Source: Owenia fusiformis
Taxonomy: Eukaryota > Annelida > Polychaeta > Sabellida > Oweniidae
Assembly (NCBI GenBank): GCA_903813345.2
Contig: CAIIXF020000009.1
Coordinates: 38,683,759 to 38,747,758 of the forward strand
Reading direction: 5' to 3'
DNA length: 64,000 bases
Shown here: positions 1 through 64,000 of the stretch, piece after piece
How positions within the stretch are numbered: position 1 is the first letter of the stretch
How the letters are laid out: each line of letters starts with the position of its first letter
Made by a program: the position numbers and the translations under genes
Notes under the pieces: model-generated
The model's input: the letters and a program-made list of their open reading frames with translations, nothing else
Databases searched by the model: none
What the model was told of the DNA's origin: nothing

Positions 1-124
1 AACTACATATAATGCTTTTGTAAGAATGAAGTGGGTAGCCTGGGGGAATAAAATTAGGATTGCAATAGAAATATTTGGCACTTTCTTTTTATGTTCGGTG
101 AAACTAAACAATATATAAGCTCAC

Positions 125-273
125 CTTGAGAGATGTATACGCTTCTCAGTAAATTGGCCTTTACCATATTCTTCATGTTCACAGGGTTCATTCTTCACAA
201 CCTCAACTCCCTCTCCATTCTCACTCTGCTCGTGGCTATGTTTTGCAATCATGTATAATTGACCAATGCGATA
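125..273 (-). CDS. PITPNC1: PITPNC1-like (RdgB-beta) PI transfer protein, coding exon 2
   Basis: On the minus strand a CTTTCAG acceptor precedes 149 nt encoding YRIGQLYMIAKHSHEQ, then GEGVEVVKNEPCE, then GKGQFTEKRIHLS, ending with AG before a GTGAGC donor (phase 2). The blocks GQLYMI.KHSHEQS, GEGVEVV.NEP and GQFTEKR are those of the PITPNC1/RdgB-beta START-like lipid-transfer domain rather than of PITPNA/B, which lack the KHSHEQ block. This is the N-terminal beta-sheet part of the lipid pocket. The exon supplies codons 17 to 65 of the protein. The following exon, expected to begin with a KLPSW-type segment, lies beyond position 1. No frame lesion is seen. Confidence 0.95.
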
Positions 274-392
274 CTGAAAGTACACAAGGAACAAAACACC
301 AATTTAATTATGTTACGAGAAGTGGTTATTCTTTAGTATGCTTAAACTAGATAACAGCAATGCCAAAGTGTAGAAAATCCCATCGAACAGCC

Positions 393-638
393 ATGGCTGC
401 CATTTTTACAAAATCCTTCTTCTACTTTTTTCAGTTATAGCAAAAATCATAAAATAACAAACATAAAAATGGCCACCATTTTCAAAATGATGCTCACTAG
501 CCAAATTGTCATACGGAAGTGTAATATGCTTCTAAGTAGGCACATATAAAATTTCAACAAAATCGCATCCATGTACGTGTAAATGGCAGCCATTTTTCAA
601 AATCCTTCTTCTACTTTTTTCAGTTATAGCAAAAATCA
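393..638. repeat. Pair of 56-58 bp direct repeats
   Basis: The segment at 393-450 (ATGGCTGCCATTTTTACAAA onward through CAGTTATAGCAAAAATCA) is repeated at 583-638 with few changes. It is a local duplication in otherwise featureless intron DNA (274-1137). Confidence 0.75.
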
Positions 639-1137
639 AAACACAAAAATGGCCTTTTTGAGGAATAGTAAAATAAGTAAAATAACACTTGCTAGCAGAG
701 GAGTTTTTCTTATCTAATTCAACGTTTAAGGATTTAAGCACTCAGTGCATTGTGTGCTGAGAATCGGATATACCTTGCCTAGCTTTGTGTGAATATCGAC
801 TCAACTTTTGCATGCTTAAATGATTTAATTTTTGACCTATTTGGTAGCTTATTTAAAAAGACAAAATATGATTACGCAATGCATAAAATAATTTAGCCTG
901 TTTGGATTATTTATCAAACATAAAACAACGTAAACAATAAAGTGTTCTCCTCAATATTTATATAACATATACGAGTAGATTGATTTTAATTATCTGTATT
1001 GCACCCCTTGAGGTGTGCCATCGTTAAAGGTGAATAAAAATAATAATATTCATTGATTTTCTTTATATTATTCCAATTTGCTTTTGAGGGTTACTTAGAA
1101 TAGAATCATATCAGATGGATCAAACCATGTATAGGCC

Positions 1138-1804
1138 TTAACCTTTAGCGTACTGCCGGCGAACACGTCTGCCGAGACTAAAATGTCTCTCACAACTGCC
1201 GGCGGACCCGTACGCCCAATTTCAAACTTTTAAAAACTTTACTTTTTCACGCCATTCGTATTGTCCAATTAGATTGCCCGATTTATTCAGTGCCTAACAT
1301 GACTTCCTGTTGACCTAAAAATTTAAACAGTGTTTTAGTCGTTTTAAGTGAACAAATCGTACAAAATGGCGGACAAATACGATCACAACGAAAATGTGGA
1401 GGAAATGAACTACGATTTCAAGCTCTTTAGGCTCTTGGAAGCCGATAATGGTCATCGAAAATAGAATCTAGAATATTTTCTGAATTGAAAAATTGAACAT
1501 TCGATCGCTGCAAATTCAGATTTGAATTCTGACCAGACGAAGGGGCGGAGTGGCGGATTTCGGAGGAGTATTCATGGTATATTTATGCCATGTCATGTTA
1601 TTGTACGAAAAATATTCATAAGAACATTTTTTTCATGAGCCAGGCCACTGTATCTTCCCTTTGTGAAAATTTTATCCAGATTCATTCAGTAGTTATTGAG
1701 ATATCAATTATTTAGTCCAGGCATATCATTTTTTGCACTCTTTGAAAAAGAAGCCAGTTGCGTGGGATATATTTGCTGAAATAAGGCAGCATGGTAAAGG
1801 TTAA
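1138..1804 (+). mobile_element. piggyBac-type non-autonomous element (MITE), copy 1
   Basis: A 667-bp element bounded by TTAA on both sides (1138-1141 and 1801-1804). Its ends are inverted: TTAACCTTTAGCGTACTG at the left and the complement of TTAACCTTTACCATGCTG at the right. TTAA target duplication is the hallmark of piggyBac transposons. Just inside the left end, CTGCCGGCG motifs are repeated. A 32-codon open frame at 1366-1464 is conserved in the copy at 43597. No full transposase is present. Confidence 0.88.
1366..1464 (+). CDS. 32-codon ORF inside piggyBac-type MITE
   Basis: ATG to TAG, encoding MADKYDHNENVEEMNYDFKL and FRLLEADNGHRK. The start has an AAAATGG context. The homologous element at 43597-44297 has an ORF of the same length with the same stop and several amino-acid differences. 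It may be the first exon or N-terminus of the parent transposase, or a retained micropeptide. Function unknown. Confidence 0.5.
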   Translation: MADKYDHNENVEEMNYDFKLFRLLEADNGHRK

Positions 1805-2074
1805 TAGATATAGTCATAAAAATAATAGTTCATAAAATCAGTGATAACTATAAAATCTTAACTTAATTGTATATAAAAAAATTATATGAATTACATGAAC
1901 TTGTGATCGAGACATATATACAGGTGTATATGGTTGACCACATCTAAACATTTTACATCAAAATCATTCATGACACTAGTTCATAAAATCAGTGATATGT
2001 AATAAAACCACTGGACAAGGAAACCATCAGATGGCAAAAAGGTTTCATAGAGAGACCATTAGTTTTTTATTATC

Positions 2075-2652
2075 TACAGGGTGGTCAAAATAAATGGAAA
2101 CCCTGCATTTTCCTAATATCTTTATCATTTTAAGAAATTACTCCCTGATATTTCACACATTTGTACATCATTCAATTTCCTACCACCCTACCAAATTTCA
2201 TGACCATCAGACTGATAGTCACAATTTTACAGCACTTTGAATAACATGCTTCAATTTTGGCCATCATCGCGCTGTAGGCAAACCTGCACAGTTGTCAATG
2301 GGCCGAATGCATTCCTCAGCAGGTATGGCCTGAATGATACGGATGATCTCACTTTTTAGGTTTGTGATTGTCCTGAGGTCATTCTCATACACTTTTTCCT
2401 TGCCATAACCCTACAGGTAGGGACATTTTGGACAGGGAGTGCAGGTGGCCTGACAGCACAATAGTGGCCACTAGGGCTGTTCTGTAAAGTGCTGTAACAT
2501 TGTTAATATCAATTCGATGGTCATGAAATGAAGTAGGCTGGTAGGAAATTGAATGATGTACAAATGTACAAAATATCAGGAAGTTATTTCTTAAAATGAC
2601 AAATATATGAGGAAAATGGTGTAAGGGTTTCCATTTTTTTGACCACCCTGTA
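2075..2652 (-). mobile_element. Tc1/mariner relic with long inverted ends, copy 1
   Basis: Bounded by TA, with ends TACAGGGTGGTCAAAATAAA and the complementary TTGACCACCCTGTA; inverted similarity runs on for more than 100 bp (for example GTACATCATTCAATTTCCTA facing its complement). On the minus strand, 2270-2420 reads [20 protein letters not shown] and [14 protein letters not shown], which resembles the C-terminus of Tc1/mariner (IS630-like) transposases. The catalytic part is missing. Confidence 0.82.
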
Positions 2653-3091
2653 TTATTGATACAATAATGGCAATCATGAAATTGCTTTCCTTAGAGAGAG
2701 GGAGAGTCTTTAGTCTTCATCAACAAGTTTAGTAAACTTCCCTTTAAGCCTGTAAGTGGCTTTATAAGTTGTATGTATACTTACAACAACCATGTAGTAT
2801 TAGCAAGGCTTATTCTATTCTTCCTTTAGCGAACTGCATAAGAGACAATTAATTTGATAAAAGAGGCAGTCTAGAAAATATATATGGCGGGGAATGGCCT
2901 CATATGAGCTCCACTCAGCGCTACAAGCAGATTAATGAAGGACATTTCTGAGACACTCTTATTGCATCTTAAACTAAGTTTAATAGCATCATCTCTTATA
3001 TGAAAACACTCTGCACAGTCCCAATATCTATCTACTTTCAAAGTAAAACATCATATCTTAAAACTTATTTGATGTTTATAATGACATGATC

Positions 3092-3428
3092 AGGCAATCA
3101 TAATAAACCAAAACTGTACAGCAAAGTGAGTTATGATGCCACAACATTCTGCAATCATAATAAACCAAAACTGTACTAACATGCAATCAGCAAAGTGAGT
3201 TATGATGCCACAACATTCTGCAATCATAATAAACCAAAACTGTACTAACATGCAATCAGCAAAGTGAGTTATGATGCCAATACATTCTGCAATCATAATA
3301 AACCAAAACTGTACTAACATGCAATCAGCAAAGTGAGTTATGATGCCACAACATTCTGCAATCATAATAAACCAAAACTGTACTAACATGCAATCAGCAA
3401 AGTGAGTTATGATGCCGCAACATTCTGC
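3092..3428. repeat. 69-bp minisatellite, first array
   Basis: GCAATCATAATAAACC recurs at 3151, 3220, 3289 and 3358, giving a 69-bp period. The first unit is shortened by 11 bp. Because 69 is divisible by three, the minus strand stays open as a repetitive AECCGIITHFADCML peptide; this is a period effect, not evidence of a gene. Confidence 0.95.
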
Positions 3429-3852
3429 GATCACAACGAAAATGTGGAGGAAATGAACTACGATTTCAAGCTCTTTAGGCTCTTGGAAGCCGATAATGGT
3501 CATCGAAAATAGAATCTAGAATATTTTCTGAATTGAAAAATTGAACATTCGATCGCTGCAAATTCAGATTTGAATTCTGACCAGACGAAGGGGCGGAGTG
3601 GCGGATTTCGGAGGAGTATTCATGGTATATTTATGCCCAGTCATGTTATTGTACGAAAAATATTCATAAGAACATTTTTTTCATGAGCCAGGCCACTGTA
3701 TCTTCCCTTTGTGAAAATTTTATCCAGATTCATTCAGTAGTTATTGAGATATCAATTATTTAGTCCAGGCATATCATTTTTTGCACTCTTTGAAAAAGAA
3801 GCCAGTTGCGTGGGATATATTTGCTGAAATAAGGCAGCATGGTAAAGGTTAA
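3429..3852 (+). mobile_element. 5'-truncated second copy of the piggyBac-type MITE
   Basis: Produced by the tandem duplication: it begins at GATCACAACG inside the 32-codon ORF and keeps the right end with TTAA at 3849-3852. Confidence 0.85.
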
Positions 3853-4122
3853 TAGATATAGTCATAAAAATAATAGTTCATAAAATCAGTGATAACTATA
3901 AAATCTTAACTTAATTGTATATAAAAAAATTATATGAATTACATGAACTTGTGATCGAGACATATATACAGGTGTATATGGTTGACCACATCTAAACATT
4001 TTACATCAAAATCATTCATGACACTAGTTCATAAAATCAGTGATATGTAATAAAACCACTGGACAAGGAAACCATCAGATGGCAAAAAGGTTTCATAGAG
4101 AGACCATTAGTTTTTTATTATC

Positions 4123-4701
4123 TACAGGGTGGTCAAAATAAATGGAAACCCTGCATTTTCCTAATATCTTTATCATTTTAAGAAATTACTCCCTGATATT
4201 TCACACATTTGTACATCATTCAATTTCCTACCACCCTACCAAATTTCATGACCATCAGACTGATAGTCACAATTTTACAGCACTTTGAATAACATGCTTC
4301 AATTTTGGCCATCATCGCCCTGTAGGCAAACCTGCACAGTTGTCAATGGGCCGAATGCATTCCTCAGCAGGTATGGCCTGAATGATACGGATGATCTCAC
4401 TTTTTAGGTTTGTGATTGTCCTGAGGTCATTCTCATACACTTTTTCCTTGCCATAACCCTACAGGTAGGGACATTTTGGACAGGGAGTGCAGGTGGCCTG
4501 ACAGCACAATAGTGGCCACTAGGGCTGTTCTGTAAAGTGCTGTAACATTGTTAATATCAATTCGATGGTCATGAAATGAAGTAGGCTGGTAGGAAATTGA
4601 ATGATGTACAAATGTACAAAATATCAGGAAGTTATTTCTTAAAATGACAAATATATGAGGAAAATGGTGTAAGGGTTTCCATTTTTTTTGACCACCCTGT
4701 A
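4123..4701 (-). mobile_element. Tc1/mariner relic, copy 2 (within the tandem duplication)
   Basis: Same element as at 2075-2652, carried by the 2.05-kb duplication. A third, independent copy lies at 59234-59809 in the THA1 gene. Confidence 0.82.
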
Positions 4702-5140
4702 TTATTGATACAATAATGGCAATCATGAAATTGCTTTCCTTAGAGAGAGGGAGAGTCTTTAGTCTTCATCAACAAGTTTAGTAAACTTCCCTTTAAGCCT
4801 GTAAGTGGCTTTATAAGTTGTATGTATACTTACAACAACCATGTAGTATTAGCAAGGCTTATTCTATTCTTCCTTTAGCGAACTGCATAAGAGACAATTA
4901 ATTTGATAAAAGAGGCAGTCTAGAAAATATATATGGCGGGGAATGGCCTCATATGAGCTCCACTCAGCGCTACAAGCAGATTAATGAAGGACATTTCTGA
5001 GACACTCTTATTGCATCTTAAACTAAGTTTAATAGCATCATCTCTTATATGAAAACACTCTGCACAGTCCCAATATCTATCTACTTTCAAAGTAAAACAT
5101 CATATCTTAAAACTTATTTGATGTTTATAATGACATGATC

Positions 5141-5569
5141 AGGCAATCATAATAAACCAAAACTGTACAGCAAAGTGAGTTATGATGCCACAACATTCTG
5201 CAATCATAATAAACCAAAACTGTACTAACATGCAATCAGCAAAGTGAGTTATGATGCCACAACATTCTGCAATCATAATAAACCAAAACTGTACTAACAT
5301 GCAATCAGCAAAGTGAGTTATGATGCCAATACATTCTGCAATCATAATAAACCAAAACTGTACAAACATGCAATCAGCAAAGTGAGTTATGATGCCACAA
5401 CATTCTGCAATCATAATAAACCAAAACTGTACTAACATGCAATCAGCAAAGTGAGTTATGATGCCGCAACATTCTGCAATCATAATAAACCAAAACTGTA
5501 CTAACATGCAATCAGCAAAGTGAGTTATGATACCACAACATTCTGCAATCATAATAAACCAAAACTGTA
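5141..5569. repeat. 69-bp minisatellite, second array
   Basis: Same unit as at 3092, with starts at 5200, 5269, 5338, 5407, 5476 and 5545. It has about two more units than the first array, and then passes into unique DNA. The extra units show where the upstream duplication joined. Confidence 0.95.
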
Positions 5570-6734
5570 ACTTTTCGAATAACCTGGTAAATATCATTAC
5601 TCTGGTTTCATTCTAACTCTTAGAAAATCTTCATATTTCTCTATTCTTTCAAGTACAGACATTTTTTGATCTAACCTTTATCAAATAAAAGAGGAGAATA
5701 GCTTCCCCTTGTTCAAGATCTACATTAGAATGAACAGTCATTATATTATAATTTCTCCCCGTAGGTAGCTAACATCCAAACTTCCTTCATAGTATAGCCA
5801 TACTCTGAAGAGATCAGAAAAGTATTGCAAAATCCAGGATTAAGCAGTCATTTTGATTTATATTCCCGGGAAAATTTTAAACTTCTAGCACTTCTTGTAT
5901 ACACATAAATTACAAACTGAAAATAATTTACTGTTCTTCCTGAAAGATTGAATGTTTTTCCTTTATCAAAGCATAATATGCAGTAATGGTGTTATTAAAA
6001 GATATACAATTATACATTATATATAGGCCTAGTTTATTTGTTTAATTTCTATACAGTTTTTCTTTTTCAAAATATGCATGTATACTGCCAGTTTTGTCTC
6101 TATTGAAAACTTGTATTGTCCTCCTGGCTATTAAAACTTATAATTTTTTTACTTATCTATTCCTATAATTTGTTCAAAAGTGATTAAATAAAAGATGTTA
6201 CATATATAGAATTTAGATGGTTCTACAATTAAAAATTCTATTTTCTATTTTCTTCTGACCTGACCCAAAATTACCTGACCTGCATACTTTTTTTCTGACC
6301 TGACCCGAGCCATAAGATCTCAAAATTAACAAAAGTTCACAAGCACACTAAAAATGTGCTTTATACATGTTTTTTTGCAATAAAAGTGGCCAGACACACG
6401 GACTGATGGACAAGGGGCTTCACTATATCCCTACCGAACTTCGTTGGTTGGGATAATGATAGATATTAGTTAAGAGTTGAGTAAAATAAAACCTTCTTAT
6501 CAATGACAAATGCAAAATGTCAAATCAAAAAGACCTCTGAGCATTTGTCTATTTGATAAATTAACCTAATATTCAATCTCGACATGTTCAACAAAGCCAG
6601 AATTCAACAGCTATAAATCTGGTAGGATGTATGATACATTTGAAATAAAATATTGTGATAATCTTTACTAAACTACGGCAGTACTAAGGACCAACCAATA
6701 TACAGAGGTTATTTATTAGGAGGTTTTTGTTACA
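5570..6734. other. Intron DNA with a decayed interspersed repeat
   Basis: No gene seen. 5790-5860 (TATAGCCATACTCTGAAGAG and following) and 6391-6460 (GGGCTTCACTATATCCCTAC, TTGGGATAATGAT) match parts of the repeat at 30722-31486, so this may be a diverged and interrupted copy of it. Confidence 0.5.
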
Positions 6735-7090
6735 GGGTATATCTGAGGGAAATACAATATATCAACCCAAGGGACTGTAGGGATGTCCAACAAGGATGTC
6801 CAACTTATTGCATACTCATCTATTCCTTTTTTTATTTCTTCTTTTGCTTTCCTGAAGTTAATGTTTCGTTTTTCTCTATAGCCAGGATCTTTACTGAATA
6901 GCTTTCTCAATTTTGAATTTTGAATAATCTTCAGATTTCAGATTTCCTATTATGACATGACCATGGTCTTCATCCTTAAATTCAAATGTTTTACAATTGC
7001 ATTCTCCTGTACTGTTGCCTTCATCGATGCTTTCTGTAATCTCACTATAGTTGAATAATTTATTAATTATTGGCTTTGTGTATATAGTTA
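6735..7090 (-). pseudogene. Retroelement-type coding fragment, frameshifted
   Basis: On the minus strand one frame reads CKTFEFKDEDHGHVIIGNLK and a second frame takes over with IIQNSKLRKLFSKDPGYREK and RNINFRKAKEEIKKGIDEYA. The motifs HGHVITGNL, KLRKL..KGP.YRE and NIN.. resemble a region I associate with reverse-transcriptase-bearing mobile elements of invertebrates; I cannot name the clade. A 7-bp duplication (AATCTGA repeated, about 6934-6948) shifts the frame. The upstream side runs into the 20-bp minisatellite. Decayed mobile-element remnant, moderate confidence. Confidence 0.5.
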
Positions 7091-7895
7091 GTTTGTTAGT
7101 TAGCATGCTTGTTTGTTTATTTGCGTGCTTGTTTGTTAATTAGCATGTTTGTTTGTTTGTTAGCATGCTTATTTGGTAGTTAGCATGCTTGTTTGGTAGT
7201 TAGCATGTTTGTTTGTTTGTTAGCATGCTTATTTGGTAGTTAGCATGCTTGTTTGGTAGTTAGCATGCTTGTTTGTTAGTTAGCATGCATGTTTGTTAGT
7301 TAGCATGCATGTTTGTTAGTTAGCATACGTGTTTGTTAGTTAGCATGCTTGTTTGTTAGTTAGCATGCTTGTTTGTTAGTTAGCATGCTTGTTTGTTAAT
7401 TAGCATGCATATTTGTTAGTTAGCATGCATGTTTGTTAGTTAGCATGCATGTTTGTTAGTTAGCATGCTTGTTTGTTAGTTAGCATGCTTGTTTGTTAAT
7501 AATTAGCATGTTTGTTAGTTAGCATGCATGTTTGTTAGTTAGCATGCTTGTTTGTTAATTAGCGTGCTTGTTTGTTAATTAGCGTGCTTGTTTGTTAGTT
7601 AGCATGCATGTTTGTTAGTTAGCATGCTTGTTTGTTAGTTAGCATGCTTGTTTGTTAATAATTAGCATGTTTGTTAGTTAGCATGCTTGTTTGTTAATTA
7701 GCATGCGTATTTGTTAGTTAGCATGCATGTTTGTTAGTTAGCATGCGTGTTTGTTAGTTAGCATGCTTGTTTGTTAGTTAGCATGCATGTTTGTTAGTTA
7801 GCATGCATGTTTGTTAGTTAGCATGCATGTTTGTTAGTTAGCATGCTTGTTTGTTAATTAGCATGCTTGTTTGTTAGTTAGCAGGCTTGTTTGTT
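7084..7895. repeat. 20-bp minisatellite, about 40 copies
   Basis: Unit GTTAGTTAGCATGCTTGTTT with variants (GCATGCATG, AATTAGCGTG, a shortened AATAATTAGCATG unit). The palindrome GCATGC recurs once per unit. Blocks of several units repeat in the same order, indicating duplication of longer segments (for example the AATAATTAGCATGTTTG variant at 7497 and 7656). Confidence 0.95.
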
Positions 7896-8666
7896 TGTGT
7901 GAGTGTTCAACATTGAGATAAAATGATACACATGTACATAGTTGGAAGCATCATGAATTGTCTCCTAAAGGAGAAGCCCTCATTATGATAACTCTCCTTT
8001 GAGAACATTAGAAGCATAGATTTCTGCAAGGCATAATGCAACCATCCAAACTGATCATACCTCTGCTATTTTTAAAGTAAGATAAACTTTGAACAAGTTA
8101 ACATTCAAGGTATTTACCAGAATGTAAATATCCAGATAATTGCTGATAAAAGTTTGTAAATCTAGAATTCACCTTCAGGAGTCACAGTTCCCATTAGATA
8201 AACTCTTCTTAAATAAAACTATGTTCTGAAGCATCTTAAAAATTAAACAATATTATTCATACAAATATCACACCATATACATTAGTACTAATAAAGGATG
8301 TTATGTTTTGGCTCCAATTGCAATTTTGTTGAAATCTGAATGTAATTTTTGCCAAAATGACCGAATATGCAGGATATCTCACTACGTCTGACATAAAGTA
8401 ATATGGTAATTGATATCTTCACCTTTATGCTTTTGAATAATACAAGTACATGTAGAAGTAGAAGTATTCAATCAATATTATGATGTAATACTGCAAGAGC
8501 TTTAAATATTTTGAAATCCTAGATTTTATTTTTGTTAAGTCCTGAAAGTTCATGAATGATGTGGCAATGAAGCTAACAATTATATATCTAGCTTTCAAAC
8601 TTAAGTTATAATCAAGAAAAAAAAAAAAACTCCTCGAAGTAGCAAATCCCACTGAACAAAACATAT
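7896..8666. other. Intron DNA without recognised gene
   Basis: AT-rich. The only recognisable piece is GTAGCAAATCCCACTGAACA near 8638, matching the left end of the repeat at 30722-31486. Confidence 0.5.
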
Positions 8667-9011
8667 TTAAAGGTGCAATTCAACGATCATGGACCAGTAT
8701 CAAAATATATACAAGTTTGGATATTTCCTGAAGACTAACATATATTTTTATTATCTCCTAAGAAACCCCCTGAATGAACATTATTTCAGCTGATATTTCT
8801 CTTGAAATGTGGTGGATCTTAAAAATCTATAAGTGGGACTCCCTTTATAGAAGCTTTGAACTGAGTTTACACTTCTGAAATTCATAGTTTATCCATACAT
8901 TTTAAGAAAATAGGTATGTCAAAGAAGATGTTAAGCTAAATGTTGCCTTGATGGCTCAGAAAAAGTAAAAAAATTCTAATTTTCTCTCTACAGGCCTTGT
9001 TACCCCTTTAA
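8667..9011. mobile_element. TTAA-flanked MITE, copy 1
   Basis: Bounded by TTAA (8667-8670 and 9008-9011), with inverted ends TTAAAGGTGCAA and the complement of TTAAAGGGGTAA. An inverted-orientation copy about as long lies at 25629-26000. The TTAA target suggests a piggyBac-type source. Confidence 0.75.
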
Positions 9012-9637
9012 TCAAATCTATCATCATTTTGAACTTTGATAGATATTATACTTCTACTTAATTGGCACTACTTATTTTGGTGGATTTGCTGTTTTGAACA
9101 TTTGGCAAACTTCAAAGGAAGCACTAATGAGCTTAATTTTATCCTTGTTGCTATCTATTGATTTTCGCTTAAACTAGTAAGTTTTTGTTGTTTCTTTTTA
9201 AGTAGTTAAGAATTGATATATTATTGTTGTTGTTATTGTACTAAGTGATGCATTTAAACAAATTTTGAAAGATAGTATTCCACTGGAAAATATTGTAAAT
9301 TTTGTGCAGCAATTTGGTGACATTACTTAATTTGGTTGACTTTGACAATTTGGCAGATCCGCCAAATTAAGAAGAAGTACAGTATAGAGATGACAGAAAT
9401 TCCCAGACAGTAGTACAGTATAAATGTGTCCTTTTTGGAAAAATCTACACCCATGACAAGACCTGAAGCAATAACTCCTCATAGAGGTTCTATGGTTATC
9501 AAAAATATTTCTTAAGATAAATGTTGGTTATGTTGAATTCAGCATCCATCTTAAAAATTCCATCTTGGACAGAGGTCTTATTTCCATGAGACATTAGACT
9601 ATAGAATCTGGAGAATATATCTGAAAAACTTATTGAT

Positions 9638-10417
9638 TAGCCTTGCCCAAGTCGGTATTTTTTACTTATCTGATCTTGAATTATCACCGCCTTGTACAAT
9701 CTAATACATCTCCGCTGTTATTATGCTGAAATATTCAACGGGGTATCGCGAAACCTTATTGATTGACAGATATCGCGTGGACACGACGTGTGACTTCAGG
9801 CTGAATGACCAATCAAAACGTTATGTAGGTTGAGCTGCATAAACAAAACAAACTTCCCATCTACGACTTGAAATTCAATGATCTGATCGAGTGTTTCTTT
9901 AGAGTTACAATATATTATGTAATTAAATGTACATTGGAAGGTAAGAGTCATTAATATAAATTAAATCATGCGATTCAATGTTGATTTAACGATGAAAATG
10001 CACGAAGACCTAGTCCAATGAAGCGGGTCATGTTGTCGTCGATCGGTGATTGAATCTCAGCCTACATGTTCAGCGATTGTTTCAACGTTTATTGTTGAAA
10101 TCTTTTCACCTTTGGTTATCCGATCGATGCCCCGGCATCCACTAAACTCTCATTGATATTTATCTGATAAAATATTTGTATTTTCATGATGAATTCGTGC
10201 TCAGATTCGTGCAAGATTTGTTCTTGAAAAGTCCCGGTGAAAAATGTACTTTTTTTGACCGTGCATAATGATGAGCTAACGCTACAGGGCCGTCGTTGAT
10301 TGGTCAAATTTTACCGACATCAACAAACTGTCGGTAAAGCACGTGGCTTTCTCTTTGGTACAAGGCGGTCATAATAGAAATCAAGATAAGTAAAAGAGAC
10401 CGACTTGGGCAAGGCTA
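9638..10417. mobile_element. 780-bp inverted-repeat element with 9-bp target duplication
   Basis: Ends TAGCCTTGCCCAAGTCGGT and its perfect complement; inverted similarity continues inward (ACTTATCTTGA, GCCTTGTAC). The 9-bp CTTATTGAT flanks both sides (9629-9637 and 10418-10426). A 9-bp duplication fits Mutator-type elements; hAT (8 bp) is the alternative. A 63-codon minus-strand frame at 10116-10307 inside is unrecognised. Confidence 0.8.
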
Positions 10418-11836
10418 CTTATTGATCAAAAATTATATTTTTTCATTAGAATTAGATAACAAATATCATATTCTGTATCTTTATCGAAAAAAGATTAGAA
10501 AGCTTTTTATGATATTCACTTCAAGACTACAGTGTCCAGTCAGGCCTGTAGCCAAAATGTCCAAGCTAGCCCCCCCCCCCCAGCTCCAAAGTAAATATGA
10601 ATTTGATGTATTCTCAGTGTCAGTTTAAGCCTCATGTCACATTTGATCCATGTACATGGCAACTGTAAAGCAGTCATGGCTTTCCAAAATCGAGAGAAAT
10701 ATGCAGCATAAAATGTAGGGATAAGCAGCACATTTGTAGATTTTCTATATCAATATTCTGGAGCTATGGCCACGAGTAGACTGCCACCAAAGAGAAAATG
10801 TGACTGAGGCTTTACTCTTCAGCAAACTGTCACATCGATCAAGTGTTAAAATGAGGAATATGCTGTAAATGAGGGGAATAAGTAAGAAATAGATGTGAGT
10901 TCAATGATAGGGAGGGGGGGGGGGCTATGAAAGTGCCCAAAATAACTTACTATGAGTATACACTGTATAGAATGAGACTCATTGAACAATATTGTTCCTC
11001 AAAATCAGAAATCGGGTTTACCCAGTAGATTTAAAAACTAACAAGTTCTAGTACTAATATGAGGAACATCCTCATCCTCTAAGGAACATGCTCTTTATCT
11101 AAAAATGTACAGACAATAAAAAATGAGATATTGTAACCTACTCGTAAAGATTGTACCTTTTTGAGGCATGCTATAAAACATTTCAAGGAATCTTAGGATA
11201 CCGAGTTCTAACAAATCAAATAACATGATACAAAATATCAATGCTACATGTATATAGAATAGCTATTTCTCAGTTAGCAGTATTTATATTATTTATTTAT
11301 TGCTTAAGCTACTGAAGCAGCATGTAATCATTATCATTATGTTGTCATGACAACCTGTTACAATGAGTATTATGTTGCTATATTGGTGGTTTGTCACTGC
11401 TATACCTGTCTCATCAATTCAAGAGAATGCCAATTTACACAGGAAACATAAAGCATGATATGTTCGTCAATGACAGGTAGCAACAATCTTGAGAAGGGCT
11501 TCTTCAGCAGAAGTCTGTGCCTTCAATAAATATTTTATCTCCTGAAACTTGGAAAAGTACATTGACTGTATATCCTATTACAATGCAGTGTTCACTGAAA
11601 GGTCAATGTGCAGTATGACAAGTGATTTTAGATGGCCATAAATACAGTGGTTTTTATTAAAACAATTTGTTTTCATTCAAGTGAAGTCACCATGAAAATA
11701 TCAATCCAACTCTCTGAAAAATTATGGTTTAGGACCCTGTCTTGGGACTTTTTAAAAAATGTAAGCCTTATTTTCTATATTTACACTATATTATCAACTT
11801 CTGGAAAGGAGATTGGTATTGAAATGCCATTCTACA
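10418..11836. other. Intron DNA without recognised gene
   Basis: Holds a half element near 10537-10590 (CAGGCCTGTAGCC followed by a C-run) resembling the MITE end at 61719, a G-run at 10911-10923, and otherwise AT-rich unique sequence. Confidence 0.5.
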
Positions 11837-14800
11837 GATGCCTTGACTAGTAAAATATTATCTCTATTAACCAACTGTACCATAATCCCTAACTGATGCC
11901 TTTACTAGTATAATATTATCTCTATTAACTAACTGTACCATAATCCCTAACTGATGCCTTCACTAGTATAATATTATCTATATTAACTAACTGAACCATA
12001 ATCCCTAACTGATGCCTTTACTAGTATAATATTATATATATTAACCAACTGTACCATAATCCCTAACTGATGCCTTTACTAGTATAATATTATCTCTATT
12101 AACCAACTGTACCATAATCCCTAACTGATGCCTTTACTAGTATAATATTATCTCTATTAATCAACTGTATCATAATCCCTAACTGATGCCTTTACTAGTA
12201 TAATATTATCTCTATTAACCAACTGTATCATAATCCCCAACTGATGCCTTCACTAGTATAATATTATCTATATTAACTAACTGTATCATAATCCCTAACT
12301 GATGCCTTTACTAGTATAATATTATCTCTATTAACCAACTGTACCATAATCCCCAACTGATGCCTTTACTAGTATAATATTATCTCTATTAATCAACTGT
12401 ATCATAATCCCTAACTGATGCCTTTACTAGTATACTATTATCTCTATTAACCAACTGTACCATAATCCCTAACTGATGCCTTTACTAGTATAATATTATC
12501 TCTATCAACCAACTGTATCATAATCCCTAACTGATGCCTTTACTAGTATAATATTATCTCTATTAACCAACTGTACCATAATCCCTAACTGATGCCTTCA
12601 CTGGTATAATATTATCTCTATTAACCAACTGTACCATAATCCCCAACTGATGCCTTCACTAGTATACTATTATCTCTATTAACCAACTGTACCATAATCC
12701 CTAACTGATGCCTTTACTAGTATAATATTATCTCTATTAATCAACTGTATCATAATCCCTAACTGATGCCTTTACTAGTATACTATTATCTCTATTAATC
12801 AACTGTATCATAATCCCTAACTGGTGCCTTTACTAGTATAATATTATCTCTATTAACCAACTGTACCATAATCCCTAACTGATGCCTTCACTAGTATAAT
12901 ATTATCTCTATTAACCAACTGTACCATAATCCCTAACTGATGCCTTCACTAGTATAATATTATCTCTATTAATCAACTGTATCATAATCCCTAACTGATG
13001 TCTTTACTAGTATACTATTATCTCTATTAACCAACTGTACCATAATCCCCAACTGATGCCTTCACTAGTAAATATATTATCTCTATTAACCAACTGTACC
13101 ATAATCCCTAACTGATGCCTTTACTAGTATAATATTATCTCTATTAACCAACTGTATCATAATCCCCAACTGATGCCTTTACTAGTATAATAATATTATC
13201 TCTATTAACCAACTGTACCATTATCCCTAACTGATGCCTTTACTAGTATAATATTATCTATATTAACTAACTGTATCATAATCCCTAACTGATGCCTTTA
13301 CTAGTATAATATTATCTCTATTAACCAACTGTACCATAATCCCTAACTGATGCCTTTACTAGTATACTATTATCTCTATTAACCAACTGTATCATAATCC
13401 CTAACTGATGCCTTTACTAGTATACTATTATCTCTATTAATCAACTGTATCATAATCCCTAACTGGTGCCTTTACTAGTATAATATTATCTCTATTAACC
13501 AACTGTATCATAATCCCTAACTGATGCCTTCACTAGTATAATATTATCTCTATTAACCAACTGTATCATAATCCCTAACTGATGCCTTTACTAGTATAAT
13601 ATTATCTCTATCAACCAACTGTACCATAATCCCTAACTGATGCCTTTACTAGTATAATATTATCTCTATTAACCAACTGTACCATAATCCCTAACTGATG
13701 CCTTCACTAGTATAATATTATCTCTATTAATCAACTGTATCATAATCCCTAACTGATGCCTTTACTAGTATAATATTATCTCTATTAACCAACTGTACCA
13801 TAATCCCCAACTGATGCCTTCACTAGTATAATATTATCTCTATTAACCAACTGTACCATAATCCCCAACTGATGCCTTCACTAGTATAATATTATCTCTA
13901 TTAACCAACTGTATCATAATCCCTAACTGATGCTTTTACTAGTATAATATTATCTCTATTAACCAACTGTACCATAATCCCTAACTGATGCCTTCACTAG
14001 TATAATATTATCTCTATTAACCAACTGTATCATAATCCCTAACTGACGCCTTCACTAGTATAATATTATCTCTATTAATCAACTGTATCATAATCCCTAA
14101 CTGATGTCTTTACTAGTATACTATTATCTCTATTAACCAACTGTACCATAATCCCCAACTGATGCCTTCACTAGTAAATATATTATCTCTATTAACCAAC
14201 TGTATCATAATCCCTAACTGATGCCTTTACTAGTATAATATTATCTCTATTAATCAACTGTATCATAATCCCTAACTGATGCCTTTACCAGTATACTATT
14301 ATCTCTATTAACCAACTGTATCATAATCCCTAACTGATGCCTTCACTAGTATAATATTATCTCTATTAACCAACTGTACCATAATCCCTAACTGATGCCT
14401 TTACTAGTATACTATTATCTCTATTAACCAACTGTATCATAATCCCTAACTGATGCCTTTACTAGTATAATATTATCTCTATCAACCAACTGTACCATAA
14501 TCCCTAACTGATGCCTTTACTAGTATACTATTATCTCTATTAACCAACTGTATCATAATCCCTAACTGATGCCTTTACTAGTATAATATTATCTCTATCA
14601 ACCAACTGTACCATAATCCCTAACTGACGCCTTTACTAGTTATGATATTATCTCTATTAACCAACTGCAGGGCTTGCATTAACGGCGTCCCGTACATGTT
14701 AAGGACTCAAAAATAATTTGGAGGACGCAAAAATTGAAAATATTTCCGTTTTTTGGACGCAAATTTTTTTTAGGTCAATACTACAATGTGTTTACAACGA

Positions 14801-17800
14801 TACCTAACAAAAACAAATAATTATAATCTCTCACCTTTATTTGAATTGTAAATAAGGCTCAACATGTTGAATAATTACAAATAATCATGATTCTCTAGAA
14901 TTTTTTCGACTTTGTTTATTTTTAGATTTGAAACCATGATACGCCACAGTTTTTCCTATTCAGAAACAAATATTAGGTTATTCATGAAATAAAATGTATT
15001 CATTGTCGAATGAACGAACATGCATTTATTCAGTCTGTACTTAACATTTACTTCCGTTTTAAATTCGCGGCAAGAAATCAAAAACTGAAAATATGACTAG
15101 AAATAGGGGACACACTTTTTTTTCAAAGGACACACTTTTTAAAAAATATTGCGTCCTTGGGACTCACAAATTTTGTAACCTAATGCAAGCGCTGCAACTG
15201 TATCATAATCCCTAACTGATGCCTTTACTAGTATAATATTATCTCTATTAACCAACTGTACCATAATCCCTAACTGATGCCTTTACTAGTATACTATTAT
15301 CTCTATTAACCATCTGTAACATAATCCCCAACTGTTCCTTTACTAGTATAATAATATTATCTCTATTAACCAACTGTATCATAATCCCTAACTGATGCCT
15401 TCACTAGTATAATATTATCTCTATTAACCAACTGTATCATAATCCCTAACTGATGCCTTCACTAGTATAATATTATCTCTATTAACTAACTGTACCATAA
15501 TCCCTAACTGATGCCTTCACTGGTATAATATAATCTCTATTAACCAACTGCATCACAATCCCTAATTGATGCCTTTACTAGTATAATATTATCTCTATTA
15601 ACCAACTGTATCATAATCCCTAACTGATGCCTTCACTAGTATAATAATGTTATCTCTATTAACTAACTGTACCATAATCCCTAACTGATGCCTTCACTGG
15701 TATAATATTATCTCTATTAACCAACTGCATCACAATCCCTAATTGATGCCTTTACTAGTATAATATTATCTCTATTAACCAACTGTATCATAATCCCTAA
15801 CTGATGCCTTCACTAGTATAATAATATTATCTCTATTAACTAACTGTACCATAATCCCTAACTGATGCCTTCACTGGTATAATATTATCTCTATTAACCA
15901 ACTGCATCACAATCCCTAATTGATGCCTTTACTAGTATAATATTATCTCTATTAACCAACTGTATCATAATCCCTAACTGACGCCTTTACTAGTATAATA
16001 TTATCTCTATTAACCAACTGTATCATAATCCCTAACTGATGCCTTTACCAGTATACTATTATCTCTATTAATCAACTGTATCATAATCCCTAACTGATGC
16101 CTTTACTAGTATACTATTATCTATATTAACTAACTGTACCATAATCCCTAACTGATGCCTTCACTAGTATAATAGTATCTCTATTAATCAACGGTAACAT
16201 AATCCCTAACTGATGCCTTTACTAGTATAATATTATCTCTATTAACCAGCTGTATCACAATCCCCAACTGATGCCTTCACTAGTAAATATATTATCTCTA
16301 TTAACCAACTGTATCATAATCCCTAACTGATGCCTTCACTAGTATAATATTATCTCTATTAACCAACTGTACCATAATCCCTAACTGATGCCTTCACTAG
16401 TATACTATTATCTCTATTAACCAACTGTACCATAATCCCCAACTGATGCCTTCACTAGTATACTATTATCTCTATTAATCAACTGTATCATAATCCCTAA
16501 CTGATGCCTTTACTAGTATAATATTATCTCTATATACCAACTGTACCATAATCCCCAACTGATGCCTTCACTAGTATACTATTATCTCTATTAATCAACT
16601 GTATCATAATCCCTAACTGATGCCTTTACTAGTATAATATTATCTCTATTAACCAACTGTATCATAATCCCTAACTGATGCCTTCACTAGTATACTATTA
16701 TCTCTATTAACCAACTGTATCATAATCCCTAACTGATGCCTTTACTAGTATAATATTATCTCTATTAATCAACTGTATCATAATCCCTAACTGATGCCTT
16801 TACTAGTATAATATTATCTCTATTAACCAACTGTATCATAATCCCTAACTGATGCCTTCACTAGTATAATATTATCTCTATTAATCAACTGTATCATAAT
16901 CCCTAACTGATGCCTTTACTAGTATAATATTATCTCTATTAACCAACTGTATCATAATCCCTAACTGATGCCTTTACTAGTATAATATTATCTCTATTAA
17001 CCAACTGTATCATAATCCCCAACTGATGCCTTTACTAGTATAATATTATCTCTATTAACCAACTGTATCATATTCCCTAACTGATGCCTTCACTAGTATA
17101 ATATTATCTATATTAACTAACTGAACCATAATCCCTAACTGATGCCTTTACTAGTATAATATTATCTCTATTAACCAACTGTACCATAATCCCCAACTGA
17201 TGCCTTTACTAGTATAATATTATCTCTATTAACCAACTGTATCATATTCCCTAACTGATGCCTTCACTAGTATAATATTATCTATATTAACTAACTGAAC
17301 CATAATCCCTAACTGATGCCTTTACTAGTATAATATTATCTATATTAACTAACTGTATCATAATCCCTAACTGATGCCTTTACTAGTATAATATTATCTC
17401 TATTAACCAACTGTACCATAATCCCTAACTGATGCCTTTACTAGTATAATATTATCTCTATTAACCAACTGTATCATAATCCCTAACTGATGCCTTTACT
17501 AGTTATGATATTATCTCTATTAACCAACCGTACCATAATCCCTAACTGATGCCTTCACTAGTATAATATTATCTATATTAACTAACTGTACCATAATCCC
17601 TAACTGATGCCTTCACTAGTATAATATTATCTATATTAACTAACTGAACCATAATCCCTAACTGATGCCTTTACTAGTATAATATTATCTATATTAACTA
17701 ACTGTACCATAATCCCTAACTGATGCCTTTACTAGTATAATATTATCTCTATTAACCAACTGTATCATAATCCCTAACTGATGCCTTCACTAGTATAATA

Positions 17801-19923
17801 TTATCTCTATTAATCAACTGTATCATAATCCCTAACTGATGCCTTCACTAGTATAATATTATCTCTATTAACCAACTGTACCATAATCCCCAACTGATGC
17901 CTTCACTAGTATAATATTATCTATATTAACTAACTGTACCATAATCCCTAACTGATGCCTTTACTAGTATAATATTATCTCTATTAACCAACTGTATCAT
18001 AATCCCCAACTGATGCCTTTACTAGTATAATATTATCTCTATTAACTAACTGAACCATAATCCCTAACTGATGCCTTTACTAGTATAATATTATCTATAT
18101 TAACTAACTGTATCATAATCCCTAACTGATGCCTTTACTAGTATAATATTATCTCTATTAACCAACTGTATCATAATCCCTAACTGATGCCTTTACTAGT
18201 ATAATATTATCTATATTAACCAACTGTACCATAATCCCCAACTGATGCCTTCACTAGTAAATATATTATCTCTATTAACTAACTGTACCATAATCCCTAA
18301 CTGATGCCTTTACTAGTATAATATTATCTCTATTAACCAACTGTACCATAATCCCTAACTGATGCCTTTACCAGTATACTATTATCTATATTAACTAACT
18401 GTACCATAATCCCTAACTGATGCCTTTACTAGTATAATATTATCTCTATTAACCAACTGTATCATAATCCCTAACTGATGCCTTCACTAGTATAATATTA
18501 TCTCTATTAATCAACTGTATCATAATCCCTAACTGATGCCTTCACTAGTATAATATTATCTCTATTAACCAACTGTACCATAATCCCTAACTGATGTCTT
18601 TACTAGTATAATATTATCTCTATTAATCAACTGTATCATAATCCCTAACTGATGCCTTCACTAGTATAATATTATCTCTATTAACCAACTGTACCATAAT
18701 CCCTAACTGATGCCTTCACTGGTATAATATTATCTCTATTAACCAACTGTACCATAATCCCTAACTGATGCCTTCACTAGTATACTATTATCTCTATTAA
18801 TCAACTGTATCATAATCCCTAACTGATGCCTTCACTGGTATAATATTATCTCTATTAACCAACTGTATCATAATCCCTAACTGATGCCTTCACTAGTATA
18901 CTATTATCTCTATTAACCAACTGTATCATAATCCCTAACTGATGCCTTCACTAGTATAATATTATCTCTATTAACCAACTGTACCATAATCCCTAACTGA
19001 TGCCTTCACTAGTATAATATTATCTCTATTAACCAACTGTACCATAATCCCTAACTGATGCCTTCACTGGTATAATATTATCTCTATTAACCAACTGTAT
19101 CATAATCCCTAACTGATGCCTTCACTAGTATACTATTATCTCTATTAACCAACTGTACCATAATCCCTAACTGATGCCTTCACTAGTAAATATATTATCT
19201 CTATTAACCAACTGTACCATAATCCCTAACTGATGCCTTCACTAGTATAATATTATCTATATTAACCAACTGTATCATAATCCCTAACTGATGCCTTCAC
19301 TAGTATAATATTATCTCTATTAACCAACTGTACCATAATCCCTAACTGATGCCTTCACTAGTATAATATTATCTCTATTAACCAACTGTACCATAATCCC
19401 TAACTGATGCCTTCACTGGTATAATATTATCTCTATTAACCAACTGTACCATAATCCCTAACTGATGCCTTCACTAGTATAATATTATCTATATTAACTA
19501 ACTGTATCATAATCCCTAACTGATGCCTTTACTAGTATAATATTATCTCTATTAACTAACTGTACCATAATCCCTAACTGATGCCTTTACTAGTATAATA
19601 TTATCTCTATTAACCAACTGCACCATAATCCGTAACTGATGCCTTCACTAGTATAATATTATCTCTATTAACCAACTGTATCATAATCCCTAACTGATGC
19701 CTTTACTAGTATAATATTATCTCTATTAACTAACTGTACCATAATCCCTAACTGATGCCTTTACTAGTATAATATTATCTCTATTAACCAACTGCACCAT
19801 AATCCGTAACTGATGCCTTCACTAGTATAATATTATCTCTATTAACCAACTGTACCATAATCCCCAACTGATGCCTTCACTAGTATAATATTATCTCTAT
19901 TAATCAACTGTACCATAATCCCT
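11837..19923. repeat. 58-bp satellite array, about 130 copies in 8.1 kb
   Basis: The unit contains CTGATGCCTTTACTAGTATA, ATATTATCTCTATTAACC and AACTGTACCATAATCCCTAA; the period is 58 (for example CTGATGCC at 11893 and 11951). A few positions vary repeatedly: TTTACT/TTCACT, TATAATATT/TATACTATT, GTACC/GTATC, CCCTAA/CCCCAA. A three-unit block of 177 bp marked by GCATCACAATCCCTAATTG repeats at 15551, 15728 and 15905. A marked segment (GATGTCTTTACTAG followed by AGTAAATATATT) recurs about 1.1 kb apart at 13001 and 14107. No CENP-B-like box was seen. It is interrupted at 14668-15194. Confidence 0.97.
14668..15194. mobile_element. 527-bp hAT-like MITE inserted in the satellite
   Basis: Ends CAGGGCTTGCATTA and the complement of CAGCGCTTGCATTA. 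The satellite resumes immediately either side, with CAACTG at 14662-14667 and 15195-15200 giving at least 6 bp of target duplication (hAT would be 8; two bases may have changed). GGACGC/GGACACAC motifs recur inside. No transposase. Confidence 0.78.
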
Positions 19924-20280
19924 TGGTTGGTTGAATCACACAATTGCACATGTAAAATATTTCTCTTGAATACTAAAAGTAATCATTATATACTTGAGAA
20001 AACATCAATTCACCTTTTCAGAGAAAACGTGTCATTCAATACTAAAGACTTGCAATAACACATGTAGTGAAAATTATCAATAATAAGGTGTGAAAGTGTT
20101 CAAATGTAATTTCCTGTTCTAAATGGAGCTGCAGGGCAGCATGAAATTAATTCCATTTGTAATTTTTCTAATCTTCAAGAAATATTCCTCGAAGATATGA
20201 GAAATTTTTCAGATTAATTCTTCTGATTCAATCAAACATATGTCAATTAATCTGAAAACATAGGATCAAATCAACATCTA
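19924..20280. other. Intron DNA after the satellite
   Basis: No gene. A small inverted repeat around 20206-20262 (TTTCAGATTAATT facing AATTAATCTGAAA). Confidence 0.5.
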
Positions 20281-20412
20281 CATCAATAATCCGCAAAAGG
20301 CTAATAAGCCCATTTAAAGCAGATATATAGTTTAACAGTGATATAATTTGAATAGAATACAATTTGAACCTTAACTTTTAAAAAAACAGATCTATGGTTT
20401 ACAACTCATTTT
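20281..20412 (-). repeat. Probable 3' part of LINE copy 1, cut off by the CACTA-type element
   Basis: Resembles 47529-47665 (shared GCAAAAGGCTAATAAGCCCA and ATCTATGGTTT.CAACTCATT). In the second location this segment lies just downstream, on the minus strand, of a LINE coding end (47855). Here the matching LINE coding end is at 23014, beyond the 2.4-kb insertion, which suggests the two parts belonged together. Confidence 0.55.
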
Positions 20413-20636
20413 AAAATGTACACTGAAATCATGAAACACTTCTTCACTTAAGGAGGCATCTTCCCCAAGGTCGATGCTACCGTTCGTAGAAAAGTAGGCC
20501 ATATTCAATAATCATTTGTATAGAACAAAAAACAAATTTTAAGAATGTACCATACACTAGGGCAGAGCATTTGTACTGAAAGGAGCGTTTTCAGTACAAA
20601 TATGTACTGAAAAATGTACTAGTTTTGTTTCAGTAC

Positions 20637-20914
20637 AAAGGACGATTCTCGGTTTGGAGAACAGTCTCCTGGGTTAATAATTTTTTTAATAAAAAATATA
20701 GAAATATTACCCAAATTAAACTATGATTATTCATAAGAGGACATTTAAATCTACAAGATGTAAAATCTGTAGAAATATTACCCAAATTAAATTATGACTA
20801 TTCAAAAGAGGACATTCAAATCTATATTATGTAAAAATATCAAATTTGTCCGAAGCAGGGATAATGCTCATTTGGATTGATGAACTTCGTTCTCCAAACC
20901 GAGAATCGTCCTTT
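20637..20914. mobile_element. 278-bp MITE nested in the CACTA-type element
   Basis: Ends AAAGGACGATTCTCGGTTTG and its exact complement. Inside, a segment of about 70 bp (GAAATATTACCCAAATTAAA, AAGAGGACATTTAAATCTA) is duplicated in tandem. Related ends occur at 29018-29266 and 45100-45314. Confidence 0.8.
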
Positions 20915-21282
20915 AAGTATATTTTTATACTGAAAAATGCACTGAATTTTTTTCAGTATATTTTTCAGTACAAATTCATGTACTGAAAAATATACTGAAT
21001 TTTAAGTACAAATTTAAGTATAAATATGTACTGAAAAATGTACTGAATTTTAAGGACAAATTTAAGTGCAAAAATATACTGAAAATGCACTGAAAATTTA
21101 AGGATAAATTTAAGTACAAATATATACTGAAAAATGTACTGAAATTTAAGTGCAAAAGTCAGTATAAAAATGTACTGAAAAATATACTGAAATTTAAGGA
21201 TAATTTTAAGTATAAATATATGCAATGAGAAATATTTGTGCCCAATAATGGAAATAAGAGAAAACGTAAATGTAAGGCATAC

Positions 21283-22040
21283 TTTATAAACTCTAAATCA
21301 CTCAAAATGTTCTTAGAATGGTGAAAAAGTGCATGGTTTTAAAAGAATATTTGGCCGGGGGGGGGGGGGGGGTTCGCTTGGACCCCTGAAACCCCCCCCA
21401 ACAGGAATGCTATTACATTATGAAATTATTTTGGATGCTTCCTTTACAGCAGCCTTTAACCAAACTTAAAAGAGTCTCTCTGTAATCAGGTTTGTTTTGT
21501 TTACTGTAATCAAGTGATTTCCTTTTTAGAAGTTATGTTTATGGATTTATTAAAAACGGCCTAAATCACTCAAAAAGTTCTTAGAATGGTGAAAAAGTGC
21601 ATGATTTTAAAAGAATTTTTGGCGGGGGGGGGGGGGGTTCGCTTGGACCCCTGAACCCCCCCCCCCCAGGAATGCTATTACATTATGAAATTATTTTGGA
21701 TGCTTCCTTTACAGCAGACTTTAACCAAACTTAAAAGAGTCTCTCTGTAATCAGGTTTGTTTTGTTTACTGTAATCAAGTGATTTCCTTTTTAGAAGTTA
21801 TGTTTATGGATTTATTAAAAACGGCCTAAAGAACTCAAAAAGTTCTTAGAATGGTGAAAAAGTGCATGATTTTAAAAGAATTTTTGGTGGGGGGGGGGGG
21901 GTTCGCTTGGACCCCTGAACCCCCCCCCCCCCCCCCCCCCCCCAGGAATGCTATTACATTATGAAATTATTTTGGATGCTTCCTTTACAGCAGACTTTAA
22001 CCAAACTTAAAAGAGTCTCTCTTTAATCAGGTTTGTTTTG
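21283..22040. repeat. Three tandem repeats of about 266 bp with G-run/C-run hairpins
   Basis: CTCAAAA.GTTCTTAGAATGG begins units at 21301, 21569 and 21834. Each unit holds a run of 12-16 G, the spacer TTCGCTTGGACCCCTGAA, then a run of C, so each can form a hairpin. Run lengths differ in every unit. Part of the CACTA-type element interior. Confidence 0.92.
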
Positions 22041-23013
22041 CCTTGTCAAAATATTTTGTTTTGTTAATGGATTAATAAAGTTTCTTTAGACACATCCTTT
22101 AAAGCAGACTCTAATCAAACTGGAGAGGCTAGGTTTACTGTAATCAAGTGTTTTCCTTTTAATAAGTTATGTTTTTGGATTTAATTATTTAAGACGCATC
22201 CTGTAATAATATCTGATTGCATTTTCTCCATCAATAAATTTCTTTTTAGCCCGATCAAACCTATCAAATATAATGCATATATAAGGTTATGTACTGGGAG
22301 GTTTTGGATACCCATATTTCCTGAGGGATAAACCCTTTATTTAAAACTGATCGTACATAACATGTGTATTCCATACCTTTTGAGGTTTCTAGATGCATTC
22401 TACCTTATTAAGTTCTAAAATTCAAAAACATTAAAGGTACACATTTTCTCAGTCTTAAAAATAAGTTTTTCATGAGATTTTCACTCATATTGCTTGAGCA
22501 AATTAATTAATTGATATCAAAATTAAAATATATAACATGAACATAGAACCTCATTTGTTCGAGTATAGCAAAATCCATGGTATAGATGTCAAAGTCAGGA
22601 AGATGTCGTAATTCAAAATCTAAGTATATTTTTCAGTATAAATTTACACTTAAATATGCCCTTAAATTTCAGTATATTTTTCAGTACATATTTGCACTTA
22701 AAATCACACTTAAATTTCAGTATATTTTTAAGTACATATTTGCACTTAAAATCACACTTAAAATTCAGTATATTTTTCAGTATAAATATATACTGAAAAA
22801 TGTACTTAAAATTTCAGTACATTTTTCAGTACATATTTATACTGAAATTTGCCCTGAAATTTTAAGGATATTTTTCAGTACATATTTATACTGAAAAATA
22901 TACTTAAAAATTCAGTACATTTTTCAGTACATTTTTATACTGAAAACGCTCCTTTCAGTACAAATGCTCTGCCCTAGTGATAGACCTACAGTATTGCTAA
23001 AATACAACCGAGC

Positions 23014-23785
23014 TTAATTGTTAAGCTGCTTGCTGACAGAAGATTTAAAACTTGATAGGCTATCACTGTCTAAAATATCACTGGGTAGAGTGTTCCATTT
23101 TACTATTGTCCTTGGAAAGTAACTAAACTTGTATGCATCCGTTCTGGCAGCTGGTTGGATGAATTTGGATGGATGGAACTGTCTAGAGTTTCTGTTTATT
23201 TGAGGGCTGAAGTATGTGGGTATAGCGATGGCTGCTAAGTTGTGGGTTCCTTTGTAGAAGAGGAAAAGTCTAGAAGCCTCCCTACGGGATTGTAGTGATT
23301 CCCACTATAGGTGTTGGAGAGCTTGGGTGACACAGCCTGGTTCCCTAGAGTGACATTTGGTAACAAATCTGGCTGCTCTCCTTTGTACCTGTTCCAGCAT
23401 GTTGATATTTTTCTGGCGGTAAGGATCCCATGCTGCACTAGCATATTCTAGGTTAGGTTGTACTAGTGACTTGTATGCCTGGACTTTAATGTTCTCAGGG
23501 CACTGGTGGAGGTTGCGCCGGAGGAAGCCTAGTACCTTGTTAGATTTCGATACTACTGATTGTATGTGTGTGGTCCAGTTAAGGTTGTTTGTGATTTCAA
23601 TCCCAAGATATGGAATGTGGGTCACAGATTTTAGTTCTTCTCCTAACATAGTGTACTTGTGTGTGATGGGTGATTTACATCTGTGAATACTCAGTACATA
23701 GCATTTTGAGGGATGGAATTTCATTTGCCATGTATTTGTCCAGGAGACCAGTTTGTCAAGGTCATCCTGGAGTGTCAGTGCACCC
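23014..23785 (-). pseudogene. Non-LTR retrotransposon (LINE) reverse transcriptase C-terminus, copy 1
   Basis: Minus-strand frame starting about DLDKLVSWTNTWQMKFHPSK, then YLGIEITNNLNWTTHI, KVLGFLRRNLHQCPENIK, PNLEYASAAWDPY and VQRRAARFV, and ending FSYFPRTIVKWNTLP before a TAA at 23014. This is the thumb/C-terminal part of a LINE ORF2 reverse transcriptase. One in-frame TAG interrupts it after QALQHL (about 23305). It is 5'-truncated, as usual for LINEs. Confidence 0.9.
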
Positions 23786-23814
23786 TGTTGCTATCCTATG
23801 CTAACCCAGCCTAT

Positions 23815-26575
23815 TGCCAGGTATAGTCAGTCTATACCAAAAGTATACTAAAAGTATACCTTGTTGATAGGTCTATACTGATACCAGACTGATACCATAC
23901 CAATTAATAGGTATATATACTGAATATAGATCTGTAAATAGGTATGAAGATACTGAATATACCGAAAGTATACCTGTTTTACTTATGATTTTCAATAGCA
24001 TACTGAAAGCATACTAGCGAGATCAATAGTGCAAGAAAACAGGCAAATAGTTCCTTCATGGAACGAAGCATGAAACTTTCCACATATCATCAGAATACCA
24101 TTCCCTTTGATTTAAGAGCCAGAGCCATTTTTGTGGTCCACTAGAATGATCAAAAAATAGTAAGTACCCCCTCCCACCAAATCCCATGGGGTGGGGAGAT
24201 ATAGGAATATTTTTTTCATAAAGAAATGTCTTTGAATATGGTCATACTACAGTTTTGGTGTGCTATTTTCATGGTAAAGAAATTTTGCAAACATAACAAG
24301 ATGACTTATCATTGATTTCCATCATTTTTAAAGACTAATCATGGGCGACGCCCACTTTTCATACCTTGAACATTTAGATTATTAAATCTCTATTATGGGT
24401 TGAAAAAATGAATGTAATTCAGTTTTCTGGATAACACCAGATACCTTTTTGATGTTAGGTGCTATAATTAATCTTAGCATTTGACTTTTTAAAGGCTTAC
24501 ACCATAGCACAACCCTGTTTAGAAGAAGAAAGCAAGCAACAAATGTCCCAGATCTACAACATGTATCCACTATTCTATGTACATGTATGTCGAGTCTCTA
24601 TTTTCTCCTGAAGAGAACCTATGCTACAGATACAACTTTCCAGAATTTAGATGATGATGTGCTTAAACAGTTTGATGAATGGTGTGCTGACCCAGTGCCT
24701 AAACAGTTTGATGAAAGGTGTGCTGACCAACAGAATGTACAAGTCTTTAAGTTTTGGTTTCCGATTATTTGAATCGAAATACTGTGCCTTAACTAAGTGT
24801 GGGCTATCAGAGAGGGAAATTTCCCTCTTTATCTCCAGTCAATTAGCAATCTTATCACCTGTTTTTTTGTTTTTTGACCTTGTCAATATGCTTGCTGAGT
24901 ACCAGTTCAGCATATCATAAGAACTCAAAGTTCAAAAATGGATAGCTTTTGGAAAAGTAAAAAATTAGAGATATCTCACTTCTCATGAAATTGCAGCTGC
25001 CCTTTGACATGGTAGGACTATGTGTCTCCCCTTATTTCATGCCCCAACAGGTTCAGACACTATATCTGGATTCCAATCATTGAACGTTTTGTTGTGATTT
25101 TATACAATAGAGACAACAATGAAATAACTGTAAATGCTGCAAGACAAGAAATGTTCACAAATGAACTATTTTTGCACTATTGATCTCGCTATACCAAACA
25201 AACTCTGATAAATACTGAATATACTGAAAGCATACCAGTTTTACTTATGATTTTCAATAGTATACTGAAAGCATACCAAATAAACTCTGATAAATAATGA
25301 TTAGACTGAACGTATACCAGTTTTACTTTATCATTTTATAATATAAACGGCAAATGCAAAATTCATGATAAAACTATAACTCAACAATTATTCATATGTA
25401 AGTTCTATTTTATGACCTTTTGTTTCCACAACCTGTCCTACCAGACTAGGTGGCAGGGGAGCATTCCTGCTCATAATTACATTGAATGTTTTATACATTG
25501 AAAACACAAAAAATGAGAGAAAGATATGAAAGATACAGTCATAGTAAAATTTAAAAAAGAAATACAGTTAAAATTTGAAAATTAAAACTTTGCATCAAAA
25601 ATACATCATGGATAAAACTTGAATATAGTTAAAGAGGCAACAAGGACTGTAGAGAGAAAATTCGAAAATTTTTATTTTTTCTGAGCTATCAGATCAATAT
25701 TTGGCTTAACATCTTCTTGGACATACCTTTTTTCTTAAAATGTATGGATAAACTATCAATTTCAACATTAAGAAGTGTAAATTCAGTTCAAAGCTTCTAT
25801 AAAGGGAGTCCCACTTATAGATTTTTAACATCCATCATGTTTCAAGAGGAATATCAGCTGAAATAATGTTCATCCAGGGGGTTTCTTTGGAGAAAATAAA
25901 AATATATGTTAGTCTTGATGAAATATCCAAACTTAAATATATTTTGACACTGGTCGATGATCGTTGAATGGCCCCACTGCACTAATTGTTGCACCTTTAA
26001 TATAAGAATATTAATTTATTTGTGGTATGTCTTTTAGAAGTCTTCATAATCCTGCATCTAATTAATTAGATAATGTAATGCTAGAAAATAAGACTGCTAT
26101 CCAAATTACATGTACTAATTTTTCTCATCTGCAGAATGATTTAAAATTTAAGGTATCTCATTGGTAGAGTTATATTCATCCATATCAGTCTACAGACTGA
26201 CATATCAAGACTGTCAGTATAGACTAAATGTTGACCTATAGGTATATACTGCTACCATACTGAAAGTATACCTATACGTATATACTGAATGTATACCCAT
26301 TGGTATATACTGAAATTATACTGAAACCACACTGGTATGTATATACTGAAAGTATACTGAATGTATACACATTGGTTTATACTGAAAGTATACTGAAACC
26401 ATACTGGTAGGTCTAATTACCATAATTGAAACATACCTGTCAATGGAATCATAACATGGGACATATACTGAAAGTATACTGAAACTAGACTAAAAGTTGA
26501 CCTGTCAGTATAGACTGAAAGTATACCTGTCAGTATATACTGACCATACCTGGCAATGGGCTGGGAAGGGCTGAT
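23815..26575. mobile_element. 2.76-kb element with inverted ends, inserted in SINE copy A
   Basis: Left end CCCAGCCTATTGCCAGGTAT and right end complementary to CCCAGCCCATTGCCAGGTAT. Sub-terminal DNA is dense in TATACTGAAAGTATACC-like motifs (23835-24010 and 25190-26540). Comparison with the uninterrupted SINE at 28271-28290 fixes the insertion point and suggests a 2-bp AA duplication. The layout resembles CACTA-type elements but the termini are not CACTA. The middle (24100-25150) has no recognisable coding sequence. Confidence 0.75.
25629..26000. mobile_element. TTAA-flanked MITE, copy 2 (inverted relative to 8667)
   Basis: Bounded by TTAA (25629-25632, 25997-26000), ends TTAAAGAGGCAACAAGG and the complement of TTAAAGGTGCAACAA. 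It is the reverse complement of most of 8667-9011, and is nested in the 2.76-kb element. Confidence 0.78.
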
Positions 26576-26833
26576 GTGAAAAAGTCACTCCACCCTGGTG
26601 GAAATCGAACCCACAGCCTCCCGATTACATGTAAGGTGCTCTACCACTTGAGCTACGGAGCTGACTGACTCTCTCACATCAACATTGCATAAATGGCATC
26701 ACAGCCATGACTTACTTGCCCAGTCTCCTGGACCCATTATGAAGTTTACCTGTCTTTCCAGGTTGTCAATCACCCTATTCATGATGTCACATGGTCTCTC
26801 CCATGTGCCATTCCCCAAAGGAGAAATTATTAG

Positions 26834-28251
26834 TTAAGCTACGTTCACACCAATGGCGCTTTGATGGCGCTTCAAAGCGGCTTGTAAAGCGGCACCAAAG
26901 CGTAACAAAGTTTGATTAAAGCGTCGGGGTCGTAATAGGTAGTAGAACAGCTCGGAGTTAAGCGGGGTATTCGGCAAGATCACTAAAAATGTAAACTGTT
27001 CAAGCTACGTTCGCACCAACGGCGCTTTGATGGCGCTTTAAAGCAGCTTGTAAAGCGGCACCAAAGCGTAACAAAGCTTGATTAAAGCGTCGGGGTCGTA
27101 ATAGGTCGTAGAAAAGCTCGGAGTAAAGCGGGATAATCGGCAAGAGCGCCAAAAAATGTTAAACTGTTTAAACATTTTGGGCGCTCTGTTACGAATTGAT
27201 TGAAGCGCCAAGAGCGTATAAAAGCTTAACAAACCGTAACAAAGCTCAACAAAGCTTGACTCAAAGCGTAGGAAAGCCATACAGAGCTTGGTTCAAAGCG
27301 GGGACCCCAGTCTATTCACGGTCTGTTACCACTTGACACGCTTCGTTAAGATGTCTCAAGATTTGCTACGATCTGGCATGAAGATCTGACACGAGGTCAG
27401 ACACTTTCATCAATATCTGACACTCTTTGTTACACTTTCATGAGAGACTCTCAAGCTTTCCAACGAATTGAGACGCTTTAATCAAGGATTGAAACGCTTT
27501 GCTGTACGCTTGACAAGTTTCCACACGCTATATCACGCCGTGCGACAAACGTCATGTCTTCTTCAGATAGGTCATGCTCTGGTCCATCTGGAATTTCTGG
27601 ATCTCGTTGTTCTGCCATCGTGTTCTCGAGTCAAAGATGCAATGGTTTTATGGATCTACTGCATCTTTATATAGTCATTGGATCAAAAGCGGCATGGAAT
27701 CGGCGATCTCGACATTTTCCAATGCGTGACAGAGCTTAACAAAGCGTAACAATGCACAACAGAGTTTTGCAATCGTATCAGAGCCTGATTTAAAGCGTCA
27801 TGATCGCATCAAAGCGTAATAATGCTTATCAAAGCGTGATTTCAAGCGTAACAAAGCCTGATCAAAGCGGGATCAAAGCGTGGGGAACCTTTTAGAGCTA
27901 TGTTAAGATTTCATATGCTTTGGATCAAGCTTTTCTGAGCTTTGTTACGGTTTGTTAAGCTTTGATACGCTCTCGGCGCTTAATCGATTCGTAACAGAGC
28001 GCCCAAAATTTTTAAAAAGTTAAAAATTTTTTGGCGCTCTTGCCGAATATCCCGCTTTACTCTGAGCTTTTCTACGACCTATTACGACCCCGACGCTTTA
28101 ATCAAGCTTTGTTACGCTTTGGTGCCGCTTTACAAGCCGCTTTAAAGCGCCATCAAAGCGCCATTGGTATGAAGAAAAATGTCAAAAATGATGGCGCTTT
28201 GCTCGCCGATTTAAAGCGTGGCATTCGCCGTTGGTGTGAACGTACCTTTAA
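26834..28251. mobile_element. TTAA-flanked foldback element rich in AAAGCG
   Basis: TTAA at 26834-26837 and 28248-28251; ends TTAAGCTACGTTCACACC and the complement of TTAAAGGTACGTTCACACC. The left terminal segment is duplicated (26837 and 27002 onward). Long inverted arms of about 300 bp pair 27000-27300 with 27850-28170 (for example GCGTCGGGGTCGTAATAGGT). The motif AAAGCG or GCTTTG recurs every 10-13 bp through most of the element. No transposase; the ORFs across it are by-products of the repeats. Confidence 0.82.
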
Positions 28252-28270
28252 TCTGAAACATAGGACCAAA

Positions 28271-28442
28271 TCCTATGCTAAGGGCTGATGTGAAAAAGTC
28301 ACTCCACCCTGGTGGGAATCGCACCTACAACATCCTGATTACATGTAAGGTGCTCTTCCACTTGAGCTACGGAGCGAACTGACTCTCTCACATCAACATT
28401 GCATATATGGCATCACAGCCATGACTTACATGCTCAGTCCAA
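28271..28442 (-). mobile_element. tRNA-derived SINE, copy B
   Basis: The minus-strand tRNA-like part at 28375-28311 carries TAGCTCAAGTGGAAGAGC and GGTGCGATTCCC. It matches copy A from TGATGTGAAAAAGTCACTCC through CATCACAGCCATGACTTAC. It retains TCCTATGCTAAGGGCTGATG uninterrupted, serving as the empty-site reference for the 2.76-kb insertion. Confidence 0.85.
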
Positions 28443-28614
28443 TGGACCAATTGATTCAATTAACCTTATATTTAGGAGGCCCAATTATGATGGCCATAAT
28501 ATTGACTATCCAGTCTATTACTATTAATCTTAAGTTAATTATAAACTAGCAAACGATGGATCAATGATTCATTTATTTTTCAGTCTCAAAGATGTATGTA
28601 ATAATTTATATATT

Positions 28615-28980
28615 TATCGGGTGTCCCAAAAAAATGAGACACTTTTTGCCAAGTATTTTCTCGGCAATTGATAAACCAAATTTTTTGAAAATTTGTACAA
28701 AGTAGCCCTAGAGTATCGTTAGGAAGGTACAGAAATATGACAAAGATCAGATAAATGTTATGTGAGTACTAAGAAATTCAAGATAGCATGTCAAAATGTC
28801 CCATACCAGAGCAAAACAATGAGAATTTTCATCGCGTTTGTACCAAAAAATTGGAAGAATTTGACAAGTGATTTCTCAGCAATGGATGAGTAAAATTATT
28901 TGAAAACTGTACTTGAGAAACTTTAGGGTATCTTCTGCTCATGCTATGAATATGTATGGGACACCCGATATACATATAAT
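28615..28980. mobile_element. 366-bp TA-flanked MITE (Tc1/mariner type)
   Basis: Ends TATCGGGTGTCCCA and the complementary TGGGACACCCGATA, with TA at both borders. Short inverted similarity only; no transposase remnant seen. Confidence 0.75.
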
Positions 28981-29017
28981 ATTCTACAGAGCTAAATCTA
29001 TGGCATTATGTCTTATC

Positions 29018-29266
29018 AAAAGACTAGTATACAGCAAGTTAGGCCTGCTTTGGACAATTTTGATACATACAGTGTATTGCAGATTTAAATTATTGAATCA
29101 GCCTACTGCACGTTAAGCCTGCTTTGGACAATTTTGATATTTTAACATATTGTGGATTTAAATGCCCTATTTTGAATATTATTTAATTATGTTGTTGTTT
29201 CTATATTTTCCATGAAAAGAATTATTAGTCCTGTAGACTGTTCTCCAAACCAAGACTTGTCTTTTA
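29018..29266. mobile_element. Degenerate copy of the MITE family at 45100
   Basis: Left end AAAAGACTAGT and right end ACTTGTCTTTT. The interior GCCTGCTTTGGACAATTTTGAT occurs twice (a local tandem duplication), and TTCTCCAAACC.AGACTTGTC near the right end matches the copies at 20637 and 45100. Confidence 0.65.
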
Positions 29267-29490
29267 ATCACATGCTATCTTTTGAATGGGTTTTTAATGT
29301 ACATGAATGTAATGCTACTAAAAATATACATGTATAGTAGAGTGATCCCAAGTAAGGACCATTTTAGTGCATTATTAAACACATCTATGCTATTTAATAA
29401 AATGGACACATTAGGTACAATATTAAAAAACACAACTGCCAATACAATACAAAGCTATGTTTGTGATTTGTAAAAACACAGAAATATCAT

Positions 29491-29780
29491 TTACAACCTC
29501 CTTTGCCTCATTATATTAATAACAGTATTTGCTATTGTTCTGCCCAATTTGAAATTCATAATGCAAGAATATTTTGTCAGGAGTGTCACTATAGAGTAAT
29601 TTGATTTTTCAAACAGTTCCATTCTTTGCTGATAATAAAGATTGCATTCTAACAAGATATGCTTCTCATCTTCAACTGTTATTTTGTAACAATTTCGTGC
29701 TCTTTGCAACAATGGAGCTTTTGAATAAGTATACCTTCCTGTTTCTATAAATGTTTGGAGAGTTCCGGATCTGAGTTGTA
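29491..29780 (-). pseudogene. Non-LTR retrotransposon ORF2 C-terminal remnant
   Basis: The minus-strand frame reads LRSGTLQTFIETGRYTYSKA, then RNCYKITVEDEKHILLECNL and YYQQRMELFEKS, ending after IMRQRRL. The pattern C...EDE.H.L..C..Y...R..LF is the cysteine-histidine motif after the reverse transcriptase in many LINEs. It differs from the LINE family at 23014 and 47855. 5'-truncated. Confidence 0.75.
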
Positions 29781-29789
29781 CAAAATAAG

Positions 29790-30721
29790 TGAAATATGAT
29801 ACTTAAAGCAGGGCTAGTAGAATCAAGGCTTATGGTCTTTAAGTTTATCTTGTCTTGAGATTGCTGTCATTAGCTGTGCTAAATATAGTGGTTTCTGAGA
29901 TGAAACATATGCTACTTAAAACGAATTTAAACAGGTAAATTCTAACATAAAGTATGCTCCAAAAGTAACACAAAATTCTTTACCTCCTGGTTCAGTTTGT
30001 ATGGAGTTAAGGTAGAACGTCAGTGTTAATTGCGCACTCAGTTTGCGCATCTGAAATAACTCAGATGTGAGTAGGTAGTTTCACCACCAGGTGGTTCATT
30101 CGGGTCAGATAGTATGGTGGTTAATTACATCTATTTTTAATAATATTAGGGTTTTATATGAATGAAGGAAATATTCAAGAATTTAGAAATATTGTCACAA
30201 CTGTGGTCAGCTATAGCATTAATGTAAATTGGAGTAACACTCAGAGGATTATGAAGGACTTAAAGGCAGAATCAGATCTATAGGGGGTGACAATATTACA
30301 AGCAACATGCATAATTGACCTAGCAATCTATTCCTTACAATATCAAATACAATATCTCCCAAAAGATTCACAATATGTTATAAATTGGTGAAGTTATTTA
30401 TGATTCAAAGTGCAAAAATGGATGAAAAATGTTTAAATTCTCCCAATTAATAAGAATGGTAACCATTCTTATAGAAAAATACTACATTATTGTAAAAATC
30501 TTTCGTTTTCCTTGAATAAAGTGTGCACTTTTGTGATTTTTAGAAAATAGACATGACAAGGAATGACCTGAGCCAAAAATATTCTAAAACTGAAACAATT
30601 TTTTGTTTAGCCTGCTCGCTATCTCTGATTCTCTCTTTAAGGATGTAAATTTTAACAATCAAGCCTTTCTATATTTATCCAAGTATGTTGAAAATATGAG
30701 ACATATGAAGAAGAAAAACTA
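29790..30721. other. Intron DNA without recognised gene
   Basis: AT-rich unique sequence. I see no conserved coding segment, tRNA or clear element ends. Confidence 0.5.
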
Positions 30722-31486
30722 GATAATGGCAACTCCGCGGAGTAGCAAATCCCAACGAACAAAATATCAATTACCGAATTCCAATCAATTATACTCATAA
30801 CTTTGGTTAAAATTGAAAAAATTAGATTTTAGAATTGCGAATTCCTGCAAAGCAGTCATTTTGAATTTTCTGAGGTACAAATCTGAAAAATAATACCATA
30901 ATTGTGATCTACTCCAAAATTCCTTCAATTTGAGTATAATATAGCCATACTTTGAAGGGATCGAAAAGATATTGCGAAATCGTACATTAGACGGCCATTT
31001 TGAATTTTGCGAGGCTCGAATCAGAAAAAAGATACAATATTTGCAATCTACTCTTAATTGCCTTTCATTTGAGTATAATAAAGCTATACTTCAGAAAGAT
31101 CTAAAAATTAGCAAAAATTTCTGTTTTCCTGACCCCCCATTTATGGCCCCTGGGGGTCAGGGTGAAAAACCTGGGATATATGTGAAATAAATAGATGTTG
31201 TAAACATACTACCAAAATTTCAAATAATAATATTTATTATTTTGGTTTAAAATGAAAAACATAAGATGTAAACATAAGATGTTTTTAAACTGGCGGCCAT
31301 CTTAAAAAAATTTTTTTGCGTAAAACTATTTACCAATATACATCTTTCCACCAAATATGAAGAAAATCTGTCGACTAGTATTCGAGTTATCTTCCGGACA
31401 GATGGACGGACTGACTGACTGACTGACTGACGGACGGACGGAGGGCTTCACTATATCCCTACAGAACTTCGTTCGTTGGGATAATA
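30722..31486. mobile_element. Interspersed element ending in a GACG/GACT microsatellite
   Basis: Perfect 12-bp inverted ends ATCCCAACGAAC (30749-30760) and GTTCGTTGGGAT (31471-31482). A microsatellite of GACT then GACG units lies at 31400-31442. Partial relatives occur at 5790-6460, 8638 and 45450-45500, so it is a family. CCAATTTTG-type segments (GGCCATTTTGAATTTTGCGA, AAGCAGTCATTTTGAATTT) repeat inside. Confidence 0.65.
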
Positions 31487-33530
31487 ATGAAGTGCTGCAC
31501 CTTTTAGAGGACAGCATTAATAATTTTGAACTTGTTTTATTAACAGAGTAGATGTAGATCATAGTATATGTAGATATACTTTTTTCACATCTTTATAGAC
31601 ATGTACTTGCTGTGTTTCTTTTTCACGTCTTTATAGGTTTATTTTATTCTTTTTCACATCTTATAGATTAGATGTGAGATTACTGCAGGTTTATGTACTT
31701 ACTGTAGCCTTATATTTTATATTATCACACCTTACTTAACTTTTTGTATTCTTGATTCAATGTATATGTAAATATGTTTTGATTTTGAAAAAAATAATAA
31801 TAAAAAAAATAATAATAAAAAAATAAAAAATTACATCTATTTTTAAGTGGTTCAATTTTTATATAACCCTTATTTATCTAATAATTATGCAAATTCATTT
31901 TTGTTTTCTTCCTTTTCGAACTACAATATGATATCAAACACACTCATGCTGATTTATCAATACCTTAATTTGTTCATTCCAGTCATTAAATACAATGGAA
32001 TAATATTTCTCCACTGATTCATGAATTCAAAGTTGTTCGTTTTTTCTTAAAGGCTCCCTCGCATTATCAACACTGAAGTTCTCTGTTAATCTGTATTTTG
32101 GAAATCTGGGATATTTTTCTTTATAACTGTTTTTTATTATCTGGTTTGATTATGATTAGTTTTTTCAGCTTATGTATAATTGATCAGTTGATATACTGGT
32201 AATTAATGAGATAATTTTATCCTATCATATTTCAAAGAAGAATGTCAGCCTAACAATCATATAATCAATAATAACAATAAATGATAAAGATAAATGATGC
32301 CACCAATGTTAACTTATGCTAACATGGTTCACTAAAAGTGGTAATTTTGTAACCAAAGAACTATATTTGAAATGGACATTTAAGTCCCCAATTATCACGC
32401 CCAGTGATCATGAAAATGGGATGGAGGGGGAGGAGCAGTCAATTTCTGCTAGAAAATTCAACAAATCTCAAGAAACAGTTTCCCATTGAATTTCTGAATG
32501 GATAGCCGCATCGTATGGTAAAATATGTTAGGTCTTCTGAGATTTTTTCTGAACCAATACGCTTCTAAGATATGACATCTATTTAAAAAGGTGCAAGGCC
32601 ATCAATGTGCACAAGTCAATGTTTTTGCTATAATTCAAGCAACAATGGTCTACATGACCTGTAATAAAAACTTGTTAGTAACGTTTTCATAACTAAATTA
32701 ATGCTATTAACTTATTAAAAATAATTTTAAATATAATCGAAAATAATTAAAATGGGACGGAGGGGGGAGCAATATTGTAAATAAGACATGATAAGAGATG
32801 TGACTTGACGTCCAATAATTTTCCCATTTTTTATTCACATCCAGTTTCTTACTTACGAGGCCCAATAAGAAAGTAAGTAACCAACTGCTCTTATTTCTTC
32901 ATACTTTATTCAATCACATTGAAATTTTCAAAGATGTTGCAGAAAATATTAACCTATTAAAGAAAACCCAGGACAATGGGTTAGCGTCAATTCCATTGTT
33001 ATTGCTGTTGCTATGGTGACGATTGTTTTAGGTAGACGGGGCACCCTGTTTTAAGTGGTGTTTGAAGACATGTTGTAATACCTCCAAACATATCAAATTC
33101 ACATGTAAGACTACATTTTAACACATAGTCCTTCAAATTACTCGCCACCAAAGTCAATGTTTCACTCCATCCTTAAATAAGTGCAACATAGCACCATTCA
33201 ATGACTGCAAACTGCCATTGAAAGCTACAGTCAGTTTGGCAATCTTAAGTTAGTTTGACGTCACTTGTAAAATGTCACATCGGTGTTTTTGGTATATGCT
33301 ATGTTCTATATGTAATATTTTGAGTAAAAATCAATCAATTGTCTCCAAATGTTCTCAGAGGGTGTATTATATGCCTAAATTATGCGTGGAAAGTTTCATT
33401 AAGTTTACTTACCTTATACAAAAGTTATTTAAGGGTTTTCTCAATAGGAAAAGACTTTTGATACAGAGGGTAGACAGGTTTTACTGTATGTGTGTGTCAC
33501 TTATTGTGTCTAATCCGACTTATAATCAAT
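31487..33530. other. Intron DNA without recognised gene
   Basis: Contains TTTTTCACATCTTTATAG-type triplets at 31570-31670 and an A-rich AAT tract at 31783-31830 that could be a retroposon tail. GGGATGGAGGGGGAGGAGCA-like motifs occur at 32419 and 32755. No conserved coding segment. Confidence 0.5.
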
Positions 33531-34020
33531 TGCCTATGAGATGTAACACTACAGGCAGCAGAGGCCTTAGTATTGTAGAAGCATATGTTATGCCTATGAG
33601 ATGTAACACTACAGGCAGCAGAGGCCTTAGTATTGTAGAAGCATATGTTATGCCTATGAGATGTAACACTACAGGCAGCAGAGGCCTTAGTATTGTAGAA
33701 GCATATGTTATGCCTATGAGATGTAACACTACAGGCAGCAGAGGCCTTAGTATTGTAGAAGCATATGTTATGCCTATGAGATGTAACACTACAGGCAGCA
33801 GAGGCCTTAGTATTGTAGAAGCATATGTTATGCCTATGAGATGTAACACTACAGGCAGCAGAGGCCTTAGTATTGTAGAAGCATATGTTATGACACTGAG
33901 ATGTAACACTACAGGCAGCAGAGGCCTTAGTATTGTAGAAGCATATGTTATGCCTATGAGATGTAACACTACAGGCAGCAGAGGCCTTAGTATTGTAGAA
34001 GCATATGTTATGACACTGAG
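33531..34020. repeat. 60-bp tandem repeat, 8 nearly identical copies
   Basis: Each unit starts TGCCTATGAGATGTAACACT; copies 1-6 are identical in the printed sequence. Units seven and the partial ninth start TGACACTGAG instead, showing a two-unit duplication at the right edge. With a period divisible by three, both strands remain open (plus strand RCNTTGSRGLSIVEAYVM), which I attribute to the period. Confidence 0.97.
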
Positions 34021-34439
34021 ACAGGAATCACTTTAGAATTATATGATATGGCAGCATCACATTATCACCACTAATCAGCACATCCTCTAGAACAAACATA
34101 CATCTTTGTTTCCATTCTTCCAATCAATATTATTACGAATAAGTCGAAATTGTTAAGTAAGAACTTGTTAATATTGGTTCGAGACAAGTGTGTTTGCAGA
34201 GTGTTGAAATTTATGGATATCATAATCGAAGAGTGGCCTCTTACTCTTAGGTTCATAAATTCTTACATCTTCTGATTAAGTTTTTCTTGGTTCAATAGCT
34301 TGTTATGAAACTAAATTAGGCAAGGGCTCTGCTTCAAGGGGATATGCTATCTAAGGATGAAAATAGTCCTATTTTTTACCTCTGTAGCATTCTGGTTTGA
34401 GTCCCTCTTTATCTAATGCTTGAGAGGGATGTGTATTCC
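34021..34439. other. Intron DNA without recognised gene
   Basis: Unique AT-rich sequence; the 61-codon minus-strand frame at 34071-34256 matches nothing I know. Confidence 0.5.
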
Positions 34440-35640
34440 ATAGGATAGCAGAGCCGTCAGATGGGGGGGTGCGATGGGTGCGACCGCAACCCCCTTTGTC
34501 ACCCCCAAATTAAATTTTTAAAAAGAAATTAAAAAAAATTTTTTTTGCCCAGAAAGCACCAAATAGCGTCGTAAAATTGTAAAATTTTCTAGGGGGAGTG
34601 GTTCACCCCTCACACCCCAAACAAAACTATTGGAAAGTTCTGAATTTGTTTTATGTATTGTCTCAGACACTTTTAAATTGCCCAGACATCATCAAATAGC
34701 TCCTTGATACAAGTTAATGATTCTGGAAGACTAACACTTATTTACTTAGATTTTTCAATTTTTTTTATTGACTCATACCCTTTGAAAGTGCCCAGAACGC
34801 ACCAAATAGCATCTTAAATATGTAAAATTTTCTTCGGAAATAGGCACTTTTAGGCACAGACACTTTTAAAGTGCCCAAACTTCATCGAATAGCACCTTGA
34901 TATTGTAAATTCTGATATGGGGGACAAACACTTGCTCCCCCTTTGGCACCCCAGCCCCACCTCCCCCTCTGGCACCCCTCCCCCCCCCCTTTGACACCCC
35001 CAAAATTTGTGATTGTTTTTCAATGTTTTTATTGACTAATACACTTTAAAAGTGCCCAGAAGCACCAAATATCATCTTTAAATGGTAAAATTTTCTCGAG
35101 AGTTAGCCACCCCTCACATCCCCCACAAAACAAAAGAAAATATTCTGAATTCATGTATTGTCTCAGACATTTTTTAAGTGCCCAGACATCATCAAATAGC
35201 ACCTTGATATGGTCAATGTTTCTGGGGGACAACCCCTTGCTCCCCTACTGGCACCCCACCCAAATTCACCCTCTCATCCTCTTTGACACCCCCAAAAGAA
35301 TTTGAAAAAAATTCACATTTTTCTTATTGACTCATAACGCACAGGCGTACCAGATGGTTGCAAATTCGCTCCAAATACAACTAAATTTCAAAATTTTCCT
35401 GGGGGAGAACACCCAGACCCCCCTGAATGCCCGGTTTTTTATTCACTCAACTCTTATTCCCGTGGTGGTGGCGTACTACTTAGAAACTTACACTTTGAAA
35501 GTCCCCAGAAATCACCAAATAGTATCTCAAAACTGTAAAATTTTCTAGGGGGAGTGGACCACTCCTCACATCCCCCACAAAACAATTGGAACGTTTGTAA
35601 GTTGCATGCATTTGTTAATTCCAAACCAATATAGGGAGTA
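34440..35640. repeat. Degenerate long tandem repeat with C-rich blocks
   Basis: GCCCAGA..GCACCAAATAGCATC recurs near 34548, 34792, 35052 and 35503, and GCCCAGACATCATCAAATAGC near 34680, 34851 and 35178. Between them are CACCCCTCACA and CTTTG.CACCCCC blocks. The spacing is about 240-260 bp and copies are strongly diverged. It begins after CCGTCAGATGGGGGGGTGCG and may be the body of an old transposon. Confidence 0.7.
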
Positions 35641-36781
35641 ACTGACCCCCCCCCCCCCCCTCTGTCTTACGCGATTTGATTTACGCGGCAAAAAAATGAC
35701 AATTTTATATTCTCTTTAGTAAGCTAAAAACCGCACCCCCTTGGAGAAAAGTGTCTTACGGGCCTGGATAGTACAGGCTTTGGATCCCACAATGTCCTGC
35801 TGGTACAACCAAATGTGGATTCCACAGTTTATACTATATGAGAAGAAAGGGCTAGGTCCATTATGAGTACCATTTTGTTCAGTTCATAACTGAAATGGTG
35901 AAATGCCATTTTATGCAGAACAAAGTCCCTTACTACTCTTTTAACTCAATATTAAATAAAATAACTTTTTACATTCACACCACTAATATTTGCAAACCTG
36001 TATTTTATTTTTCTAATGCTATTGACATCTCATCTGATAAGTTTTATATTTTAGATTTGTCTCAATTTATTGAAAATAATGGATCTTATAATATTCATGT
36101 AGGATTTTCTTTTTGTTGCAATGTTGTATCAAAAATGGAAGGCAGCACTTGAGACAGTGTATATCGACTGCCATATCATCATCATTTGAATACACGATTT
36201 GATCAATTTTACTGATCATTATATTGCGGGTATAATGCTAACAATCCAAGCGAATATTAGTTATTGTAATGTGACATTTTCCGGTAAATTATTTTCTTGT
36301 ATTCCACGGTATTAATTACAGATAATGGAAGATTTTCATGGCTAAAAAGCTGATGTTTTATACGCCTCATTATGGCATTGTTCGTAATCTTGGATCAAGA
36401 AGGATTTTCATGTTCTTCAGCTCGTTCGTATTATTTATGCCTTTACATGCAAATTTCACATCAATAAGACAAAAACATCCAAAGTTAAGCAACAACTGAG
36501 ATGTAAGCTCTTTCATTGTATATTTCTATATGTTCGAATTTCAAATAGATTGAAAACTGATATTGTAAAATTGAATATCTTGGAAGGGTAGCAAAGTAAT
36601 AATGTGTAATATGAAGTAGGATAGTAATGCAATGTCTACACATCAAAAGCATACTAATCCCAGACTACATTTATAGTGCTTAGCTAAGAATATTACATTT
36701 TTAAGATTTATTACATAGAGATTACTTCTTATTGAATATGATATTCAACAGATGGAATTCAACCAACAAGTGAATAACACA
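35641..36781. other. Intron DNA without recognised gene
   Basis: A C-run at 35646-35659, then unique AT-rich sequence. The 85-codon plus-strand frame at 35895-36152 has no motif I recognise. Confidence 0.5.
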
Positions 36782-38013
36782 GGTCAGCAGCTGAGCAAAT
36801 TTAAAAAAATAAGTTTGTCCCCTAAGTTTCTCACTGGATTCATGTAGAGCAAGGTCTTGGGCTTATTTTGAGCTTGGGTTCTCTGTCCTAGCCCCGGCAA
36901 CGAATGTGAAAACTGGTCCTATAGGTGGCGCCCCCTACAATTCACCCCCAAACTTAAAACTAATTATTATTTTCATAATTTAAACATAAAGACATCTCAA
37001 ATAGCTTAAATTGATCAATGGTACATTAAATTATGCATTAAATTTTTTTTCAATGTGTGAAAATCATAATTTATGGAGAAATAGTTGATTAACCCCTTAA
37101 AACGCCCCTATTTTAAAGGGGGTACTTAAGTTAACTCCCGTAACTTTTGTGTTATTCAGGATTCTGGCTTAAAAATATTCCTGAATATGTATAATTATGC
37201 TGTTGAGAGACTGCAGTAACCCTATGTTCATAGCTTTATAACCTTTTGAGAAAAAAAAATAAAACGTATTTCCATATAATTTGGATTTGTATTATTTTCA
37301 GATAAACCATCATCTATACTTTTTAATTTACTTTCCACACCTTATACCCATGCATAGTATTGATAGTTTTCTTTCATTTTAGACCAATATAGATGACTGG
37401 AGTTCATAATAGTTCATAATAATAAATAATAAAATAAAATTTAAGCAGAAATAATTAATTTACCCCTTAAGATGCCCCCTATTTTAAAGAGGGTGTGTGG
37501 GAGACTAAGGAAATATTTTTGAAATTCACATGCATTGAAAGCTTATGATGTTTGGCAATGGATGTTTTAATATGCTGGTATTCATAATGGTGAGTTTGAT
37601 ATTAATAGCAAATGTAAACCATCCAACATTTCTGAATAAAAGCAAAATTATAATCGATTTTACATCATGAGAAAACCCCAAACCTGATATATCTCCTAGC
37701 GACCATTAAGTCTATGTTTTCACCAAGATTCACAATCCAATAACTGAGTTTTAAATACTCTAGCATGCATTCCAAGAGGATGAACCAATGTATGGGCTTA
37801 TATAATTAAAGATTCAATCTCTCCTTGCAGGTTACTTACTAACATGTAAAGTAATTAAAACAATTACTACTTAACATATATTGTTTTTTGGATTGTGCTG
37901 TTACAATGACTGAATTGTGCTGGCACAATCACGTCAACACAATCAAGAGGTACATTTATTTCTCTTTGTTTGCTTCATCAAGTGATCTGAAAGATGAGAA
38001 GTAATAATGTACA

Positions 38014-39883
38014 TACAGGGTATTTCATATCTTTGCACCCCTCCCCCCATAAACTCATACATCTAGCATTGCTACCCTATCATTTTATGTATCATATCGA
38101 AAGTTACATAGGATTGCAAAGTTTCAGAATCAAGGTGTATCGCTGAAAAAAGATACATTGTATCAAAGATTGCGGGTACGGGGTCATTTAGAGGGCATTT
38201 CCTGGTGATTTGTCGACTCAGGTCGGTGATCTGTGCACTTTTTCTCCTACCATTTTTAATGATAGAGGTCGCACCAGGGTCCCTGGCCTCTCCATAAGCC
38301 ACTGCAAAAATCCTATCTATACATCTTTGCGCATAACTGTCACACTCATGTGCACTGAAATCTGCCATGATGACAACTGTTTGAAAGGACAAGGTGCAAT
38401 TATTGGCAAATATCCCTATGGTCAAAATGAATCATTCGTAGGTGTAACATGAAGAATAAAATGTCATATAATACTTTGGAAAATATTAAAGTGCTCGGAC
38501 ACACATAAGCTGAGATTGGGATCATTTCGTTCAGTAATGTTGTATTGACTTACATGGGGCTGTGCACCATTGACTTAACATGAGGATATCAGCAGATCCC
38601 AATAGAGGCCATTGGTTTCCATTGATTATCACAGAAATACCAAAAATACACTATGACCTGAATCGATTGCAAACTTAATAATTTCACAATACGACACAAA
38701 TGTTTTATCTCATCAAATGTGCAAATATGAAGTTTGCAATCGATTCAGGTCATACTTAAAATTAAAAGATTGGACATTTTTTCATCATTTTTTCCCTACA
38801 AAATGGCTATAGAAAAATGCTCCGAAACAACTTTTACACTTATCAAATATCATACAAGTTTGTAAAACCAAAGATTATACTATTATATTTCATTATGTAG
38901 TAACATATTTGGATAAGATGCAGGGATGCGTAGGATGTAAATGGATTTTGACAGACACAAAAATACTTCCTGGTTTGGAATCTATGCCTCTACACTTCAT
39001 GATTGAATTATGACCCTAATAAGTGGCCTATACATCAATACAGTGCTGAATATAGGTCAACAAGATACTAGTGTGCATATAAATGTAATAATAATTGAAG
39101 CAGAATACTCATTTTGAAAAATCAGATGAATTATTTTTTTCCCATGGGGAGATCCCAATGGAGGGTGTATAAGGTCCTTTGCAATACAGAAACTCAATTT
39201 CCCCTTAAAGGCCCAGAGATTTGGACCCGGGTGAAGCTATTAATCAAGCTGTCACTGTTCAGCCAATCAGTGCTAATGTGGCCAGTTTAAATGTCCAGCA
39301 TATACAGAAACACATGGTCTGCTACAAGAGAGCTACAGCCTAATGCTATGTTTGTTTACTTCTAAACAGATAAGAGATAACCATTGGTTGAAATTTAAAT
39401 TTTCAGTTATACTAATGAGCATATTTACAAAAAGGAAATTGTCTTATTTCACAAAAACTATAAAAACATTTTAGAATTTGATTTGAAATTTATAGTCATG
39501 ATAGTTTCACAAACCTCTGTAACAAAAAAGAGCTTGGAACTCATGGTAGCAATCTTGTTATAGTAGAAAGTTTGAAAATTTTCTCATTTTGTTTGAACTG
39601 GACATTTAAACTGCCATATTTGGCTGTTGTGGGCTGTTCCATCTGCCTTTTATACCCGCTCTCAGCCTTTAAAAGTGCCTTCAAACTGACCAGAAATTCC
39701 CCTCGAATGACCCATACCCACATACTTTGATACGGCATTTCTTTTTTCAGAGATACTGCTGGATTCTGAAACGTTGCAATCTTATGTAACTTTCCATAAG
39801 GAGCAAAATATATATAACATGATGGTGTGGCAATATGACATGTATGAGTTTATGGGGGATGTATACATATGAAACACCCTGTA
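38014..39883. mobile_element. 1.87-kb TA-flanked element with about 150-bp inverted ends
   Basis: Ends TACAGGGTATTTCATAT and the complement of TACAGGGTGTTTCATAT, flanked by TA. The shared arm continues through CCCCATAAACTCATACAT and GAAAGTTACATA.GATTGCAA. The minus-strand frame 38072-38425 (117 codons, containing IIKNGRRKSAQITDLSRQIT) could be transposon protein, but I do not recognise it. The ends fit a Tc1/mariner-like source. Confidence 0.75.
38653..38753. repeat. Perfect 24-bp inverted repeat (hairpin)
   Basis: Arms at 38653-38676 (ATGACCTGAATCGATTGCAA plus CTT) and 38730-38753 are exact complements, with a 53-nt loop. It lies inside the 1.87-kb element and is not one of its termini. Confidence 0.93.
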
Positions 39884-40009
39884 TGCATTAATTAGTTAAA
39901 GTGTACAGATATAAATATTTCTCCATACAAAGAAAGATATTTACTGGTTGTGTTGAAGTGATTGTGCCAACAAAACCCAGTATATTGTGTCAGCACAATA
40001 CAAAAATGA

Positions 40010-41190
40010 TAAATAGATAGCTCCAATTAGCTCTTCTATAGCCGTTGGTGATTCCCTAGAATGCCATGAGGTGCTTTAATAGCCCCCTTTTATTCCTTAA
40101 TAGCTTTACTGATAACCAGTATGCCCTGGTTTTGCTTTAATAACCCCTATTGATTCCTTAGTAGCCCTTGGGGACTACTAAGAATGCTTGGTGTTGTTTT
40201 AGTAATCCTGATTGGTTCTTTCATAGCTTTAGTAATGGCCTTAGTGATAAGATCGCATGTCCTGGTTGTGCTTTAATAACCCTTATTGGTTCATCAATAG
40301 TCTAGGAAATAACCTAGTATATCCTGGTTGTGCTTTAAACATATGGTTCCTAATAGACCTTTGTGATTTCTCTGTATGCTTGGTTGTGCTTTGATTTCCC
40401 CCATTGGTTCATTAAATAGCCTTAGCAATTACCTACATGTACTATGGCTGGTTGTGGTTTAATATCCCAAATTGGTTCCTTTTAAAGTGATAACCTAGTA
40501 TGCCCTGATTGGCTCTGATTGAACTTTGATACCCACAATTGCTTCCTTAATAACACTAAGTGATTCCTCAGTTTGCTTAGTGATGCTTTAATAATCCCTA
40601 TTGGTTTCTAAATCTGCCCTAGTACTCCCTAATATGCCTTGCTGGTGCTTTGATAGCCACAATTGGTACTTTAATATCCATTAGTGATTCCCAAAGATGC
40701 CCTTGTTGTGCTTTTGTCACCCACATTGGTTCCATGTAGCCTCTAGCGATTCCCTAGTATACCCAGGAAGTGTTTAAATTCATATCTCTTGGAGACCCCT
40801 AGTATGCCTTGTGGTGCTGCAGTATTCCTTCATGGTTTCCTAGATACCCTGATTGGTTCGATGGGCTTTCTCTTGAAAGCTCATGATGGTTCCAAGTAGG
40901 TCATCATGGTGTTCTGTTAGCCCCTAAAGAGCACTACAAGGCATATTAGGAAGCACTAATGGGTATTTAGAAACTAATTAAAGCTCTCTGGGTATACTAA
41001 GGAATTGATAAGGGATATAATGAAACAAATATGGGGTATTATGGCACAACCAGTGCATATTATGATAGCACTAAGGCTATAAAATAACCAAAGAACCAAA
41101 AAAGGGTATTAAAGCACCTCTTTCAGTCTTTAGCTTACTAGGGGTTCAGTTAAGACTATTGAAAAACCAACTAGGGATATGGTATGTGTA
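40010..41190. repeat. Degenerate repeat array based on TAGT/TAATAGCC motifs
   Basis: From 40010 to about 40900, diverged units of about 80-90 bp contain TGCTTTAATAACCC.ATTGG, TTCCTTAATAGCC and CCTAGTATGCCC.GGTTG. From about 40920 to 41170 similar motifs appear in reverse (GGGTATTTAGAAAC, ATTAAAGCAC, CACTAAGGCTATA), so the array is partly palindromic. Confidence 0.72.
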
Positions 41191-41429
41191 ATATTTTTGT
41201 ATTGTGCTGACCTTATTGACTGAGTTGTGCTGGCACAATTCCTGCAACACAACCAATAAATACCTTTCTTTGTTTATGGAGAAATATTAATGCATGTACA
41301 CTTAAACAAATATATATATATTATTTCTCGTCTTCCTGACCAATAGATACAAAGATACAACATACAAAGAAAAATACTTTCTGCTGGTTGTGTTGCGATG
41401 ATTCTTCGAAAAAACATACATGCAGTATC

Positions 41430-42420
41430 ACAGTGACATCAGATTAATAAGTTCATGCATTACTTACAACACTTTTTAAAAGCTTGATTAGATGGTAATT
41501 ACAGTTACCACTTCCCTTGCACTTACAAAACATGCAACAATTAATTTTGTTCAGTTCACATAATCTGTTTTGTACCACACTTACTATAACAAATTAGATG
41601 GAAGTAGAAATAATCTTGATTTGCGCCATTAAAAATTCAGTCAAAGTGATATCATATTTGAAATCTAAATGGAAAATTACATCTAGGAATGTGTTTTTGC
41701 AACTTTGAAAATTTAATTTTCTTTGAAAATGTAATTTCTAGGTTGAAGAGATTCTCCATAGACCCCATGTTAATAAAATCACAAGAAGTGAAATATCTTT
41801 GCTTGTATTGGACAGATAATATTTTCTTTTACTGGGCATATTTTTTAATTTGTACTGTATATAACTATCAGATACATAAGGTGATATGAAAATTGAAACA
41901 CTAAAGCTGATGAATATTCAAGTTTAGGGGAACTTTCTAATACCCTGCCATGTTCAGCCCCGAAATTAGCCTCCTGGCGGTGAAACTGGTAACTGCCTAT
42001 TCGCATCTGGTTTATTACATTATAAAATCAGATCATCAGGTGATATACAGATCTAGAATATCCTTTGTATCAAGATCATTTTCAAAAACGAAGCCATATT
42101 CTAATGGGTCAAGCTGAGTATTGGATAAAGTCAGATACCGTTGTCACAAATGGCGGACATAACTGTCGCTTCAACTCTTTAATCACTTGGTCCTCGTTTC
42201 TCATGGGATTTAATCATCACTAATTCTGTGCATGTATTAAGCTCATGTGATGATGTATTATATGAAATCCAAATTTCTATCAAATGGGGTCGTGAATCGC
42301 CACAATATATCGTCTTCAATATCGTCAATGACAACAGAATTTGAATTTGAGATAATTTACAAAGACAACAGCATATGGTGAATTATTTATTTGTTTAGGA
42401 GCAAAGGTTAACTATTAAGT
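41430..42420. other. Interior of the 6.4-kb element, no gene recognised
   Basis: Unique AT-rich sequence. The 66-codon frame at 41689-41889 is unrecognised. Confidence 0.45.
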
Positions 42421-43596
42421 CTCCCACACACAAAAGTCTTCAAATTCAAGGATATTTTCAAGCCTAAATCTTGAACGAAACATAAGTTACAGTGAGTTAT
42501 AGAAGCTATAGTATATGTATCCCTATATAAGTGGTGTTTTAAGAGGTAAATCAATAATTTCTGCTTAAATTTTTTATTATTATTTATTTTAAGTGAACTA
42601 CAGTCATCTATATTGGTCTAAAATGAAAGAAAAGTATTAATACTATGTATGGGTATAAGGTGTGGAAAGTAAATTAAAAAGTATAGATGATGGTTTATCT
42701 GAAAATAATACAAATCCAAATTATATGGAAATACGTTTTATTTTTTTTCTCAAAAAGTTATAAAGCTATGAACATAGGGTTACTGCAGTCTCTCAACACC
42801 ATAATTGTACATATTCAAGAATATTTTGAAGCCCAAATCCTGAATAACACAAAAGTTACGGAAGTTAACTTAAGTATCCCCTTTAAAATAGGGGGCGTTT
42901 TAAGGGGTTAATCAACTATTTCTCCATAAATTATGATTTTCACACATTTTTTAATGCATAATTTAATGAACCATGCATTGATCAATTTAAGCTATTTGAG
43001 ATGTCTTTATGTTTCAATTATGAAAATAATAATTAGTTTTAAGTTTGGGGGTGAATTGTAGGGGGCGCCACCTATAGGACCATTTTTCACATTCGTTGCC
43101 GGGGCTAGGACAGAGAACCCAAGCTCAAAATAAGCCCAAGACCTTGCTCTACATGAATCCAGTGAGAAACTTAGGGGACAAACTTATTTTTTTAAATTTG
43201 CTCAGCTGCTGACCAGACAAAAATTAAATATCGAATAAATACTTACATGGGGTTTTAAATAATCAATGTTTTCATCAGTACTAAGAATATCCTAGTTTTT
43301 TAATATGCTATTTTAGAAGCCTTTGTAGTGTGATTACTGCAGAAGAATGAATGATTTAATGGCCATTGTATGGTTAATTGGATTATTTTGTCTCATGTAA
43401 AATAAATTGAGTAAGATTTTTGACCATCCCATATTGCAAATGGTTCAAGCTTGACAGCCATTTCAAGAAATTCAGGTATTTTGAAAATTAATATGTGAGA
43501 ATGTATTCATCTGGAAAAGATACATGTACTTCAAAACGACCTTTTCTTAAAGAATGTGAATTAATTTCAAATAAAAATGAAGTTCACAGCATCTAT

Positions 43597-44297
43597 TTAA
43601 CCTTTAGCATGCTACCGGCGAGCGTGTCGCCCGTGCTTAACAATCCCCGGCAACTGCCGGCGACTCCAGTCGAATTTAAACTTTCAAAAACTTAACTTTT
43701 TCCCGCCGGTCTTATGATCCAATCAGATTGCCCGATTTATTTAGTCCTTAGGTTGGGACTTCCTGTTGACCTAGAAATGGCGATGTTTCGAAAAATATTT
43801 CTCAATTCAACAATTTAAACAGTGTTTAAGTCGTTTTTAGTGAACAAAATGGCGGCCAGATATGATCACAACGAACATGTGGAGGAAATGGATCGCGATT
43901 TCGAGCTCTTTAGGCTCTTGGAAGTCGATAATGGTCATCGAAAATAGAAACTAGAATATTTTCTGAACTGAAGAATGAACATTCGATCGCTCCAAATTCA
44001 GTTTTGGATTCTGACCAGACGTTGAATCTCCACAGGGGCGAAGCGGCGGATTCCGGAGGAGTATTCATGGTATATTTATGCCCAGTCCTGTTTATTTATG
44101 TAAAAAATTCATGAGAACATTTTTTTCATGAGCCAGGCCAATGTATCTTCTCTTTGTGAAAATTTTATCCAGATTCATTCAGTAGTTATTGAGATATTAA
44201 TTATTTAGTCCAGGCATATCATTTTTTGCACTCTTTGAAAAATAAGTCAGTCGCGTGGGATATATTTGCTGAATTAAGTTAGCATGCAGAAGGTTAA
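43597..44297 (+). mobile_element. piggyBac-type MITE, copy at 43.6 kb
   Basis: Bounded by TTAA (43597-43600 and 44294-44297); ends TTAACCTTTAGCATGCTACC and the complement of TTAACCTTCTGCATGCTAA. Clearly homologous to 1138-1804 throughout (GGTCATCGAAAATAGAA, TTCATGAGCCAGGCCA, CAGGCATATCATTTTTTGCA) but diverged, and 34 bp longer. Same orientation. Confidence 0.88.
43849..43947 (+). CDS. 32-codon ORF inside piggyBac-type MITE, second copy
   Basis: Encodes MAARYDHNEHVEEMDRDFEL and FRLLEVDNGHRK, then TAG. Compared with 1366-1464 the length and stop are identical and several codons differ, while the surrounding element has indels. See the finding on possible coding retention. Confidence 0.5.
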   Translation: MAARYDHNEHVEEMDRDFELFRLLEVDNGHRK

Positions 44298-44799
44298 TAA
44301 GCAAAACTTCACACCAATCTAAAGTGAATATTTTGATCTATTTTATGATGAAAATTGTTCAAAATGAGAGAGAAATGAACTCATAAGAGCGGAAAAGTGG
44401 TTCTGAGAAAATACCTTTTTATTTGGGTTAATGAAAACCAATGATATAAAAATATTTAAACCATGATAAAAACTTCTTTTCAACTTAAAAAGCAGAAGAC
44501 ATTATTTTACTTTGAAAGTTCAGCATAGAACACTTAAGAGGAAAACTGATGACAGTGATAGTAGAACAGTGATAAGAGATGGAACAGAACATGTTGTATT
44601 TTTTGCAAAGCAGATACAGTGAAATTTCATAAAGATAACAATTGGGATAGAATGGGGTTTGGGGATTTTCATTTTAGAGAAGTAAATATGGTCAGTACGA
44701 GGAATAAAAATGGAATGGATAAAAAAGTGTTCCAGTGGTGTTCATATCTTTTCTTTTATTGACTCTGCTCTACCATATTAGTCACTAAAGGTAGAGCAG
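44298..44799. other. Intron DNA without recognised gene
   Basis: AT-rich. An inverted pair CTGCTCTACC / GGTAGAGCAG at 44765-44801 marks the far end of the adjoining SINE. Confidence 0.5.
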
Positions 44800-45065
44800 T
44801 TCTTCCCATTGTCGAGTTGAAGAACTGGTATCTTTATCCTGGCTAGAACCTAATTCTAGGCTAGAACCTATTTCTAGCCAGAGCCAGCCTTTTATCGAGT
44901 TGGCAGCACTCTAGTAATCGCTGGTATAGGTCAGCAGTCATAGGTCAAAGACAAATCACAAGAAGTGCTGTGACCTGGGTTTGAACCCAAGACCTCTACT
45001 TTCAGCCTGAAGCCATACTTCCTGCTTTTCAGACCAATGCCTTAACCACTAGGCCAACCCGGCGA
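44800..45065 (-). mobile_element. tRNA-derived SINE of a second family
   Basis: The minus strand from 45065 reads GGTCGCCGGGTTGGCCTAGT and GGTTAAGGC (box A region), with GGTTCAAACCC (box B) near 44978. The spacing between boxes is longer than in a normal tRNA, resembling a class II (Leu/Ser) tRNA head. The body then contains AGGTTCTAGCC motifs repeated around 44840-44880. Confidence 0.75.
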
Positions 45066-45099
45066 CCACTCAAAAGAGAGATTGTTTACAACTATATTC

Positions 45100-45440
45100 A
45101 AAAGACTAGTCTCGGTTAGGAGAATGAACTTCATCAGTCTACTGCATGTTACGCCTGCCTTGGACAATTCTGGAATTTTTACATAGTGTAGATTTAAACG
45201 TCCTCTTTTGAATATTCATAATTTAATTTGGGTGTTATTTCTATATTTTTCATAAAAAAATTATAAGCGCAGTAGACTAATGAACTTTGTTCTCCCAACC
45301 GAGACTTGTCTTTTATTGAATCGGTCTACTGCATGTTACGCCTGTTTCAGACAATTCGGTATTTCTACATACTGTAGATTTAAATGTCCTCTTTTGAATA
45401 TTCATAATTTAATTTGGGTGTTATTTCTATATTTTTCATA
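45100..45440. mobile_element. Short MITE plus adjacent partial tandem copy
   Basis: Ends AAAAGACTAGTCTCGGTT and AACCGAGACTTGTCTTTT (45100-45314). The interior GTCTACTGCATGTTACGCCT through TTGGGTGTTATTTCTATATT is then repeated from 45324 to 45440 without its right end. Related to 29018-29266 and, at its ends, to 20637-20914. Confidence 0.75.
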
Positions 45441-45966
45441 AAAAAACTAGAAAAACAGCAACTCCACGGAGTAGCAAATCCCACCAAACAAAAATATTTA
45501 AATTACAAACAGAGCTACTGTGTCCCTTAATGCATCAGCTTATAAATTTTGAACCAAATCCATCAACTAGTATTTGAGTTATCAAAGATTATCAACTATG
45601 TTGCCTGAAGAATCATCACTTTTGTTTTCTCACAGGAACATGTTGAATGTGAATTAACTTGATACATACATTCATCCAGGAAATTGAATTTTCTGTATAA
45701 GGTTTCCTATAATCATACCTTTAAGCAAACATCTCAAGAGTGCCATTGTAACAGATTATCTTGTTATAAATGATTAATCACCCAACCATACACACTGATC
45801 TATTATTGATCACTGAGTTCACTGAACGATAATTATATTCTTACTTCAAACCTATCACTTCTAATTCATAAAAAATAGACATGTGAAATTGAACAAATTC
45901 AATTTAAGAATCTAGATTTCAGACTTTTTTAAGCTGAATCATCCAGAATAAGCTGAATATTTAGAG

Positions 45967-46078
45967 GTTATGTCACTATGACGTGAAATATGCCTGAGTT
46001 CTCCCAATATAGGCCGACCTTGGGAGGCTCTATATTTGGGCAAGAACGAAGGCATATGTCACGTCATAGTGACATAAC
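45967..46078. repeat. 112-bp near-perfect hairpin with TGACGTGA arms
   Basis: GTTATGTCACTATGACGTGA opens the left arm and its complement closes the right arm. The pairing continues inward through ATATGCCT and GTTCT.CCCAATATAG, leaving a loop of only about 12 nt. It is either a small MITE or a hairpin RNA source. Confidence 0.85.
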
Positions 46079-46924
46079 TGATGTATTACATGCCTTTGTT
46101 CCCATGGTTACTTTGTATCAATGACGTGACGTCATGATATTATCATGGTTATTAAAGAAATCTAATATCAAAACGAGGTAAGCGGGCTATATCGGGGTAA
46201 TCGGGCAATATCGGTGGATATAGCTCGCTAAATTTCCCATTGACTTCCATACAAATGCTTCGCTAGGTATGTAATACAGACATTTAGACAATTCCTATGT
46301 AGGTTCTCTTCGACTCCATTGATTTAACATTGGAACATCATCATATTGGTTTTTCAAGATTTTAAAACGTCATAGAATCTAAACCGGACATTGGATTTCA
46401 CCTTGGATATCAGATTCGGACTCCTGGGAAAATTCTACCCTTATTTCATAACTCACATAAATTAAAGTATCCCAATACATCAAGATCTCATTAATACCTT
46501 CAGAGTAATGCTGAAAACATATGTAAATATTATCGTGTCATTATATTGTATCATTAAGAAGAAATAAAAGAAATGGTACATTTTGGAGTATGATACTCCG
46601 GCGCCGTTTTCAATAGCTTTTACTCTTAGCGTTGTTGGACTTCAAACAGAAGATGAAGTTACCCACAAATGATATATCCATTGCATGGAGTAAGTAATTT
46701 TCTTTGGGATAGTGAAACATATGAGTAAAAAATTAATTGTGTGAGTTTCTTAGTGTTTCTATGCAAAATAGCACGCTCCGTATCACAGTGGACAAATTTT
46801 TAGAAAGCGGCCTGTGATATGGTCCTTTAGTTGCTTATTTTTTAGATTCAAAGTAGTTCCAGACATTTAAGGGATTTATCCATCATTTGCATGAAGCTTC
46901 ATTTATTGTGCTACTTAGAGTGAA
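46079..46924. other. Intron DNA without recognised gene
   Basis: Contains TATATCGGGGTAATCGGGC and similar short repeats at 46187-46220; otherwise nothing recognised. Confidence 0.5.
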
Positions 46925-47364
46925 CACATTGGTGTCAGAAGGGGGAGGGCGTTTGGGGCGACTGCCCCCCCCCCCCTTTCCTTCCCAGATTTTTTTAGAT
47001 TTGACACCGAGCCTAGAATTGAAAGCTCTAAAGCTAGAATTAAAGTGAAAGTGTAATAATGACAGAAACGTACTGTATCAGTGTATAGTTTCTCAGGAAC
47101 CCATACAGTATGTAAATACTTGAAGAATAAATGCAAAATGTATATTTTAGTAAAAGTCAAGTTAAATTTTCTAAAAACGCATTTTTTCTTGTTTTATTAT
47201 TGGGATTGTTGTGCTGAGATATGTTTATAATGCACCAGAGATGGTCTAAATTTGAAAGTTTTCTTGGGGCATGCCCCCTCCCGATCCCCCTCGATTGCTC
47301 TTCACGCACGACCCATCCATTAAAGTCGCCTCCTTCCTTGGCAAATCCTTCTGACGCCCCTGTG
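46925..47364. mobile_element. Possible hAT-like MITE with G/C-rich ends
   Basis: Left CACATTGGTGTCAGAAGG and the complement of right CACAGGGGCGTCAGAAGG agree at most positions. C/G runs lie just inside the left end. No clear target duplication. Confidence 0.4.
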
Positions 47365-47528
47365 AACGGGAATTATTTTTCTACCGCTTGGGAGAGTTTG
47401 AGAGACATGAAACTTAGAATTTAGCTCATTGTGACATCTTTTGATGGTTGAGGTTTATTAATGTCTCCGACAATACAGTTTTGAACAAAATAAATGACAG
47501 GTGGATTTTCTATCACCATAGTCTATGT

Positions 47529-48440
47529 CTATGTCAATAATCTGCAAAAGGCTAATAAGCCCATATAAAGCAGATTTTATAATTTAACAGTCTGTGATAG
47601 AATTTGAATATAATATAATTTAAAACCTAAGCATTTAAAAATATATCTATGGTTTGCAACTCATTAAAATTGAAAGGAACTTTCCTGGTTGGCCCCTGTA
47701 CCCCCCTAGGCAGTCCCTTTATGTTGAAATACCCTGGGGCGACTGTCAGGCTAACACGTTGACATCACCCCTCTTTACCAGTAGTGCAGGCTTGTTGCTG
47801 TGCACTGGGGACCTTTTACATTAAAACATAGATCTATATTAAAAACACACATATTTAATTGCAGTTATTGACATACATGTAGGCATAGTATGATGATTTA
47901 AAACTACTTAGACTGTCACAGTCTAAGATGTCACCAGGTAGAGTGTTCCATTTAGCTATTGTCCTAGGGAAATAGCTAAATTTGTATGCATCCATTCTAG
48001 TTGATGGTTGTATGAACTTAGAAGGATGATACAACCTAGTGTTGGTATTGATCTGTTGGCGGAAGTATTGAGGCACGTCGATGGCAGCTAGGTTTTGCTT
48101 TCATTTGTAGATAAGGAAAACTCTAGCAGCCTCTCGACGCTCCTTCAGTGGTCTTGAAGAGCTTTGGTGGCCTGGTTCCCTTGAGTGACATTTGGTTACA
48201 AACCTGGCTGCTCTTCCCTGTACCTGTTCCAACATATCAATATCTTTTTGTTGGTATGGATTCCATGTCGAAGTGGCATACTCTAAATTAGGCCGGACAA
48301 GTGACTTATACACCTGAGCCTTCACTTTTTCAGGGCATTGATGGAGGTTGTGCCTGAGAAATCCAAGCACCTTATTGGCTTTGGATACAATACATGTAGT
48401 TTGAATATGTGTAGTCCAGCGTAAGTTGTTTGTGAATGAT
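47529..48440 (-). pseudogene. Non-LTR retrotransposon (LINE) fragment, copy 2
   Basis: On the minus strand, from 48440: NNLRWTTHIQTTCIVSKANK, LGFLRHNLHQCPEKVK, VRPNLEYATSTWNPYQQKDI, VQGRAARFVTKCHSREPG and, after one in-frame TGA near 48100, NLAAIDVPQYFRQQI, FSYFPRTIAKWNTLP, ending TAA at 47855. Same family as 23014-23785. Downstream 47529-47665 matches 20281-20412 and is probably 3' untranslated sequence. Confidence 0.85.
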
Positions 48441-48774
48441 GTGGTGTTTTGAAAGCGCTTTCAAATTTTGTCTACATACATATCCCTTAAAGCTGGACTT
48501 CCCTCCGAAACGCAATCTTGGGTTGTTTCGGGGGTGAACTTTATCATTTTGAGCTTAATGAAAGATTATAGAATGATGAACAAATGGGGCAAATCTTGTG
48601 TAGAAATACTTACGATAAATGTGTCATTTCAAAGATTTTTCATTGAATTTGCTTCGATCGGAGCCGGCGATATGATTTTGGAAAGATTTCTAAATGAAGA
48701 ACGTGACGTCACTTCCGAATCATAGCATTCAAAATAAGTAGCGTTTAATTACTTCCACTCTTCACAAGAACACG
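48441..48774. other. Intron DNA between LINE fragment and tRNA-like sequence
   Basis: An 85-codon plus-strand frame (48468-48725) crosses it, without motifs I recognise. Confidence 0.45.
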
Positions 48775-48839
48775 GTGGTGTAACGGTAGAATCCTCGCTT
48801 AGCACGCGGGAGGCCCGGGTTCGAATCCTGCACTCGCCT
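48773..48839 (+). tRNA. tRNA-Gly-like sequence with Ala anticodon (AGC), probably a pseudogene
   Basis: GGTGGTGTAACGGTAGAATC is close to the D-arm of tRNA-Gly. The anticodon arm CTCGC-TTAGCAC-GCGGG is well paired, with AGC at the anticodon. GAGGCCCGGGTTCGAATCC gives the T-arm and box B. Eukaryotic tRNA-Gly(GCC) has the same stem but a CTGCCAC loop. The acceptor stem pairs poorly (3' side ACTCGCC) and the T-stem has mismatches. A T-run follows at 48839. Could be a pseudogene or a retroposon head. Confidence 0.6.
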
Positions 48840-49152
48840 TTTTATTTTTTTAACTAAATGATTGTTCTTTGATATTACGCAGAAAAAAACAATTTTTATT
48901 TACATAAACTTTATATTAGAGCTTGAAATGAATGTAAAACATTAAATGTCAACATATTGCGTTTTGGAGCGATGTGCAGGTTTAAAATTTGTATATTTTA
49001 CATTTTGTATACTGTCATCCACTGATGTATGACCTCTTGAAAATTCTCTTATTTAACATGGGAAATCCTCACTTCAGCAAATCCAATTCCAAACAGACAA
49101 CTGGAAAAATATTCAAGAAGTTGCATAAAAATATTACATCTATGCGACCTAC

Positions 49153-49200
49153 CTCTTCCACTGTAAGCGGCATGCAGATTCTATACTCCTTCATCAACAT
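49153..49200 (-). CDS. PITPNC1: PITPNC1-like (RdgB-beta) PI transfer protein, coding exon 1
   Basis: Reading the minus strand, an ATG at 49200 opens 16 codons, MLMKEYRICMPLTVEE, followed at once by a GTAGGT donor (phase 0). This matches the invariant N-terminus of class II phosphatidylinositol transfer proteins, closest to the RdgB-beta/PITPNC1 type, which starts with a KEYRICMPLTV segment and then continues with a tyrosine at the start of the next exon. The family moves phosphatidylinositol or phosphatidic acid between membranes in the cytosol. The -3 base is A, a favourable start context. The exon is too short for an ORF search and was found only by its peptide. It joins in frame to the exon at 125-273. 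The identification is strong because two separate exons match the same protein, in order, on the same strand. Confidence 0.93.
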
Positions 49201-49593
49201 CTTCACGAAGTTTTGTTAATACACTTACGATGGAACCAATAGAAATATCAAGAGTTTCAGGAGAAAAACATTTCTGGACATCTGATCAGGTTGATAGGTC
49301 AAAGTTCGGCGACGTAACAACAATTTCACCTAGGGATCTACAGAATGGTAATTCATATTTATTCATATAAGGTTTTCAAACATTATTAAAACATCTAAAA
49401 ACAGCTGAAACATATTTAATTTGTAGAATCCATGTTCGGAAAAATCTTTTAATAGTCATATATTATTGATAAATGTAGACTTGCCGTTTTGAATCAAGTA
49501 CCATTTTGTACAAAATCGAAGTTAATTTATTGCTAAATGTCAAGTTTCTGTCATGTGAAGAAGACGTTTGAGGGGAATCTACAGGTAGTGAGA

Positions 49594-49862
49594 CAGGGGC
49601 GGATCAGAGAACCAATAAGGTGGGGCCAAATTTTAGGTCATAGAAAAACTTTTGGACCCCTATCTATAACCCAAAAGTGGACTCAAATTTTGAAAGTTTG
49701 AGGCCCATTTTCTTCAAAATTTGGCCTCAAATTAAAAAATAAGGCCTAAGGCCAGTAATATCCAAAAAGGCCTTTTTTGGCCCAACCTTTTTTTGGGCCC
49801 AATTTTTTTTCTGGGCCCACCCTAGGGGGGGCTGCCTCCCCCCCCCCCCAGATCCGCCAGTG
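49594..49862. mobile_element. hAT-like MITE upstream of PITPNC1
   Basis: Ends CAGGGGCGGATC and the complement of CACTGGCGGATC, a typical hAT terminus, flanked by TGAGA at 49589-49593 and 49863-49867. The interior contains TTTTGGGCCCAA and a C-run. No ORF. Confidence 0.68.
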
Positions 49863-49910
49863 TGAGATATGACATATCATATGTGTAACAACTGAATATT
49901 TATAGGATAT

Positions 49911-50039
49911 CCTATGATTTTGAGGAATATCATTTTTATCTACGAGGTGATATTGATATCTCCACGAGAGAGCAAAGCGAACGAGTGCATATAATATCAT
50001 CGATTAGATTAAAATGATATTCTGAAAAAAATCATAGGA
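49911..50039. repeat. Inverted repeat, about 28-bp arms
   Basis: ATCCTATGATTTTGAGGAAT at 49911 faces its near-complement ending at 50039. It lies about 700 bp upstream of the PITPNC1 start. Confidence 0.75.
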
Positions 50040-50712
50040 TGTTCTTATTATCCTACACTTACAAGGAGTGTACTAAATGTATAATATCATTGCAAAATGA
50101 ATTTCATGCCAAATAGAGCCAATTTGGCGGGAAGTCAACAAGCGGAGTATATCATCACAACATCCTCCGCATATTGGGTTTTCCGGAGTATCGTCACGAT
50201 ATCCTCCGCCCGTAGTATATCGTTACGATATCCTCCGGTTATTCATTTTGCAAATAAATATCAAATATATTTTTTAATGTCATTATACATCTAGTACTAC
50301 ACTAAGTGTAGAATAAATATCATTATTATTTTATATTATCAATCATTTATAGAGACGTGACCGATTTAGCTTTTGTTTATTTTATCGTTGTATGCCATGG
50401 GCATTTCCACACGGACTTGAGTCAACGTTTCCACAGATCCGGAGCCAGATCCAGCCCCTATTAATAGTAGTAGGCTCAAAGAATAAATGTATATTTATTA
50501 TGCCTAGACAGTCGGTGAACGTTTCTTTCAAAACTTCTCCATACTCTCAAAACGTTGGCGTCCGACGATCAAAAAATCCATTTATTCTCTCATTTGGCCT
50601 TATTCTTAAGTTTTCCCACCATATATAATAAGTTTGGCCGATGCCTTATCTAACATCACCTACCTTTTGTCAGTTCATCACAGGAAATTGAATAGAAACT
50701 CCCCTTCTCTCA

Positions 50713-52012
50713 TATACCCTGGGTCAACACTGATCATGATCATTATACTGTACCCCGGGTCGACACTTCACTTCTCAATATGATCATTGCACTGTACCTG
50801 GGTCGAGATTATAGTTTCCATTATAACCATTATACTGTACCCTGGGTCGACACTTCAGTTTCCAATATAATCATTATACTGTACCCCTGGTCGACACTTC
50901 ACTTCTTAATATGATCATTGCACTGTACCCGGGTCGACATTATAGTTTCCATTATAATCATTATACTGTACCCCATGTCAACACTTCAATTTCCAATATA
51001 ATCATTATACTGTATCCTGGGTCAACATTATAGTTTCCATTATAATCATTATACTGTACCCTGGGTAGACACTTCAGTTTCCAGCATAATCATTACATTA
51101 TACTCCGGGTCGACACTTCAGTTTCCATTATAACCATTATATACTGTACCCCGGGTCAACCCTTCAGTTTTCAATATAATCATTATACTGTACCCTGGGT
51201 CAACACTTCAGTTTCCAATATGATCATTATACTGAACCCCGGGTCGACACTTCAGTTTCCAATATAATCATTATACTGCACCTCGGGTCGACACTTTAGT
51301 TTCAAATATAATCAATATACTGTACCCCGGGTCGACACTTCAGTTTTCAATATGATTATTATACTGTACCCTTGGTAGACACTTCAGTTTCCAGCGTAAT
51401 CATTACACTGTACCCCGGGTCAACACTTCAGTTTCCAATATAATCATTATACTGTACCCCTGGTTGACATTATAGTTTCCATTATAATCATCATACTGTA
51501 CCCCAGGTCGAAGCTTCAGTTTCCAATATAATCATTATACTGTACCCTGGGTTGACATTATAGTTTCCATTATAATCATCATACTGTACCCTGGGTCAAT
51601 ACTTCAGTTTCCAATACAATCATTATACTGTACCCCGGGTTGACATTATAGTTTCCATTATAATCATCGAACTGTACCCTGGGTCGATACTTGGGTTTCC
51701 AATATAATCATTATGCTGTACCCCAGGTCAACACTTCAGTTTCCAATATAATCATTATACTGTACCCTGGGTCGACACTTCAGTTTCCAGCATAATCATT
51801 ATACTGTACCCCAGGTCAACACTTCAGTTTCCAATATAATCATTATACTGTACCCTGGGTCGACACTTCAGTTTCCAGCATAATCATTATACTATACCCC
51901 AGGTCGACACTTCAGTTTCAAATATAATCAATATACTGTACCCCGGGTCGACGCTTCACTTCCCAATATGATGATTATACTGTACCCCTGGTCGAAGCTT
52001 CAGTTTCAAAAA
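50713..52012. repeat. 44-bp minisatellite, about 29 copies, next to the THA1 start
   Basis: Period 44 is measured directly (for example CATTATACTG at 51181 and CATTAT at 51225). Each unit carries TACCCYGGGTCGACAC, then CAGTTTCCAATATAATC. Two subtypes mix, one with ACTTCAGTTTCCA and one with ATTATAGTTTCCA. GTCGAC and CCCGGG palindromes recur in many units. Copies are imperfect, so the array is not freshly expanded. Confidence 0.92.
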
Positions 52013-52274
52013 TAATCTTGGTTTAAGAAGAATGCGAAATGTAGCGACGAACGAGTACACGGCACACATCTGCAAAGCATGGTGGATGTTTTGTGAGGGC
52101 CAAAGACTCGTTTTATTTTAAAGGTTCAAATTTAATGAATACTAAAATTGTTAAACTTTTACAATTTACCTTCAGGTTTGGAGCAAGTCAGGACTTCAAA
52201 CTTGCTGTATGTGCATTAACAGATGTACAAGTGAACTCCTCGGGTACTTACTATCTTTACTAAACTTAGGTAAA

Positions 52275-52551
52275 ATGGCTAGCCACAGCCTTAAAAAATG
52301 CATACTGCATACAAGAAAACTTTTCCACAGAGCACAAGATGGTTTCTACCAAAGAACAATAACAAAATATGGATGTATTGAAAACACAAAAGTCCTAAAT
52401 TATCATGGCACACCTAAAGGTTTTATAGATGGTGCCAAAGTAATTGATCTACGTAGTGACACAGTGACACAGCCTAGTGATGCAATGAGGGAGGCTATGG
52501 CCAGTGCTAAGTGTGGAGATGATGTCTACAATGAGGACCCTACTGTCAATG
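52275..52551 (+). CDS. THA1: L-threonine aldolase exon 1
   Basis: Encodes residues 1-92 and the first base of codon 93, ending at G before GTACAG (phase 1). Residues 1-30 are basic and rich in His/Ser/Leu without acidic clusters, beginning [20 protein letters not shown], consistent with a mitochondrial targeting peptide (inference). The catalytic domain begins at about residue 56 with [13 protein letters not shown], the canonical opening of the family, followed by [23 protein letters not shown] at 52166-52175 looks like a splice acceptor, so an upstream 5'UTR exon is possible. Confidence 0.93.
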
Positions 52552-55500
52552 GTACAGTATCATATTATGTTATGGTTGATAAATGAATATCCATGTACTA
52601 AAGGTACTATTTGGTATCAAGTGTATGGATATAATGAGGTGATTTGAATGGTACTCATAACATACACACATTCAGTACTTTAACAGTCAACATAGTGTTC
52701 TATTGTATTTCTAGAATGATTTAATCAGAGATTTTTTAAAAGTGTGCAAATATTATATTCAATTCCTTTATTTTCATTTTGACTTTTTGATATGAACTAG
52801 TGTAAAGACTCAATTAGTGCATCATAATATATTCACACATCACGGAACTAGGCAATGTATGTCCGATTCCAGCCAATCCAAATGCAGTATATCATTTAAC
52901 TGCAGTGCACCATATAACATATCACCTACCCAAAGTGACAGTTATTCCTTGAAAGGTTGTCAAGGTGACAACTTGTCTCTACAGTTTGAAATTGATGCTT
53001 TGCCAACTTTGACAACCCTTGCAAAAAGTTTCATTTAAAATATGATCTTTTAGTGATTTTGTGTATTTTAAGTGACATGGTAGAAAATATCTTGCAATGT
53101 GTGAAAAGAATTTAAGTCCAAGACTCAGTGCATTGTGGAATGACCATTCCTTTTAGACATTGTTTATTAGCAATCGAAGCTGCGCATCTTGTGCAAAGTT
53201 TGGAAAGCAACACCTTCAAGGAATGGTCATTCTACATTGCATTGAGTCCAGGGCTTAGCTCCTTAAATATATTATACACAATACAACACTAGAGACCTTC
53301 ACATTGGAAAAAGATTCATGTACAGGTTTTACTATCTCCAATGACCCGAATCATAAAACTGTTATCCAAAAGATAATGTCTTCTCTGTGTTTTAGAGTTG
53401 CAGAGAAAATGTGCAGAAATGTTTGGAAAAGAGGCAGCATTATTTGTTCCAACAGGGACTATGGGAAACCTTATATCAGGTAGAATATCAATCAATTGTC
53501 AGAATTGTTGTGCATTCAGAAAATTTAAACATTTATTTGAAAATCTAAAACATTGATGTCATTGAGGGAAGTTCATATTTTGTGACCCTCTATAGTCTAT
53601 ATTAATTTTTTAATTACTTTATACATGTACCTTACATATACATGTAAGTGTAAATGTTCAGTATAAAGAAACACAAAATCTGGTTTTGTTGGAGTGAACA
53701 ATGAAATTATGTTTTCACATGTTCTATTGTAGTTATGACCCACTGTCAAGGCAGAGGGCAAGAGCTTATATGTGGGGACAAATCACATGTGTTCTTGTAT
53801 GAGCAGGGAGGGGTAGCACATGTAAGTTCTGTTCAGTCCAGTATATTTTACATTTAGCATATAGTTTTCATCAAGCCCTTGTTTTCCACTTTTGTTTAAT
53901 TTACGTGTCAGAGAGAATGAATGGACATGGGCCATATACAAGACTATTCCATAATACAAGTATTACCAAGAGGAGGGCCCCAGAGTTTAAAGATGACAGA
54001 CATAATTACGTCTCTTGCTTACCACCTTCGTTTGTTCGAATTTTCATCGGCTAGTTTTCAAATACTACACTTCGATGGGATGTTTTAATTGAATGATATA
54101 GCCATATTCCATACACCTTTCTTTATCGTGATGTGAAATGAGATATGATATTGGTTAACATGCCAGAAATGAACTAATATTATTCGAAGCATATTTTGAA
54201 AATTTTGAAACCGCCATTGATGACGTCATTTGTTTGTCGACTTTTGAAAATTCAGCGACGATGTCATCTCAATACAGATTGACATTATAAGCGTATGTCA
54301 TCTTTGAACCCTGGTGTTTCTCCCCCTCTGAGTATTACCATATTGCAGGAAAAATCAAAATTAGCTCTTATATTATTTTTTGCTAACATGTGCATTAGTT
54401 GCATTTGCATATTTCAGCAATTATTGTTTCAGACTTAATTTCAAATTTAATTTTTTGTGTTTTAATATTATAGTAAGCTTTTTATGTCATCACCAAAAGT
54501 GGTGACATATTGTTACGATCTCCGTTTTTTGTTACGGCAGGTGGCGGTCACTGTCTGTGACAAATTCTTACAACTTCCAATAACTTAACAAATACTGTTT
54601 AGACTGACTTCAAATTTTTTCGAAATCATCTACAAGTTCTCAGAAATTGAAATCTGACTCAAGATTTGAGATTTGACCTTCAACAACCTTCTCAAGGTCA
54701 AAAAATGTATTTTTTCAACTTGCGATTGACAGTCGGCGTCTGTAACAAATTCTTCCAATAACTTAACAAATACTGTTTAGACTGACTACAGTTTCCCAGA
54801 AATTAAAATCTGACTTTAGATTTGACCTTTAGTGACCTTCTCAAGGTCAAAAAGGTCTTTTTAACTTGCTTCAAATTGACCAATTACTTTCAAAATCATC
54901 TACATATTCTCAGAACTTCAAATCTAACTTTAGATTTAAGATTTGACATGCAATGGCCTTCTCAATGTAAAAAAGGTCAAAAAGGTATTTTTCAACTTAG
55001 CTTCAAACTGACCAATGTTTTTCAAAATCATCTGCAAGTTCTCAGAAGTTCAAATCTACTTTAAATTTAAGCCTTTACCTTCAATGACCTTCTCGAGGTA
55101 AAATAGGTATTTTCTCAACTTGCCTTAAATTGTCCAATTTTTCTTTTCAAAATCATCTACATGTTCTCAGAAGTTCACAACTTTTAACCTAAGATTTAAG
55201 ATTTGACATTCAATGACCTTCTCAAGATAAAAATTTCAAAAAGGAATTTTTTCAACTTGCCTTAAATTGACCAATTTTTGTCTTCAAAATCATCTACAAG
55301 TTCAAATCTGACTTAAGATTGAACTTATAATATTGTGAGCAACTAGGTGGTGACATTTTGTCATGTTAAAGCCTTGTTATTTGTTGCAATTAACACATGA
55401 CTATGATTTCTCCAGAGAACTGAATGCAGTCTTCATTTGGTTATTGCATGATATTATAAACTGTTTCATGATTGTTCTCTACAGCTTGCAGGGATCAACC

Positions 55501-58500
55501 CATGCCTTGTACCAAACCAACCAGATGGTACTATCAATGTAGACCAACTCCAGGCTCAAGTGAGGGGGGTGGATGTTCATTACCCTGTCACTAAACTGAT
55601 ATGTTTAGAGAACACACACAATTTCTGTGGGGGAAAGGTGTTACCAATGGCTTACTTGGAGAAGGTATAGCTCAATGCTACTAGTCTGCATTTAGAAATA
55701 ACATGGGGGAATTGATCTCATCTCAGATCACAGAGGAATATACATTGATTCTAATATACAATGATGATAACCCTGTATCCAAAACCACCACGTTCAAAAC
55801 CCTTTCTATGCATCAGCTTTGTTACTTCTTTTTTTTACACACCAATGCATGCTCTTGATTTTTGACTATTGTATTTTTTTAATTTATTGCTTTCTAAAGT
55901 AAGATATTTAGTTAATATTTTGTTCATTTGTTAAAAAATAAGAACATCTTTTTAGTCTCAAATGTCTTTAAACTGACTTTGATGCCCTTAATAATTGATT
56001 CAATGGTTTTTATTAACGAGTTTGAATAAAATACATTACATACTTTTAAAATTGGAAAGCACCAAGGGCAACATATAAAAACACTTTACAATAAAACATA
56101 ACAACAAAAACAAGAAAAAATTCTAGGTGTACTGAATCAAATTCACTTGCAGGTAGGTCATGTTCTTGCAAACACAATAGCCAATAATAAGGATGGTACA
56201 TTTGATCTAAACAAGCTACATGGTAAGATAAAAGGTGTGAAAAAGAAGCGAATACACGAGTGCCTACCAACTCTAATATGCATAGAAAATACACATGCTG
56301 CATGTGGTGGATCAGTTTTACCCATGTTGTTTCTAAAACAGGTACATATGTCTGTTCTTATATATGATATAGTTAAACTGTAAATCCTGTCTATCCAAAC
56401 AACTCTCTGATTTGAACACCTTTAAAGTCAAGAGGGGCGAAACCAACTTCTTTTGCGCAAATTCTCACCAGCTAGTTACAAAAATAACACTTCGTTGTGA
56501 TGTAAGCATATTCATTACACCTTTCTTTATCTTGATCCAAAATAACAAGCTATGATATATGCCAAAAATTAACATGATATTATTTGAAGCCTGTTTCGAA
56601 AATTTTGAAACTGCTATTGTTTGTCTGTCGATTTGACCAATCAGGGCGATATGTCTTCTCAATACATATTTACATGACAGACATATGTCTTCTTTGAACC
56701 CTGGGATTATCCCCGCCTGTTTCAAATCTCAATGTGAGAACTCTTTCTCAGTCACCTTTTGGCCAGTTTCCAGTGGCATTTAGAGGAGACATGCCTATTC
56801 CCATTCCCACTGGAGAAAAATAAAGGACCCACGGTCCTGTGTTCACACAGTTTGGAACCTTCAGAGGAATGTATATCCTGACTTTCAAACAAAAATATTG
56901 ATTTGGATTTGTAGTCTCGAACTTTGAGAAACTTAGATAGCACAGTTGTATGACCTAGTTTGATGACCTTTGACCTTGAAAATTCTACTTATTCAGATAG
57001 TAAGGTCTTTTGTGACTAAGTTCACCAAAATTTACATCCAAAAATCAACTTTTTTTTACCTTTCGAAGGTCACTGAAGGTCAATTAAAGGTCAAATCCTA
57101 AAACTGATGTCAGATTTGAACTCCTGGCAACTTGTAGATGATTTCCCCAAAAATTTGGTCAAATTGAAGCAAGTTGAAAAATAAATTATTTCTACTGTTT
57201 TTTGACGTCAAATATCTCAGAAACTGTAAGAATTTGATGCTGACATATATTGAGCAATATGTAGGTAATGCTTAAATCTAGTAATGATATAATTCATTGC
57301 AAGAAATGATCAAGTATAAGGCAAACTTTGAGAAACTTGTCAATCACAAAATCTGCCATTGACTTTATACATGAGAAAGTTTCCTGAAGATGACGAAGTC
57401 CTACTTTTTGTAAAATTTTTTAGAGTAAACACCAAAAACTGTAATTCCAAGAGCTTTGAAATCTTCAGAGGACATAAGTTGCATATACAGCAACTACTAC
57501 AAGTTATTTGAAAGTTCTACTTCAACAAAGTGTCTAGTATTTACAGAAAATTTGACTTTTTGACGTCAAAATCAGCAATTTCTCGGAAACCGGGTGAACT
57601 TGGGAAATGGCGATGATAGGTCAAATAGGCATTATGGATATGCATAAAATGAATGTGGATATTATGACTCAATCCGAAAAGCAGTTTTAATTTGTGCAGC
57701 CAATGTTGACGGATGGACAGATGGACGGATGGACCAATGGACGGATGGACGCCTGGTCGATCCCATAGGCTCACTGTGTGAGCCAAAGACAGTTTAGACT
57801 TATTTTCTCCTGGAAGAAGTTGTTATTTGCTGATACAAATTTTTGTGGATTATGTTGTGACCTTCTCTATTGGGCAGTGGATACTAATACATTGTATTTC
57901 CTGCAGATGTGTTGTGTACAGGTGTAGCCACATGGCTATTGAAGTCTATTTAGTGATTAACATTTGTTTAGGTTGAGAGTATAGCCAGAGAGAATGATGT
58001 TAAGATTCATATGGATGGTGCAAGAGTCCTTAATGCTGCTACAGCTCTTGACATCCCTGTGGCTGACATAGTGAAACATGCTGACTCTGTGAGCATGTGC
58101 TTTTCAAAGGTAAAAAATTAGAAATTCTAATGATCTACTAATTTAGCAATTTAGTACCCAAATAATGTCATAACATAACTATTTTTCAATAAAGTATTTC
58201 CAGCCAAAAGCAACAAACATTTCTGTTTATTTACAGGGTGTCCAAAAAAAACAGGACCGTAAGAAAGTTGAATAACTCGGTCAATTTTGCATATTTTTCC
58301 TTGAGATTTCAGAATTATTTAGTCCATTCAATGTGAATTTTGTTGTGAAAGTTTGATAATAATCTACCAATTGAGTCAAAAGCTACAGCTCCTTACAAAA
58401 CATGCCCCAAATGTGCAAATCTCATCTCTATGCACAATTCAATCCGGCAAACAAAGCTGTTGATGATCCTCCTACACACATGTCTTTCTGAATGGACAAG

Positions 58501-61500
58501 TTTGTTCCAAGAACAATTGCTACTGGGGCTTACATCCTCCTGATGAAGTGTTACATCATCCATTGCATTCTGAACAATGCACTCCCTGGGTGGTAATGAG
58601 GAAACATGGAATCATCAGTCCCTTTTGGTTCGAATGTGACTGGGGACTTGCTATCACCATGAACAAGGACCAGTAAGTTCTCACCAAGTTTTGGAGGTCA
58701 CTAAGCACCGGAAGGGACATTTAAGAAGATAATTAAGCAGTGGTTTCAACAAGCCAATACCACCCCAACACTGCAAATGATATGCTGAAATGGTTTAGGC
58801 AATGCTTTGGTGGTCAGCTCATCAGTTGCAGAACGCAAACCATATGGGCAGCTCATTCACCTGATCTAAATCCCCCAAGTTTTCATCTTTGAGGATTTCT
58901 CAAAGCGAATGTGTATACTGACAGGCCCCTAACAATCTTAAGAGGGCAATACCTACCCCAATGTTTACCATTCACATTAATGTGTATAGGTAAGGGTCAT
59001 TAACAACTTTGTTCGTAGGATTCGTTTGTGCATAGAGAGGAGAAGTGCCCACTTTGAGCATGTTTTGTAAAGGACTGTAGTTTTTGACAAAATAAACAGA
59101 TTATCATCAAACTTTCAGAACAAAATTCACATTGAATGAACTAAATAATTCTCAAATTTCAAGGCAAAATATGCAAAATTGACCGAGTTATTCAACTTTC
59201 TTACGGTCCTGTTTTTTTTGGACACCCTGTACATACAGGGTGGTAAAAAAATGGAAACCCTAATACCATTTTTCTTATAACTTTGTCATTTTAAGAAATA
59301 ACTCACTGATATTTTGGACTTTTGTACATCATTCAATTTGCTACCAGCCTACTTTATTTCATCACCATCAGCTTGATAGTCACAATGTTACAGTACTTTA
59401 AAGAACATGTCCCAGTGGCCACTATTGCCCTGTCGGGAAACCTGTACTCATCATCTAAAATGTCCCTACCTGTGGGGATACAGCAGAGATAGAGTATATG
59501 AGAATGACCTCAGGACAATTTCAAACCTCAAAAGTGAGATCATTCATGTCATTCAGGCCATACCTGCTGAGGAATGCATTCGGGTCATTGACAACTCTGC
59601 TGTTTTGCCTACAGCTCGATGATGGCCAAATCTGAAGCATGTTATTCAAAGTGCTGTAAAATTGTGACTATCAGTCTGATGGTCATGAAATATGGTAGGG
59701 TGGTAGGAAATTGAATGATGTACAAATGTGTGAAATATCAAGGAGTAATTTTCTAAAGTAACAAAGATATAAGGAAAATGCAGGGTTTCCATTTTTTGAC
59801 CACCCTGTATTAGCAAACATCATCATGATCATATATGTTGTGCTGTAATTTTAAATTGAATGTGATTTACTGCGAGTTACTTTTGATTTACAGGGACTAG
59901 GTGCACCAGTTGGATCTATTATGGCAGGGACAGAACAGTTTGTAAATATGTATGTTTATTATTATTGATAATTAAATAATAAGAATGGCAGCAAGGAGAA
60001 GAGAGTTGGAACCTTATTTTCGGAAAAAGAATGGAATGTACTAAAAACCCTTCAACATTTGACATGCACCTATGACTTTCAACTTACTTGGTACGGATGT
60101 CAAGAATCTTTTGGAATGTATTTTAATAAAAACTCTAATAAGTGATTGGTTTTATGTATAACATTTATTTATAATATTTGATTTGACGCCGCTTGTGGCA
60201 TTGTGTCTAGAGTCACTGTGTATGACAGTTCTATCTTTTCCTTGTAGGCACAAAGGTATGGATAGTGTGTCCAAAGGGGTGAAGGTTTTTTATTAAAATA
60301 CACTCCAAAAATTTCTTGACAACCAGTAGGTCTTAGGTTGAAGAGTTTTTAGTACATTCCAAAATGAATTGAGAATTCTGATCAAATAAAATAGTTATTA
60401 GATTTAAGATGCAGAAATTTAAGTACCTTAATAGTCAAAGGGTTTCTTTGAAGTAAGGAAAGAATAGTGGGAAATGTGACAGCAAAATGTGATAATGAGA
60501 TTCAATTTGATTGGATGATTGAAACAAATCACCTTTCTGACCATTTGTAGATTTTTTTGTTGATGTTTTATTTATTCATCAATATCATATAAACCATCGG
60601 CTTTCAAGTTAAAAGCCCATGTATAAACGTATATATCAAAGATTGAGATGAAACATAAGTATTTTACTTCATTTCAATCTTCATCTCTAGGGTTTGCAAA
60701 AAAGATCGACCCCACCGACCAGTCGGTTTTTTGAAACACTGCCAACTTATCGCATCCTACGACCCCTTTAGATTGTGGTCGTATGCGCGTATAATTGGGC
60801 AGTCAATGTTTTTACAAAGTATGAGAAAATACTACGCATTGCACACCTAAATGACCTACCTCTATACATTCCTTAGTATTTTAGAATTCTTTTTATGTTG
60901 TTAGATCGCCAATTGTATGGGTTTATCGGCAGAACGAAGAGATTTTAGTTTTTACATCGGAAATATATCAGCAATTTTCAAAATGTCGGAAGGGGAATTC
61001 CCCAGGGATTTCCCTTATGACTGGTGCATGCCGGGAACTGAATGGAGGAATTTGACGGTTGAAATAAGTTAAATATTACACGCAAATATTGCTATCAAAA
61101 ACGAAAACCTCTTCGTTCTGCCGATAAACCCACACAATTGTGGATTCAACTACACGAAAAGAATGGTAAAATACCAAGGAATCTATTGAAATAGGTATCT
61201 TAAGTGTAAGAAGCGTAGAAAATTCTCCCATGTTGTAATCGTACAGACAAAAGAATGAGACGTTCGCAAGACTAGAACGTAGAGATAGTCTTGGAACGAG
61301 ATAAACTGCCAACCTAACGTTTCTGATAACGTTTCTAATAAAATGATTTGTTTTTGTCAGACTGATTACTGAACAAACACAATGTAATCAAAGAAGCACG
61401 ATCAACATAGTCACTGCATGTGTTCATTTTCTCTGCGAATAAACAGCTTTTCAGTTAAAAAATAAATTTTGTGAAAACATTGAAATTTCTTGTAAAAATG

Positions 61501-62204
61501 ACCTTCTCCGCCACATCATCCAAATTAGTCGTGAATTTGCACCAATCCATCATTAGATAAAAGACCGATCGCCATCCAGTAACCATGTGTACCCAACTGT
61601 GGAGAGTGACTGATTGGTGGTCTTTTGGTCTTTTTTGTAAACCTCATCTCTTGTTTTAATGATATTTAAAAAGCTAATAGAGAATTAAATGCTACAAATA
61701 AATTCACAACATATAACTCAGGCCCGTAGCCAGGGGGGGTTCGCAGGGTTCGGGCGACCCCCCCCTGGCCAAAAATTCTTTCAAAATCATGCAGTTTTTC
61801 ACCATTTCGAGCACTTCTCTTGTGATTTTAGCCATATTTGGGCCAAAATTGTCAAATGTGAACCCCCCCCTGGAAATTTTTGAAAACTGAACCCCCCCCT
61901 GGCAAATCCTGGCTACGGGCCTGTAACTTATATATATCTGTAATCTGATTGGTGCAGTGTGAGCGCCCTATACACCAATCACATGACAGATAGGTAAGCT
62001 AATGTCTGCTTCCATATAGTGAAAACTTGAGTGGATAGAATACCTGAATACTATTGAATGTCTTTAGGGCTCTTCGTATTCGCAAGATGCTTGGGGGTGG
62101 CATGCGACAGGTGGCAGTACTAGCTGCTCCAGCCCTAGTAGCATTAGAGGAGTCAATCCCCAAACTGGCAGATGATCATAAACATGCACGTATCATTGCA
62201 AGAG
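52275..62204 (+). CDS. THA1: L-threonine aldolase gene (8 coding exons seen, one in two versions; 3' end outside)
   Basis: The gene encodes a PLP-dependent (fold type I) low-specificity L-threonine aldolase, which cleaves threonine or allo-threonine to glycine and acetaldehyde. Coding exons are 52275-52551, 53396-53479, 53733-53821, then 55485-55664 or 56153-56341, then 57972-58109, 59894-59949 and 62068-62204, all with GT-AG borders and compatible phases. Family landmarks in order: [35 protein letters not shown], a PTGTMGNLI block, THCQGRG with the histidine expected to stack on [29 protein letters not shown] with the cofactor-binding Asp and Arg, and [12 protein letters not shown] with the Schiff-base Lys at the exon 6/7 border. 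About 320 residues are covered; the usual length of about 340-400 implies roughly 30-80 residues lie beyond the window. The start at 52275 (AAAATGG) opens a basic N-terminus that could be a mitochondrial presequence; an in-frame ATG at 52209 would add 22 residues. Confidence 0.95.
53112..53266. mobile_element. Small hairpin MITE in THA1 intron 1
   Basis: TTAAGTCCAAGACTCAGTGC and AATGACCATTCCTT at the left face near-complements at the right, ending TTAA at 53263-53266. About 35-bp arms. Confidence 0.72.
53396..53479 (+). CDS. THA1: L-threonine aldolase exon 2
   Basis: Starts after TTTTAG and ends before GTAGAA; phase 1 at both ends. Encodes [20 protein letters not shown] and TMGNLIS (residues 93-120 with the split Glu codon). 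The PTGTMGN segment forms part of the PLP phosphate-binding region in this family. Confidence 0.94.
53733..53821 (+). CDS. THA1: L-threonine aldolase exon 3
   Basis: Starts after TTGTAG and ends with CAT before GTAAGT; phase 1 to phase 0. Encodes [12 protein letters not shown] and then [18 protein letters not shown] (residues 121-150). The His of the THC motif aligns with the conserved histidine that stacks over the PLP ring in characterised L-threonine aldolases. Confidence 0.94.
53975..54330. mobile_element. MITE in THA1 intron 3
   Basis: CCAGAGTTTAAAGATGACA at the left faces the complement of CCAGGGTTCAAAGATGACA at the right. A related copy in the same orientation lies at 56428-56712 (shared CACCTTTCTTTATC and TTTTGAAAATTTTGAAAC). 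Confidence 0.7.
54478..55375. repeat. GTGACATA-hairpin repeat family, copy 1
   Basis: Opens with GTCATCACCAAAAGTGGTGACATATTG (hairpin CACCAAAAGTGGTG) and closes with GGTGGTGACATTTTGTCATG. The interior is 130-160-bp degenerate units with TCAAAATCATCTACA.GTTCT, CAGAA.TTCAAATCTGAC and TGACCTTCTCAAGGTC. Copy 3 begins at 62702; an inverted, end-less copy lies at 56950-57230. Confidence 0.8.
55485..55664 (+). CDS. THA1: L-threonine aldolase exon 4a (alternative version)
   Basis: Starts after CTACAG and ends with AAG before GTATAG; exactly 60 codons, phase 0 at both ends. Encodes [20 protein letters not shown], a variable linker, then [20 protein letters not shown] and YLEK. The LENTHN..GGKVLP block is a family signature close to the active site. 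This version is nearer to the family consensus than exon 4b, keeping Asn after ENTH and Lys before VLP. It has the same length class and the same phases as the exon 488 bp downstream. Confidence 0.92.
56153..56341 (+). CDS. THA1: L-threonine aldolase exon 4b (diverged duplicate, probably mutually exclusive with 4a)
   Basis: Starts after CTTGCAG and ends with CAG before GTACAT; 63 codons, phase 0 at both ends, no stop. Encodes [20 protein letters not shown], a basic [10 protein letters not shown] stretch, then [18 protein letters not shown] and LFLKQ. It aligns along its whole length with exon 4a (about 23 identical residues of 60, with three extra residues in the KKKR region). Asn after ENTH becomes Ala and Lys before VLP becomes Ser. 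Including both exons would repeat one structural segment, so an either/or choice is inferred. An intact frame and splice sites after such divergence argue against a dead copy. Confidence 0.85.
56428..56712. mobile_element. MITE in THA1 intron after exon 4b
   Basis: Second, diverged copy of the element at 53975-54330, ending GTCTTCTTTGAACCCTGG. Confidence 0.65.
56930..57790. repeat. GTGACATA-type repeat interior, inverted, with GGAC microsatellite
   Basis: GACCTTTGACCTTGAAAATT, CAGATTTGAACTCC and CAAATTGAAGCAAGTTGAAA match the reverse complement of the units at 54590 and 62950. At the right end, 57708-57750 is a degenerate GGACGGAT array, followed by CATAGGCTCACTGTGTGAGCC. Confidence 0.65.
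57972..58109 (+). CDS. THA1: L-threonine aldolase exon 5 (PLP-binding)
   Basis: Starts after TTTAG and ends with AAG before GTAAAA; 46 codons, phase 0 at both ends. Encodes [20 protein letters not shown], the segment [18 protein letters not shown], and SVSMCFSK. Asp and Arg of HMDGAR are the family's PLP pyridine-nitrogen contact and neighbouring conserved residue; the last Lys is the one expected to form the internal aldimine. Confidence 0.95.
58232..59231 (+). mobile_element. 1-kb Tc1/mariner-type transposon relic in THA1 intron 5
   Basis: TA-flanked, ends TACAGGGTGTCCAAAAAAA and its complement, inverted for about 150 bp. The plus strand contains disrupted frames reading [13 protein letters not shown]-like and [20 protein letters not shown] then [16 protein letters not shown] and TDRPLTI. 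W..HSPDLNP..F.LWG.LK..VY is the C-terminal catalytic signature of Tc1/mariner transposases. Several stops and frame changes mean it is dead. Confidence 0.85.
59234..59809 (+). mobile_element. Tc1/mariner relic abutting the previous one
   Basis: TA-flanked, ends TACAGGGTGGTAAAAAAATG and the complement of TACAGGGTGGTC. The plus frame 59407-59622 reads [40 protein letters not shown], a transposase C-terminus. Same family as 2075-2652. Only two bases separate it from the neighbouring element. Confidence 0.85.
59894..59949 (+). CDS. THA1: L-threonine aldolase exon 6
   Basis: A 56-nt exon after TTTACAG encoding [18 protein letters not shown] plus two bases of a Met codon, ending before GTATGT (phase 2). 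GLGAPVGS directly follows the PLP lysine in all family members. It sits 84 bp after a Tc1/mariner relic. Confidence 0.94.
60031..60360. mobile_element. Small inverted-repeat element in THA1 intron 6
   Basis: GGAATGTACTAAAAACCCTT at 60033 faces AAGAGTTTTTAGTACATTCC ending at 60360. About 25-bp arms around 275 bp; borders uncertain. Confidence 0.6.
60689..61643. mobile_element. hAT-like foldback element, 955 bp, with 8-bp target duplication
   Basis: TCATCTCT occurs at both edges (60681-60688 and 61644-61651). Ends AGGGTTTGCAAAAAAGA and the complement of GGTTTACAAAAAAGA. Internally, arms of about 125 bp (60832-60962 against 61085-61225) pair, including GGGTTTATCGGCAGAACGAA. No transposase. Confidence 0.83.
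61719..61923. mobile_element. 205-bp MITE with perfect 16-bp ends and C/G runs
   Basis: CAGGCCCGTAGCCAGG at the left and its exact complement at the right, flanked by TAACT on both sides (61714-61718, 61924-61928). AACCCCCCCCTGG motifs recur inside. A half copy is seen near 10537. Confidence 0.82.
62068..62204 (+). CDS. THA1: L-threonine aldolase exon 7 (last one in the window)
   Basis: Starts after TCTTTAG with the third base of the split Met codon and ends AGA G before GTCTGA (phase 1). Encodes [20 protein letters not shown], then [20 protein letters not shown] and RIIAR. The [13 protein letters not shown] block is the expected continuation of the family. The remaining C-terminal exon or exons are not in the window; 62205-64000 holds only repeats. 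Confidence 0.93.
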
Positions 62205-62363
62205 GTCTGATCTTATTTTACTATTAAATTTATTAATTTTTCAATTGACTCTGGACCAGCAAGACAATGTATCAAACAATGTATGGCCAAAATAGTTATA
62301 ACTTTGACAATATCATTTCACATGGATTTTGTTCAAAATGTGAGCAGTGGGCCTGACATTTAC

Positions 62364-62530
62364 CAGATGTACATGAACCACATCTTGTACATACACCACA
62401 TCTTGTACATGCACCACATCTTGTACATGTACATGAACCACATCTTGTAAATGTACATGAACCACATCTTGTAAATGTACATGAACCACATCTTGTACAT
62501 GTACATGAACCACATCTTGTACATGTACAT
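62364..62530. repeat. 24-bp minisatellite in THA1 last visible intron
   Basis: Unit ACCACATCTTGTACATGTAC plus ATGA, six to seven copies with shorter variants. The minus strand stays open in two frames as a consequence. Confidence 0.92.
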
Positions 62531-62701
62531 TAAAATTATAGTGAAAAAAACTAGCAAAAATGCTCTGTTAGCCAAGAAATCAAAAAAATGTACCTTCGCA
62601 AAAGTCCACTTCATGCATGTGGGTAGAGTACCCTAATATTGTTTTCATGAAAGTGTTCCTTTGCTGTTTATCACTCTATAAACCCACACGCGCCATTTTT
62701 A

Positions 62702-64000
62702 TTATGTCACCACCAAAAGTGGTGACATATTGTTATGGTCTCCGTTTTTTTGTTATGTCACCACCAGAAGTGGTGACATATTGTTATGGTCTCCGTTTTT
62801 TTGCAACGGCGGTTGGCGTCCGGCGGTTGGAGGTTGGCGTCCGGCGGTTGGAGGTTGGCGTCTGTAACAATTTCTTACAACTTCCTATAACTTAACAAAT
62901 ACTGTTTAGACTGACTTCAATTTTTTTCTAAATCATCTACATGTTCTCAGAAGTTCAAATCTGACTTTAGATTTGACATTTGACCTTCAATGACCTTCTC
63001 AAAGTCTAAAAGGTCTTTTTTCAACTTGCTTCACATTGACTAGATTTTTTTTCAAAATCATCTACATGTTCTCAGAAATTCAAATCTGACTTTTGATTTG
63101 ACTTTAGATTTGACATTTGACCTTCAAATCTGACTTTAGATTTGACATTTGACCTTCAATGACCTTCTCAAGGTCAAAAAAGGTCAAAAAGGTCTGTTTT
63201 CAACTTACTTCAAATTGACTAAATTTTTTTTTCAAAATCATCTACGTGTTCTCAGAAATTCAAATCTGACTTAAGATTTGACTTAAGATCTGACATTTGA
63301 CCTTCAATGACCTTCTCAAGGTCAAAAAAGGTCAAAAAGGTCTGTTTTCAACTTGCTTCAAATTGACTAAAAAAATTTTTCAAAATCATCTACGTGTTCT
63401 CAGAAATTCAAATCTGACTTTAGATTTGACTTAAGATTTGACATTTGACCTTCAATGACCTTCTCAAAGTCAAAAAAGGTCAAAAAGGTCTTTTTTCAAC
63501 TTGCTGCAAATTGACTAAAATTTTTTTTCAAAATCATCTCCGTGTTCTCAGAAATTCAAATCTGACTTTAGATTTGACATTTGACCTTCAATGACCTTCT
63601 CAATGTCAAAAAAGGTCAAAAAGGTATTTTTTCATCTTGCTTCAAATTGACTAAATTTTTTTTCAAAATCATCTACATGTTCTCAGAAATTCAAATCTGA
63701 CTTTAGATTTGACATTTGACTTTTAATGACCTTCTCAAGGTCAAAAAAGGTCAAAAAGGTCTGTTTTCAACTTGCTTCAAATTGACCAAATTTTTTTTTC
63801 AAAATCATCTACATCTTTTCAGAAGTTCAAATCTGACTTTAGATTTGACCTTTGACCTTCAATGACCTTCTCAAGGTCAAAAAGGTCTTTTTTCAACTTG
63901 CTTCAAATTGACTAATTTTTTTTTCAAAATCATCTACATGTTCTCAGAAGTTCTTCTTAAGGTCAAAAGGTATTTTCCAACTTGCTTTAAATTGACCAAA
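62702..64000. repeat. GTGACATA-hairpin repeat family, copy 3 (runs off the window)
   Basis: Opens with two tandem TATGTCACCACC.AAGTGGTG and ACATATTGTTATGGTCTCCG modules, a GGCGTCCGGCGGTTGGAG triplet (62805-62862), then at least eight units of 120-160 bp. Each has TTCAAATCTGACTTTAGATT, GACCTTCAATGACCTTCTCA and AACTTGCTTCAAATTGAC. Better preserved than copy 1. Confidence 0.88.

Follow-up and report, generated by a model that had tools for sequence, protein, structure and literature searches.

A diverged tandem pair of exon 4 versions in the predicted L-threonine aldolase gene of the annelid Owenia fusiformis

To our knowledge there are few animal metabolic enzymes whose substrate is set by splicing rather than by gene duplication. 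A clear case is coq-2, where exons 6a and 6e are tandem, diverged versions of an internal exon that change the core of the enzyme, one version being family-like and the other specialised (PMC7434440). In Caenorhabditis elegans both exons are 134 nt and the choice between them decides ubiquinone versus rhodoquinone synthesis; mutually exclusive use of the exons has been reported from helminths, annelids and molluscs (PMC7434440). A related arrangement is found in the alternative oxidase (AOX) gene of the oyster, a lophotrochozoan, which encodes a mitochondrial enzyme and carries exon 10 as a tandem duplicate; one copy is conserved and the other displays new residues near functional sites (PMC5589949). 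The enzyme of interest here, L-threonine aldolase (LTA), is represented in the mouse by Tha1. The mouse gene has seven exons and the word "alternative" does not appear in the main text of its description (PMC555945). LTA was recently proposed as the enzyme of a missing step in carnitine synthesis (PMC11016064).

The window analyzed is a stretch of 64,000 nt, positions 38,683,759–38,747,758 of contig CAIIXF020000009.1, within the 498-Mb genome of Owenia fusiformis. Contigs 1–12 of the assembly are each 32–62 Mb in length and contig 13 is 0.66 Mb. The predicted LTA gene extends beyond the window, and all of its exons are readable in a gene model built from sequence only. On the + strand of the window are the coding part of exon 1 from the ATG onward (52275–52551), exon 2 (53396–53479), exon 3 (53733–53821, ending in phase 0), exon 4a (55485–55664), exon 4b (56153–56341), exon 5 (57972–58109, starting in phase 0), exon 6 (59894–59949) and exon 7 (62068–62204). 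Exons 8 (64611–64732) and 9 (66171–66341, both in window numbering) are outside of the window. Every exon border in the model is GT-AG. The K/R-rich N-terminus encoded by exon 1 may be a mitochondrial leader, by analogy with the mouse enzyme (PMC555945).

The initial annotation placed two diverged, frame-compatible versions of one LTA exon at the 4a and 4b positions, and these coordinates are confirmed. Both exons are in phase 0/0 with AG/GT borders, and a recount gives the same 23 identities in 60 aligned residues. Exon 4a encodes 60 aa and 4b encodes 63 aa. The two are adjacent, homologous and of equal phase, and each can replace the other in frame. The Smith-Waterman score of 4a against 4b is 127, whereas 5000 shuffles give a mean of 22.7 (sd 4.5) and no score above 52, and tblastn within a 72-kb stretch gives the match an E-value of ~5e-13. 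Each exon by itself also matches the Pfam Beta_elim_lyase family, at 50.9 bits (4a) and 38.4 bits (4b) with a cut-off of 27. For the remaining eight LTA exons the same 72-kb search turned up no second copy, its other matches having E-values of 0.025 or higher. The sequence shows that the pair arose by an old tandem duplication of the fourth LTA exon. The terms "threonine aldolase" and "mutually exclusive exon" never occur together in the open-licence literature searched, which agrees with the earlier statement that such exons are not known to have been described for this enzyme, and "mutually exclusive exons" was not found with "Owenia" in that literature.

A comparison is available within the same genome. 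A COQ2-type (UbiA-family) gene on contig 2 carries tandem exons 131 and 134 nt in length, in which 22 of 44 residues are identical. Both of these exons match positions 140–184 of the NCBIfam 4-hydroxybenzoate octaprenyltransferase profile (49 and 51 bits, which as fragment matches are far under the whole-protein cut-off), and they are equated with the published coq-2 exons on the basis of their gene family, their length and where they fall in the profile. Differences at first, second and third codon positions number 18/10/24 in the COQ2-type pair and 32/16/41 (of 60) in the LTA pair; the ordering is identical and the LTA divergence is somewhat deeper. The enzyme and the fold are different, however. 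The COQ2-type exon lengths are 2 mod 3, so that double inclusion breaks the frame, whereas the LTA exon lengths are 0 mod 3. Splicing and the substrate switch have been demonstrated for C. elegans coq-2 (PMC7434440), whereas the LTA pair is known from its nucleotide sequence. Unlike the LTA pair, the oyster AOX exon is a terminal exon subject to 3′ alternative splicing, and expression of both AOX variants has been measured and responds to air exposure (PMC5589949).

Predicted protein lengths are 417 residues with 4a (isoform A), 420 with 4b (isoform B), 480 with both exons and 357 with neither. Over their full length A and B score 348.3 and 332.2 bits with PF01212 (cut-off 27) and 444.5 and 414.7 with NCBIfam NF041359, the GntG family aldolase (cut-off 230). 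With the NCBIfam low-specificity LTA equivalog (cut-off 312), A passes at 328.9 but B falls slightly short at 308.0, and B may therefore be a poor enzyme. The best solved relative is mouse LTA, 8pum, which belongs to the same enzyme family and aligns with A (348 bits) and B (331 bits) over ~370 residues; 8PUM and 8PUS were deposited by the mouse Tha1 study (PMC11016064). Alignment with the T. maritima and mouse enzymes, using the residue roles given in PMC555945, shows that the catalytic lysine, the Asp and Arg of the DGAR motif, the PLP-stacking His and the equivalent of T. maritima His125 are all present. Of these only the His125 equivalent is outside of the shared exons, and it is kept in both 4a and 4b. 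Mouse His123, which stacks on PLP, and Tyr127, which contacts the ligand, have their counterparts in exon 3. Exon 5 contains the PLP-binding DGAR motif and has the catalytic lysine (CFSK) at its end. The genome has three other PF01212 loci, all tryptophanase-like by NCBIfam, and the exon proteins find only this pair, thus the LTA gene appears to be single-copy, in a search that may miss weak matches.

An assembly or allele artefact is rejected, as each exon protein finds only the 4a/4b pair in 498 Mb; the single further match has an E-value of 5 and contains a stop codon. An identity of 38% also represents a difference far exceeding that between alleles. Descent of 4b from a second LTA gene is rejected given the tryptophanase-like character of the remaining PF01212 loci. 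Genome searches showed no retrocopy of the LTA gene that could be a fossil transcript, and a scan with 4b showed no relatives in viral contigs. Alignable repeats of the same orientation flank the pair (approximately 54020–54330 and 56435–56720) but are rejected as the cause of the duplication. Separate insertions are likelier because the first repeat is a dispersed repeat (40 places scored out of 1829 first-look candidates).

Third codon positions of 4a and 4b are near saturation, and first positions differ more than second positions (Fisher p = 0.005). Conservation was assessed with homologues. The full set has 57 rows, two of which (L032 and L063) are one gene. Invariance was counted on 27 rows, since the other 30 loci were found partly by way of ENTHNFCG and overstate that motif. 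The 27 rows are the mouse and T. maritima enzymes and 25 loci, none picked by motif; of 57 genomes searched, all in one phylum, 39 matched and the best 25 supplied these loci. Nine exon 4 columns are at least 85% invariant in these rows; 4b keeps all nine and 4a keeps eight. A neutral simulation was started from 4a and run 200,000 times with substitutions only, the 4a branch being held unchanged. At 0.45 substitutions per site the mean identity is 23.7/60 and the frame stays open with a probability of 0.08. The probability of an open frame together with eight core residues is 1.1e-3 at 0.3 substitutions per site, 6e-5 at 0.45 and 5e-6 at 0.6, and no such case was seen in 200,000 runs at 0.9. 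Both exons thus display coding constraint, and it is well supported by these sequence comparisons that selection holds both copies to encode a working LTA segment. A tree of the segment places 4a and 4b together as sisters, with low support (0.50) and branch lengths of 0.33 (4a) and 1.13 (4b). Among the 57 homologue rows, 54 resemble 4a more closely than 4b (the median identity is 40% for 4a and 32% for 4b), which makes 4a the family-like copy and 4b the specialised copy.

By counting along the alignments, exon 4 corresponds to residues 95–153 of the T. maritima enzyme and 135–196 of the mouse enzyme. It begins past mouse His123 and Tyr127 and stops ahead of Asp211 and Arg214. T. maritima His125 (mouse Tyr168) is predicted to reach in from a second subunit and bind the hydroxyl of the substrate; Arabidopsis THA1 loses its activity when the Gly that matches mouse Gly149 is changed to Arg (PMC555945). 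In mouse Tha1 the residues that bind the substrate include Tyr168 of chain C (PMC11016064). Exons 4a and 4b both retain the His125 and Gly149 equivalents; both exons carry His where the mouse enzyme has Tyr168, and in both this His is 13 residues ahead of the ENTH His. The proposal that the two exons differ near the active site is supported by this placement, since the segment carries the residue that reaches into a neighboring subunit to contact its substrate.

The earlier emphasis on the residues beside ENTH holds only in part. The K to S change is at a freely varying position, while the N to A change is at a moderately conserved one, Asn being found in 78% of the 27 rows and Ser in the mouse. 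The KKKR insertion is also present in 4b, but its net size is three residues and not four. The stronger differences lie just ahead of the His125 equivalent, where 4b has Arg instead of Asp at the second residue upstream and, next to it, the basic insertion. The loop around this His changes from D-V-H-Y in 4a to K-K-K-R-I-H-E in 4b, and the net charge of the segment changes from −1 to +5. HMMER aligns the D of the 4a D-V-H and the R of the 4b R-I-H to Aeromonas Asp126, with the three-residue insertion preceding; gap placement before the His is ambiguous, as MAFFT puts K and HMMER puts R opposite the Asp. Loop length is variable in the family, as the mouse enzyme also has extra residues there. 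Exon 4b also deviates at the Gly of mouse position 137 (81% of the 27 rows), where the active Aeromonas enzyme has Ser, and is without the Thr of P-x-T (78%). In the Aeromonas enzyme His128, at the His125 site, is postulated to control specificity and Asp126 is part of a hydrogen-bond network; changes at both sites alter activity or specificity of bacterial LTAs, although D126A lowers efficiency only about twofold (PMC4761611). The exchanged segment is one tied to LTA specificity by bacterial mutagenesis.

The reading preferred here, given a probability of roughly 0.7, is that 4a and 4b are an old, one-or-other pair encoding working LTA segments and that isoform B has an altered substrate preference. 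One of the two exons would be chosen per transcript to give isoform A or B, a step suggested by protein logic and by analogy with coq-2. Isoform A would be an ordinary LTA. In isoform B the edge of the pocket would be re-charged around the residue that reaches the substrate site of another subunit, with the conserved frame kept. Mixed A/B tetramers would be possible. By splicing in 4a or 4b, a single gene would probably yield two distinct enzymes, and the isoforms would be a natural experiment that is directly expressible and assayable.

Exclusion enforced by the reading frame is not supported, as 4a and 4b together stay in frame. All four inclusion patterns (4a, 4b, both or neither) are open, so that nonsense-mediated decay, unlike in the coq-2 pair, would not remove faulty splicing. 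The 488-nt intron separating 4a from 4b is judged too long for simple steric blocking. Pairing of this intron with the following intron is −39.4 kcal/mol, compared with a mean of −33.1 and a minimum of −36.0 in 15 shuffles; pairing with intron 3 is −33.6 kcal/mol, where shuffles have a mean of −30.9 and a minimum of −34.5 (both in one species). The frame and the scan of intron pairing showed no clear lock against double inclusion. This feature, together with the open frame of the 480-aa product, is what might be expected if 4b were an extra cassette included alongside 4a, or if both exons were freely optional. Such a product would repeat a core segment, however, and none of the 57 homologue rows (two being the same gene) shows a repeat of the exon 4 region. 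Exon 4b moreover retains the residues needed to substitute for 4a, and the cassette arrangement is considered improbable. More improbable still is that 4b is a decaying, unused relic of the duplication. It is the faster-evolving copy and its pyrimidine tract is weaker than that of 4a (53% versus 71%), but four other LTA exons have tracts of 53% or 59%. Its 63 stop-free codons, AG/GT borders and length in a multiple of three argue against decay. So do the core residues kept despite differences at 41 of 60 third positions, for which the simulated probability is about 1e-3 or less with indels uncounted. On these sequence features a relic is very unlikely.

The main rival is that 4b is used but yields a catalytically weak or dead subunit that damps the tetramer, in a regulatory or dominant-negative manner. 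The active site is assembled across subunits (PMC11016064), and 4b displays a charge reversal next to the substrate His and has lost several mostly conserved residues. The slight shortfall of B with the low-specificity LTA profile and a 4b branch ~3.5 times that of 4a are in the same direction. Retention of the nine invariant columns and of the His125 and Gly149 equivalents, on the other hand, exceeds the needs of a structural dummy, and the shared exons supply the PLP and lysine residues. A damping role is therefore regarded as unlikely, and a working isoform B is favored over it.

If B is a working enzyme, the charge reversal near a substrate residue suggests that it should differ from A in the beta-hydroxy amino acids, or in the stereoisomer, that it prefers. 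Hydroxytrimethyllysine (HTML), an intermediate of the carnitine pathway whose side chain is cationic, is preferred ~1000-fold over threonine by mouse Tha1, whereas for the E. coli LTA L-allo-threonine and HTML are both good substrates (PMC11016064). It may be speculated that B has a lower affinity for cationic substrates such as HTML and a higher affinity for neutral or anionic ones, an argument that depends on the mouse enzyme. A more specific and rather doubtful possibility is that exon choice splits a single LTA gene into an HTML/carnitine aldolase and an aldolase for threonine or anionic beta-hydroxy amino acids. The switch would then be the loop whose key residue works in the active site of the neighboring subunit. 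HTML is probably made in this species, as a trimethyllysine dioxygenase gene (346 bits, cut-off 268) is found in the genome along with butyrobetaine-dioxygenase-like exons, which singly do not exceed the whole-protein cut-off.

A tandem pair of diverged exons is found in a COQ2-type polyprenyltransferase gene on chromosome-scale sequence C2, at positions 4590–4720 and 8220–8353 of locus L071 (C2, ~21.739 and 21.742 Mb). The pair resembles the mutually exclusive coq-2 exons reported in annelids and molluscs (PMC7434440). If it is indeed a coq-2-like pair, this suggests that the animal can synthesize rhodoquinone.

A 44-bp tandem array of 29 copies spans window positions 50739–52017 and the start codon of the L-threonine aldolase (LTA) gene is 258 bases past its end; the array could affect the promoter. 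Two copies of another repeat, in the same orientation, are situated before exon 4a (54020–54330) and after exon 4b (56435–56720). The former has many copies elsewhere in the genome, at 93%–94% identity. The intron after LTA exon 5 contains two abutting elements with inverted ends, at 58228–59235 and 59233–59810. The inverted arms are of 277 nt (82%) in the first element, and of 29 nt (97%) plus 143 nt (83%) in the second; both resemble DNA transposons or foldback elements. In L004, the region beyond the window, two further tandem arrays were seen by eye, one in the intron between LTA exons 8 and 9 (~1440–2360) and a longer one downstream of the gene (~3900–8701).

Clusters of butyrobetaine-dioxygenase-like exons are present at 26.956–26.980 Mb and 34.526–34.563 Mb of C10 and at 8.365–8.367 Mb of C8, which suggests several carnitine-related dioxygenase genes.

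This animal genome also displays three tryptophanase-like genes, one on C5 (L001, 1588–2415) and two on the minus strand of C6 (L002, 1100–1900; L003, 1171–1971). As partial frames, all three exceed the NCBIfam tryptophanase subfamily cut-off and do not reach the equivalog cut-offs. They may possibly have originated by horizontal transfer.
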